The translations under genes were made by a program, and so were the position numbers. Positions 1-43,491 of a DNA stretch of 43,491 bases are shown piece after piece. Origin of the DNA: Arcicella sp. GTDB lineage: Bacteria; Bacteroidota; Bacteroidia; Cytophagales; Spirosomataceae. The notes under the pieces are model-generated. The model had not been told where the DNA came from. It saw only the letters and a program-made list of their open reading frames with translations, and did not search any database. The first letter of the stretch is position 1. Every line of letters starts with the position of its first letter. The DNA lies in the NCBI GenBank assembly GCA_025354645.1, contig JANXML010000131.1, forward strand, positions 1 to 43,491. Reading direction: 5' to 3'.

Positions 1-515
1 ATATTACTCAAACTCGCCAAGGTTTCATTAATATCTTTTCTCTTTTTTGCTAAAAATAATGCTTCTTGTCCAAATTTGAAGGCTTTTTCATAATCTTTCA
101 AATAAATATAGGCTTCGGTTAAATTACGTTTACTATCTAAAATCCGTTTCTCATCCTTACTTTTTTCAGCCATTCCCAGGGCTTTATAATAATTTTGAGC
201 AGCCATAAAATGATTTCCTTCCAAACCATATAAATATCCAAAATAATTGTAGCTGTGGATAATATTGGTTTGAATACTTCGCTTTTCCGAAACCTTCAAT
301 AATTTTTTAGTGTAAATCAATGCAGAATCCGTATTGATAAACGTATAGTGATACATCAAAACCTTCGCCTTCCTCGACCACATCGTGTCACGGGTGTAAG
401 ATTCAGGCATTTGCTCAATTTTTTTCAATTCAACTTTCAATTTGTCAACGATTTGCCGTTGCCCGAAGGTTGTGAGATTGAGGAATAAGAAAAGGATTAG
501 AAGTGTGTTTTTCAT
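1..515 (-). CDS. Secreted TPR protein, N-terminal part (truncated by window edge)
   Basis: The minus-strand frame is open from the ATG at 513-515 to the window edge, about 171 residues, with no stop reached. It begins with a hydrophobic signal peptide (MKNTLLILFLFLNLTTFGQ). Helical repeats follow with TPR-like spacing, for example GYLYGLEGNHFMAAQNYYKA and EAYIYLKDYEKAFKFGQEA. The general design resembles the sensor part of the TPR histidine kinase at 40448-42385, so the missing C-terminus may carry a membrane segment and a kinase domain, but this is inference. It is divergent from a stand-alone LytTR regulator, which would fit a sensor/regulator pair. The call of a secreted TPR protein is good; the kinase idea is untested because the rest of the gene lies outside the window. 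Confidence 0.75.
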   Translation of the reverse strand, partial: MKNTLLILFLFLNLTTFGQRQIVDKLKVELKKIEQMPESYTRDTMWSRKAKVLMYHYTFINTDSALIYTKKLLKVSEKRSIQTNIIHSYNYFGYLYGLEGNHFMAAQNYYKALGMAEKSKDEKRILDSKRNLTEAYIYLKDYEKAFKFGQEALFLAKKRKDINETLASLSN

Positions 516-547
516 GAGCTTATCTAATTATTGAAGTTTATCTATTA

Positions 548-636
548 GTCATCCCGACGAAGGAGGAAACTGAGTTAAAGACTAATGAGTAATAATTTAT
601 GGTTTCATGACCAGTTCCCTCCTGCGTCGGGATGAC
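548..636. repeat. Intergenic inverted repeat (GTCATCCCGACG family)
   Basis: Two 25-nt arms at 548-572 and 612-636 are reverse complements at 23 of 25 positions, separated by 39 nt. They lie in the divergent gap between the TPR gene and the LytTR gene. The outer end reads GTCATCCCGAC. A second, smaller palindrome (CCCTAAAATTAGGG, about 649-662) follows. This looks like a dispersed Bacteroidota intergenic repeat, not an operator, because the arms are long and imperfect. Confidence 0.75.
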
Positions 637-743
637 AGACCCAAATATCCCTAAAATTAGGGATACGATTTCCCCTAATTTAAGGATTTACATTGGTTTG
701 CGTTGTGAAGAAATTTGTATTGTCAAACATACCTCACAAAGCA

Positions 744-1100
744 ATGATAAATACAATGAATAATTCCAGATTTTTCTTGTTACCCAACAAGCACAAACGG
801 AAGGATAAAATTCTTTTTGATGATATTCTTTATCTCCAAGGAAATGTCAATTACACACTTATTCATCTGTATAATGGCAAAATCAGATTGTCGCCCCGAA
901 CCCTTTTATATCATATTCAACACTCATTAAACGATTCATTCATTCGGATTCACAGGGCATATTGTGTCAATAAAAAACACTTGAAAGATACACAAGAACT
1001 TGACATAAAGCACATTACGCATCTTTTTTTGAAAGACGAAACCCAATTGCCAGTTTCTCGAAGGAAGCGAAATTCATTGAATGAGTTAGCAGCCCCCTAA
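744..1100 (+). CDS. Stand-alone LytTR-domain DNA-binding regulator
   Basis: The protein is about 118 residues and is nearly all LytTR domain: an ILFDDILYLQG opening strand, the FIRIHRAYCVNKKHL core, and a LPVSRRKR end that is typical of the DNA-binding loop. No receiver domain is present. A longer reading from a TTG at 693 exists, but the ATG at 744 is preferred; no clear ribosome binding site decides it. The last residues (AAP) and the TAA stop are encoded by a dispersed repeat that starts at 1089, so the original C-terminus may have been replaced. It probably controls the divergent TPR gene or the fibre gene downstream; that is inference from position only. Confidence 0.8.
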   Translation: MINTMNNSRFFLLPNKHKRKDKILFDDILYLQGNVNYTLIHLYNGKIRLSPRTLLYHIQHSLNDSFIRIHRAYCVNKKHLKDTQELDIKHITHLFLKDETQLPVSRRKRNSLNELAAP

Positions 1101-1220
1101 CCCCCAAAGGGGGAACTTTTGAGTCCAGATTTTAAAAGAAATATAATGCTCCTTTCCCTCAACATGAGGAGTATTTTTAACATTTTAACAAACTCCCCCT
1201 CTGGGGGTTAGGGGGGCTAC
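1089..1220. repeat. Long inverted repeat, AGCCCCCTAACCCCC family
   Basis: Arm 1 (1089-1117) and arm 2 (1191-1220) are near-perfect reverse complements; arm 2 carries one extra G in the G-run. Arm 1 overlaps the last codons and stop of the LytTR gene; arm 2 ends 4 nt before the ATG of the fibre gene. A copy of one arm (5836-5857) lies in frame inside carB, so this is a dispersed family and not only a local hairpin. Confidence 0.85.
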
Positions 1221-1224
1221 TATC

Positions 1225-2553
1225 ATGAAAAAGATTTATTACATATTGACCATCTTGCTGTGTTTATACGTACAAACAGCCAATGCCCAAATGGGCGTAA
1301 ATTCAACGGGAGCAGTGCCAAATGCAGCTGCCATGTTAGATGTTAGGAGTTCAGACAAAGGCTTTTTGATGCCAAGAATGACAACGACTCAACGAAACGC
1401 CATGCCAGCCATAGCTGATGGATTGATGATTTATAACACTACTACGGCAGAAATAGAAGTTTACAGAGGGCTTTTCGGTTGGCAAACCGCCAGTAGAATG
1501 GGTGTGCCTTTTACCGTTACTGGTTTAACTGTTGGGGGTATAGTTCAAGCATCTAATACTGGTTCAGGCTTTGGAATGCAGGGAAATGCAACCAGTGGTA
1601 CTGGTGTTTTAGGTATTTCTTCAACTGGAATCGGGCTTTATGGACAAGGAGATCAAGGTGTTATTGGAAATGGTATTACTACTGGCGTTGAAGGAACATC
1701 AGGTAGTGGAACAGGTACTTTCGGAAGTAGCAGTACATTTAGAGGCGTTTGGGGCAGAGGAATCACTACGGGTGATGGCGTTTATGGAGATGCTACTTCT
1801 GGCAATGCAGTTCGTGGGGTTGCAACCACAGGAACTGGAGTGCGTGGAACTGGAAGCCAAGGTGTTTACGGAGATGGCACAACTACTGGTGTTTTCGGAA
1901 CAACAATTTCAGGGACAGGAGTATTCGGACGAAGTGACTCATTCAGAGGCGTTTGGGGCAGAGGAATCAACACGGGCGATGGCGTTTATGGAGATGCAAC
2001 TACTGGCAAAGGTGTTTATGGTCTTGCATCAAGCACTGGAACAGGCGTATATGGTAATGCAACCGCAGGTGGAACAGGTGTTCAAGGTATTTCAATCAAT
2101 GGTAATGGAGGATATTTTCAAAGTGATTCATATAGAGGTTTAGAAGCTACTTCACTAAGTAATTATGCCATTCTTGCAAGCAATAATTCGGCAACTATTC
2201 CAGTAGTACAATTTGTTAATTTGTCGGGCGGTACAGCCTTAGAATTAATTTCTGCTACGGCTATAAAAATTACGGGAGCAATTAAAGTTGCGGGCGGAAG
2301 TGCAGCACCCGCCTTCAAAATCGTTTCAAGTGCAGGGAATATAATCGCAAACCGAATTGTTATTCCTAATACTACGCTTGCGAACAACGTTGGCGATATT
2401 GTAATAGCTACGCATAATTATGGAGGTTCAGGACCTTTCTTAAATAAAGCTTATGGGGTGTTTTGGGATGGTTCAAATTGGACTATTTATTTAGAGGATG
2501 TAACTGCAATGCCTGTGGGAGTGACTTTTAATGTGTTGGTTATCAAGCAATAA
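1225..2553 (+). CDS. Secreted glycine-rich repeat fibre-like protein
   Basis: The protein has 442 residues. A signal peptide ends in TANAQ (residues 1-22). A conserved N-terminal module follows (AAAMLDVRSSDKGFLMPRMT then a GLMIYNTTT strand), which in Bacteroidota proteins heads tail-fibre-like or surface proteins. Residues about 110-300 are degenerate short repeats of the form GTGVYGDATTG/GVFG, and the unit FRGVWGRG-TGDGVYGDAT is duplicated 68 residues apart (nt 1741 and 1945). The C-terminal 100 residues are a non-repetitive beta-rich cap. Such repeats are expected to form an elongated beta-structure, possibly trimeric. It is probably exported and exposed at the surface; no PorSS sorting domain was recognised. 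Its partner is unknown. Confidence 0.75.
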   Translation: MKKIYYILTILLCLYVQTANAQMGVNSTGAVPNAAAMLDVRSSDKGFLMPRMTTTQRNAMPAIADGLMIYNTTTAEIEVYRGLFGWQTASRMGVPFTVTGLTVGGIVQASNTGSGFGMQGNATSGTGVLGISSTGIGLYGQGDQGVIGNGITTGVEGTSGSGTGTFGSSSTFRGVWGRGITTGDGVYGDATSGNAVRGVATTGTGVRGTGSQGVYGDGTTTGVFGTTISGTGVFGRSDSFRGVWGRGINTGDGVYGDATTGKGVYGLASSTGTGVYGNATAGGTGVQGISINGNGGYFQSDSYRGLEATSLSNYAILASNNSATIPVVQFVNLSGGTALELISATAIKITGAIKVAGGSAAPAFKIVSSAGNIIANRIVIPNTTLANNVGDIVIATHNYGGSGPFLNKAYGVFWDGSNWTIYLEDVTAMPVGVTFNVLVIKQ

Positions 2554-2590
2554 TAAAATATATCACGAACACATTCTAAAAGCCAGAAGA

Positions 2591-2624
2591 ACGTAAGCCT
2601 TCGGTTTTCAAAGAAGGCTTACGT
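2591..2624. terminator. Hairpin after the fibre gene
   Basis: A perfect 12-bp stem (ACGTAAGCCTTC at 2591-2602 with GAAGGCTTACGT at 2613-2624) with a 10-nt loop lies 38 nt after the stop at 2553. There is no clean U-run after the stem, so it may be a weak or 3'-stabilising hairpin. Confidence 0.6.
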
Positions 2625-2664
2625 AAAATACGTTTCTAAACTTTAAATTTTAAACGCTAAAATT

Positions 2665-3150
2665 ATGAAAATAAACCTTTTTTCTCTCATACTATTTTGC
2701 AGTATTTTATCTTGCTCAAAATCCAGTGACCCAACACCCGCAACTGGCACAAGTTACGTCTCCATGAAAATCAATGGCGTAGAATGGAAAAGTAGTGTCG
2801 GAGCGGGAGCAATTTCTTCGGGTAGCTTTTCGGCTACGGGAGCATTGGAGGTCACAGGCGGAAAAGATGCTTTATCTTTCGCCATGATTAATTGCACGGC
2901 GGTTGGTACAGTTTACAAATTAGAAGAAACCAACGACCGTCTTTTTCAATTCACTCGGTCAGCCGCCAAAGTGAGTTATTTTATCGGAAAAGATTCAAAA
3001 GGTTCTTCGGGGATATTAACAATTACAAAAACCAAAGTAGCAAATACATTGACGTATGCAAATGCTACCTTTTCAGGCACAGCCAATGGGTCGGATGGAA
3101 GTAAATTAGTGATTACGGAAGGTAAAATTGTGAATGCTCAGGTAGAGTAG
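2665..3150 (+). CDS. Small lipoprotein, DUF6252-like
   Basis: The protein has 161 residues. The N-terminus is a lipoprotein signal (MKINLFSLILFCSILSC) with the acylated Cys at position 17, followed by a short SSDPTPATG linker. The mature part starts with SMKINGVEWKS, a pattern shared by Bacteroidota lipoproteins of the DUF6252 type, and continues as beta-strands. It is likely anchored to the outer membrane, facing either the periplasm or the surface. No catalytic motif is visible. It lies downstream of the fibre gene with a hairpin between them, so it is probably a separate unit. Family assignment is by eye only. Confidence 0.65.
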   Translation: MKINLFSLILFCSILSCSKSSDPTPATGTSYVSMKINGVEWKSSVGAGAISSGSFSATGALEVTGGKDALSFAMINCTAVGTVYKLEETNDRLFQFTRSAAKVSYFIGKDSKGSSGILTITKTKVANTLTYANATFSGTANGSDGSKLVITEGKIVNAQVE

Positions 3151-3184
3151 ATTTTGAAAGTCGTCCATAAAAGTGTAAAAATTT

Positions 3185-3240
3185 ACACAAAGTCGTATGA
3201 GAAAATGTATAATTTCACATTTTCTCATACGACTTTGTGT
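3185..3240. repeat. Perfect 24-bp inverted repeat upstream of the DUF4143 ATPase
   Basis: Arms at 3185-3208 and 3217-3240 are exact reverse complements with an 8-nt loop; the outer end reads ACACAAAGTCGTATGAG. It lies between the lipoprotein stop (3150) and the ATPase start (3274), followed by TATCTTTA at 3251-3258, which resembles a -7 promoter element. It could be a terminator for the lipoprotein gene, an operator, or the end of a mobile unit. Confidence 0.85.
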
Positions 3241-3273
3241 ATTTAACGATTATCTTTACCTAAAATTAATACT

Positions 3274-4584
3274 ATGGAAAGGAAAGAAATCAGCAGTTTG
3301 ATTGATTGGAAAAATAAAGATAATCGTATGCCTTTAATCCTAAAAGGAGCGAGGCAAGTAGGTAAAACATGGTTATTAAAAACTTTTGGACAACAATTTT
3401 ATGAACAAGTAGCCTACATAAATTTTGAAACCAGTTCAGGAATGAAACAGGTTTTCAAGAACGATTTTAATTTGAATCGAATTCTTTTAGCAATTCAAGC
3501 GGAAACTGGAATATCGCCAAACGAAAATACGCTAATAGTTTTTGACGAAATTCAAGAATGTCCCGAAGCACTTTTGGCACTTAAATATTTCTACGAAATG
3601 GCTTCTCAATTTCATGTAGTTTCAGCGGGGTCATTATTGGGGGTAACGATTTCAAACCAGGCTTCATTTCCCGTTGGCAAAGTCGAATTTTTAGATTTAT
3701 ATCCTTTGAATTTTGTGGAGTTTTTAAATGCCATCGGGCAAGAATCTTTGGTAAGACTCTTAGAATCAGGTGATTGGGAATTGGTGAAATCATACAAAGA
3801 AAGATTTAAGCAATATTTAAGGTATTATTATTTCATAGGAGGAATGCCCGAAGCAGTTAATTCTTTCTCTCAAAAATCTGATTTTCAGTTAGTAAGAGAA
3901 ATTCATAACAAGATTTTGACTTCTTATGAATTTGATTTTGCTAAACATATTCCAATATCAATTTTGGCAGGGGTGAGATTTGTCTGGAACATCATTCCAA
4001 GTCAATTAGCGAAGGAAAACAGGAAATTTATCTTCAAAAATATCAGACAAGGAGCAAGAGCGAAAGATTATGAAATGGCAATTATTTGGTTGCTGGATAG
4101 TGGATTAATTTACAAACTCAACAATGTGGACAAAGTTGCTGTACCTTTAAAAGTATATGAAGATTTTAATGCTTTCAAACTTTTTATCCTTGATGTGGGC
4201 TTATTAGGAGCCATGGTAAATTTAGATATTTCTGCTTTGAATGATGGTAGCACGGTTTTAGAAGAATATAAAGGTTCACTGACTGAACAATTTGTAATGC
4301 AAGAAATTCAATCATTAAGGAAATCCAAACCTTATTATTGGTCATTACCAAACTCGCAAGCTGAATTGGATTTTTTGATTGAGCATAAATCAAATATTAT
4401 TCCTGTTGAAGTGAAAGCCACTGAGAATTTGCAGTCAAAAAGCCTCAAAATATTTTACCAAAAGAATAATCCCAAACTTTCTATTCGTTGTTCGATGTCC
4501 GATTATAGAAAAGAAGATTGGCTGATTAATTTGCCCCTTTATGCTTTGAGTCGGTTGTATGCGGTGATTGAGGAGGGAATATAA
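3274..4584 (+). CDS. AAA-family ATPase with DUF4143 domain
   Basis: The protein has 436 residues, normal for the AAA_14/DUF4143 family. The Walker A motif is GARQVGKTW (about residues 25-33). The Walker B motif is LIVFDEIQE (about residues 87-95). The C-terminal part holds the DUF4143 domain, including the ELDFLIEHK and IIPVEVKA strands, which look like a restriction-endonuclease-fold core. These proteins are widespread, patchily distributed and of uncertain function; nuclease-linked or mobile-element roles have been suggested. It is a single gene with a perfect inverted repeat before it and a bidirectional terminator after it, so it may be a self-contained cassette. The start is the ATG with an A-rich leader. 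Confidence 0.9.
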   Translation: MERKEISSLIDWKNKDNRMPLILKGARQVGKTWLLKTFGQQFYEQVAYINFETSSGMKQVFKNDFNLNRILLAIQAETGISPNENTLIVFDEIQECPEALLALKYFYEMASQFHVVSAGSLLGVTISNQASFPVGKVEFLDLYPLNFVEFLNAIGQESLVRLLESGDWELVKSYKERFKQYLRYYYFIGGMPEAVNSFSQKSDFQLVREIHNKILTSYEFDFAKHIPISILAGVRFVWNIIPSQLAKENRKFIFKNIRQGARAKDYEMAIIWLLDSGLIYKLNNVDKVAVPLKVYEDFNAFKLFILDVGLLGAMVNLDISALNDGSTVLEEYKGSLTEQFVMQEIQSLRKSKPYYWSLPNSQAELDFLIEHKSNIIPVEVKATENLQSKSLKIFYQKNNPKLSIRCSMSDYRKEDWLINLPLYALSRLYAVIEEGI

Positions 4585-4590
4585 AATCAA

Positions 4591-4626
4591 CAAAAGCCCC
4601 TCAATAATCAAATTGAAGGGCTTTTG
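4591..4626. terminator. Bidirectional terminator between ATPase gene and carB
   Basis: The stem pairs CAAAAGCCCCTCAAT (4591-4605) with ATTGAAGGGCTTTTG (4612-4626) with a single imperfect pair and a 6-nt loop. A-rich and T-rich flanks are present on both sides, as expected between two convergent genes. Confidence 0.85.
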
Positions 4627-4634
4627 CTTAATCA

Positions 4635-7502
4635 CTACCTCGAAAGATACAAATTTCGTTCTCCGTAAACCTTTCTGAAAAAATCATCTTTTAATGAATC
4701 AATGAAGTAAATTGCTTCACCCGTAGATTTCATTTCGGGTCCTAACTCCATGTTCACATTCGGAAATTTATTGAATGAGAATACGGGGATTTTTATCGCC
4801 CAACCTTTCTCTTTTGGTTGAAAATTGAAATCTTTGATTTTTGCTCCTAACATTACTTTCGTAGCATAATTCACATACGGCTCTTGGTATGCCTTACAAA
4901 TAAATGGCACCGTTCGAGAAGCTCTTGGATTGGCTTCGATGATGTAAACCACTTCATTTTTCACCGCAAACTGGATATTCAACAAACCTACTGTTTTTAA
5001 TGCCAAAGCAATTTTTTTGGTATGGTCTTTTATCTGTTGAATCACATTTTCTGACAAGTCAAACGGCGGCAAAACCGAATGTGAATCGCCTGAGTGGATT
5101 CCTGCGGGTTCGATGTGTTCCATGATTCCGATGATGTAAACTTCTTCACCATCGCAAATGGCATCGGCTTCTGCCTCAATTGCATTTTCAAGAAAGTGGT
5201 CGAGGAGGATTTTGTTGCCTGGAATATCTCTGAGAATATCAACTACGTGTTGTTCTAATTCTTGCTCATTAATCACAATTTTCATAGATTGTCCACCCAA
5301 CACATACGAAGGACGAACCAACAACGGAAACCCTAATTCACGACTAACTTCCACCGCATGATCTGCCGTTTCAACTACGCCAAATTTAGGGAAAGGAATA
5401 TCATTTTGTTGTAACAAAGTTGAGAACGCTCCTCTATCTTCCGCCAAATCAAGGGCTTCGTAGGATGTTCCTATGATTTTAATTCCGTATTTTGATAACT
5501 TTTCAGCCAATTTCAAAGCCGTTTGTCCGCCCAATTGAACGATAACGCCTTCTGGTTTTTCGTGTTGAATGATGTCATAAACGTGTTCCCAGAAAACGGG
5601 TTCAAAATATAATTTATCGGCAATATCAAAATCTGTGGAAACGGTTTCTGGATTTGAATTAATCATAATCGTCTCATAACCAGCTTCTTTCGCCGCCAAA
5701 ATTCCATGAACGCACGAATAATCAAACTCAATGCCTTGCCCAATACGGTTCGGTCCCGAACCCAAAACGATTATTTTTTTCTTGGCAGAACTTTCAGATT
5801 CATTCGGACTTTTAAGGTTGGAGTTACTTGTTATCCCTTCGGGGGTTAGGGGGCTAAACGTTGAATAAAAATAAGGCGTTGATGCCTCAAATTCTGCCGC
5901 ACAAGTATCTACGCATTTATAAATTCGCTTGATTCCAAGGTTATTTCTTTTGTCATAAACCTCTGATTCTAAACATTTTAAGGTACAGGCAATTTGTCTA
6001 TCAGCAAAACCTTTGTGTTTGGCTTCTTCTAAAAGTTCTTTCGGAATTGAATGCAGACTATATTTCTCCATCTCATTTTCAACCCTTACTAAATCCTCAA
6101 TTTGATACAAAAACCATCTATCAATTTTAGTAGTTTGTTGAATCGTTTTGAAGGAAATTCCTATTTTGAAGGCATCATAAATATGGAAAAGGCGGTTCCA
6201 AGATGGATTTGCCAACGAATACATAATTGCCTCTTGATCACGCAAGCCTTTGCCGTCCGCTCCCATACCATTTCGCTTGATTTCGAGCGATTGACAGGCT
6301 TTTTGCAAAGCTTCTTGGAAGTTGCGACCAATACCCATTGTCTCTCCAACCGACTTCATTTGAAGTCCCAAACTCTTATCAGCACCCTTGAATTTATCGA
6401 AATTCCAACGGGGAATTTTCACGATAACATAATCCAAAGCGGGTTCAAAGTAAGCGGAGGTTGTTCCAGTAATGGCGTTCGTTAATTCATCTAAATTATA
6501 GCCAATTGCCATTTTTGCGGCAATTTTTGCAATCGGATAACCCGTTGCTTTTGAAGCCAATGCCGATGAACGAGAAACCCTTGGATTAATCTCTATCGCA
6601 ATAATTTCGTCGGTTTCTGGATTCAACGAAAACTGTACATTACAACCTCCCGCAAACTGTCCGATGGCGTTCATCATTTTGATTGCCATGTCCCGCATTT
6701 TTTGATAAATGGTATCTGGCAACGTTTGGGCAGGAGCAACCGTAATAGAATCTCCTGTGTGAATGCCCATCGGGTCAAAGTTTTCTATCGAACAAATGAT
6801 AATTACGTTGCCGATGTTATCCCGCAATAATTCTAATTCGTATTCTTTCCAACCTTTAATAGATTGTTCCACCAAAACTTCGTGCGTTGGCGATGCGTGC
6901 AAACCTTTGTTCAAAGCTGCATCAAATTCTTTTGCATCGTTCACGAAACCTCCACCCGTTCCACCAAGCGTAAATGATGGGCGAATCACCAAAGGGAAAC
7001 CCGTTTCTTGGGCAATTTCTTTTCCTTCCAAAAATGAGCGGGCAGTACGTCCTTTACAAACACCCACGCCAATTTCAATCATTTTTAAACGAAATTTCTC
7101 ACGGTCTTCGGTGGTTTCAATTGCCTTAATATCCACGCCAATTAGCTCCACACCGTATTTTTGCCAAACGCCCGCCGCATCACAGTCGATAGCTAAATTT
7201 AATGCCGTCTGACCACCCATAGTTGGTAAAACGGCATTAATTGGAATTCCTTCGGCAATGTGTTTTTCTAAGATTTCGATAATAGAATTCTTATCGAGCG
7301 GTTTCAAATAGACATAATCGGCATTGAGCGGGTCTGTCATGATGGTGGCAGGATTGGAATTTATCAAGGCAACTTTGATGCCTTCTTCACGCAAGGAGCG
7401 TGCCGCCTGTGAACCTGCATAGTCAAACTCGCAAGCCTGACCGATGATAATTGGACCTGAACCGATAATAAGAACGGACTTGATGGAGGAATTCTTTGGC
7501 AC
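4635..7502 (-). CDS. carB: Carbamoyl-phosphate synthase large subunit
   Basis: CarB makes carbamoyl phosphate from bicarbonate, ammonia delivered by CarA, and two ATP, for arginine and pyrimidine synthesis. The two tandem ATP-grasp halves are clear: the first starts IGSGPIIIGQACEFDYAG near residue 12, the second LGSGPNRIGQGIEFDYSC near residue 578. The protein has 955 residues, well short of the 1073 in E. coli, because the C-terminal MGS regulatory domain is absent; it ends after the second ATP-grasp at KVYGERNLYLSR. Control by UMP or ornithine through that domain is therefore not expected. The linker between the halves carries an unusual stretch (FSPLTPEGITSNSNLK, about residues 547-562) encoded by a dispersed repeat. 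No carA is nearby. Confidence 0.97.
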   Translation of the reverse strand: MPKNSSIKSVLIIGSGPIIIGQACEFDYAGSQAARSLREEGIKVALINSNPATIMTDPLNADYVYLKPLDKNSIIEILEKHIAEGIPINAVLPTMGGQTALNLAIDCDAAGVWQKYGVELIGVDIKAIETTEDREKFRLKMIEIGVGVCKGRTARSFLEGKEIAQETGFPLVIRPSFTLGGTGGGFVNDAKEFDAALNKGLHASPTHEVLVEQSIKGWKEYELELLRDNIGNVIIICSIENFDPMGIHTGDSITVAPAQTLPDTIYQKMRDMAIKMMNAIGQFAGGCNVQFSLNPETDEIIAIEINPRVSRSSALASKATGYPIAKIAAKMAIGYNLDELTNAITGTTSAYFEPALDYVIVKIPRWNFDKFKGADKSLGLQMKSVGETMGIGRNFQEALQKACQSLEIKRNGMGADGKGLRDQEAIMYSLANPSWNRLFHIYDAFKIGISFKTIQQTTKIDRWFLYQIEDLVRVENEMEKYSLHSIPKELLEEAKHKGFADRQIACTLKCLESEVYDKRNNLGIKRIYKCVDTCAAEFEASTPYFYSTFSPLTPEGITSNSNLKSPNESESSAKKKIIVLGSGPNRIGQGIEFDYSCVHGILAAKEAGYETIMINSNPETVSTDFDIADKLYFEPVFWEHVYDIIQHEKPEGVIVQLGGQTALKLAEKLSKYGIKIIGTSYEALDLAEDRGAFSTLLQQNDIPFPKFGVVETADHAVEVSRELGFPLLVRPSYVLGGQSMKIVINEQELEQHVVDILRDIPGNKILLDHFLENAIEAEADAICDGEEVYIIGIMEHIEPAGIHSGDSHSVLPPFDLSENVIQQIKDHTKKIALALKTVGLLNIQFAVKNEVVYIIEANPRASRTVPFICKAYQEPYVNYATKVMLGAKIKDFNFQPKEKGWAIKIPVFSFNKFPNVNMELGPEMKSTGEAIYFIDSLKDDFFRKVYGERNLYLSR
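5836..5857. repeat. AGCCCCCTAACCCCC-family repeat arm inside carB
   Basis: On the minus strand this reads TAGCCCCCTAACCCCCGAAG and on, matching the arms at 1089-1117 and 1191-1220. It is read in frame as SPLTPEG within the linker between the two CarB halves. The reading frame is intact on both sides. Confidence 0.85.
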
Positions 7503-7866
7503 TTTGTTTTCGTTTTTAGAAGAATGGAAAGGGAGGTTTTAATTAAAAATTAAGTGTTAATAATTAAAAGTTGTTGGTAGGATACTGTATTGAAAATCAT
7601 CAGTTTATTTACCTCATAATTCATACCTTATACCTCATACCTACAACGTTCTCCAAAAATTGTGTAAAGTTAATAGAAAGCATTGAATGAAAAAGATTTG
7701 GTTATAATTTCATCGTTTTATTAAATTTTTTCTTGGAGAAATTAAAAATTGATTTTGTTAAAGTTTGTTAATAAAATATTCATTAACATTTCATTAACAT
7801 CGCTGGGGAACTGATAAAGTTAATTTGCGAAGCGTTTTGCGGATGACTTACCCTAAATTACTCTTT
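7503..7866. other. 364-nt gap between carB and the 7867 gene
   Basis: This divergent gap is AT-rich and holds no gene that can be supported. It contains an imperfect inverted repeat (about 7571-7586 against 7632-7650, ending CCTCATACCTACAAC) that resembles the arms at 40230-40366. A TAATTTG at 7821-7827 could be a -7 promoter element for the gene at 7867, but no matching -33 element is seen. Confidence 0.5.
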
Positions 7867-9033
7867 ATGAAAAATAAAATTACAATAGCCCTATTCATTT
7901 TATTCGCTTGGTCATTCAATGAAATGAATGCTCAAACTTCTATTTTCAGACCGTCGTATCTGAATTATCCCCAAGATAGTGCTGTCAAGGAAAAGATATT
8001 GAGTTCATTAGAAATGCTGTTTGTCCAAATAAAAAACAGTACGATTGACACTCTGTTGATTGGTAAAGGACGAAGCGATTTTAATGTGTTAAAGTCGCTC
8101 GATGGTCTTGAAGAAAACAAAAAGGATAGCATTTCTGATTTTTACAAAAAACAATTGATTAATTTCTATCAAATCTCCACGAATGAATATTGGATTAGCC
8201 TTGCATACATAGGTGCAAAAAATGGAGAAGTTCCTATTCTGAAAAATATTATCAATTTAGTAGCTACCAATGCAGACAATAAAATTACTTTCTCTCTTCC
8301 TCTGAATCATTTAACCAAAACGTGGAAATCAAAAACGGTGGGGAATATCATCTATCATTTTAGGGATAAAATAAACCTTCAAAATGCAAAGTTATTCAAC
8401 GAAAAGAATACGCAGATAGCCACTAAATTAGGGTTATTTCCTGAAAAAATGGACTTCTATATGTGCGATAATTACCAAGAAGTTTCTCAACTTTTGGGCT
8501 ATGAATATGATTTGGAAAGTAATGGTAAAACCAGAGATGGATATGGCGTAGATGGCAATAATATTTTCTCAGTTATGAATAATGAGGATTTCTCTCACGA
8601 TGTTTTTCATTTTTATTCTGGAAAATTAAGGAATCAGAAAAGAGGAAACAGAACTGTCGAAGAAGGAATTGCGTACAGTTGGGGAAATGCCTATTATACG
8701 GACATTAATGGGAAAATGATTGAACAACGTGAACTGGTAGCGTTTTTGAAGAATTATTTGAAAGAAAATCCAACAATAAGTTTATTTCAACTTTTCAATA
8801 AAGACTCAAAAGTATTAAATTCCCTTGCTCCCGAAGTGTCCATAAAATCTACTATTGCCAGTTTACTTTGCGATGAAGTAGAACGTCAGAAAGGACTTGA
8901 AGGAATAAAAGAACTTATTATGTGCGGTCGTGGAGATGCTGTTTTCTTTGAAATGTTAAATAGACTTATAACAATCAATCAAACCAACTTTGATTCAGAA
9001 GTGAAAAAATTAGTTTTGGCTTATCAAAAATAG
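7867..9033 (+). CDS. Secreted protein with degenerate zinc-protease-like motif
   Basis: The chosen ATG at 7867 gives 388 residues starting with a signal peptide (MKNKITIALF to MNAQ); an upstream TTG at 7825 would put extra residues before the signal and is unlikely. The visible clue is HDVFH at residues 244-248 followed by VEEGIAYSWG with Glu at 265/266. The spacing and the EEGIAY pattern resemble gluzincin metallopeptidases (HExxH plus a downstream Glu), with Asp in place of the usual catalytic Glu. No family was recognised otherwise. It leads a run of secreted proteins (9105, 9626, 10458) that may share a cell-envelope role. A metalloprotease fold is inference; activity is uncertain because of the Glu-to-Asp change. 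Confidence 0.6.
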   Translation: MKNKITIALFILFAWSFNEMNAQTSIFRPSYLNYPQDSAVKEKILSSLEMLFVQIKNSTIDTLLIGKGRSDFNVLKSLDGLEENKKDSISDFYKKQLINFYQISTNEYWISLAYIGAKNGEVPILKNIINLVATNADNKITFSLPLNHLTKTWKSKTVGNIIYHFRDKINLQNAKLFNEKNTQIATKLGLFPEKMDFYMCDNYQEVSQLLGYEYDLESNGKTRDGYGVDGNNIFSVMNNEDFSHDVFHFYSGKLRNQKRGNRTVEEGIAYSWGNAYYTDINGKMIEQRELVAFLKNYLKENPTISLFQLFNKDSKVLNSLAPEVSIKSTIASLLCDEVERQKGLEGIKELIMCGRGDAVFFEMLNRLITINQTNFDSEVKKLVLAYQK

Positions 9034-9047
9034 TTATAATGAAAGGG

Positions 9048-9078
9048 TTTGGGAATTGATTAATAAGGAGAAAATTTG
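9048..9078 (+). promoter_or_regulatory. Candidate Bacteroidota promoter for 9105-10429
   Basis: TTTG at 9048-9051, 19 nt spacer, then AAAATTTG at 9071-9078, one mismatch from TAnnTTTG. The predicted start of transcription falls about 20 nt before the ATG at 9105. Confidence 0.5.
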
Positions 9079-9104
9079 AGTTACACGAAACCATAATTAA
9101 AACC

Positions 9105-9629
9105 ATGAAAAAACTATTTATCCCACTGTTATTTATCTCAATGTCAGCATTTTGTCAGGAACAGAAATCAACAACTTCGCTTTATCCACGTTCTATCGGT
9201 AATATCGAATTTGACCCAAATTTAGATAAGAAAGAATTTCAATTATGTCGTTCAGATGTTGATGTTCAGTATTATAGTGGGAAAAATGATACCAACTATC
9301 AAGGAGATAAAGAAATGATTGAAAAAGCATTTAAAGAAAAGTACAATCCCGAGAACGCCAAAAATGAATCTGGTTTAATTAGAATCCGATTTATTGTTAA
9401 TTGCAAAGGAGAAACCGATAGATTTAGAGTTATTGGGATGGACGAGAATTATCAAAAGAAGATTTTTGATAAATCAATTACGGAGCAACTTTTACGGATT
9501 TCTAAAAATTTGAAAGGCTGGATGCCGAAAAATTTCACCTCGAAGACCAATGAGGTTTTCAGTTATGATTACTACCAATACCTAATTTTCAAAATCAAAA
9601 ATGGACAATTAATCGAAATTTTACCATGA
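9105..9629 (+). CDS. Secreted protein with TonB-C-like domain
   Basis: The protein has 174 residues, beginning with a signal peptide (MKKLFIPLLFISMSAFCQ). The segment IRIRFIVNCKGETDRFRVIG, followed by a helix with ITEQLLRISKNLKGWMP, resembles the C-terminal domain of TonB-type proteins (strand, helix, strand with the W-P pattern). No membrane anchor or proline-rich spacer is present, so it is not a functional TonB itself. Its stop overlaps the ATG of the next gene by 4 nt (ATGA), showing translational coupling with the TPR protein. A role together with the neighbouring plug-like protein at 10458 is possible but unproved. Confidence 0.6.
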   Translation: MKKLFIPLLFISMSAFCQEQKSTTSLYPRSIGNIEFDPNLDKKEFQLCRSDVDVQYYSGKNDTNYQGDKEMIEKAFKEKYNPENAKNESGLIRIRFIVNCKGETDRFRVIGMDENYQKKIFDKSITEQLLRISKNLKGWMPKNFTSKTNEVFSYDYYQYLIFKIKNGQLIEILP

Positions 9630-10429
9630 GAAATACACTACTTATCTTATTTTTATTACCTTTTGCAACACACGCACAACTCAACTGCAAAGCATATCTA
9701 TACACAGGCGATACCGCAAGATATAAGGCTTGCATCTTAGTTGAAAATATTGATTCATTGTATGGTCAATTCATGCGTCCTTTTCATGAAAAATACGACG
9801 AAGCCCTCAAAATTGCCCCAAATTTTGATTACGCTTATCGGGAAAAATCAACTGCTTATTTGAAAAGTGGAGATTTTATTACTTGGAAAAAACTCATTGA
9901 CAAAGCCGTAGAGTTGAATTGGCGTTTGAATTTGGGGTATCGAGGATGGTGTCGTTATCAGTTTTTTAGAGATTATGAAGGAGCCATAAAAGACATTGAA
10001 CTTTTGGATAGTTTAGCAAAATATGACATCGGATATTCCCAAAATGGGGATTATCATTTGAACATTGCCAAAGGAATTTGTTACAGTGCCATCGGACAGA
10101 AACAAAAGGCAATCCAGATATTTAATCTGCAAATAAATACGCCAAATTACGAAGCTGGATTATATGATTATTTCCAGTTAGGCGTAACCTATTTTGAAGT
10201 AAAAGATTACCAAAACGCTCTGATTTGTTTTGAAAAGCAAGCTAAAATCAACAATTTGGCAGATAATGAGTATCTTAAAGCCAAGACAAATAAGATTCTG
10301 GGCAATACGGCTGAATATGAAAAATCTAAGGAATTGGCAATTAAACTCTTTAATGAAAACAAGAAATTATTTGACCCATACACACATCACTTCAACAAAG
10401 TTTATTACAGTTCTATTGTGAATGATTAG
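9626..10429 (+). CDS. Secreted TPR-repeat protein
   Basis: The protein has 267 residues, with a signal peptide ending in THAQ. Helical TPR-like repeats run through most of it: YDEALKIAPNFDYAYREKST, then GICYSAIGQKQKAIQIFN and GVTYFEVKDYQNALICFEKQ, with the usual G/Y/A spacing. It is probably a periplasmic or surface scaffold. It overlaps the previous gene by 4 nt, and the next gene begins within 30 nt, so the three form an operon. No enzyme motif is seen. Confidence 0.7.
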   Translation: MRNTLLILFLLPFATHAQLNCKAYLYTGDTARYKACILVENIDSLYGQFMRPFHEKYDEALKIAPNFDYAYREKSTAYLKSGDFITWKKLIDKAVELNWRLNLGYRGWCRYQFFRDYEGAIKDIELLDSLAKYDIGYSQNGDYHLNIAKGICYSAIGQKQKAIQIFNLQINTPNYEAGLYDYFQLGVTYFEVKDYQNALICFEKQAKINNLADNEYLKAKTNKILGNTAEYEKSKELAIKLFNENKKLFDPYTHHFNKVYYSSIVND

Positions 10430-10457
10430 TCTTAAATTACGTAAAAAACTAAAAACC

Positions 10458-11801
10458 ATGAAAAAAATTACCATTCTATTACTCGCCCTCTGCATCTCAT
10501 TCACTGGATTTTCTCAGAAAAAAGAGAAAATTGAAATTTTAAAAGGAACTACGTATTCAATTACCAGTTTTTACCACAAAAATCTCATCTTTGTCGATAC
10601 AGTTTCGATGGGTATTGAGGTGCCAAAGAATAAGGCGAGCTATAAGCAAAGGCAAGGTTTATGGTATCGTTCATTTGCGGATGCTGCCTTCAAAAACGTT
10701 AAATATACGTATGATTCTATTCCAGCGAGTGCTTTTATTACGGTAAACGGTATTCGTTTTGAGAACAAAAAGATACTTTCAAAAATGATTGGATGTGATA
10801 TACTTTTGGTTCAAAAAGATTCAAGTTATTCTTACGTTTATAATCAAAAAAAGGATGAATATGACGTCGTTTTCAAGTATAAACAACCACGGGCAATTGT
10901 CTATCAAAATCATCCAAATTTGCCCCGTGATTTCTTTCTTTTTAAGCAAAATACGCTCGAACCAATTCGATATAAATGTGCTTCGTATTCGCCCGTTTTA
11001 GATGTTTTTAACACGGCGGACAGTCTGGTATTTTCCAATAAATCGAGAATTATGATTGATGGAAGACTACAACGCAGGGAGTTTGAATTTGAAGACATTA
11101 ATTTAGAAACCGTCAAAAATATTGATGTTTTCAGTCAAGAAGATGCTCGCACTTATTTTGGCAGAAAAGTAAAATCGGGCTTAATTTCTGTTACTACGAC
11201 TGAATCTAAATTTAATTTGGATTGGACGTTGGCAAATACTTGGGTTTTAGGTGAAATCCAAGATAAAAAAGGAGATTGGAAAGTCATAAAAGATACACTT
11301 CTGACGAGTCCAGAACAGTTTATTACCTTCCGAAAAAACGTATATTCGACCAACGGAACGGTTTATATGATTAATGGTGAATTTGAAACGGAAAAAGTAA
11401 ACCGCAAAACCATAGATGCCGATGCGATGGAAAGCATAACGGTGGTTGCTGGGGAGAAAACGAGAGAAAATTTCAACAAATTATTGGGTAAAATAGAAGA
11501 AATTGGCAGGTTTACGAACGACACCGTTTTTATCAAAACCGAAAAAGAACGTTGGACTGCCAAAGCCGCCACAAGTATTCCAAGAGTAATGTCAGAATTC
11601 AAACGTTTACGCCAAACAGAACCCGATCCAACGCCTCTATATTTTGTTGATAATCAGGAAATTACCGCTGATAAATTAAAAGAATTTAAAAATAAAGAGC
11701 TTGAATTTGTGCAGTCTTTGGAAGGTTGTGATGCCATTTCAAAGTATGGCAAACGGGCGGAATATGGGGTGGTTATTTATCGAAAGAAGAAAATAGAATA
11801 A
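10458..11801 (+). CDS. Secreted protein with repeated TonB-plug-like modules
   Basis: The ATG at 10458 gives 447 residues with a signal peptide (MKKITILLLALCISFTGFSQ); an in-frame ATG at 10422 overlaps the previous stop and would spoil the signal. The body contains several segments that resemble the plug-domain pattern of SusC/TonB-dependent receptors (a strand such as LYFVDN or YMINGE, then a helix, then I-D-V/ESITVV, then Y/F-G-(K/R)---G-V-I/-TT): ITVNGIRFENKK, IMIDGRLQRREF with TYFGRKVKSGLISVTT, VYMINGEFETEKV with AMESITVVAG, and LYFVDNQEITADK with KYGKRAEYGVVIYRKKK. No beta-barrel follows. This is a pattern read by eye; the function is unknown. Confidence 0.6.
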   Translation: MKKITILLLALCISFTGFSQKKEKIEILKGTTYSITSFYHKNLIFVDTVSMGIEVPKNKASYKQRQGLWYRSFADAAFKNVKYTYDSIPASAFITVNGIRFENKKILSKMIGCDILLVQKDSSYSYVYNQKKDEYDVVFKYKQPRAIVYQNHPNLPRDFFLFKQNTLEPIRYKCASYSPVLDVFNTADSLVFSNKSRIMIDGRLQRREFEFEDINLETVKNIDVFSQEDARTYFGRKVKSGLISVTTTESKFNLDWTLANTWVLGEIQDKKGDWKVIKDTLLTSPEQFITFRKNVYSTNGTVYMINGEFETEKVNRKTIDADAMESITVVAGEKTRENFNKLLGKIEEIGRFTNDTVFIKTEKERWTAKAATSIPRVMSEFKRLRQTEPDPTPLYFVDNQEITADKLKEFKNKELEFVQSLEGCDAISKYGKRAEYGVVIYRKKKIE

Positions 11802-11807
11802 AACGTC

Positions 11808-11838
11808 AATAGGCAATAAATCAGTTTTATTGCCTATT
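11808..11838 (+). terminator. Strong rho-independent terminator after the plug-like gene
   Basis: A perfect 13-bp stem (AATAGGCAATAAA at 11808-11820 with TTTATTGCCTATT at 11826-11838), a 5-nt loop and a run of eight T residues (11837-11844). Confidence 0.9.
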
Positions 11839-11843
11839 TTTTT

Positions 11844-11851
11844 TAACTTTG
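11844..11851 (+). promoter_or_regulatory. -7 promoter element for the mntA-hepT unit
   Basis: TAACTTTG exactly matches the Bacteroidota -7 consensus TAnnTTTG and lies 24 nt before the ATG at 11876. It abuts the terminator of the previous gene. No convincing -33 element is seen at the normal distance. Confidence 0.5.
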
Positions 11852-11875
11852 AGGCAACAATAAATTAACAAAGCA

Positions 11876-12169
11876 ATGAACGTACAAATCAATCAAAAAA
11901 TCATTGAGTATTTCAAAGATAAACCTGCTGTCAAGAAGGTCTACATTTTTGGTTCGTATGCCCGTAATGAGGAAACTCCCGAGAGTGATGTGGATATTTT
12001 GGTGGATTTGGACCCCGAAGCCAGAGTGGGAGGTTTTCAGTTTGGAGGAATGTTGGAAGATTTGAAAGATTTGCTTTTTAAAGATGTTGATTTATTAACT
12101 CGTGGAAGCATATCTAAGTATATTTTGCCTTATGTAGAAAACGATAAAATTTTAATATATGAAAAGTAA
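11876..12169 (+). CDS. mntA: MntA-type antitoxin nucleotidyltransferase
   Basis: The protein has 97 residues and a minimal nucleotidyltransferase fold. The hallmark GSYARNEETPESDVD (residues 26-40) gives G26-S27 and the metal-binding pair D38/D40, and a third acidic position is likely in FKDVDLL near residue 71. In characterised pairs MntA uses ATP to AMPylate the toxin HepT on a tyrosine and so silences it. The gene overlaps hepT by 11 nt, the classical arrangement with the antitoxin first. A -7 promoter element sits just upstream. Catalytic residues look intact. Confidence 0.9.
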   Translation: MNVQINQKIIEYFKDKPAVKKVYIFGSYARNEETPESDVDILVDLDPEARVGGFQFGGMLEDLKDLLFKDVDLLTRGSISKYILPYVENDKILIYEK

Positions 12170-12521
12170 ATTAGATGATTTGGCAAGGGCAAAACACATT
12201 GCGGATTGTATTGCTGAAATTGAATTATTCCTAAGAATGTTTCCTCTTGATGAAATAGAGACCAATTTAATGTTCAGAAGAGCATTGGAAAGGTCATTAG
12301 AAATTATAGGCGAAGCATCAATCCATCTTACTGAGGAAACGAAAAATAATCATCCCAATATTGAGTGGAGAGGCATAAAAGGATTCCGAAATATCGTTAT
12401 TCATGAATATTTTGGGGTTGATTTGGGATTTATTAGATTAGTAATCACAGATGAACTTCCCAAGCTCAAAATTGTAATACAAGAAATCATCAACCAATTA
12501 GAAAACCAACCAACAAAGTGA
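12159..12521 (+). CDS. hepT: HepT-type HEPN ribonuclease toxin
   Basis: The protein has 120 residues, all alpha-helical as expected for a HEPN domain. The RX4HXY motif is intact: R77, H82 and Y84 in RNIVIHEYF. R and H form the RNase site in the dimer; the Tyr is the residue modified by MntA in known pairs. The start overlaps mntA by 11 nt. Its stop (TGA 12519-12521) overlaps the GTG start of the DPP IV gene, so toxin and peptidase genes appear to be co-transcribed and coupled. That is an unusual neighbour for a TA pair and may simply reflect insertion upstream of an older gene. Confidence 0.9.
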   Translation: MKSKLDDLARAKHIADCIAEIELFLRMFPLDEIETNLMFRRALERSLEIIGEASIHLTEETKNNHPNIEWRGIKGFRNIVIHEYFGVDLGFIRLVITDELPKLKIVIQEIINQLENQPTK

Positions 12522-14707
12522 AAAAATCAATCAAATTATTCCTACTAATTATCCTCATTGCCCAAAGCTCAACGCTTTCGGCTCAAAAGAAAAACATTAC
12601 CCTCGAAGACATTTGGGCGAAGGGGACATTCCGTTCAAATAGTGTTCAGCAAATCAACTGGATGAAAGATGGAGCGTTTTATACGGCTCTGGAAGGCGAT
12701 AAAATCGTGAAGCATCAAGTTACGGACGGTGCAGCCGTTGAAACGCTTTTTGATGCTGCGACGAGTGTTGAAAATCTCGGTAAAAAATTAGAAGTGGAAG
12801 ATTATGCCCTTTCGGCAGATGAACAAAAAATCTTGATTTCTTCGGAAAGTGAACAAATTTATCGCCGTTCTTCTCGGGAAGAAAATTTTGTTTATGACCT
12901 CAAAACCAAGAAGTTAGCTCAACTCTCGAAAGGTGGAAAGCAAATGTTTGCGACTTTCTCGCCCGATGGTACGAAGGTAGGTTTTGTCCGTTTAAATAAT
13001 TTATATATGGTCGATTTAACCACCATGACCGAAAAGCAAATCACGACCGATGGCAAATGGAATCACATCATTAACGGGGCTTGCGACTGGGTGTATGAAG
13101 AAGAATTTTCGTTTGCCAGAGCCTTTCAGTGGTCGCCCGATAGCAAGAAAATCGCCTTCATTTCTTTTGACGAAACCAAAGTCCCCGAATACAATATGCA
13201 GACGTGGGGCAAATTATATCCAACCGATTATAAGTACAAATATCCCAAAGCGGGCGAGGCAAATTCTATCGCAACGGTGTCGATTTTCAACCTCACCGAC
13301 AGCAAAACCGTGAAGGTGGATATTGGCAAAGAAACCGACCAATATATTCCAAGAATTCGTTGGACAAATGATGCTAATGTGCTGTCGTTGAACCGTTTAA
13401 ATCGTTTGCAAAATAAAATGGAAATCCTCCACGCTGAGGCAAATACGGGCAAAATAAGCGTGATTCTGACGGAAGAAAGTAAAACCTACGTGGACGTTGA
13501 GAATTTTGCGGACGACGTATATTATTTAGCTGATAATAAATCATTCGTGATGTCATCTGAAAAAGATGGTTTCAAGCATTTGTATTTGTATGATATTACG
13601 GGAAAATTAATTCGCCAAATCACGACTGGAAACTGGGAAGTGGCTGATTTCTACGGCATTGACGAAAAATCGAAGACTCTGTATTTTACCTCAATGGAAA
13701 TGTCGAACATCGAAAGACAGCTTTTTAGTATTTCTTTGGACGGTAAATTAAAGAAACAATTAACCAACGAAAAAGGCATGAATTCTGCCAATTTCAGCAA
13801 GGATTTTAAGTATTATATTCTCCAAAATACCTCCGCAAGTAGTCCTTTGAAAGTGAGTTTGCACAAAGCCCCAACAGGTCAATTGGTGAAAGTTTTAGAA
13901 GAAAATGCGGCTTTGCGTAAGAAATTGGAGGAATACAACATCGCTCCCAAAGAATTTATGACCATCAAAACATCCGAAAACATCGAACTGAACGCTTGGA
14001 TGATAAAGCCAACGGATTTTGACCCCAAGAAAAAATATCCAGTATTTATGTTCCTCTACGGTGGTCCTGGCAGTCAGCAGGTGTTGAATCAATTTGATGC
14101 TTCCAACGGAATGTGGTTTCAGCATTTGGCACAAAAAGGCTACATCGTGGCGTGCGTGGACAACCGTGGAACGGGCGGAAAAGGGGCTGATTTCAAGAAA
14201 GTTACGTATTTGAATTTGGGTAAATTGGAAGTAAAAGACCAAATAGAAGCCGCCAAATATTGGGGTTCATTGCCCTACGTGGACAAAACCAGAATTGGGA
14301 TTTTTGGCTGGTCGTATGGCGGATATATGTCGTCAAATTGTTTGTTTCAAGGAGCAGATTATTTCAAAGCCGCCATTGCCGTAGCACCCGTAACGAACTG
14401 GCGTTTTTATGACTCCATTTACACCGAAAGATTCCAAAGAACACCCCAAGAAAACGCCGCAGGTTATGATGAAAACTCGCCCGTAACCCACGCCGCCAAG
14501 CTAAAAGGCAATTTTCTATTAATACACGGCACAGGCGACGACAACGTACATTTTCAGAACTCAGTATCGCTGGAAGATGCCCTAATCAAGGCAAATAAAC
14601 AGTTTCAGTCGTTTTATTATCCTAACAAGAATCATGGTATTTACGGAGGCAATACTCGTTTGCATTTATACACGATGATGACGGGGTTTTTGGAGAAGAA
14701 TTTGTAG
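12518..14707 (+). CDS. Dipeptidyl peptidase IV family serine peptidase (S9B)
   Basis: The protein has 729 residues. It is exported (signal peptide to TLSAQ) and likely periplasmic, removing X-Pro or X-Ala dipeptides from peptide N-termini. The N-terminal beta-propeller carries the substrate-anchoring Glu motif YEEEF (E194-E196). The C-terminal alpha/beta-hydrolase has the catalytic triad: S599 in GWSYGGY, D674 in GTGDDNVHF, H706 in NKNHGIYGG. The start is GTG at 12518, chosen because it directly precedes the signal peptide; it overlaps the hepT stop by 4 nt. After the stop comes a REP array, not a normal terminator. Confidence 0.95.
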   Translation: MKKSIKLFLLIILIAQSSTLSAQKKNITLEDIWAKGTFRSNSVQQINWMKDGAFYTALEGDKIVKHQVTDGAAVETLFDAATSVENLGKKLEVEDYALSADEQKILISSESEQIYRRSSREENFVYDLKTKKLAQLSKGGKQMFATFSPDGTKVGFVRLNNLYMVDLTTMTEKQITTDGKWNHIINGACDWVYEEEFSFARAFQWSPDSKKIAFISFDETKVPEYNMQTWGKLYPTDYKYKYPKAGEANSIATVSIFNLTDSKTVKVDIGKETDQYIPRIRWTNDANVLSLNRLNRLQNKMEILHAEANTGKISVILTEESKTYVDVENFADDVYYLADNKSFVMSSEKDGFKHLYLYDITGKLIRQITTGNWEVADFYGIDEKSKTLYFTSMEMSNIERQLFSISLDGKLKKQLTNEKGMNSANFSKDFKYYILQNTSASSPLKVSLHKAPTGQLVKVLEENAALRKKLEEYNIAPKEFMTIKTSENIELNAWMIKPTDFDPKKKYPVFMFLYGGPGSQQVLNQFDASNGMWFQHLAQKGYIVACVDNRGTGGKGADFKKVTYLNLGKLEVKDQIEAAKYWGSLPYVDKTRIGIFGWSYGGYMSSNCLFQGADYFKAAIAVAPVTNWRFYDSIYTERFQRTPQENAAGYDENSPVTHAAKLKGNFLLIHGTGDDNVHFQNSVSLEDALIKANKQFQSFYYPNKNHGIYGGNTRLHLYTMMTGFLEKNL

Positions 14708-14732
14708 GGGGGAAGTTTAGAACGTTGGTATC

Positions 14733-14944
14733 ACTTCCCGAAAGTTCCTTCTACTTTCGGGAAGTTCTGACTTGAAGTAATGTTATTTTTGAAGAATTTT
14801 CGAGGAGCTTAACTTCCCGAAAGTAAAAATAACTTTCGGGAAGTTGACGAGAAATTTACTTCCCGAAAGTTCTTTCTACTTTCGGGAAGTTCTAATGTTT
14901 GCAGTAAATTAACTTCCCGAAAGTAAAAAAAACTTTCGGGAAGT
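14733..14944. repeat. Array of four REP palindromes in alternating orientation
   Basis: Four hairpins share 13-nt arms (ACTTCCCGAAAGT / ACTTTCGGGAAGT) and 7-nt loops: A 14733-14765, B 14812-14844, C 14858-14890, D 14912-14944. All arms are exact. Loops are TCCTTCT and TCTTTCT in A and C, AAAAATA and AAAAAAA in B and D; A and C read as purine-rich on the other strand, so the order is minus, plus, minus, plus. B and D carry TTAA at their 5' foot. This is the layout of paired REP elements (BIME-like) flanking their transposase gene. The single copies at 18389, 25159 and 42432 belong to the same family. Confidence 0.95.
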
Positions 14945-14978
14945 AACGAATATGTATATTTTAACATTTCACTCCACT

Positions 14979-15599
14979 ATGAAAAATAACGAAATACCAT
15001 TACTCCCAGAAAATTATTACCACATTTATAATCACGCAAATGGAAGTGATAACCTATTCTTAACCTCTGAGAATTATCGGTATTTTCTACAACGTTACCA
15101 TACTTTTATTAGCCCAATTGCTGACACTTTTGCCTATTGTTTGATGCCAAATCATATCCATTTTCTTATTAGGATTAAATCTGAGCCTGATTTACAAAAA
15201 ACGTATCAATGCAAAACACAATCAAGAGAAATACTTTTGGAAGAGGATATTCCAAAGTATTTAAGCCGAGTATTTGCGAGTCTATTCAGTTCATATTCTC
15301 AGGCTTTCAACATTCAACAAGGTAGAAAAGGCAGTCTTTTTATGCCTAATTTTAAACGTAAACTTGTTGAAACCGAAGCGTATTTCACTCAATTAGTCTA
15401 TTACATCCATGTAAATCCCGTTCATCATGGTTTTGTTAAAGACTTATCAGCCTGGGATTATTCATCATATCATGCTTTTTTATCACGAAAACATTCCAAT
15501 TTGCAAAGAGACGAAGTCTTGAATTGGTTTGGTAATGTGGATAGTTTCAAAGCATTTCATGAGGGAATATCATTGGGAGGGAAATTAGATTTTGATTAA
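14979..15599 (+). CDS. REP-associated tyrosine transposase (RAYT, Y1 HUH family)
   Basis: From the ATG at 14979 the protein has 206 residues; an ATG at 14952 would add nine and cannot be excluded, but the family usually starts close to the LPENYYHIYN strand. The HUH metal site is NHIHFLIRI (HIH, residues 59-61 from this start). The nucleophilic Tyr is in QLVYYIHVNP (about residues 141-142), with the usual IHxNP following. RAYTs cut and join single-stranded REP DNA and are thought to spread REP elements. Four REP palindromes lie directly upstream, ending 7 nt before the first ATG. There is a single gene copy, no inverted terminal repeats were found, and the frame is intact, so it looks domesticated and functional. 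Confidence 0.9.
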   Translation: MKNNEIPLLPENYYHIYNHANGSDNLFLTSENYRYFLQRYHTFISPIADTFAYCLMPNHIHFLIRIKSEPDLQKTYQCKTQSREILLEEDIPKYLSRVFASLFSSYSQAFNIQQGRKGSLFMPNFKRKLVETEAYFTQLVYYIHVNPVHHGFVKDLSAWDYSSYHAFLSRKHSNLQRDEVLNWFGNVDSFKAFHEGISLGGKLDFD

Positions 15600-15674
15600 G
15601 TAAATATACTGATCAAAGGAAATTTCCAAAATATTTAAACACATAAAAGAGTTCTTCGAGAAAGTTGAGGAACA

Positions 15675-15713
15675 AATATTCTCAACAAAGTAAGATGATT
15701 TGTTGAGAATATT
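15675..15713. repeat. Perfect 15-bp inverted repeat upstream of the RidA gene
   Basis: AATATTCTCAACAAA (15675-15689) and TTTGTTGAGAATATT (15699-15713) are exact reverse complements with a 9-nt loop. The repeat ends 17 nt before the RidA start codon and has no T-run after it, so an operator is as likely as a terminator for the RAYT gene. Confidence 0.8.
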
Positions 15714-15730
15714 AGAATCTTGACCAAAAC

Positions 15731-16117
15731 ATGACCCCAAAAACCTTCATAACCACAGGCGAAAATATTCCCACCCCAACTGCCCCCATCAGCAATGCCG
15801 TAGTTGCAGGGAATTATTGCCACGTCAGCGGACAAATAGCGGTTGATAAAAATGGGGTTTTCTTAGGTGGAACTACCTTAGAACAAGCTCAATTGGCTTT
15901 CAATAACGTTTTTGCTATTTTGAAAGAAGCTGATTTCTCGAAAGAAGACATTGTTTTTATTGACTTGGCTTTCATCGATTTAAAAGATATTGCTGAAATA
16001 AATCAATTCTACGATTCCCTTTTTGAAACGGGTCGCAAACCTGCCAGAACGGTTTATCAAGCCGCTGCTTTACCTTTTAATGCGAATATTAAAGTCGTAG
16101 TGATTGCGATTAAATGA
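15731..16117 (+). CDS. RidA/YjgF-YER057c-UK114 family protein
   Basis: The protein has 128 residues, the usual size of this trimeric cytosolic family. RidA hydrolyses reactive enamine/imine intermediates such as 2-aminoacrylate. The conserved Arg of the active site is present (R106 in RKPARTVYQ). The C-terminal strand reads IKVVVIAIK, where canonical RidA has KIEIEAIA; the Glu that positions water in RidA is therefore missing, suggesting another Rid subgroup with a different or no imine deaminase activity. It is probably a single gene; the perfect inverted repeat 17 nt upstream may be its operator. Confidence 0.9.
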   Translation: MTPKTFITTGENIPTPTAPISNAVVAGNYCHVSGQIAVDKNGVFLGGTTLEQAQLAFNNVFAILKEADFSKEDIVFIDLAFIDLKDIAEINQFYDSLFETGRKPARTVYQAAALPFNANIKVVVIAIK

Positions 16118-16234
16118 GTAATTTTTTGGAACGAAAATTATCATAGAATCGTCTTATCTGAATAATAATTACAATCAATTAGTAAGTAATAGAATATCAA
16201 TTTTTGAAAATTAGGATTAATTTGGAGTCCAACT

Positions 16235-16313
16235 GAAATTCCGCTGTTTGAGCGTAGCGAGTTTCGGAATTTCTTGATTTTTTTGTTTCTTTTTGTATCA
16301 AGACAAAAAGAAA
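16235..16313. repeat. Double-hairpin intergenic repeat
   Basis: The first hairpin has arms GAAATTCCG (16235-16243) and CGGAATTTC (16265-16273) around GCTGTTTGAGCGTAGCGAG. The second has arms TTTCTTTTTGT (16286-16296) and ACAAAAAGAAA (16303-16313). From memory, similar units recur in other Bacteroidota intergenic regions. No gene can be supported in this gap (16118-16396). Confidence 0.65.
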
Positions 16314-16396
16314 TTAAAATTAGAGTTAATCTGATATGATTAAAAAAGTTTGCTCACAAAATCAATTTATCATTCACTACAAAAACCAACAAACCA

Positions 16397-17386
16397 ATGA
16401 AAAACTCCCTTCTTGGAAACCAAGGATTAATTGCCTCACAGATGGGCTTAGGCTGCATGGGAATGTCGGAATTTTATGGTGATGCCGACGAATCTGAATC
16501 TCTCCGAACCCTCCATCGTGCCTTAGAAATTGGGGTAAATTTCTGGGATACTTCCGATGTTTACGGACCGCATACCAACGAAATGCTGTTAAGTAAAGTC
16601 TTGAAGGATAGACGAAATGAAGTCGTTTTAGCCACAAATTTTGGCATTGTCCGTGACCTTAATGACCCAAGTAAAAGAGGATTTAGTGGCAGACCCGAAT
16701 ATTGCCAAAAATCGTGTGAAGATAGTTTGAAACGCTTAGGCATCGACACTATCGACCTTTATTATCTCCATCGAATTGACCCCAATACGCCCATCGAAGA
16801 AACGGTTGGAGCGATGGCAGATTTAATAAAACAAGGCAAAGTGCGTTATTTGGGGCTTTCAGAGGCATCAGCCCAAACGCTTAGACGAGCAAATGCGGTT
16901 CATCCAATTTCCGCTTTACAAACAGAATATTCGTTATGGTCAAGGGATGTGGAGGAGGAAATTATTTCAACTTGCCGTGAATTAGGTATCGGTTTTGTGC
17001 CATACAGTCCGTTAAGTAGAGGTTTTCTTTCGGGTGAATATAAGTCGATGGATGATTTAGCCCCCAACGATTTCCGCAGGACTTCACCCCGTTTTCAAGG
17101 CGATAATTTTCAGAAAAATTTAGATTTAGTAGATAAAATTAAGGAGTTAGCCAACGAGAAAAACTGTACCCCTTCGCAATTAGCTTTGGCTTGGGTGTTG
17201 GCACAGGGCAATGATATGTTTCCGATTCCAGGGACAAAAAGAGTGAAATATTTAGAAGAAAATGCAGCTGCTTCTGACGTAAAACTCACAGCGGAAGATT
17301 TAGCAATCATCGAAAAAATCTCCCCAAAAGGCATTGCTTCGGGCGAGCGTTATGGAGAGATGGGAATGAAGTTTGTGAATTTGTAG
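16397..17386 (+). CDS. Aldo/keto reductase with altered catalytic tetrad
   Basis: The protein has 329 residues, a full-length TIM-barrel aldo/keto reductase that would use NADPH to reduce carbonyls. Family landmarks are clear: [12 protein letters not shown] at the start, [23 protein letters not shown], and the cofactor-binding [14 protein letters not shown] near the C-terminus. Of the tetrad Asp-Tyr-Lys-His, D51, Y56 and H125 are present, but position 81 is Asn (LATNFG) where the family normally has Lys (ATKFG). The codon is AAT, one base from AAA/AAG. The enzyme may have reduced or changed activity. It is a single-gene unit with a terminator after it. Confidence 0.9.
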
Positions 17387-17411
17387 CAATAATTAACAAA
17401 AGAGTAAAACG

Positions 17412-17445
17412 GAAGAGGCATGGTCTTTAACAATCATGCCTCTTT
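17412..17445 (+). terminator. Terminator after the aldo/keto reductase gene
   Basis: Stem GAAGAGGCATG (17412-17422) with CATGCCTCTTT (17435-17445), 12-nt loop, then TCGCTGTTTTT. The T-run lies slightly downstream of the stem. Confidence 0.75.
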
Positions 17446-17502
17446 CGCTGTTTTTAAAAGAAAGAAATGATGTTAATATTTTCACTAATCAAACAAAAAA
17501 CC

Positions 17503-18279
17503 ATGTCAAAAACCATTATAACCTTTAGTTTTTTTTTATTGACAACGATGTTTGCCATTACCGCATTTGCCAAAGGCAAACCACAATATTATGAAACCAG
17601 AGTGTATAGTTTCAAGACTGCTGCTCAGAAAACTGTTGTTGAAGATTACTTCAAAAATGCTGCTATTGCTGCTTATAACCGTGCAGGAATCGCTTCAATT
17701 GGTATTTTTGATGAAGCCGATCAAAAAGATGGTTTGAAACTTTACGTTTTGATTCCGTATAAATCGTTGGAAGAATTCGGTAAAATCGGGGCTAAATTAT
17801 CGGCTGATGCGGTATATCAACAAGCGGCAAAACCTTATTTGGATACCGACCACACAACGCCCGCTTATGAACGATTTGAAAGTTCTTTATCGGTAGCTTT
17901 TAAAAATTGGACGACCTTGAAAGTGCCAACCACGACTGCTCCAAAATCAGAAAGAGTGTATGAATATCGTTTGTACGAAAGTCATAGTGAAGCGAAAGGA
18001 AACAAGAAAGTGGATATGTTTAATGATGGCGGCGAAATCAATATTTTTGTGAGATTGGGCTTCAATCCTGTTTTTTATGCCCAAACAATTATGGGAGGAA
18101 AACAGCCTAATTTGGCATATATGACTACTTTTGATAATAAAAAATCAAGAGATGAGCATTGGAAGGCTTTCGGAGCGGATTCAGAATGGAATCGCATTAA
18201 AGCCCTTCCAGAATACGACCACGCCATGACAAAAGCCGAAATTCACTTTTTGACTCCAACGGAATTTTCACAGATATAA
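17503..18279 (+). CDS. Secreted NIPSNAP-family protein
   Basis: The ATG at 17503 gives 258 residues with a signal peptide (MSKTIITFSFFLLTT to FAKG); a start at 17467 would add residues before it. Two NIPSNAP ferredoxin-like domains are visible: one starting YYETRVYSFKTAAQK, the other VYEYRLYESHSEAKG and ending with the DEHWKAFGADSEWNRIKA helix that is characteristic of the family. Bacterial NIPSNAP proteins often lie near sugar or alcohol oxidoreductase genes; here the aldo/keto reductase precedes it, but a terminator separates them. The molecular role is unknown. Confidence 0.85.
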   Translation: MSKTIITFSFFLLTTMFAITAFAKGKPQYYETRVYSFKTAAQKTVVEDYFKNAAIAAYNRAGIASIGIFDEADQKDGLKLYVLIPYKSLEEFGKIGAKLSADAVYQQAAKPYLDTDHTTPAYERFESSLSVAFKNWTTLKVPTTTAPKSERVYEYRLYESHSEAKGNKKVDMFNDGGEINIFVRLGFNPVFYAQTIMGGKQPNLAYMTTFDNKKSRDEHWKAFGADSEWNRIKALPEYDHAMTKAEIHFLTPTEFSQI

Positions 18280-18388
18280 TTAGGGGATAGGGTTTAGTTG
18301 TTAGGGGTTAGTAAAAATCTAACGACTATCAACCACTTTCTCAAAATTGAAAGGAGTTTTAAATGTATGCGATTACTTAATATTTCAA

Positions 18389-18421
18389 ATTTCCCGAAAG
18401 TTAGTTTTACTTTCGGGAAGT
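18389..18421. repeat. Single REP palindrome between convergent genes
   Basis: Arms at 18389-18401 (one mismatch: ATTTCCCGAAAGT) and 18409-18421 (ACTTTCGGGAAGT), 7-nt loop. It carries TTAA at its 3' foot, so it is the minus orientation of the family. It lies between the convergent NIPSNAP and M20 genes and may act as a bidirectional terminator. Confidence 0.9.
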
Positions 18422-18431
18422 TAATAATAGC

Positions 18432-19898
18432 CTATTTACGATAATCCAATGCAGGTTTTCTATCGCCCAAAAGTGCCTCATACTTGAAATTAGCTCCACG
18501 TTTTTGTAGCCATTCTGCCTTTGCTTTTTCAATTAATGCCGCATCTTTATACAAATCCAAAGCCGTGCAAGCCAGTGTTTTAGCGGCAACAATCATTCCT
18601 TTTTGACCAATCGTCATACCACTTGCCGCCGTTGATTGCCAACTGTGGGCGGCAGAACCCGAAACCCAAGTCGCTGTCTGTAAACCAACCGTTGGGACAG
18701 TCCAACTTACATCACCAACATCCGTTGAGCCACCACTGGTAGCACTTTCCGAACCATCTCTAAAATCTTTTACCTTGCTGGCATTTTCGATAGGCTGTCT
18801 CTGTTCACCCAATGTTTCAGCGATTTTTTCAGCAAATTTTTTCTCTTCCTCATTATAATTTACCCCACCGACCATCGCTAAATTATTGTGCATCGTTTCA
18901 GCCAACGCAACATTTGGCAAAAGATTAAAAACCCCTCCTAAAACCTCCCATTCCACTTTTGTTCCCGTTCCCATTGCCGCACCTTGAGCCGCATTTTCAA
19001 TGCGTTTCCAAATGCTTTGCACAATATCACGGTCTTTATGACGGGCGTAATAATACACCTCAGCGTAGGCAGGAACCACATTTGGAGCATCTCCGCCCTT
19101 CGTAATTACATAATGAATGCGAGTATCTTGTGGAATATGTTCACGCATCATGTTCACCATCATGTCCATTGCCTCTACGCCATCCAAAGCTGAACGACCT
19201 CTTTCGGGCGATGCCGCAGCGTGTGCGGCAATGCCTTTGAAACGAAATTTAGCATTTTTATTTGCCAACGAAGTTCCTGCATCGGCTGAATTTTGAGAAC
19301 CTGGATGCCAGTGTAAAACCACATCTACATCATTAAAAAGTCCTTCACGAACCATGTAAACCTTGCCTGAACCACCTTCTTCGGCAGGACAACCATAAAG
19401 TTTAACCGTACCTTTTTGTCCCGATTTTTGTAGCCAATTCTTCACCTCAATTGCAGCCGCAACCGATGCCGTACCGAAAAGATTATGTCCACAACCGTGT
19501 CCGCCTTTTTGGTTCGGAATCGGTTTTATTTCTGGAACCGATTCTTGGGCTAATCCAGGCAAAGCATCATATTCAGCTAAAATTCCAATGGTCGGTTTTC
19601 CTTCACCAAAAGTTGCTAAAAAAGCCGTTGGAATGCCTGCAATACCTGCCTGAACATTAAAACCTTCTTTTTTGAGTAATTCTTGTAATAAAATGGACGA
19701 TTTTTCTTCCATGTAACCCAATTCTGCATAATTCCAGATTTGCTTTGAAATGCTTGCATATTCGTCAAAACGTTTGTCAATATTGGAGATAATGGTCTGT
19801 TTATCAGTGTTTTGGGGAGGAATTATAAGGGCTTTTTTCTTTTGTGAAAATACCGAAAAGGTTGAGAGTGTTAGGATAATGATTAGGGATTTTTTCAT
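18432..19898 (-). CDS. Secreted M20D-family amidohydrolase (AbgB-like)
   Basis: The protein has 488 residues with a signal peptide (MKKSLIIILTLSTFSVFSQ). The zinc-site motifs of the M20D group are present: GGHGCGHNLFG (about residues 132-142), the PAEEGGSGK Glu pair, and HWHPGSQN. The lid domain with AAHAAASPERGRSALDGVE is typical of p-aminobenzoyl-glutamate or N-acyl amino acid hydrolases. The likely reaction is amide hydrolysis of an acylated amino acid or aminobenzoyl-glutamate in the periplasm. Alternative family members are hippurate hydrolases. It is transcribed alone from a good promoter. Confidence 0.9.
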   Translation of the reverse strand: MKKSLIIILTLSTFSVFSQKKKALIIPPQNTDKQTIISNIDKRFDEYASISKQIWNYAELGYMEEKSSILLQELLKKEGFNVQAGIAGIPTAFLATFGEGKPTIGILAEYDALPGLAQESVPEIKPIPNQKGGHGCGHNLFGTASVAAAIEVKNWLQKSGQKGTVKLYGCPAEEGGSGKVYMVREGLFNDVDVVLHWHPGSQNSADAGTSLANKNAKFRFKGIAAHAAASPERGRSALDGVEAMDMMVNMMREHIPQDTRIHYVITKGGDAPNVVPAYAEVYYYARHKDRDIVQSIWKRIENAAQGAAMGTGTKVEWEVLGGVFNLLPNVALAETMHNNLAMVGGVNYNEEEKKFAEKIAETLGEQRQPIENASKVKDFRDGSESATSGGSTDVGDVSWTVPTVGLQTATWVSGSAAHSWQSTAASGMTIGQKGMIVAAKTLACTALDLYKDAALIEKAKAEWLQKRGANFKYEALLGDRKPALDYRK

Positions 19899-19937
19899 GT
19901 TGGGAATTGGTTGACGAATTGATTAATCTTGATAGAA

Positions 19938-19967
19938 CAAATATACCCTTTCTAATCAAAAAACAAA
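19938..19967 (-). promoter_or_regulatory. Promoter for the M20D amidohydrolase gene
   Basis: On the minus strand: TTTG (19964-19967), 18-nt spacer, then TATATTTG (19938-19945), an exact match to the Bacteroidota -7 consensus. The ATG lies 40 nt downstream at 19898. Confidence 0.7.
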
Positions 19968-20049
19968 AGTATGTCAGCCTCCCGACATTCCAACTCCCAA
20001 AATTCCATAAATTGCGTACGCAAACTCGCAAATTTTACGTTGAAATTCC

Positions 20050-22482
20050 ATGAAAAAACTTGTACTTCTCTTTATACTTTTTAATATTTTCAATAGTTTA
20101 AAAGCTCAAATTATCTCTGGGCAAGTATTTGATGCACGCACCAAAGAACCATTGCCTTTTGTGTCAATTTCAATCAAAAACACTACAAAAGGGGTCATTT
20201 CAAAAGAAGATGGTAGCTTCTCTATTTTGGTGAATAATAAAGATACTGAATTGATTTTCAGTTCAATAGGATATTTTCAAAAGGTTATAAAAGCTATAAA
20301 AGCGAATATTATTTATTTGGATGAAAAAGAAAATCAACTCACGGGCATAACGGTACATTACATCAATCCCGCCTACAGAATTATTGAATCTGCCATTAAG
20401 AATAAACCACTCAACGACCCTGAAAATTACCCTTCTTTCCGATATGAAGTCTATCACAAAAGTATTGTAACGGCGGATATTGACTCTTTGAATCCAAATA
20501 AAAAGTTAGGTAAAATCCTTCAAAATAGTGATTTGTTCGTCAATGAAAGTTATGCAACTCGTCAGTTTATTCGCCCAAATCTGAGTAAAGAAATCACTAC
20601 TGCTTCTCGAACATCAGGCACAAAAAGTACATTATTCACCTCATTAACACCACTTTTGCAACAATTCGGGTTTTATAGAGATTTTATTCAATTTCAAGGC
20701 AGACAAATTAGTGAGCAATTGATTTACGTAAATCCGATCGTCAAAGGTGCAACAAATCGGTATGATTTTGATTTGGTAGATACACTTATCCATGAACCTG
20801 GCGATAGTACTTTTGTCATAGATTTTGCTCCACAAAAAGGCTCAAATTTTGAAGGTTTGAAGGGCGTTTTACACATTCATTCGGGAGATTTTGCCTTACA
20901 ATATGTGGAAGCCGAACCAGCCGAAAAGTCTTTGCTGCATTTCAAATTGGAGCAAATGTATGAGCAAGTAGGCGAGAACCAGAAATGGTTTCCCACAGAT
21001 TTATCGGCAGAATGGCTTTTATCAGAATTTAAAGTTGGAGGACAAAGTTTAAGATTTAAAATTAGAAGTTCTATCAAAAACATAGAAATAGATGTGCCAA
21101 TTTTAGCTTCCACCTTCAATGAAAATGTGCTTGAAATCAAACCTGATGCTGCTTATCAAGATGAAAATTTCTGGAAAACCCATCGCCCAGATTCGCTTTC
21201 GGTAAGAGATAAAAACACTTACCTTTATCATAAATCAAAAACGGTTACTCAAAAATTTATCCAAAATGCCACGCTCAATGCTTCTGAGTGGTTTGTGTCG
21301 GGTATGATTCCATTGAGTAAACATTTGGATTTATCTATCCAAAATCTTTTCGATGCCAATATTTATGAAGGCATCCGTCCAACATTCAATGTTTTAACGA
21401 ATGAAAACTTCTCAAAATTTATCCGTGTAGATGGTAAATTAGGTTATGGATTTAATGATAGAGCTTTTAAATACGAAGGCAGAATCCGATTATCATTGGA
21501 TGAAAAGACTAAAATGAAGTTGAATTTATCGTACCGAAGTGATATTTCTGAACCTGGTAATGTGCAATTTTTCATCTGGAATTCACCCCAAATTCCTTAT
21601 GAACTCATCCGTACTTTTCAAATTGCCAAAGCCGATAGTTTACAGCAAATAAAGGCAGAACTCAATTTCAGGGCTTTGAAATATGCAACCGTATCTGTCT
21701 CATTTACAGACGAATACCGTAAGCCTACTTATAAATATAAATACCACAATCCCATGCACGACCCCTCAAGTCCAATGATGAATGACTTTCATACCACAGA
21801 AATTGGCGTAGGAATTCGTTATGCTTTTGGTGAGCAATTTTCTCAAGTTGGGCGTGGTTCGATTATTACTGCCATTCCTTCACCAACCTTCGCCCTCAAT
21901 TTTATTCAAGGCATTTTGTATTTTCCAGAAGGGAAAACGTATTATTCAAAACTCAATGCACGAATTGAATATAATCTCAATACGCCAAATTTTGGACAAA
22001 CTTTTATCAACTTTACGGCTGGTAAAACGTGGGGAGAAGTACCATATCCGTATTTGTATAACGGTCGAGGAGGAAAGGCTGAGGATGGTAATTTAATTTG
22101 GGTAGCTAATCATTTCAACACGATGGGCTTGTATGAATTTACGTCCGACCAATACACTAATTTTTTCGTAACCCACAACTTTGGAAGTTTATTAACGAAA
22201 CCAAAAACTAAATGGTTTCGCCCAGATGTGTCTGTTTTTCAAGGAGTTGCATTTGGGAGTTTTAAGAACGATAGAAATGCTCACGAAGGAATCGAATTTA
22301 AAACCTTAGAAAAAGGATATCTTGAATCAGGTTTAATGGTGGATAATTTATACCGAAAAAGATTCATGAAATTGTTCTATGTTGGGGCAGGAATTGGCGT
22401 TTTCAGAAGATGGGGAGCGAATGAATTACCGAACAATCAGGATAATTGGGCGTATAGATTAGTTTGGAATGTGCGGTTTTGA
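20050..22482 (+). CDS. DUF5686 outer-membrane protein with carboxypeptidase-regulatory-like domain
   Basis: The protein has 810 residues. After the signal peptide (to LKAQ) comes a carboxypeptidase-regulatory-like beta-sandwich (residues about 20-105: SGQVFDARTKEPLPFVSISI, GVISKEDGSFSI), as found at the N-terminus of many Bacteroidota outer-membrane proteins. The remainder matches DUF5686, with the AYRIIESAIKNK helix and alternating beta-strands that suggest a C-terminal barrel; the final residue is Phe (WNVRF), usual for outer-membrane barrels. No TonB box or plug domain is recognised, so it is not a SusC. The cargo is unknown. Confidence 0.9.
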   Translation: MKKLVLLFILFNIFNSLKAQIISGQVFDARTKEPLPFVSISIKNTTKGVISKEDGSFSILVNNKDTELIFSSIGYFQKVIKAIKANIIYLDEKENQLTGITVHYINPAYRIIESAIKNKPLNDPENYPSFRYEVYHKSIVTADIDSLNPNKKLGKILQNSDLFVNESYATRQFIRPNLSKEITTASRTSGTKSTLFTSLTPLLQQFGFYRDFIQFQGRQISEQLIYVNPIVKGATNRYDFDLVDTLIHEPGDSTFVIDFAPQKGSNFEGLKGVLHIHSGDFALQYVEAEPAEKSLLHFKLEQMYEQVGENQKWFPTDLSAEWLLSEFKVGGQSLRFKIRSSIKNIEIDVPILASTFNENVLEIKPDAAYQDENFWKTHRPDSLSVRDKNTYLYHKSKTVTQKFIQNATLNASEWFVSGMIPLSKHLDLSIQNLFDANIYEGIRPTFNVLTNENFSKFIRVDGKLGYGFNDRAFKYEGRIRLSLDEKTKMKLNLSYRSDISEPGNVQFFIWNSPQIPYELIRTFQIAKADSLQQIKAELNFRALKYATVSVSFTDEYRKPTYKYKYHNPMHDPSSPMMNDFHTTEIGVGIRYAFGEQFSQVGRGSIITAIPSPTFALNFIQGILYFPEGKTYYSKLNARIEYNLNTPNFGQTFINFTAGKTWGEVPYPYLYNGRGGKAEDGNLIWVANHFNTMGLYEFTSDQYTNFFVTHNFGSLLTKPKTKWFRPDVSVFQGVAFGSFKNDRNAHEGIEFKTLEKGYLESGLMVDNLYRKRFMKLFYVGAGIGVFRRWGANELPNNQDNWAYRLVWNVRF

Positions 22483-22532
22483 GCGTAAACTTTTTTCTCC
22501 TATCTTCACAGCATAATCCAAACACAAAGACC

Positions 22533-23123
22533 ATGAAACCTTCCTTAATCCTACTTTTTGTTTTATTCTTTACAAAATCATTCGCCCAAAACATTACTTC
22601 AACTGAAGAGCAAGATGCTATAAAAAAAGTAATTGCCGATGAATCCAAATTTTTCTACGCTCGAAATATAGAAAAATGGACAAATTCTTATCGTCAAACG
22701 CCACAAACCTATTGGGCAAAAATCGAAAAAGAAGAGGGTTATCAAAAAGAAGGATGGGATAACATTTTGCCTTTCGTGACAAATTATTTTACAGAAAAAC
22801 CAAAAGCAGTAAAAGTAACTTTCAAACGTGAAAATTATAATTTCAGAAAAGTCAATCCAACCTATATTTGGACAACTTTCGACCAAACCAGAGTTACCTT
22901 AGGCAAAAAAGATTTTTCTAAAGAAACTCGCATTATGGAATTAATCAAAGGCGAATGGAAAATCGTAAACATGACGGGTTTCTGGATGCCGAGTGAAAAA
23001 GTGGCAAAATCTGAAACGATAATTACAAAAAAAGAAAAGTTAAAATCTGAAAGTTCAGAGAAGGAAGGAACAGTGAAAGAGAAGAAAAAAGAGAAATTAA
23101 AAGATACTAAAAAGGCATCTTGA
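22533..23123 (+). CDS. Secreted NTF2/SnoaL-like protein with lysine-rich tail
   Basis: The ATG at 22533 gives 196 residues with a signal peptide (MKPSLILLFVLFFTKSFAQ); a longer start at 22464 overlaps the previous gene and is rejected. Residues about 24-155 resemble a cystatin/NTF2-like fold (DAIKKVIADESKFFYARNIEKW, then TRIMELIKGEWKIVNMTGFW), often annotated SnoaL-like or DUF4440. The last 40 residues are low-complexity Lys/Glu (for example KEKLKDTKKAS), probably disordered; this tail is unusual for the family. It lies 50 nt after the DUF5686 gene, so it may be co-transcribed with it. Confidence 0.7.
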   Translation: MKPSLILLFVLFFTKSFAQNITSTEEQDAIKKVIADESKFFYARNIEKWTNSYRQTPQTYWAKIEKEEGYQKEGWDNILPFVTNYFTEKPKAVKVTFKRENYNFRKVNPTYIWTTFDQTRVTLGKKDFSKETRIMELIKGEWKIVNMTGFWMPSEKVAKSETIITKKEKLKSESSEKEGTVKEKKKEKLKDTKKAS

Positions 23124-23127
23124 TTTT

Positions 23128-23215
23128 GGTAATTAGTTATTTGTTACTGGTTATTAGAGCTGAATCCACGAAATTGGACGAGAACTAATAACCAATAACA
23201 AATAACTAATAACTA
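23128..23215. repeat. Inverted repeat between convergent genes
   Basis: Arm 1 about 23128-23161 and arm 2 about 23182-23215 pair along 30 or more positions with a few mismatches (core AGTTATTTGTTA-TGGTTATTAG). It lies between the convergent NTF2-like and sigma-54 activator genes and overlaps the last codons of the activator gene on the minus strand. Confidence 0.75.
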
Positions 23216-24376
23216 AATAACAGGCATTGCAAACAACTTCACATCATCGAGCGTAATTACGTCGTTACACATAATTACCAAACGCTCAACCACATTCCGA
23301 AGCTCACGGACATTACCCGTCCAGGGCAAAGCCTGTAAATATTTCATCGCATCGGCTTCAACTTCTTTCGATGCCTGACCGTATTCATCCGCCACATCGC
23401 CCAAGAATTTCTCAACCAATAAAGGCACATCATCTGGGCGTTGAGCCAAGGCTGGCACATGAATCGGAATTACATTCAAACGGTGAAATAAATCTTCTCT
23501 GAAACGTCCTTCGGCAATTTCCAAAGGTAAATTTTTATTCGTTGCGGCAAAAACCCGCACGTTGATTTTGATTTCTTTATCGCCCCCCACTCTCGTGATT
23601 TTACTTTCCTGCAAAGCTCTCAACACTTTTGCTTGTGCTGAAAGCGACATATCGCCAATTTCATCCAAGAAAAGTGTTCCGCCATCGGCTTGTTCAAATT
23701 TTCCGATTCTTTGTTTGATTGCAGAAGTAAATGCTCCTTTCTCATGACCAAAAAGTTCCGATTCAATTAATTCAGAAGGAATCGCCGCACAGTTTACTTC
23801 AATCAAAGGCATGTGTGAACGCCCACTTCTTTCGTGTAAACGCTTGGCAACCATCTCTTTACCCGACCCGTTTGGTCCTGTAATAAGTACCCGTGCTTCA
23901 GTTGGTCCAACTCTATCAGAAGTATCTTTCACTCGCTTGATGGCATCAGATTCTCCAACGATTTCATTGAGTTTATAAACCCTTTTCTTCAAAACCTTCG
24001 TCTCGACAATCATCTTTCCACGCTCCAAAGCATTGCGGACGGTCACGAGTAGGCGATTCAAATCGGGTGGTTTTGAAATAAAATCGAACGCTCCACGTTT
24101 TGTAGCTTCCACGGCGGTCTCTACGTTTCCAAAAGCGGAAATCATGATGAATTGAGCTCCTTTGCCCATTTCAGTGGCTCTTTGTAATAAATCTAAGCCT
24201 TCGATTTTGGGCATACGAATATCACAAAGCACAACGTCATAGTCATTTTTGGTTACTAATTCCAATCCTTGTTCGCCATCACTGGCTTCTTCAATTGAAT
24301 AGCCTTCGTATTCGAGAATATCTCTCAATGCTCCACGAATTGCTTTTTCATCGTCAATAATTAATAATTTTGCCAT
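23213..24376 (-). CDS. NtrC-type sigma-54 activator lacking the DNA-binding domain
   Basis: The protein has 387 residues. The receiver domain (1-120) has the phosphorylation site D52 in VVLCDIRMP. The AAA+ domain (about 138-380) has Walker A GPNGSGKE (167-174), the sigma-54-contacting GAFTSA loop (214-219) and the GGTLFLDEIGD Walker B. The protein stops soon after the AAA+ lid (NVVERLVIMCNDVITLDDVKL), so the C-terminal Fis-type HTH is missing; NtrC itself has about 470 residues. Similar HTH-less activators work from solution on sigma-54 holoenzyme. No histidine kinase is adjacent. The frame is intact and the C-terminus sits in a repeat, so a lost HTH is possible. Confidence 0.93.
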   Translation of the reverse strand: MAKLLIIDDEKAIRGALRDILEYEGYSIEEASDGEQGLELVTKNDYDVVLCDIRMPKIEGLDLLQRATEMGKGAQFIMISAFGNVETAVEATKRGAFDFISKPPDLNRLLVTVRNALERGKMIVETKVLKKRVYKLNEIVGESDAIKRVKDTSDRVGPTEARVLITGPNGSGKEMVAKRLHERSGRSHMPLIEVNCAAIPSELIESELFGHEKGAFTSAIKQRIGKFEQADGGTLFLDEIGDMSLSAQAKVLRALQESKITRVGGDKEIKINVRVFAATNKNLPLEIAEGRFREDLFHRLNVIPIHVPALAQRPDDVPLLVEKFLGDVADEYGQASKEVEADAMKYLQALPWTGNVRELRNVVERLVIMCNDVITLDDVKLFAMPVI

Positions 24377-24712
24377 AGGGCGATGGGTATAAATTGTGGC
24401 GGTTAATTGTTAGGAAAATTGTTCATAAGTGTGTTTTTGCAAGTATTCATCAAAAATACGTGATTTTAGTCTTTTTATTCAATTTTATTAAAATAAATGA
24501 CGTTTAAATATTTAAAAACTTGTCAAATAGATTTCAGGACTTACCATAAAATAGTAAAATCCTTCCTTCTATATATGCTATAAAGCGTAAATTATTCCTC
24601 TAAAAATTCGTAAATTGAGCCTTCAACCATAATTTCTTATAAAGGTCGTTCAGCCGACAAACTATTTCACAAAATCTTCTCAATTTTGTCATATAAACAA
24701 TCGAACAATATT
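24377..24712. other. 336-nt divergent gap before the DM13 lipoprotein gene
   Basis: The gap separates the minus-strand sigma-54 activator from the DM13 gene and so must hold both promoters. It is AT-rich; no clear TAnnTTTG, no -24/-12 sigma-54 element and no hairpin or small gene could be supported. Confidence 0.4.
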
Positions 24713-25135
24713 ATGAAAAAAATATTAATTGCTTATGTCGCTTTACTATCATGGTCGTGTGTAAAGAATGAAGAATTAACTCCCGTTACTCAAACAACTC
24801 CTCCCGCAGTTGTGAGTGGCACCCAGGAATCGTTAGGAACATTTAGTAATGGAGTTCATCCAACTTCTGGAACGGTTAAATTAGTTGCTGATAAGACAGA
24901 TGCCAAGAAAAAATACCTTTCTTTCGAGAATTTTAAAACCGATTCAGGACCTGATTTGTACGTTTATTTAGCGGAAGACAAGAATGCAAAAGGCTTCACA
25001 TCGGTCATGAAATTAGACAAAACGGGAACCTTTGTACTTGACGTACCTGCCAATGCAGATTTGAGTAAACAGAAATACGTATTAATTTGGTGTCAGCAGT
25101 TTACGGTTTTGTTTGGAAGTGCAAAATTGGAATAA
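24713..25135 (+). CDS. DM13-domain lipoprotein
   Basis: The ATG at 24713 gives 140 residues starting MKKILIAYVALLSWSC, a lipobox with the acylated Cys at 16; an upstream ATG at 24686 would spoil the signal. The mature part is a DM13 domain: SGTVKLV, the GPDLYVYLAED strand, and the C-terminal YVLIWCQQFTVLFGSAKL with the conserved Cys. DM13 domains have been proposed to carry redox cofactors or join extracellular redox chemistry; the function in bacteria is unproved. It precedes a barrel protein and a YceI protein on the same strand, but a REP hairpin lies directly after the stop. Confidence 0.85.
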   Translation: MKKILIAYVALLSWSCVKNEELTPVTQTTPPAVVSGTQESLGTFSNGVHPTSGTVKLVADKTDAKKKYLSFENFKTDSGPDLYVYLAEDKNAKGFTSVMKLDKTGTFVLDVPANADLSKQKYVLIWCQQFTVLFGSAKLE

Positions 25136-25158
25136 TAAAATAACCTATTGGAATTGGA

Positions 25159-25189
25159 ACTTCCCGAAAGTTTAATATTTTCGGGAAGT
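25159..25189. repeat. Single REP palindrome after the DM13 gene
   Basis: Arms ACTTCCCGAAAGT (25159-25171) and ATTTTCGGGAAGT (25177-25189, one mismatch), 5-nt loop. The flanks (GGA before, TGAGC after) resemble element B of the 14.8 kb array. It starts 24 nt after the stop codon at 25135 and may work as the terminator. Confidence 0.9.
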
Positions 25190-25285
25190 TGAGCCAAAGT
25201 ACTAAATTTTATATCCAATAAGTTATGTCATAGTCTATAACGTAATCACAAAATATAATAGTCTTAAATTTAAAAACCCATTTTC

Positions 25286-26020
25286 ATGAAAAAAGCCATT
25301 CTTTATTTATTTTTAAGTTTTATCACTTTCAATATTTCAGCCCAAGGGCTTGATAAAACCTATAAAACTTTTGATTTAGCGATTGGGGCAGGCAAAACGG
25401 GTTTTTCACCCGTCATATCATTCACACAGTTATGGGGCTTAGGAAATTCTAATCGTTTCAAAATTGGTTATGTGGCTCGTATAACACCTTATTTTGGTGG
25501 AGAAACCAATTTCAGAACCGCTCCCGCCCGATTTACCTCGGGGACTTCAAGTTTTTCAGCCCTGTTTGCGGATGATATTGTTGCCAATATTGATACATTC
25601 AGAGTAAAATCGTTTCAAACATTTGCCGTGAATATTGGCGTTGTAATTCAATATGCCATTTCAAATAAGTTAGAAGTTGGTTTTAATATTGATGCCACAG
25701 GAAAGACTTGGGGAACCACCGTTTCAGGCGATTTAATTTCAACCAGAAACAAACGTAAATTTCAAGATGGCTCAAAAACTTCTGATGCAAATCCTGAGAC
25801 GTGGAATTTTTTGTTAGTAAGTGATTCAGACATAGGTAGCTTAAATTCAGAGATTTATGCTCGTTATTGGATAACAAACAAAATTGGAATTAGAGCGGGA
25901 ACAAGTTTCCAATTTGTGGAATTAACTACTGAAAAGAAAGTAGAAATTAATGGTAGATTGAACGACACTTGGCGGTCGAAAAGCCTAATGCCGATAGTTG
26001 CGGTTTCTTATAAATTTTAA
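25286..26020 (+). CDS. Outer-membrane beta-barrel-like protein of unknown function
   Basis: The protein has 244 residues with a signal peptide ending ISAQ. The mature part is a series of alternating amphipathic strands (FDLAIGAGKTGFSPVISF, FAVNIGVVIQYAISNKLEVGFN, SEIYARYWITNKIGIRAGTSFQ) and ends in VAVSYKF with a terminal Phe, the standard signature of an outer-membrane barrel of about 8-10 strands. No family was recognised. It lies just upstream of the YceI gene (32-nt gap), so the two are probably co-transcribed. Confidence 0.7.
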   Translation: MKKAILYLFLSFITFNISAQGLDKTYKTFDLAIGAGKTGFSPVISFTQLWGLGNSNRFKIGYVARITPYFGGETNFRTAPARFTSGTSSFSALFADDIVANIDTFRVKSFQTFAVNIGVVIQYAISNKLEVGFNIDATGKTWGTTVSGDLISTRNKRKFQDGSKTSDANPETWNFLLVSDSDIGSLNSEIYARYWITNKIGIRAGTSFQFVELTTEKKVEINGRLNDTWRSKSLMPIVAVSYKF

Positions 26021-26052
26021 ATTATTATACTTCATCAACCATCATTAAACAC

Positions 26053-26586
26053 ATGAAAAAAGGCTTAATCCTAATCCTTTTCGTAAGTCTCACGAATCGT
26101 ATTCTTGCCCAAAACTGGAAGCCCATAACGGCAGGCGTTAATTTCAAAATGAAGATGTTAGGAACAACTGTAAACGGTAATTTCAAAGGCTTTTCAGGAA
26201 TACTAAAATTTGACCCAAATGATTTAGCCAATTCAAGTTTAACTGGAACGGTTGATGCCAGTACTATTGATACGGATAATAATCTCAGAAACAGACATTT
26301 AAAGGAAAAAGAAGATTTTTTCAACGTTGTAAAATATCCTAAATTAAAGATGAAAACTACCAAAATTGAAAAAGATGGTAGTAATTATATTGGATATTTT
26401 GATTTAACGATGAAGGAAACAACAAAGAATGTAAAAATCCCTTTTATTTTTAAACAAGAGGGCGATAAGGCAACTTTTCAAGGAAGTACCGTCATTAATC
26501 GACGTGATTGGGCAGTGGGAGGGGGAACTTTTGGAATGGGTGACAATGTAACTTTTACCATCACGATTAATGCCAGTAAAGAATAA
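26053..26586 (+). CDS. YceI-family lipid-binding protein
   Basis: The protein has 177 residues with a signal peptide ending RILAQ. The YceI fold is recognised by FKGFSGILKFDPNDL, SLTGTVDASTIDTDNNLRNRHLKEKEDFF and the closing DWAVGGGTFGMGDNVTFTITI strand. YceI proteins are periplasmic lipocalin-like barrels that bind isoprenoid chains such as polyprenyl quinones. It probably shares a transcript with the barrel gene before it and the DinB-like gene after it (34-nt gap). Confidence 0.9.
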   Translation: MKKGLILILFVSLTNRILAQNWKPITAGVNFKMKMLGTTVNGNFKGFSGILKFDPNDLANSSLTGTVDASTIDTDNNLRNRHLKEKEDFFNVVKYPKLKMKTTKIEKDGSNYIGYFDLTMKETTKNVKIPFIFKQEGDKATFQGSTVINRRDWAVGGGTFGMGDNVTFTITINASKE

Positions 26587-26620
26587 AATTTAATAACTCG
26601 CAACCTGAAATAATATAAAA

Positions 26621-27124
26621 ATGCTTCAGCAAACAAACATAGACATAATAGATCAACTCATTGATTTACTGAATGATATAGATTTAAAAGTTTATAAAGA
26701 TACGCTCCAACCCTTGCATTATAGTACAGTAGGGCAACACGTCAGACATATCACTGAGTTTTATTTATGTGCATTAAGCGGTCATGAAAATGGCGTTGTT
26801 GATTACGATTCCCGTGAAAGAAATCTTTTAATTGAGATTGATAAAGACTTTACGATTAAAACATTAGAAAATGTAAAACTTCAATTACAAACTTTAAAAT
26901 TTGACCGAAATTTAATTTTAAAAAGTAAATTTGATAGAGATGAAGCTATGGAAATTCAAAGTAGTTTTTTTCGTGAATTAACCTATTTAATTGAACATAC
27001 GATTCACCATTTAGCAATCATCAAAATTGGATTAAACGAAGTTTATCCAGAAATAATAATTTCCAAAAATTTTGGGGTAGCCCATTCTACTCTTAGGTAT
27101 CAGGGGTTAGGGATTGGGGATTAG
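26621..27124 (+). CDS. DinB-like four-helix protein with repeat-derived C-terminus
   Basis: The protein has 167 residues. The DinB/YfiT-like signature is present: the metal-binding His in STVGQHVRHITEF (residues about 31-43) and LIEHTIHHLAIIKIG (about 126-140). These four-helix proteins bind Ni or Zn and often act in thiol-transferase chemistry (bacillithiol or similar). The last residues (YQGLGIGD) and the stop are encoded by the arm of a dispersed inverted repeat beginning near 27093, so the natural C-terminus may have been replaced. The start is the ATG after an A-rich leader. Confidence 0.85.
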   Translation: MLQQTNIDIIDQLIDLLNDIDLKVYKDTLQPLHYSTVGQHVRHITEFYLCALSGHENGVVDYDSRERNLLIEIDKDFTIKTLENVKLQLQTLKFDRNLILKSKFDRDEAMEIQSSFFRELTYLIEHTIHHLAIIKIGLNEVYPEIIISKNFGVAHSTLRYQGLGIGD

Positions 27125-27222
27125 GTAATTAGGGATTAGATTTGTCCAACTAAATTTTTCCCTAACCCCATTTCTTTAACCGCTAATCCCCAATTACCCA
27201 ATCCCTAATCCCCAATACCTAA
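27093..27222. repeat. Long inverted repeat spanning the DinB-like stop and the NRDE start
   Basis: Arm 1 about 27093-27140 (TTAGGTATCAGGGGTTAGGG and on) and arm 2 about 27183-27222 (ending CCCCAATACCTAA) are largely reverse complements over 40 nt. Arm 1 encodes the last residues and the stop of the DinB-like gene; arm 2 ends 1 nt before the ATG at 27224. Confidence 0.85.
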
Positions 27223-27223
27223 A

Positions 27224-27937
27224 ATGTGCGTCCTTACATTCCTTCCTATCATTAATTCAGGCTATATTTTAACCAATAATAGAGACGAAGATATGGCTCG
27301 TCCAAAAGCAATTCCACCCAAAAAGTACAACATCAACGGCAAACAAATCTATTTCCCAAAAGATGCCCAAGCAGGTGGCACTTGGATTGCAACTTCTGAT
27401 GATTTTACGGTTTGTTTATTGAATGGAGCCGCTGAAAACCATGTTCCTAAACCACCATACCGCCAAAGTAGAGGTCAAATCATTTTAGATTTTTTTAAGT
27501 TTGACACCGTCGATAATTTTATTGGAAACTACTCTTTTGAGAATATTGAAAATTTTACGTTAGTAATAATTCACCACAAAGAATTTCTAAAAATCTGTGA
27601 ATTCAGATGGGATGGTTCAACGCTTAGTTACACTTCCAAAAATCCCGAAGAAGCCCATATTTGGTCATCGGCAACACTTTATCCAAAAGAAATCAGAACT
27701 GAAAGAGAACATTGGTTTGCCGATTTCATAACCCAAAATCCTAACTCTACTCGTGAGCAAGTAATAGACTTTCACCTACACGGAGGCACAGGCGACACTC
27801 GCAACGATATGCGGATGAATCGTGATGGAAAATTAATCACGCAGTGCATTTTTCAAGTGGTGAAACAGAACCAATATTTGTCGTTTTCTTTTCATGATTT
27901 ATTGTCGGAGCAGGAATTATTGTATCGGGTTTTGTAG
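27224..27937 (+). CDS. NRDE/TANGO2-family protein
   Basis: The protein has 237 residues. The N-terminus MCVLTFLPI with Cys2 and the NNRDE motif at residues 18-22 define the NRDE/TANGO2 family, whose fold resembles Ntn hydrolases with Cys2 as possible nucleophile. The biochemical role is unsettled. The mid part (GGTWIATSDDFTVCLLNGA) is also typical. The start codon lies directly at the base of a repeat hairpin, which could hide it from ribosomes. Confidence 0.88.
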   Translation: MCVLTFLPIINSGYILTNNRDEDMARPKAIPPKKYNINGKQIYFPKDAQAGGTWIATSDDFTVCLLNGAAENHVPKPPYRQSRGQIILDFFKFDTVDNFIGNYSFENIENFTLVIIHHKEFLKICEFRWDGSTLSYTSKNPEEAHIWSSATLYPKEIRTEREHWFADFITQNPNSTREQVIDFHLHGGTGDTRNDMRMNRDGKLITQCIFQVVKQNQYLSFSFHDLLSEQELLYRVL

Positions 27938-27992
27938 TGGATTTTTATTTGTCAAATATTTAAACTATATTCATAGTTAAAATATTTATGGC

Positions 27993-28076
27993 ATGAAATT
28001 TAAAAAACTATCTTGGTATCAAACGGGCATAATTAGCCTATTTGGAATTTTCTTTTTGGGACGTTTTGAAAAGTGA
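27993..28076 (+). CDS. Possible 27-residue small membrane protein in the rho leader
   Basis: An ATG at 27993 opens 27 codons (MKFKKLSWYQTGIISLFGIF, then FLGRFEK) before TGA. The central hydrophobic stretch is long enough for one membrane helix with basic ends, and the composition looks like a small membrane peptide. There is no family evidence. It could instead be chance in the leader of rho. Confidence 0.3.
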   Translation: MKFKKLSWYQTGIISLFGIFFLGRFEK

Positions 28077-28118
28077 GAAAGAAGTGTAAAATCTATCAAT
28101 GAAAACGTTATAAGAGGA

Positions 28119-28141
28119 AAGCCGCTACAAAGTAGAGGCTT
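28119..28141 (+). other. Hairpin in the upstream region of rho
   Basis: AAGCC-G-CTAC (28119-28128) pairs with GTAG-A-GGCTT (28132-28141) around an AAA loop, one internal mismatch. No T-run follows. The rest of 28077-28261 holds nothing recognisable. Confidence 0.4.
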
Positions 28142-28261
28142 AACAATTAAACAAGCATCATGTTCTTCCGAAAAAGGTCACGCATACGTCCAAAACGTTC
28201 TGTTTATATTTCATAGATATAATTTATAAAACAAAACTAAAATAAATATTTCTCAAAAAAC

Positions 28262-28292
28262 TTGACTTTCTCATTAATTGGCATTAACATTG
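28262..28292 (+). promoter_or_regulatory. Candidate promoter for rho
   Basis: TTG (28262-28264), 20-nt spacer, then TAACATTG (28285-28292), one mismatch from TAnnTTTG. The transcript would carry a leader of about 185 nt that is rich in C and T and poor in G (about 28315-28440). Confidence 0.5.
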
Positions 28293-28485
28293 TAGAACAT
28301 TTCACTAACCTGTGATTTCTCCCGTTAAGACTCTGATTTACAAGTGCTTAACGTCTATTTTCCATCTCGTACCCAATTTTCCCAATTTGATTTTAATCTT
28401 TACATTCTTTTAAAAGAAATTCCTTTATTCAACGAAACCACAAAATCGCAAAGTTTTTACTTTGTTAATTTTTTTATAATTCCTT

Positions 28486-30180
28486 ATGTACAAAATTGAA
28501 GAATTAGACATGATGCTTATTTCGGAGCTTCGTGTGCTTGCCAGACAGTATGCCATTCCAGAAATTAATGACCTTCCTAAGCAAGAACTTATCTACGAGA
28601 TACTCAATAAACAGGCGGTATTGCCACAAAGTGACCGCAAACCTGCCGTAAACCATACCATGCAAGACGATAACAGACCAGAAAGAAAAGTGAGGAAAGA
28701 AATTGCTCCGACAACAGATGCCCCACGACCAAAAAGAACACGCATCCCAAAAGATGAAAACGATTCGACAGTTACTTCAACTCATGAAGTAACTGAGCCT
28801 ACGTATATACCAGAACCAACAAAAACCAGAAGTGTAGTCAAGCCAAAAGTAGCAGAAGAAGTGCCTACCGAAGTGAATTCTTATGATTTTGACGAAGAGC
28901 CAATTGTAGATTTTCCGAGTGACATTGAAGAAGATTTTTCAGTAGATACTTCGTTTCTGACCGCCTATGACGCTTCTGTGTTTCCCCAAGAACCTCGTCA
29001 GGAATCACGTCAGGCTGGAAACGGATTTAAAAAACCAATTTATAATCAAGCCATTCGTGAATTTGATGGAATCATTGAAAATGAAGGCGTTTTGGAGATT
29101 ATGCAAGATGGTGGTTATGGCTTTTTACGATCAGCAGATTATAATTATTTAGCTTCGCCCGATGATATTTATGTATCACCTTCTCAGATTAAATTATTTG
29201 GTCTGAAAACGGGTGACACGGTACGTGGAGCCATTCGTCCACCCAAAGAAGGAGAGAAATACTTTGCTCTTCTACGAGTTGAATCAGTGAATGGAAAGAC
29301 CACAGAAGAGATTCGTGACAGAATTCCATTTGAATATTTAACGCCTTTATTTCCAGAAGAAAAGTTGAAATTATCAACCCGTCCTGATTTGTTTTCTACT
29401 CGGATTCTTGATTTATTTGCCCCTATTGGAAAAGGACAAAGAGGTATGATTGTGGCACAACCCAAAACGGGTAAAACAGTGTTACTCAAAGAGATAGCAA
29501 ACGCTATTTCTAAGAATCACCCAGAGGTTTATTTGTTAATTTTACTGATTGATGAACGTCCAGAGGAGGTAACGGATATGCAACGTAGTGTGCGTGCGGA
29601 AGTAATTGCTTCAACGTTTGATGAACAAGCAGAACGTCATGTAAAAGTTGCCAGTATTGTATTAGAAAAGGCAAAACGTATGGTGGAATGCGGACACGAT
29701 GTGGTGATTCTTTTGGATTCAATTACTCGTTTAGCACGTGCTTACAACACGGTTATTCCATCATCTGGAAAAATACTTTCGGGTGGTGTGGATGCCAATG
29801 CGTTGCACAAGCCAAAACGCTTTTTTGGAGCGGCTCGTAATGTTGAAAATGGTGGTTCTTTGACCATTATTGCTACGGCGTTGATTGACACAGGTTCAAA
29901 AATGGATGAAGTAATTTTTGAAGAATTTAAGGGAACGGGTAACATGGAATTACAATTAGACCGAAAACTTTCGAACCGTAGAATGTACCCCTCAATTGAT
30001 ATTACTGCTTCTGGAACCCGTAGAGAGGATTTATTGATGGACAAAGAAACACTGCAACGAGTTTGGATTTTAAGAAAACACATGAGCGATATGAACTCGG
30101 TGGAAGCAATGGAATTCTTGCAACAGCAAATGAAAGGGACAAAAACAAATGAAGAGTTTTTGGTTTCTATGAACAGATAA
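28486..30180 (+). CDS. rho: Transcription termination factor Rho
   Basis: The protein has 564 residues, against 419 in E. coli. Domains in order: a Rho_N helical domain (residues 1-45), a long polar, probably disordered insertion (about 48-190, rich in P, E, T, R), the RNA-binding cold-shock-like domain (about 198-275, [19 protein letters not shown]), and the RecA-like motor with Walker [10 protein letters not shown] (about 324-332), Walker [11 protein letters not shown], and the Q/R-loop region ([20 protein letters not shown]). Rho is a hexameric ATP-driven helicase that ends transcription. The insertion is common in Bacteroidota. The C-rich, G-poor leader suggests autoregulation through its own rut site. 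Confidence 0.97.
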
Positions 30181-30225
30181 AATTGTTTTGCAAATTTGGG
30201 ATTAACACTTTAATTTGGAAACAAT

Positions 30226-30314
30226 CAGGATGTGGTAAAGTCTGATAGCATACAATTCTGGGGGCGTGTGGTTGCAGAAGGTCAGCCACTACTGTTCAAA
30301 TCCTGTCATCCCGA
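30226..30314 (+). pseudogene. Decayed tRNA-Pro (GGG-like anticodon position)
   Basis: The acceptor arms CAGGATG (30226-30232) and CATCCCG (30307-30313) pair at 6 of 7 positions, followed by A73, and no CCA is encoded. The T-loop and its 3' stem (GTTCAAATCCTGT) are intact, but the 5' T-stem is split by about 16 extra nt (30278-30293). The D-stem and anticodon stem are broken, while the loop position still reads GGG, a Pro anticodon. At 89 nt it is too long for tRNA-Pro. It resembles a tRNA-Pro gene that has lost function. A strong terminator follows. Confidence 0.6.
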
Positions 30315-30322
30315 CTAAATTT

Positions 30323-30357
30323 AAAGGAAGTTTTCGTTCAAAACGAAGGCTTCCTTT
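30323..30357 (+). terminator. Strong terminator downstream of rho and the tRNA relic
   Basis: A 16-bp stem including two G-U pairs (30323-30338 with 30342-30357), a 3-nt loop, and a run of eight T residues (30355-30362). Confidence 0.9.
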
Positions 30358-30394
30358 TTTTTGGTAAACACTTTTAGAAAAATGCTTTAAACAG

Positions 30395-30560
30395 TTAATA
30401 TTTCAACCTCAACCGCTCCAATTCTTTTCGCATAAACGCCTCTAAATGCTCTTTGGTAGGTAAACGAAGTTGATATTTACTCACAAAAAGGTTGTTGTTT
30501 CCTGCGGTTGCGATGTGTGCTAAGGCAATATCTTTTCAGTTGCTAATTGATGTAGGCTTG
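30395..30560 (-). pseudogene. Remnant of a nuclease-like gene (DUF1016/YhcG-like C-terminus)
   Basis: On the minus strand an open stretch with no start ends in FVSKYQLRLPTKEHLEAFM and RKELERLRLKY before TAA at 30395-30397. It reads DIALAHIATAGNNNLF upstream, then meets a stop at 30536-30538; a neighbouring frame continues as LHQLATEK, which suggests a frameshift. The SKYQL-LP pattern resembles the end of PDDEXK nucleases of the DUF1016 type. The rest of the gene is gone. The family call is tentative; that this is a decayed gene end is more secure. Confidence 0.45.
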
Positions 30561-30590
30561 ATTGTGTTTTTACTAAATGGAAAATACCTC

Positions 30591-31895
30591 TCAATGCTTC
30601 ATAGAAAATAACTCCGATTTCCGCTCAATGTCCCCAATAATTGTCATTCTCACTAAGTCAATTCTGGCATCGGTCATTTCCATTATCTGGAAATTGAAAG
30701 GCTGGTAAATGATGGTTTCGTTGAGTTCTGGTATGTCTTCATTAATGTTTGTAATCATTCCACCTAACGTATCATAATCCCCCTCTGGAAGATTCCAGTC
30801 GTATTTATCGTTTAAATAATCTATTTCCAAACGCCCTGAAAGTAGGTAGATTCTATCTTCAATTCGTTTTTCTATCAGGTCTTCATTATCATCATATTCG
30901 TCTTCAATTTCGCCAAAAATTTGCTCCATTACATCTTCCATACTCACTAATCCTGCGGTGCTGCCAAATTCATCCACCACCAACGCCAACGACTTGTGTT
31001 CCTTAGAAAATTTGAACAATAAATCCTTCGCAGGCATGGCTTCTGGCACAATCGGAATGGCAGTCAAAATCCCTTGAATTTCCTTTGGTTTTTTAAACAT
31101 TGCCAGCGAATGACAATAGCCTAAAACATCTTCCATCGTTTCTTTGTAAACCAAAACTCTTGAATGACCGCTTTCGACAAAGGTTTTTTTCAATTCATCC
31201 ATGCCGCCTTCAATATCCATTGCCACAATATCCGTTCTCGGAATCATGCAATCACGCACCCGCACTTGCTTGAATTCGAGGGCATTGTTAAAGATTTTTG
31301 TATCAACTTCGGTTTCTTCATCCGTGGAAACTTTGCGGTTAAGATTTTGGAGATAATTGTTCAAATCAGTCAGTCCAAAAGCGGGGCGTTCTTCTGAGTA
31401 TTCCAAGCGTAAAACATTGTTGATGAACCACTTAGATAATCCCACGATTGCCCATACGAGCGGATACATGAGCGTATAAATTATCAAAATTGGAATGGCT
31501 AAAACTTCCAAAAAACCGTCTGGATTTAATAGAAATATACTTTTTGGGGTAAATTCTGAGGTCATCAAGATAATAACCGTTCCAATAAAAGAAGCAATCA
31601 AACCAGCCACCAAACCATTTAGAACGGGGAAAAAATGTTCGATTTGGTGATGTAAAAAACCCTCCATAAAAATACCATACGCCACCAGCGATAAGGTATT
31701 ACCAATTAACATGGTACCAATAAATTTTGAAGGATTTTTGAGGTATTTTGAGATAATTTGCCCCGTAATGACTCCTTGTTTGGCTTGAAGTTCAAAATAG
31801 AGTTTATTGGCAGACACAAAAGCCATTTCAACACCCGAAAAAAAAGCGGAAGCGATGATGGCGACAATTATACTGATTGCTTGTTGGGAGTTCAT
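30591..31895 (-). CDS. CNNM/CorC-type transporter (DUF21, CBS pair, CorC_HlyC)
   Basis: The protein has 434 residues. The DUF21 membrane domain (about 1-190) has four hydrophobic segments and the small-residue ASAFFSGVEMAFVSANK motif. A CBS pair (about 215-335, IPRTDIVAMD, then VVDEFGSTAGLVSMEDVMEQ) binds nucleotides. The C-terminal CorC_HlyC domain (about 350-425) has LSGRLEIDYLNDKY and YDTLGGMI. Family members act in Mg or Co efflux; the old name hemolysin is misleading. It is alone on its strand in this position, with the tRNA/nuclease relics just past its 3' end. Confidence 0.92.
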   Translation of the reverse strand: MNSQQAISIIVAIIASAFFSGVEMAFVSANKLYFELQAKQGVITGQIISKYLKNPSKFIGTMLIGNTLSLVAYGIFMEGFLHHQIEHFFPVLNGLVAGLIASFIGTVIILMTSEFTPKSIFLLNPDGFLEVLAIPILIIYTLMYPLVWAIVGLSKWFINNVLRLEYSEERPAFGLTDLNNYLQNLNRKVSTDEETEVDTKIFNNALEFKQVRVRDCMIPRTDIVAMDIEGGMDELKKTFVESGHSRVLVYKETMEDVLGYCHSLAMFKKPKEIQGILTAIPIVPEAMPAKDLLFKFSKEHKSLALVVDEFGSTAGLVSMEDVMEQIFGEIEDEYDDNEDLIEKRIEDRIYLLSGRLEIDYLNDKYDWNLPEGDYDTLGGMITNINEDIPELNETIIYQPFNFQIMEMTDARIDLVRMTIIGDIERKSELFSMKH

Positions 31896-31901
31896 GTTAG
31901 T

Positions 31902-32174
31902 TTAGGCAAAATGGTACTTATATTCCTGTTCACGACCCAAAAATTGTTCCAAGTGAAACACTTCATCGCAATCATGGAACATAATTAATTGATCGTCAAT
32001 GATATTGATTTTTTTACGTTCAATAGAGCTAAGTTGTTGAATTGACGGAAATTGACTCAATGGAACAATGATAATTCTACCGTCTTTTAAATAAATGGCA
32101 ATTTTATCTTTAAAAGAAAAATTTACTTTCTCAATTACTGGTTGTACTCCTTGAAATCCCTCTAAATTTTTCAT
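31902..32174 (-). CDS. DUF2442-like protein, partner of the DUF4160 protein
   Basis: The protein has 90 residues. The pattern KVNFSFKDKIAIYLKDGRIIIVPLSQFP followed by a Ser-x2-x-R helix and DEVFHLEQFLG is that of DUF2442 proteins, which bind as partners of DUF4160. The start lies 2 nt after the DUF4160 stop, so the two are one transcript. The family is listed among putative antitoxin-like partners; no activity is proved. Confidence 0.75.
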   Translation of the reverse strand: MKNLEGFQGVQPVIEKVNFSFKDKIAIYLKDGRIIIVPLSQFPSIQQLSSIERKKINIIDDQLIMFHDCDEVFHLEQFLGREQEYKYHFA

Positions 32175-32176
32175 AA

Positions 32177-32452
32177 TTAATTCAAATCAATAATTTCTAC
32201 TTTTTGCCCTTCCGAAAAACGCTTTATTTGTTCCAAAATATCATCTTTGTTCTCTTCAATCAGCTTTTGACAAATTTTTAGTTCTTTTTTTGATAAAGAT
32301 CCTTCTTCAAAAACCTCTAAGGTATCTAACCAAATTTTAGCAGACCTACTTCTCTCACTTTTTGTATTAGCGATGTGTAAATGCAATCTTTCTGTCAAAT
32401 CGTAAGCGTAAAAGAAAAATATTAAATTTTTGAAAAGGATAATTTTGGGCAT
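32177..32452 (-). CDS. DUF4160-family protein
   Basis: The protein has 91 residues. DUF4160 landmarks are the FFFYAYDLTERLHLHI strand (usual form FFFYSND--PPHVHV) and KIWLDTLEVFEEGSLSKKELKICQKLIEEN. The DUF4160-DUF2442 gene order is recurrent in bacteria and has been proposed as a toxin-antitoxin-like module. A perfect -7 element (32472-32479, minus strand) lies just upstream, between this start and the previous gene. Confidence 0.8.
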   Translation of the reverse strand: MPKIILFKNLIFFFYAYDLTERLHLHIANTKSERSRSAKIWLDTLEVFEEGSLSKKELKICQKLIEENKDDILEQIKRFSEGQKVEIIDLN

Positions 32453-32471
32453 AAAATACTTTTTTAGTTCT

Positions 32472-32479
32472 CAAATATA
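32472..32479 (-). promoter_or_regulatory. -7 element for the DUF4160-DUF2442 unit
   Basis: On the minus strand this reads TATATTTG, an exact -7 consensus, 20 nt before the start at 32452. No -33 element of the right sequence is found. Confidence 0.5.
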
Positions 32480-32487
32480 CAAAAAAC

Positions 32488-32775
32488 CTACTTCTTTCCT
32501 TTCGTTAAAGCATTTCTTTGGGCTTTTTTATCGTCTTTTTGTTCGGTGGTGGGTTTGTTTTTTTCTTGTTCTTCCAATTTTTTTAAGCGAATTTGCTTTG
32601 AATACTGAAAATAAAACAAACAACCCGCTGAAAACATTAACCATGAATAATGATAGAAAATCTTGTTCCAATACGTTGGTTCAATGCTGGCGGGAAGTCC
32701 TGCACGCATATCTAAAATCCAAATAATCAGAAAGCCCACGGCGGCGAAAAGTAAGAGTATTTCTTTTTTTGACAT
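32488..32775 (-). CDS. Small two-segment membrane protein of unknown function
   Basis: The protein has 95 residues, with hydrophobic segments at about 5-22 (ILLLFAAVGFLIIWIL) and 40-58 (YHYSWLMFSAGCLFYFQY), then a charged Lys/Glu-rich tail (LEEQEKNKPTTEQKDDKKAQ) likely in the cytoplasm. No family is recognised. It stands divergent from the PP2C-like gene with a 48-nt gap. Confidence 0.65.
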   Translation of the reverse strand: MSKKEILLLFAAVGFLIIWILDMRAGLPASIEPTYWNKIFYHYSWLMFSAGCLFYFQYSKQIRLKKLEEQEKNKPTTEQKDDKKAQRNALTKGKK

Positions 32776-32823
32776 TTTGTTGATGATTTATAAAGCCATA
32801 AAATAATTCCATAAATTTACAGT

Positions 32824-33549
32824 ATGATTGACATATACACATTACTTCACATAGGAGAATCACATGAAAATTTTTGCGAGGATTTTTTAATATCAGAAGA
32901 ACTTATCAATGATAGGCTACTTTTAGCTGTTATGGATGGTTGCACGATGGGTAAAGAGAGTAGTTTTGCGTCTATGTTAGTTGGGAAAATTTTGAGAAAA
33001 ATTGTTAAAGAACGATCATTCCTAAATCTATCAGAAAAGGCATTAATTGAAGAACAAAAAGAGATTTTAAAGTCCCTTTTTGAACATTTAAAGGAATCTA
33101 AAAATTTACTTTTGCTTGATAAAGAAGAGATACTGACCACCTTAATTTTGATGATTGTTGATGTGAAAAAATCAGAAGGAGAAGTGATTGTCATCGGAGA
33201 TGGTTGTGTAAGCATTGACGGTAAAATAACTGAATTTGAACAAGACAATAAACCTGATTATTTAGGCTATCATCTCGGAGAAAACTATGAAGAATGGTTC
33301 TCTAAAAATACGCAACGACTTGATTTTCAAGATTTTAGAGACATATCAATTTCTACCGATGGAATTTGGTCATTTTCTGATAAAATCAGTAATCAGTATA
33401 AATTTGAACCGATCAATTATCTTCTCATTGATAAGTCTAACGGTGAAAACAAAAAAATGTTAGCCAATAAACTGCGAAGATTAACTGATGAATTGAACAA
33501 TAAGCCTTTGGACGATCTGGCAATAATTAGATTAATAAAAAACGGCTAA
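32824..33549 (+). CDS. PP2C-like protein phosphatase
   Basis: The protein has 241 residues. PP2C landmarks are read in order: ENFCEDFL near the start, LLAVMDGCTMG (usual form VxDGxGG), VIGDGCVS, SISTDGIW and the closing DDLAIIRL (DD-A-I/V). The metal-binding Asp residues in these motifs are conserved (D38 in MDGC, D of STDG, D of DDLA), but the overall sequence is divergent and shorter than average, and some acidic positions may differ. The likely role is Ser/Thr phosphatase in signalling. It heads a run with DivIC/FtsB, a tyrosine phosphatase and a DUF1684 protein. Confidence 0.75.
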   Translation: MIDIYTLLHIGESHENFCEDFLISEELINDRLLLAVMDGCTMGKESSFASMLVGKILRKIVKERSFLNLSEKALIEEQKEILKSLFEHLKESKNLLLLDKEEILTTLILMIVDVKKSEGEVIVIGDGCVSIDGKITEFEQDNKPDYLGYHLGENYEEWFSKNTQRLDFQDFRDISISTDGIWSFSDKISNQYKFEPINYLLIDKSNGENKKMLANKLRRLTDELNNKPLDDLAIIRLIKNG

Positions 33550-33556
33550 AACCTAT

Positions 33557-33564
33557 TATATTTG
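33557..33564 (+). promoter_or_regulatory. -7 promoter element for the DivIC/FtsB gene
   Basis: TATATTTG exactly matches TAnnTTTG and lies 21 nt before the ATG at 33585. No -33 element of the right spacing is seen. Confidence 0.45.
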
Positions 33565-33584
33565 TCATAAATAAATCCCTTAAA

Positions 33585-33893
33585 ATGAAAGATTTCTTTT
33601 TACACAAATACCGATTTTATACCATCACTTTCGCTGTTTTGTTGGCGTGGATGTTGTTTTTTGATATTAATGATATCTGGACGCAAATCAAAATGTACCG
33701 TGAATTAGGACGTTTGGAAGATGAAAAAAAGTATTACGTTCAAAAAATCAAGGAAGTAGAAAAAGAGCGAATTGAAGTGATGGGAAATAAAAAATTAGTA
33801 GAAAAATTTGCCCGTGAAAAATACCTCATGAAAAAACCACAAGAAGAAATTTTTGTGATTGTAGATGAGGATAATCAACCGATTGAAAAATAG
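33585..33893 (+). CDS. Septum formation initiator protein (DivIC/FtsB family)
   Basis: The protein has 102 residues, with a short cytosolic N-terminus, one membrane helix (residues 11-26, YTITFAVLLAWMLFFD) and a coiled coil (about 35-75, ELGRLEDEKKYYVQKIKEVE), then the conserved FAREKYLMKKPQEEIFVI end. This is the layout of DivIC/FtsB, a bitopic component of the divisome that pairs with FtsL. Its position next to a PTP gene is not diagnostic. Confidence 0.88.
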   Translation: MKDFFLHKYRFYTITFAVLLAWMLFFDINDIWTQIKMYRELGRLEDEKKYYVQKIKEVEKERIEVMGNKKLVEKFAREKYLMKKPQEEIFVIVDEDNQPIEK

Positions 33894-33978
33894 GGGTTAG
33901 GATTTTGGATTTAGGGGTTTTGTTTTGGCAATGAAAATCTCATGAAAAAATCCTAAATCCCAACCACTAACCCCTAAC
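33891..33978. repeat. Inverted repeat between the DivIC/FtsB and PTP genes
   Basis: Arm 1 about 33891-33922 (TAGGGGTTAGGATTTTGGAT and on) and arm 2 about 33948-33978 (CCTAAATCCCAACCACTAAC and on) pair imperfectly. The arms share the GGGGTTAGG motif with the repeat at 27093. The repeat starts in the stop codon of the DivIC gene and ends 5 nt before the PTP start. Confidence 0.7.
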
Positions 33979-33983
33979 AAAAA

Positions 33984-34478
33984 ATGTTAAAAATCTTATT
34001 TGTCTGTACTGGAAATATTTGTCGCTCGCCGATTGCGGAGGAGACATTTCGACGTGCGGTAAAAATGAGAAATTTACAGCGAGAAATTCAGTGCGATTCT
34101 GCCGCTACTCATGCGTATCACATTGGCGATTTGCCTGACAAACGGACTCGTCAAAACGCTGAAAGTCATGGACTTACGCTTACACACAAATGCAGAAAAC
34201 TGCACGGGGAAGACTTTTCTGTATTTGATTATATCGTGGCGATGGATCATCACAACATGGAAAATATCCAATCAATCAGCAATCGTTCTTTAGGCATTTC
34301 ACAAACCGACGAGACATGTTTTTTGTATAGAAAATTTGATAATCCAAAAGGTTCAAAAATATTAGAAGTGCCAGATCCTTACTATGGTGAAACGGCTGAT
34401 TTTGAGGAAGTTTACCAGATTGTGAGTCGTTGTGCGGAGGGTTTTTTGGATTGGTTGATGGAGAAGTATCGGTTGTAG
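33984..34478 (+). CDS. Low-molecular-weight protein tyrosine phosphatase
   Basis: The protein has 164 residues. The P-loop CX5R is FVCTGNICRS with the nucleophile C8 and R14, and the general-acid Asp is in VPDPYYG (about residue 132), both intact. The enzyme hydrolyses phosphotyrosine; in bacteria it often acts on capsule or stress regulators. No tyrosine kinase is nearby. It uses an ATG a few nt after the repeat. Confidence 0.93.
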   Translation: MLKILFVCTGNICRSPIAEETFRRAVKMRNLQREIQCDSAATHAYHIGDLPDKRTRQNAESHGLTLTHKCRKLHGEDFSVFDYIVAMDHHNMENIQSISNRSLGISQTDETCFLYRKFDNPKGSKILEVPDPYYGETADFEEVYQIVSRCAEGFLDWLMEKYRL

Positions 34479-34561
34479 AAATTATTAGCCACGAAGGCAC
34501 AAATTTTAATTTAAAACATGAGAGATTCAAATTATTTAGTACAACCTTAATATTGACAAAA

Positions 34562-35161
34562 ATGAATAAAATCATCTTAATAATCTTAATATTTCTAACC
34601 TTCAAAACAACCGCTCAAACCTACCAACAAACCCTCAAAAAACACCGTCAGGAATACAAAGAGGCATTTTTGAAGGAAGAACGAAGTCCAGTAAAGGCGG
34701 AGGATATGTCCTATTTTGATTTCTTTGAACTTGATTCAACGTTTCGGGTTAAATGTATTTTTACGAAAACAAACTCGCCAAGTACGTTCACCATTCCAAC
34801 GGTTGATGGCAAGCAAAAAGAGTATTTTAAATATGGCGTTCTGAGTTTTGAAATCAAGGGTGAAAAGATTCTATTGAATGTCTATCAAAGTTTGGCATTA
34901 ATGAGAATTCCGAAATATAAAAACTATCTTTTTATTCCTTTCAAAGATGTAACAAGTGGAAAAGAAACGTATGGTGGTGGACGATATTTAGATATTGAAA
35001 CGACCGATATTCAGACAGACGTTGTAATTTTAGATTTCAATAAGGCGTATAATCCGTATTGTGCATTTGGTGATGGATTTAGTTGCCCAATTCCACCCAA
35101 AGAAAATCATTTGAAAACCCGCATTGAGGCAGGAGAAAAAAACTTCAAAAAACCACATTGA
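34562..35161 (+). CDS. Secreted DUF1684 protein
   Basis: The ATG at 34562 gives 199 residues with a signal peptide ending TTAQ; a longer start at 34430 would overlap the PTP gene and is unlikely. The DUF1684 pattern is complete: YFDFFELDSTFRV, a PFKDVTSGKETYGGGRYLD block and the closing LDFNKAYNPYCAFGDGFSCP, PPKENHLKTRIEAGEKNF. The function of the domain is unproved. The conserved Cys pair in PYC-FSC suggests a disulphide or metal site. Confidence 0.9.
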   Translation: MNKIILIILIFLTFKTTAQTYQQTLKKHRQEYKEAFLKEERSPVKAEDMSYFDFFELDSTFRVKCIFTKTNSPSTFTIPTVDGKQKEYFKYGVLSFEIKGEKILLNVYQSLALMRIPKYKNYLFIPFKDVTSGKETYGGGRYLDIETTDIQTDVVILDFNKAYNPYCAFGDGFSCPIPPKENHLKTRIEAGEKNFKKPH

Positions 35162-35168
35162 GTGATGG

Positions 35169-35325
35169 AACGCAGATAACGCAGATGCTTCGCAACGCAG
35201 ATTTAAGAGGATTTTTTTTTGAGGTATCTAATTTTCCGTGTAATTCAAAATTGAGGTTTAAGTTCTCAACTTGTAAAAATCCTCTTAAATCTGCGTTGGC
35301 GAAGCCATCTGCGTCATCGGCGTGC
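35169..35325. repeat. Long inverted repeat, CGCAGAT family (copy 1)
   Basis: Arm 1 about 35169-35216 and arm 2 about 35276-35325 pair along nearly 45 nt with few mismatches; the core is AACGCAGATTTAAGAGGATT. It fills the gap between the DUF1684 and gpmI genes. A second copy of the family lies at 43163-43350. Confidence 0.85.
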
Positions 35326-35356
35326 CAACATTTAATCAAGCAAAAATAATAAAACC

Positions 35357-36883
35357 GTGGATAAAAAAGTATTACTTGTTATTTTAGATGGTTGGGGAAT
35401 AGCTGAAAAAGGCTACGAAGACCGTTCGGCGATTATTGCCGCCAAAACGCCTTTTTATGATTCCTTAATTGCGAATTATCCTCATAGTACGCTCGTAACT
35501 TTCGGTCCAGAAGTGGGGTTGCCAGAAGGTCAATTCGGTAATTCTGAGGTCGGACACATGAACTTGGGTGCGGGGCGAACGGTTCGTCAATCGTTGGTGC
35601 GTTTGAATGAATCTATCTCAACGGATATGCTTCGTCACGAACCCGTTTTGGTGGATGCCATTAAATATGCCAAAGAAAATGATAAGCCATTTCATTTGAT
35701 GGGATTAGTGTCGGATGGTGGTGTTCATGCCCATATTAGTCACTTGAAAGCATTATGTAATGTATTGAAAGACAATGGATTAAGCAAAGTTTATATTCAT
35801 GCTTTTACGGACGGACGGGATTGCGACCCAAAATCTGGTACAGGATTTATTGGCGATTTACAATCGTTTTTGAGAACATCGGTTGGTAAAATTGCCAGCG
35901 TAACGGGTCGTTATTATGCTATGGACAGAGACAACCGTTGGGAACGAATTGAGGAGGCTTATGACGTAATGGTGAAGGGCGAAGGCGTGCCTGTATGTGA
36001 GGAAGGAATCGTGGCTTTGATGAACGAATCATACGCAGAAGGCATTACCGACGAGTTTATTAAGCCTATTGTCATAACGAAAAATAATCTGCCCATTGGC
36101 AATATTCAAGAAGGCGATGTGGTGCTTTGTTTTAATTACAGAACCGACCGCCCGCAGGAAATCACGAAGGCTTTAACCCAAGAAGATTTCCCAGAAAATG
36201 GCATGAAAAAATTGGATATTCATTATTACACGATGACGAATTACAATAAATCATTCACAAATGTAAACGTCATTTTTGATGATAGTAATTTGCCTTCAAC
36301 CTTGGGCGAAATCGTGGCAAATGCGGGTAAAAAACAAATCAGAATTGCAGAAACTGAGAAATTTCCCCACGTAACGTTCTTCTTTTCGGGTGGACGAAAT
36401 GAAGTTTTTGAAGGGGAAAGCCGCTTGTTATCCAATTCTCCGAAGGTTGCAACTTATGATTTACAACCCGAAATGTCAGTGTATGAGGTGAGAGATTCTT
36501 TGTTGCCAGCCCTTAGAAATTCAGAAGCGGATTTTGTTTGTTTGAACTTTGCCAATCCTGACATGGTGGGACATACGGGTGATTTTCAAGCAGTTGTGAA
36601 GGCTTGCGAAGCGGTTGATGAATCTTTGGGAGAAGTCGTGACGGCAGCAATCGGAAGTGATTATTCCGTAATTGTATTGGCAGACCATGGCAATGCGGAT
36701 TACATGATTAACGACGATGGTTCGCCAAATACGCAACACAGTTTAAATTTGGTGCCTTGTATTTTGATTGATAAGGATAAAAAAGCCATCAAAAACGGGA
36801 AATTAGGAGACATTGCCCCAACGATTTTGGAGCTGATGGGTATTGAAAAACCTGTGATTATGACGGGGTTTAGTTTAGTTTAA
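35357..36883 (+). CDS. gpmI: Cofactor-independent phosphoglycerate mutase
   Basis: The protein has 508 residues, normal for iPGM. It converts 3-phosphoglycerate to 2-phosphoglycerate in glycolysis and needs Mn. Metal and catalytic residues are visible: D11 in LVILDGWG, the phosphorylated Ser S63 in FGNSEVGH, the GRDCDPKSG motif, and the C-terminal LADHGNADYMI and NTQHSLNLVP ligands. The start is GTG at 35357, chosen because it directly precedes the conserved DKKVLLVILDGWG; no nearby ATG fits. Confidence 0.97.
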   Translation: MDKKVLLVILDGWGIAEKGYEDRSAIIAAKTPFYDSLIANYPHSTLVTFGPEVGLPEGQFGNSEVGHMNLGAGRTVRQSLVRLNESISTDMLRHEPVLVDAIKYAKENDKPFHLMGLVSDGGVHAHISHLKALCNVLKDNGLSKVYIHAFTDGRDCDPKSGTGFIGDLQSFLRTSVGKIASVTGRYYAMDRDNRWERIEEAYDVMVKGEGVPVCEEGIVALMNESYAEGITDEFIKPIVITKNNLPIGNIQEGDVVLCFNYRTDRPQEITKALTQEDFPENGMKKLDIHYYTMTNYNKSFTNVNVIFDDSNLPSTLGEIVANAGKKQIRIAETEKFPHVTFFFSGGRNEVFEGESRLLSNSPKVATYDLQPEMSVYEVRDSLLPALRNSEADFVCLNFANPDMVGHTGDFQAVVKACEAVDESLGEVVTAAIGSDYSVIVLADHGNADYMINDDGSPNTQHSLNLVPCILIDKDKKAIKNGKLGDIAPTILELMGIEKPVIMTGFSLV

Positions 36884-36891
36884 GTTTTAAT

Positions 36892-36924
36892 AAAATGCCT
36901 CTTGTTATTGAACAGAGGCATTTT
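36892..36924 (+). terminator. Terminator after gpmI
   Basis: A perfect 11-bp stem (AAAATGCCTCT 36892-36902 with AGAGGCATTTT 36914-36924), 11-nt loop, and six T residues (36921-36926). It lies between convergent genes and may work in both directions. Confidence 0.9.
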
Positions 36925-36949
36925 TTATATCATTTATTGTTTTTCTGTA

Positions 36950-37138
36950 TCATTTACTGAGTTCATGATTAATTATATCCAATACCTCTTTTGAAAAAGT
37001 AGAATTTGAAAATAATTCCTGAGCTCGATCAAATTGTGACTTGAAAAGATTTTTACCATTAAACTTATCAAGTTTAGGGTCATAGATACTTTTCGTATGA
37101 ATAATTTTTGACTTTGTATTTAATGCTGTCGTTTTCAT
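36950..37138 (-). CDS. Small protein paired with the DUF6934 gene
   Basis: The protein has 62 residues and is basic, with a helical C-terminus (FDRAQELFSNSTFSKEVLDI). No family is recognised. The start lies 13 nt after the stop of the DUF6934 gene, so they are co-transcribed. A small partner next to a DUF6934 gene suggests a toxin-antitoxin-like or regulatory pair, but this is inference. Confidence 0.6.
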   Translation of the reverse strand: MKTTALNTKSKIIHTKSIYDPKLDKFNGKNLFKSQFDRAQELFSNSTFSKEVLDIINHELSK

Positions 37139-37151
37139 GACACTAAAATAA

Positions 37152-37625
37152 CTATCTTTTTCGGATTATCAAAAAAGCATCATAGTTTTTACCTTTTTCA
37201 AATAATTCAAATTGGGAGTTAAATCGCCCTGCAACATAAGCGATTCCATTAATTTCGTTCCAATAACGTTCAATTTTCTTTTGATAAAGATATGTTCTAC
37301 TAACAGAACTCCCTGTAAGAAAGAGGTTAGCTTGGGGATAACTTTCCCAAAAACTAAAAGTAGTATCTGCGACAGTGGATAAAATCATTTCCATATCGCC
37401 ATTATTACTCGTTATTTGGTCGCTAAAATCATCTGTTCCAGTAATTCTATCGCCAAAAGCTAAATTATAAACTTCTATTTGTGGGGGTAAGCCTAACTGC
37501 ATTAAGTTATGTGGAGAAAGTGGTTGATATTGTACCACTTTTTCAATACTTGCTTTTCCGATACTATTAAAGAAATATTTTAATCCGTCACTTTCATTAG
37601 TGGTTTGGTATTTTTCTATTTTCAT
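37152..37625 (-). CDS. DUF6934-family protein
   Basis: The protein has 157 residues. Family landmarks are YFFNSIGK near residue 18, VYNLAFGDRI, ITSNNGDMEMILSTVADTTFSF (the NNGDM block), NLFLTGSSVSRTYLYQKKI and the closing GKNYDAFLIIRK. These are Bacteroidota-restricted proteins of unknown function that usually stand beside a small gene, as here. A good -7 element lies 21 nt upstream on the same strand. Confidence 0.8.
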   Translation of the reverse strand: MKIEKYQTTNESDGLKYFFNSIGKASIEKVVQYQPLSPHNLMQLGLPPQIEVYNLAFGDRITGTDDFSDQITSNNGDMEMILSTVADTTFSFWESYPQANLFLTGSSVSRTYLYQKKIERYWNEINGIAYVAGRFNSQFELFEKGKNYDAFLIIRKR

Positions 37626-37645
37626 AGTTGTCTTTTAGTTTCGTT

Positions 37646-37653
37646 CAAAGATA
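37646..37653 (-). promoter_or_regulatory. -7 element for the DUF6934 unit
   Basis: On the minus strand this reads TATCTTTG, an exact match to TAnnTTTG, about 21 nt before the ATG at 37625. The rest of the 325-nt divergent gap (37626-37950) is AT-rich with no gene. Confidence 0.55.
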
Positions 37654-37921
37654 GCTAATTAAAAAAATCCTTTGGTTTTATCTGGTGCAAAGTAGTGGTA
37701 ATAGCGTGTTATAAGCATTTATTTAAGTTTTGGTAGAGATATTTAAATTTAAAAACAAAAAGATACAAATATTGTGGTAATTATTTTTATAGAAAAAGTC
37801 ATATTAGGATTAAAAATGTAAAACTCAAAAACTTTACGATATTTTCAACTCAAAATAATACAAGGATATATTTGGGAGATTTATTCACCCACATTTAACA
37901 ATTCCGTAACATTGACATTGG

Positions 37922-37929
37922 TAACTTTG
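37922..37929 (+). promoter_or_regulatory. -7 element for the OmpR-type regulator
   Basis: TAACTTTG exactly matches TAnnTTTG and lies 22 nt before the ATG at 37951. An upstream in-frame start at 37912 would precede this element and so is rejected. Confidence 0.55.
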
Positions 37930-37950
37930 CACAGTAATCTCAACAACTTT

Positions 37951-38652
37951 ATGGCAAACAACAACTTACCGACAACTTCTAAAATTTTATTAGTTGATGA
38001 TGATGCAGACATTATTGAACTCTTAGAATATAATCTCAAAAAAGAAGGTTATGAAACGGCTTCGGCAAATGATGGCGTTCAAGCAGTCGAAGTAGCTAAA
38101 ACTTTTAAGCCTGATTTGATTCTTTTGGACGTGATGATGCCCCGTCAAGATGGTATTGAAACTGCCAGACAACTACGCCAACTCCCTGATTTTAAGGATA
38201 CTTACATTCTTTTCTTAACTGCTCGTGCCGAAGAATATACCGAGGTTGCAGCTTTTGATGTTGGGGCTGATGATTATATCGTGAAACCCATTAAACCCCG
38301 TGCTTTGGTGAGTCGGATTAAGGCAGTTTTACGTCGTGATGTGCAACAAATTGAAAGTGATTCTGTGATTGAAATTGGGCAATTAGTGATTAACAGAACC
38401 AATTATAGTGTTAATAATAATGGTGTTAATTTAGTAATGCCCAAAAAGGAATTTGAGTTATTATCGTTCTTGGCAAAACATCCAAATAAGGTTTTTAATC
38501 GGGATGAATTGTTGGAAAAAGTTTGGGGCGTTGATGTTTATGTGGTCGAACGCACCGTTGATGTGCATATTCGTAAGTTACGTGAAAAAATCCCCGAACA
38601 TTATATAAAAACCTTGAAGGGCGTAGGATATATGTTTTCTATTGAGGAATAA
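37951..38652 (+). CDS. OmpR/PhoB-type response regulator
   Basis: The protein has 233 residues. The receiver domain (about 10-125) has the acidic pocket DDD (residues 16-18), the phosphorylation site D60 in LILLDVMMP, and the conserved Lys in DYIVKPIKP. The C-terminal winged-helix DNA-binding domain (about 140-233) has KKEFELLSFLAKHP, the RDELLEKVWG recognition region and VDVHIRKLREKI. No histidine kinase gene is adjacent. A -7 promoter element precedes the ATG. Confidence 0.95.
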   Translation: MANNNLPTTSKILLVDDDADIIELLEYNLKKEGYETASANDGVQAVEVAKTFKPDLILLDVMMPRQDGIETARQLRQLPDFKDTYILFLTARAEEYTEVAAFDVGADDYIVKPIKPRALVSRIKAVLRRDVQQIESDSVIEIGQLVINRTNYSVNNNGVNLVMPKKEFELLSFLAKHPNKVFNRDELLEKVWGVDVYVVERTVDVHIRKLREKIPEHYIKTLKGVGYMFSIEE

Positions 38653-38693
38653 ATTATTAACTTGCATAGTCGCTTTGTTTTCCTTACTTGATT

Positions 38694-40226
38694 ATGCTGA
38701 TAAAATTTATTCAAACTTGCTTCTTCACGTTGCTTACTTTTCTTGGTTGTTATGCCCAAAAACAACGTCTGTTAAGTAATTCTCCAAAATATGAATTTCG
38801 TGCGGCTTGGATTGCCACCGTTGAAAATATTGATTGGCCCCAAAAGGGACAGTACAACTCCGACCTCCAAAAAAAGGATTTTATCAGGATTTTAGATGAA
38901 CACAAACGTTCAAATCTCAATGCCGTCATGGTGCAAGTGCGTGATGCTTGCGACTCCTATTATGCCCGAAGCGTTGAACCTTGGTCGGAATTTCTGACGG
39001 GCGTGCAAGGCAAATTTCCCAACCCTTTTTATGATCCCATGAGTTTTATGATTACGGAAGCCCATGACCGTAATTTAGAATTTCACGCTTGGTTAAATCT
39101 TAATCGAGCCACTTTCAGAAGGGCAACGAGTGTCACGCCCGACCATATCAGTAACCGAAAACCAGAATGGATTTTGACGTATGATGGACAGAAATTATTA
39201 AATTTCGGCATTCCAGAGGTTCGAGATTATATTACAAATGTCGTTACCGAAATCGTTAAACATTACGACGTTGATGGCATTCATTTCGATGATTATTTCT
39301 ATCCCTATCAAGTAACAGGGCAATCTTTAAAGGATTCTGAGACTTTCAAAAAGTACGGAAACGGCTTTGCAAATATTGAAGATTGGCGGAGAAATAATAC
39401 TGATTTATTAATATTTCAAATAAGCGAAGCTATCAAAAAAACAAAACCCTACGTCAAATTTGGGATTAGTCCTTTTGGCGTTTGGAAGAATTACAGTCCA
39501 CAAACACCCGACGGTTCGCATACACAAGCAGGACAGACTTCCTACGGGCATTTATACGCCGATACCCGCAATTGGTTGCAACAAGGTTGGATAGATTATA
39601 TTGCCCCACAGATTTATTTCGACCGCAAACATCCCAAAGTTGCTTATGGTGAATTATCAAAATGGTGGATGGAAAATGCCTTTGGGAAACACCTTTACAT
39701 CGGGCATGGCATTTATAAAATTAAATCGGGTTGGAGTTTGACGGAAGCACCTTCTCAAATTCGTTTAGATAGACAATTTAAGCAAATTGATGGAGGAATA
39801 TTTTTTAGTTCAAAATCATTAACCGAAAATTACGGTGGTTTTCAGGATTCTTTACGAACAGACTTATTCAGAAGACCTGCCATTGTGCCAACGATGCCTT
39901 GGAAAGATAACGTTGCTCCATTGGCTCCGCAAAAGGTTTTTGTAACAAGAAACCCAATCGGAAATCCTATTTTAACGTGGCAACCTGGCGAACCCGCAAG
40001 CGATGGAAATGAGAACACTTATTTTGCTGTATATCGTTTTGAAAGAGCTGAAAAGCCTGATTTTCAGCGAGTTGAAAAAATGATTTATATTGGAAGACAA
40101 AATACTTTTACGGATTCAACGGCAGAAAAAGCTCGTGGATATGTCTATCATGTAACATCATTTGACCGTTTGCACAATGAATCTGAAACCTCTGCGACCG
40201 CTTTGATTGAATATGGGGGGAAGTAG
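38694..40226 (+). CDS. Secreted GHL10-family glycoside hydrolase-like protein
   Basis: The ATG at 38694 gives 510 residues with a signal peptide (MLIKFIQTCFFTLLTFLGCYAQ). The TIM-barrel GHL10 (YngK-like, former DUF187) landmarks are EFRAAWIATVENIDWP, NAVMVQVRDACDSYYA, FHAWLNLNRATF, the acidic GIHFDDYFYPY and the APQIYFDRKHP block. A fibronectin-like or Ig-like end (about 405-510) follows. The family is proposed to act on peptidoglycan or other glycans. It starts 41 nt after the regulator gene and may be read through from it. Confidence 0.9.
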   Translation: MLIKFIQTCFFTLLTFLGCYAQKQRLLSNSPKYEFRAAWIATVENIDWPQKGQYNSDLQKKDFIRILDEHKRSNLNAVMVQVRDACDSYYARSVEPWSEFLTGVQGKFPNPFYDPMSFMITEAHDRNLEFHAWLNLNRATFRRATSVTPDHISNRKPEWILTYDGQKLLNFGIPEVRDYITNVVTEIVKHYDVDGIHFDDYFYPYQVTGQSLKDSETFKKYGNGFANIEDWRRNNTDLLIFQISEAIKKTKPYVKFGISPFGVWKNYSPQTPDGSHTQAGQTSYGHLYADTRNWLQQGWIDYIAPQIYFDRKHPKVAYGELSKWWMENAFGKHLYIGHGIYKIKSGWSLTEAPSQIRLDRQFKQIDGGIFFSSKSLTENYGGFQDSLRTDLFRRPAIVPTMPWKDNVAPLAPQKVFVTRNPIGNPILTWQPGEPASDGNENTYFAVYRFERAEKPDFQRVEKMIYIGRQNTFTDSTAEKARGYVYHVTSFDRLHNESETSATALIEYGGK

Positions 40227-40229
40227 ATT

Positions 40230-40366
40230 TTAGGTAAGTGGTCGTAGGTATGAGGTATTTTCAGTATAACACAGTCAATATTAATGGATTAAATCACGAC
40301 TTGAGTATAAATCAATGAGATTGCCAGCACCTTATACTTACAACCTATGACCTCATACCTAATAAG
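40230..40366. repeat. Inverted repeat between the GHL10 and histidine kinase genes
   Basis: Arm 1 about 40230-40260 (TTAGGTAAGTGGTCGTAGGT and on) and arm 2 about 40329-40366 pair imperfectly; the shared core is GTAGGTATGAGGT, as in the gap upstream of 7867. The gap 40227-40447 holds no gene. Confidence 0.7.
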
Positions 40367-40386
40367 AAAATACTACTTTTTCAGTA

Positions 40387-40417
40387 TTTTGTTTTGAGAT
40401 AATTACACCGATATTTG
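40387..40417 (+). promoter_or_regulatory. Candidate promoter for the TPR histidine kinase gene
   Basis: TTTTG (40387-40391), 18-nt spacer, then GATATTTG (40410-40417), one mismatch from TAnnTTTG. The ATG at 40448 is 30 nt downstream. Confidence 0.4.
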
Positions 40418-40447
40418 GGTATTATTTTTATCCCAAACGTTTATCTC

Positions 40448-42385
40448 ATGTCTTATTCCCCAAAATTATTGATTGTATGGTTCGTACTTCTTGGTTCGTG
40501 CATGAATATTTATGCCCAAACTGCCAATCAAAAAGATAGCCTTAGAACGGTATTGAAAAAAATAAAACAAGATACTTCCACGGTAAATGCTTTAATAGAA
40601 TATGGCAAAGCAATGAGTGAGGAATCTGTTGATTCTGCCACTTTTTACTTCAAAAAGGCTTTTGTTTTAAGTAAAAAATTAAATTTCAAGCCAGGAATAT
40701 ATCATTATTATCAAAATTATTCATACATTTTATCCATACGTATTGCAGATAAAAACAAAGCATTAAAAGTAGTAAAGGAATACGAGGCATTTGCTTTAAA
40801 GGAAAAAAGTGACAAGTTTTTATCGGGAGCTTATTTTGCTTATGCCATTACCTACCAAGAAAAGGAACAATTTGATTCTTCGATTTATTACTACGAGAAA
40901 ACCCTAAATCTTTTTGAAAAAGTAAATAATACCTTAGATGTATCCACGGTATATGGCAATATTTCAAATATTTATCGCTACCAAAATATGTTTGACCTTG
41001 CTATGGATTACAATACAAAAGCACTTAAAGTTGATATTACATTAAAAGATACCCTCGGTCTTATTTCTGATTATGTGAATAGAAGCATTATCTGTTATGA
41101 AAAAAAGGATGTTGTGGGCGAAGAAAAATGCAATCGAGAGGCACTGAGATTGGCTGAATTGAAAAAAAGCCCTTATAGAATCATGATTTGTAGTACCAAT
41201 TTGGCGGTAATGTTTGAGGATAGACAAATGTATGATTCAAGCCTTTTTTATCATCAAAGAGCTTACAATCTTTCTAAAAAATATGGTGCGTCCATTAATA
41301 CCTTAGAAGCTCTACTATATATTTCTCATGGTTTTATGAAGAAGAAGGACTACGTTCAAGCAAATAAATATCTTCAATTGGCTACTGAAAATTATGATAT
41401 TGAACAACTTTCTCTTGATAAAAAATTATTTCTAATTGAATTGAAAATTAACATTTTTAAGGCAGTTGGAAGATACAAAGAAGCGGCATTTTTATTAGAT
41501 GATTATAATAAACTCACGGATTCAACCCACGTTATCGCCACCAAAGAAAAAATATTGGAATTCGACAACCGCCTCAAAAAAGCCGAAAGCGAAAAGGTGA
41601 TTTTATCGAAAGAAGTGGAGATAAATAAACAAAAAACTTGGATATATTTATTGTCAAGTATCGGGGTGGCTTTGCTACTTTTAGGCTTTCTATTTTATCG
41701 TTATCAAAACAAAAAACAAGAAGCTAAAAATCAGAAAATCAAACTGTTAGAACAGGAAAATGAATTTGTGGCGGTGAAATCTTCATTGGAAGGACAACTG
41801 AATGAAAGGGTCAGAATATCCAAAGAAATTCATGATGATTTGGGTTCTTCATTAACCACTATTTCACTCTTGACGGAGGTTTTGAAAACTAAAATAGACG
41901 GCATAAAAGTACCCGAAGTTGCTAAAATTTCTGCCACCTCCGCCCGTATGGTGGACTCGATGAACGAAATCGTGTGGGCGTTGAATGTGCATAACGATAC
42001 GCTGGATAGTTTGGTCGCTTTTATCCGAAAATACGCCCGAGATTTTTTGCAAGATACACCCATTAAATTGGTTTTTGAAGAAGATGTCAATCAAGATTTC
42101 ACTTTGCAAGGCAACGTGCGGAGGAGTATTTATTTAGTGGTAAAAGAAGCCATCAATAATGTGGTAAAACACGCTGATGCTCAACAAGTTAATCTCAATA
42201 TTCAAGCGGATAATAACAAATTAATTATCGTAATTGAAGACGATGGAAAAGGTATTGACGAAACAAAAAAATCAGTATTTGGTAATGGACTGCGAAACAT
42301 GAAACAGCGAATTGAAGATATTGGCGGTACTTTTGTGATGTATAAAGCAAAGGGGATGGTGGTTAGTATTGAGTATGTATTTTAG
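40448..42385 (+). CDS. TPR-containing membrane histidine kinase (HisKA_3 type)
   Basis: The ATG at 40448 gives 645 residues. Order: signal peptide (to YAQ), six or more TPR units (about 40-370), a coiled segment, one membrane helix (about 398-416, WIYLLSSIGVALLLLGFLFY), the dimerisation domain with the phospho-accepting His (about 462, KEIHDDLGSSLTT) and a HATPase domain (about 555-645: VVKEAINNVVKHADA, EDDGKGID, GNGLRNMKQRIEDIGG). This NarX/LiaS-type kinase senses a periplasmic cue through its TPRs. Its partner is the LuxR-type regulator 131 nt downstream. Confidence 0.93.
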   Translation: MSYSPKLLIVWFVLLGSCMNIYAQTANQKDSLRTVLKKIKQDTSTVNALIEYGKAMSEESVDSATFYFKKAFVLSKKLNFKPGIYHYYQNYSYILSIRIADKNKALKVVKEYEAFALKEKSDKFLSGAYFAYAITYQEKEQFDSSIYYYEKTLNLFEKVNNTLDVSTVYGNISNIYRYQNMFDLAMDYNTKALKVDITLKDTLGLISDYVNRSIICYEKKDVVGEEKCNREALRLAELKKSPYRIMICSTNLAVMFEDRQMYDSSLFYHQRAYNLSKKYGASINTLEALLYISHGFMKKKDYVQANKYLQLATENYDIEQLSLDKKLFLIELKINIFKAVGRYKEAAFLLDDYNKLTDSTHVIATKEKILEFDNRLKKAESEKVILSKEVEINKQKTWIYLLSSIGVALLLLGFLFYRYQNKKQEAKNQKIKLLEQENEFVAVKSSLEGQLNERVRISKEIHDDLGSSLTTISLLTEVLKTKIDGIKVPEVAKISATSARMVDSMNEIVWALNVHNDTLDSLVAFIRKYARDFLQDTPIKLVFEEDVNQDFTLQGNVRRSIYLVVKEAINNVVKHADAQQVNLNIQADNNKLIIVIEDDGKGIDETKKSVFGNGLRNMKQRIEDIGGTFVMYKAKGMVVSIEYVF

Positions 42386-42431
42386 ATTAGGGAGCTTATA
42401 AATTTAAAGATACCCACTTCGACTTGGAGGA

Positions 42432-42462
42432 ACTTCCCGAAAGTTTTAAACTTTCGGGAAGT
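42432..42462. repeat. Single REP palindrome between kinase and regulator genes
   Basis: Exact arms ACTTCCCGAAAGT (42432-42444) and ACTTTCGGGAAGT (42450-42462) with a 5-nt loop; TTAA follows at its 3' foot, so it is the minus orientation. It splits the gap between the histidine kinase and its regulator and may reduce read-through within the operon. Confidence 0.92.
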
Positions 42463-42516
42463 TAAGCGAAAGTATGGGTATTTTATTAATTGAATGCTCC
42501 CTTAACACAAACAAAA

Positions 42517-43158
42517 ATGACCGAAATCCAAATCACTGTCTGCATCGTTGAAGACCGCATAGACATCCGTGAGGCTCTTTTTGCTTTGGTAGATAGCCAG
42601 CCAAATCTCACTTGCATTGGTACTTTTGAAAATGCCGAAGATGCCCTTGTGGGTATTCCAGAACTACAACCGAATGTGGTTTTGATGGATATTGATTTGC
42701 CAAAAATGGATGGAATTGAGTGCATTAAATTACTGAAACCTAAATGTCCTCGGGTGCAATTTATGATTTGTACGGTTTATGATGAAGACGAAAAAGTTTT
42801 TGAAGCCCTTAGCACGGGAGCAAACGGCTATATTTTGAAGCGAAGTCCACCCGCAAGATTGTTGGAAGCTATTGTAGAATTGTATCACGGAGGTTCACCG
42901 ATGAGTTCGGATATTGCCCGTAAAATTGTACTTTCTTTCCAACAAAAACCCGAAGAAAAAATTCAAGAGGAATACCATATTACGCCCCGTGAACAAGAAA
43001 TTCTACAACTATTATCCAAAGGATTAAGCTACCAAGAATTAGCCGATAAACTCTTTATCAGTTCCAAAACTGTTCGTAAACACATCTTCAATATTTACGA
43101 AAAACTCCACGTAAATTCTCGCATGGAAGCAGTGAATAAATATTTTGGACGAATGTAA
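42517..43158 (+). CDS. NarL/LuxR-type response regulator
   Basis: The ATG at 42517 gives 213 residues; a TTG at 42490 would add nine. The receiver domain has the acidic pair near 12-13, the phosphorylation site D58 in VVLMDIDLP and the conserved Lys in GYILKRSPP. The C-terminal LuxR HTH (about 150-213) is ITPREQEILQLLSKGLSYQE followed by LFISSKTVRKHIFNIYEKLH. It is the likely partner of the upstream TPR histidine kinase. The last codons lie next to a long inverted repeat. Confidence 0.95.
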   Translation: MTEIQITVCIVEDRIDIREALFALVDSQPNLTCIGTFENAEDALVGIPELQPNVVLMDIDLPKMDGIECIKLLKPKCPRVQFMICTVYDEDEKVFEALSTGANGYILKRSPPARLLEAIVELYHGGSPMSSDIARKIVLSFQQKPEEKIQEEYHITPREQEILQLLSKGLSYQELADKLFISSKTVRKHIFNIYEKLHVNSRMEAVNKYFGRM

Positions 43159-43162
43159 GATG

Positions 43163-43350
43163 GCACGCAGATACCGAAGATGCTTCGCAACGCAGATTTT
43201 CGCAGATTTTTAAAAATGTTTTAAGATATTTTTTCAGAATTATATCTTTTGCGTTGGCTAAGAAATTTAAGATTCACAAAAACTTACAAGTATCGATTAA
43301 AAATCTGCGAAAATCTGCGTTGCCAACGGTATCTGCGGTATCTGCACGGT
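43163..43350. repeat. Long inverted repeat, CGCAGAT family (copy 2)
   Basis: Arm 1 about 43163-43213 and arm 2 about 43297-43350 pair along some 45 nt (core AACGCAGATTTTCGCAGATT). The same family is at 35169-35325. It starts 5 nt after the regulator stop codon. Confidence 0.85.
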
Positions 43351-43374
43351 CCGCCCTTTAGATTTGTACTTTGA

Positions 43375-43491
43375 TTATTTATAATAAAAACTGTTATTAC
43401 CGTTGTCTTTTCTTTTTGCTTCTTTTTCTTTTGTTGAGATGTGGATAAGTAAGACATTTACAGTAAAAACTAACCAATCGGTGGCGACACA
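43375..43491 (-). CDS. Possible C-terminus of a minus-strand gene (cut by window edge)
   Basis: A minus-strand frame is open from the edge for 38 codons (including WLVFTVNVLLIHIS and a Lys-rich tail, ending SFYYK) before TAA. Another minus-strand frame is also open for much of this stretch, so the call is weak. Nothing else is seen in 43351-43491. Confidence 0.2.
   Translation of the reverse strand, partial: CVATDWLVFTVNVLLIHISTKEKEAKRKDNGNNSFYYK

Follow-up and report, generated by a model that had tools for sequence, protein, structure and literature searches.

A REP–RAYT system in Arcicella whose palindromes probably travel in part within short inverted-repeat elements

Here we describe a REP–RAYT system, supported by sequence comparison, in a 43,491-nt stretch of Arcicella DNA (Cytophagales, Bacteroidota; contig JANXML010000131.1, assembly GCA_025354645.1), hereafter the window. 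In it, a gene for a Y1 HUH protein with RAYT motifs and a predicted RAYT-like fold lies beside an array of palindromes. The same hairpin is multi-copy and intergenic in the genome, and its presence or absence across the genus is linked to that of the gene. Palindrome arms co-vary with their RAYTs between genera, and many of the Arcicella copies sit between terminal inverted repeats (TIRs) bordered by target duplications. On this sequence evidence we consider it probable that the locus is REPtron-like and that many of its cognate palindromes were dispersed in Arcicella within DDE-type MITEs.

The four hairpins of the array (A–D; Table 1) are 33 nt long and consist of perfect 13-bp arms, identical in all four (ACTTCCCGAAAGT/ACTTTCGGGAAGT), around 7-nt loops. 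The array spans 14733-14944, with a DPP IV gene (PF00930, PF00326) on one side and the open Y1 HUH reading frame on the other. This layout was proposed in the original prediction and is confirmed by the arms, the Pfam domains and the protein motifs, as is the inversion of the A and C loops relative to those of B and D, pyrimidine and purine loops alternating as it stated. It had further read the array as two inverted pairs. This is only partly right. Sequence like the B–C doublet (13-nt spacer) is found at many sites across the genus, and the C–D doublet recurs as well; elsewhere, moreover, loop orientation within doublets is not in every case inverted (for example, G001:C6:129231/129277). Arm matches with up to two mismatches number 15 in the window against 1.18 expected, a count reached in none of 100 shuffles. 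Three further hairpins lie away from the array. The one in the approximate delta-type element has one flank in a family to which G004 and G007 copies also belong; the approximate gamma-type element has an outer inverted repeat, AGGGAGC...GCTCCCT, and one flank in the gamma family. No known RNA family in Rfam matched at gathering threshold between 14600 and 16500. A separate repeat of about 80 nt lies at 16201-16317, between the RidA and aldo/keto reductase genes; it is multi-copy in the genus genomes (G000, G001, G002, G004, G006 and G007 among the matches listed), is present also without the RAYT and is unrelated to the hairpins.

Table 1 Features of the window
Feature	Position	Strand	Remarks
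Hairpin A	14733..14765	-	Loop TCCTTCT; purine loop on - strand
Hairpin B	14812..14844	+	Loop AAAAATA
Hairpin C	14858..14890	-	Loop TCTTTCT
Hairpin D	14912..14944	+	Loop AAAAAAA
RAYT/TnpA-REP-like Y1 HUH protein	14979..15599	+	ORF open from 14952; start 14979 inferred from homologues
Dispersed hairpin	18389..18421	.	7-nt loop, one stem mismatch; no common flank family found
Approximate delta-type element	25138..25240	.	Surrounds hairpin 25159-25189; ends by eye
Hairpin	25159-25189		5-nt loop, one stem mismatch
Approximate gamma-type element	42388..42503	.	Surrounds hairpin 42432-42462; ends by eye
Hairpin	42432-42462		5-nt loop

The HUH motif of the protein is H68-I-H70 and its catalytic tyrosine is probably Y151 (numbering of the 215-aa ORF); all three residues are invariant across 20 aligned sequences. 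With this motif and one catalytic tyrosine the protein is of the Y1 HUH kind, its fold being predicted: an AlphaFold model (pLDDT 90.3) has the E. coli RAYT structure 4er8 as its best Foldseek match (E 1.2e-8), and 4er8 is also the best PDB match by sequence. The match to NF047646 (REP-associated tyrosine transposase; E 4.6e-16) scores 59 bits, below the 80-bit equivalog cut-off of that one model, and we therefore call the protein RAYT-like and not an equivalog. A Pfam search gave no match, Y1_Tnp included, and NF047646 was thus used for the genome search. The original prediction had hairpin D end 7 nt before the gene. This is correct for the first ATG (14952); close homologues start at the second Met, so that the true gap is probably 34 nt. 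The stop in the G001 match appears to precede the second Met, since 206 aa can be read without interruption from that Met onwards. Among RAYT paralogues of the genus, a palindrome lies inside the gene with the frame unbroken (L041:1849-1881, L044:1824-1858 and G001:C21:12232-12264), an arrangement reported for subclass 2.4 in PMC6006769. At G000:C153:1192-4294, three consecutive Y1/RAYT-like genes occupy 3.1 kb, and one of them contains an internal stop.

The palindromes beside the gene are also dispersed in the genome and are specific to this gene. Allowing up to three mismatches, the genome of the window (G000) holds 66 hairpins and the reversed-pattern control none; short, extragenic and present in many copies, the hairpin is a REP in the broad sense. 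We compared eight Arcicella genomes (G000–G007, that of the window included). Five have a RAYT orthologue with 78-88% identity to that of the window, and these contain 66 (G000), 40 (G001), 83 (G003), 16 (G004) and 1 (G007) hairpins, the last two rising to 30 and 7 when loops of 2-8 nt are permitted. The three congeners that have no such orthologue (G002, G005 and G006) have no hairpin. The original prediction had named recurrence of the hairpin and its dependence on this RAYT as its test, and it passed both. A Fisher test of RAYT against hairpin presence over the eight genomes gives p = 1/56, to be read with a one-gene tree that puts the RAYT-negative genomes in two places (G005 with G006, and G002; one deep node weakly supported at 0.58), so that the genus offers only about two independent contrasts. 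The best relatives in the named collection include Arcicella aurantiaca DSM 22214, with an orthologue (L207) that can be read as an open 206-aa frame from the second Met, and an Arcicella MAG. In each of the five RAYT-positive genomes one close orthologue adjoins the same DPP IV gene; in G005, an unrelated reading frame comes after that gene, and then the apparent end of a RidA gene (by eye). A second RAYT of G000 (C177) has its own, different palindrome, with six copies in G000, two in G001 and none in the other six genomes. At order level, among 118 Cytophagales genomes, the exact arm type occurs in 5 of 44 with a RAYT and in 3 of 74 without one; outside Arcicella it reaches at most 4 copies per genome and tracks RAYT presence weakly. 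This rarity and weak linkage count against a simple genome-wide rule.

We found no general tetranucleotide at the feet of 173 distinct genus hairpins (346 feet). The original prediction had proposed that a TTAA at one foot plays the part of the GTAG guide. TTAA does stand at the feet that it named, but as a guide we rejected it: counted over the three outside bases and the first stem base, it occurs at 38 of the 346 feet, in 37 of the 173 hairpins, and AGAA and TCAA are commoner. GTAG was rejected likewise. Counted on the outside bases alone, GT[AG]G lies directly at the foot in 1 of the 173 hairpins and within 0-2 nt of it in 21, largely of one flank type ending ...CTTGTAGA. Of 42 RAYT loci, 1 has this motif close to the nearest hairpin. 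The hairpins are thus not REPs in the canonical sense, which has GT[AG]G at the 5' foot. In RAYT groups 2 and 3, the biochemistry described in PMC8266576 indicates a role for GTAG and, in some of them, for the loop; that GTAG is not the rule in the present hairpins is therefore a real difference.

Doublets account for 31 of 85 hairpin groups, with spacers of 13 or 16 nt common, and the prediction is supported in that the RAYT has cognate palindromes which are dispersed, intergenic and arranged as doublets. Clustering of flanks was done on the sampled hairpin groups, 139 of them distinct; 92 fall into common flank families (72 alpha/beta, 13 gamma, 7 delta) and 47 into none. For seven of the 72 alpha/beta groups, the sole link is a cluster consisting of the spacer plus a second, often altered, hairpin. 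The alpha/beta elements end in terminal inverted repeats, TACASTGTTWANTAAGTY (also given as TACASTGTTTAATAAGTT). In a sample of 46 distinct elements of 94-194 nt (two composites above 200 nt were dropped), 27 have the same 5 nt outside each TIR; 5000 re-pairings gave 2.05 such elements on average and never more than 8. These matching 5-mers are a target duplication, with the consensus YTWAR read from alignment columns. A 7-nt duplication (10 of 46 exact) was dropped in favour of 5 nt because its outermost T and A hardly vary and belong to the TIR. At least one intact hairpin is present in 37 of the 46 elements, a share biased upward because most elements were sampled through their hairpins, and two are present in 15. 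TIR counts for the most part parallel those of the hairpins: they are 44 in G000, 84 in G001, 32 in G003 and 21 in G004, and 1, 1, 3 and 0 in G002, G005, G006 and G007. The control gives 0-5 per genome. G007, with its RAYT and seven hairpins, has no alpha/beta TIRs.

Almost all sampled elements of G000 and G001 (45 of 46) lie outside ORFs of at least 120 aa, whose coverage of the loci is 81%. When three whole elements were folded as single-stranded DNA, each formed one long stem (z -13.0 to -14.2). G005 and G006 both lack the 123-nt element of L075, with the flanks conserved on either side; the site does not provide a clean empty site, as the intergenic DNA of these two genomes is too diverged to fix the junction. 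With TIRs, a target duplication, short length and, as inferred from that length, no coding content, the alpha/beta elements qualify as MITEs. Three TIR elements have the same ends around other long palindromes (L129:1501, L123:1501 and L075:4572, the last with arms of about 33 bp by eye). Variant hairpins have about 20 nt, TTTACCCGCAATGGATATTG or close to it, in place of part of the loop and arm (for example, in L061, L074, L101, L146, L165 and L033, loci of G000, G001, G003 and G004). An IS110-family element (PF01548, PF02371) lies inside the hairpin stem of an alpha element (L077:1579-2990; G000:C296). One of its junctions recurs in L010 and L145, and another, similar junction occurs in L182 and L187; the hairpin therefore looks like a repeated landing site.

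The 5-bp duplications of the alpha/beta elements indicate that a large part of the Arcicella copies travelled in DDE-type elements. Classical REPIN dispersal, in which the RAYT alone moves doublets as single-stranded DNA and the outer sequences are those of an unusually long REPIN, is a rather unlikely alternative. It would account for the linked presence and absence of RAYT and hairpin in the genus and for the G007 hairpins that occur without alpha/beta TIRs. The alpha/beta, gamma and delta flank families share one hairpin core, which suggests that the hairpin and not the ends is the common moving part, and the groups in no common flank family fit as well. However, exact duplications of 5 bp in more than half of the sampled alpha/beta elements are unexpected of Y1 enzymes, and the three elements with other palindromes between the same ends speak against it too. 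Y1 enzymes (IS200/IS605 pathway) are not known to leave target duplications. Under dispersal within DDE-type elements, the 47 of 139 groups that have no common flank suggest that some copies may have moved another way.

The association of RAYT and palindrome extends beyond the genus. Of the 45 best RAYT relatives outside it, which reach 39-56% identity over their best segment, 34 are encoded no more than 300 nt from a strong hairpin, 19 of them with hairpins on both sides, and 11 have none within that distance. Hairpin density near these RAYTs (70 in 25,765 nt) is about 30-fold that found more than 1 kb away (13 in 141,645 nt). These palindromes mostly have the form 15 bp + 3-4 nt + 15 bp; once the Arcicella orthologues are set aside, 33 of the 37 RAYT loci that have a hairpin show a loop of 3-4 nt. 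The 7-nt loop, put forward in the original prediction as a feature of the class, is therefore not supported as one, and many G004 and G007 copies have shorter loops as well. Beside two RAYTs of other Bacteroidota (L244 and L218), regular arrays of dyad palindromes flank the gene on both sides, with units of about 77 and 63 nt. Hairpins on each side of the gene are also what the ends of IS200/IS605 elements look like, and a RAYT that moves with its flanking hairpins as one IS200-like insertion sequence could explain the 19 two-sided loci. We regard this as extremely improbable for the window, where the hairpins are all upstream of the RAYT: each of the five Arcicella genomes has one close orthologue, always located downstream of the same DPP IV gene, and not the several near-identical gene copies with terminal hairpins that mark IS200/IS605. 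The conserved position thus disfavours it.

The arms tend to be dyads themselves, as in AACTT-N5-AAGTT (AACTT-CCCGA-AAGTT is one case) and AAACC-TATAA-GGTTT. In 42 of 53 RAYT loci (the 11 that have no hairpin within 260 nt were left out), on average 3.76 of the 5 outer positions pair; when the arms are shuffled, the mean is 1.37 (maximum 1.90). The unshuffled mean is 4.0 over the 37 loci that remain when the five Arcicella orthologues are removed. The window hairpin scores 0 of 5 in this strict 15-nt frame because its arms are 13 nt (ACTT-CCCGA-AAGT). By a looser measure it scores 0.8; 35 of the 42 arms reach at least 0.8 and the mean is 0.91, against 0.57 when shuffled (maximum 0.65). Three REPs beside E. 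coli rayT, found by the same kind of scan, score 0.5, 0.75 and 0.5. Arm similarity also follows RAYT identity. Mantel tests, from which L211 and L239 (loop 8) were left out, give r 0.42 for 40 loci and 0.38 for 36, with none of 5000 permutations as high in either case, and r 0.31 for 26 loci thinned to below 65% identity, with 1 of 5000 as high. The exact arm of the window type, AACTTCCCGAAAGTT, is found also in Spirosoma telluris (L241) and a Saprospiraceae MAG (L212), despite RAYTs that are only about 50% identical.

Linkage in the genus and co-variation of the arms together lead us to conclude that the palindrome belongs to the RAYT. We consider it very unlikely that the hairpins are ordinary internal structure of a MITE (or terminators or mRNA stabilizers) and the RAYT a bystander, even though TIRs and target duplications, the intergenic placement of the elements and their very stable single-strand folding would suit such a case: in other genera, too, related RAYTs have palindromes built in the same way on their flanks, and arm sequence co-varies with RAYT sequence; a separate palindrome accompanies the second RAYT; and the RAYT-less genomes have no hairpins and TIR counts no higher than the control.

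In the reading that we prefer, the RAYT-kind Y1 HUH protein and the adjacent array of cognate palindromes would constitute a REPtron-like unit. We infer that the protein would bind the folded single strand of the palindrome, the arms supplying family-specific recognition letters, and would nick and rejoin DNA next to it through Tyr151, which may make and reshape doublets near the RAYT gene. A large part of the doublets in Arcicella would then be carried round the genome in short TIR elements that have a target duplication of 5 bp and that a putative DDE transposase presumably moves in trans. The palindromes may have been built into several TIR elements, through placement by the RAYT or otherwise, and then carried. 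A stronger version, a two-enzyme mobile element in which RAYT-recognized dyad-arm palindromes lie in TIR elements with several types of end, moved by DDE transposases with help from the RAYT, seems to us doubtful. If it held, the RAYT would help the TIR elements, for example through a nick in the folded strand at the fork that raises their copy number; it would also specify which TIR elements succeed, and dyad-armed palindromes would be a Bacteroidota-wide REP class with its guide in the arms and not at the foot.

Dyad arms, co-divergence of arm and RAYT and carriage in MITEs are apparently new. Neither dyad arms nor TIR-borne REP hairpins in Bacteroidota turned up in our search of the literature, which covered a minority of subscription papers and not the PMC6006769 supplement; some of the palindromes may already be in Table S1 of that paper. 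The original prediction overlooked the dyad arms, the TIR elements with their target duplications and the 'atypical' Bacteroidetes REP subclass treated there. For Bacteroidota, the results lay out a second architecture with dyad arms, no general GTAG foot and RAYT–arm co-divergence across genera, and for one genus, Arcicella, they point to REP hairpins that ride in DDE-type MITEs, whereas the RAYT–REP biochemistry cited above for contrast concerns Gammaproteobacteria and GTAG-footed REPs. Two questions become testable: how RAYT specificity is achieved where there is no GTAG, and whether REPs are dispersed by RAYTs or by other transposases.

Among described systems, the window RAYT is closest to TnpA-Y1 subclass 2.6 (Quentin et al. 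2018, PMC6006769), which equals group 5 of Bertels in the table of that paper. The subclass is mostly from Bacteroidetes, and its atypical palindromes, with copies elsewhere in the genome, were found by hand. Its listed motifs are NH[LIV]H (HuH), YIH[QN]NP (Y motif) and WQ (W motif). Common to both are NH[LIV]H, a YIHxNP-type motif, the Bacteroidetes host, genome copies elsewhere and flanking palindromes that have no general GT[AG]G foot. NHIH of the window protein fits the subclass; YIHVNP has V where Q or N is listed, and F130-M131 stands in place of WQ (F130 is nearly invariant in the 20-sequence alignment, L244 having W there). Because of the Phe for the listed Trp and of YIHVNP for YIH[QN]NP, we describe the protein as closest to subclass 2.6 and do not file it as a member. 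The structures of that subclass are also called atypical and weaker, whereas those of the window type are strong hairpins with dyad arms.

Short palindromic repeats in Bacteroidetes are shared with the CGTC-tagged REPs, described by Di Nocera et al. 2013 (PMC3733652) as having no dedicated transposase. By contrast, a RAYT is adjacent here, and CGTC lies 0-2 nt from the foot in 1 of 173 hairpins. IS-derived MITEs such as that of Cardinium (PMC9769881) are likewise short, non-coding, TIR-bounded and present in many copies, but the Arcicella elements carry RAYT-type palindromes. Landing of IS110 elements in REPs is known from ISPpu9/10 and IS621 (PMC1525189); the element in the L077 hairpin stem resembles these cases, in a different class of REP. 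With the REPINs of Pseudomonas (PMC3116915), the Arcicella system shares palindrome doublets as the recurrent unit, here often with a spacer of 13 or 16 nt, and differs in the outer TIRs and 5-bp duplications. That rayt genes and cognate REPs go together is the general rule of Nunvar et al. 2010 (PMC2817692). The likeness to the E. coli REPtron (rayT/TnpA-REP, REPs and BIMEs) lies in the fold, with 4er8 as best match, the HUH and Tyr motifs, palindromes beside the gene, alternating doublets and one cognate palindrome per RAYT. The Arcicella system, in contrast, has perfect stems with no bulge, dyad arms, no general GTAG foot, and many copies inside TIR elements with target duplications.
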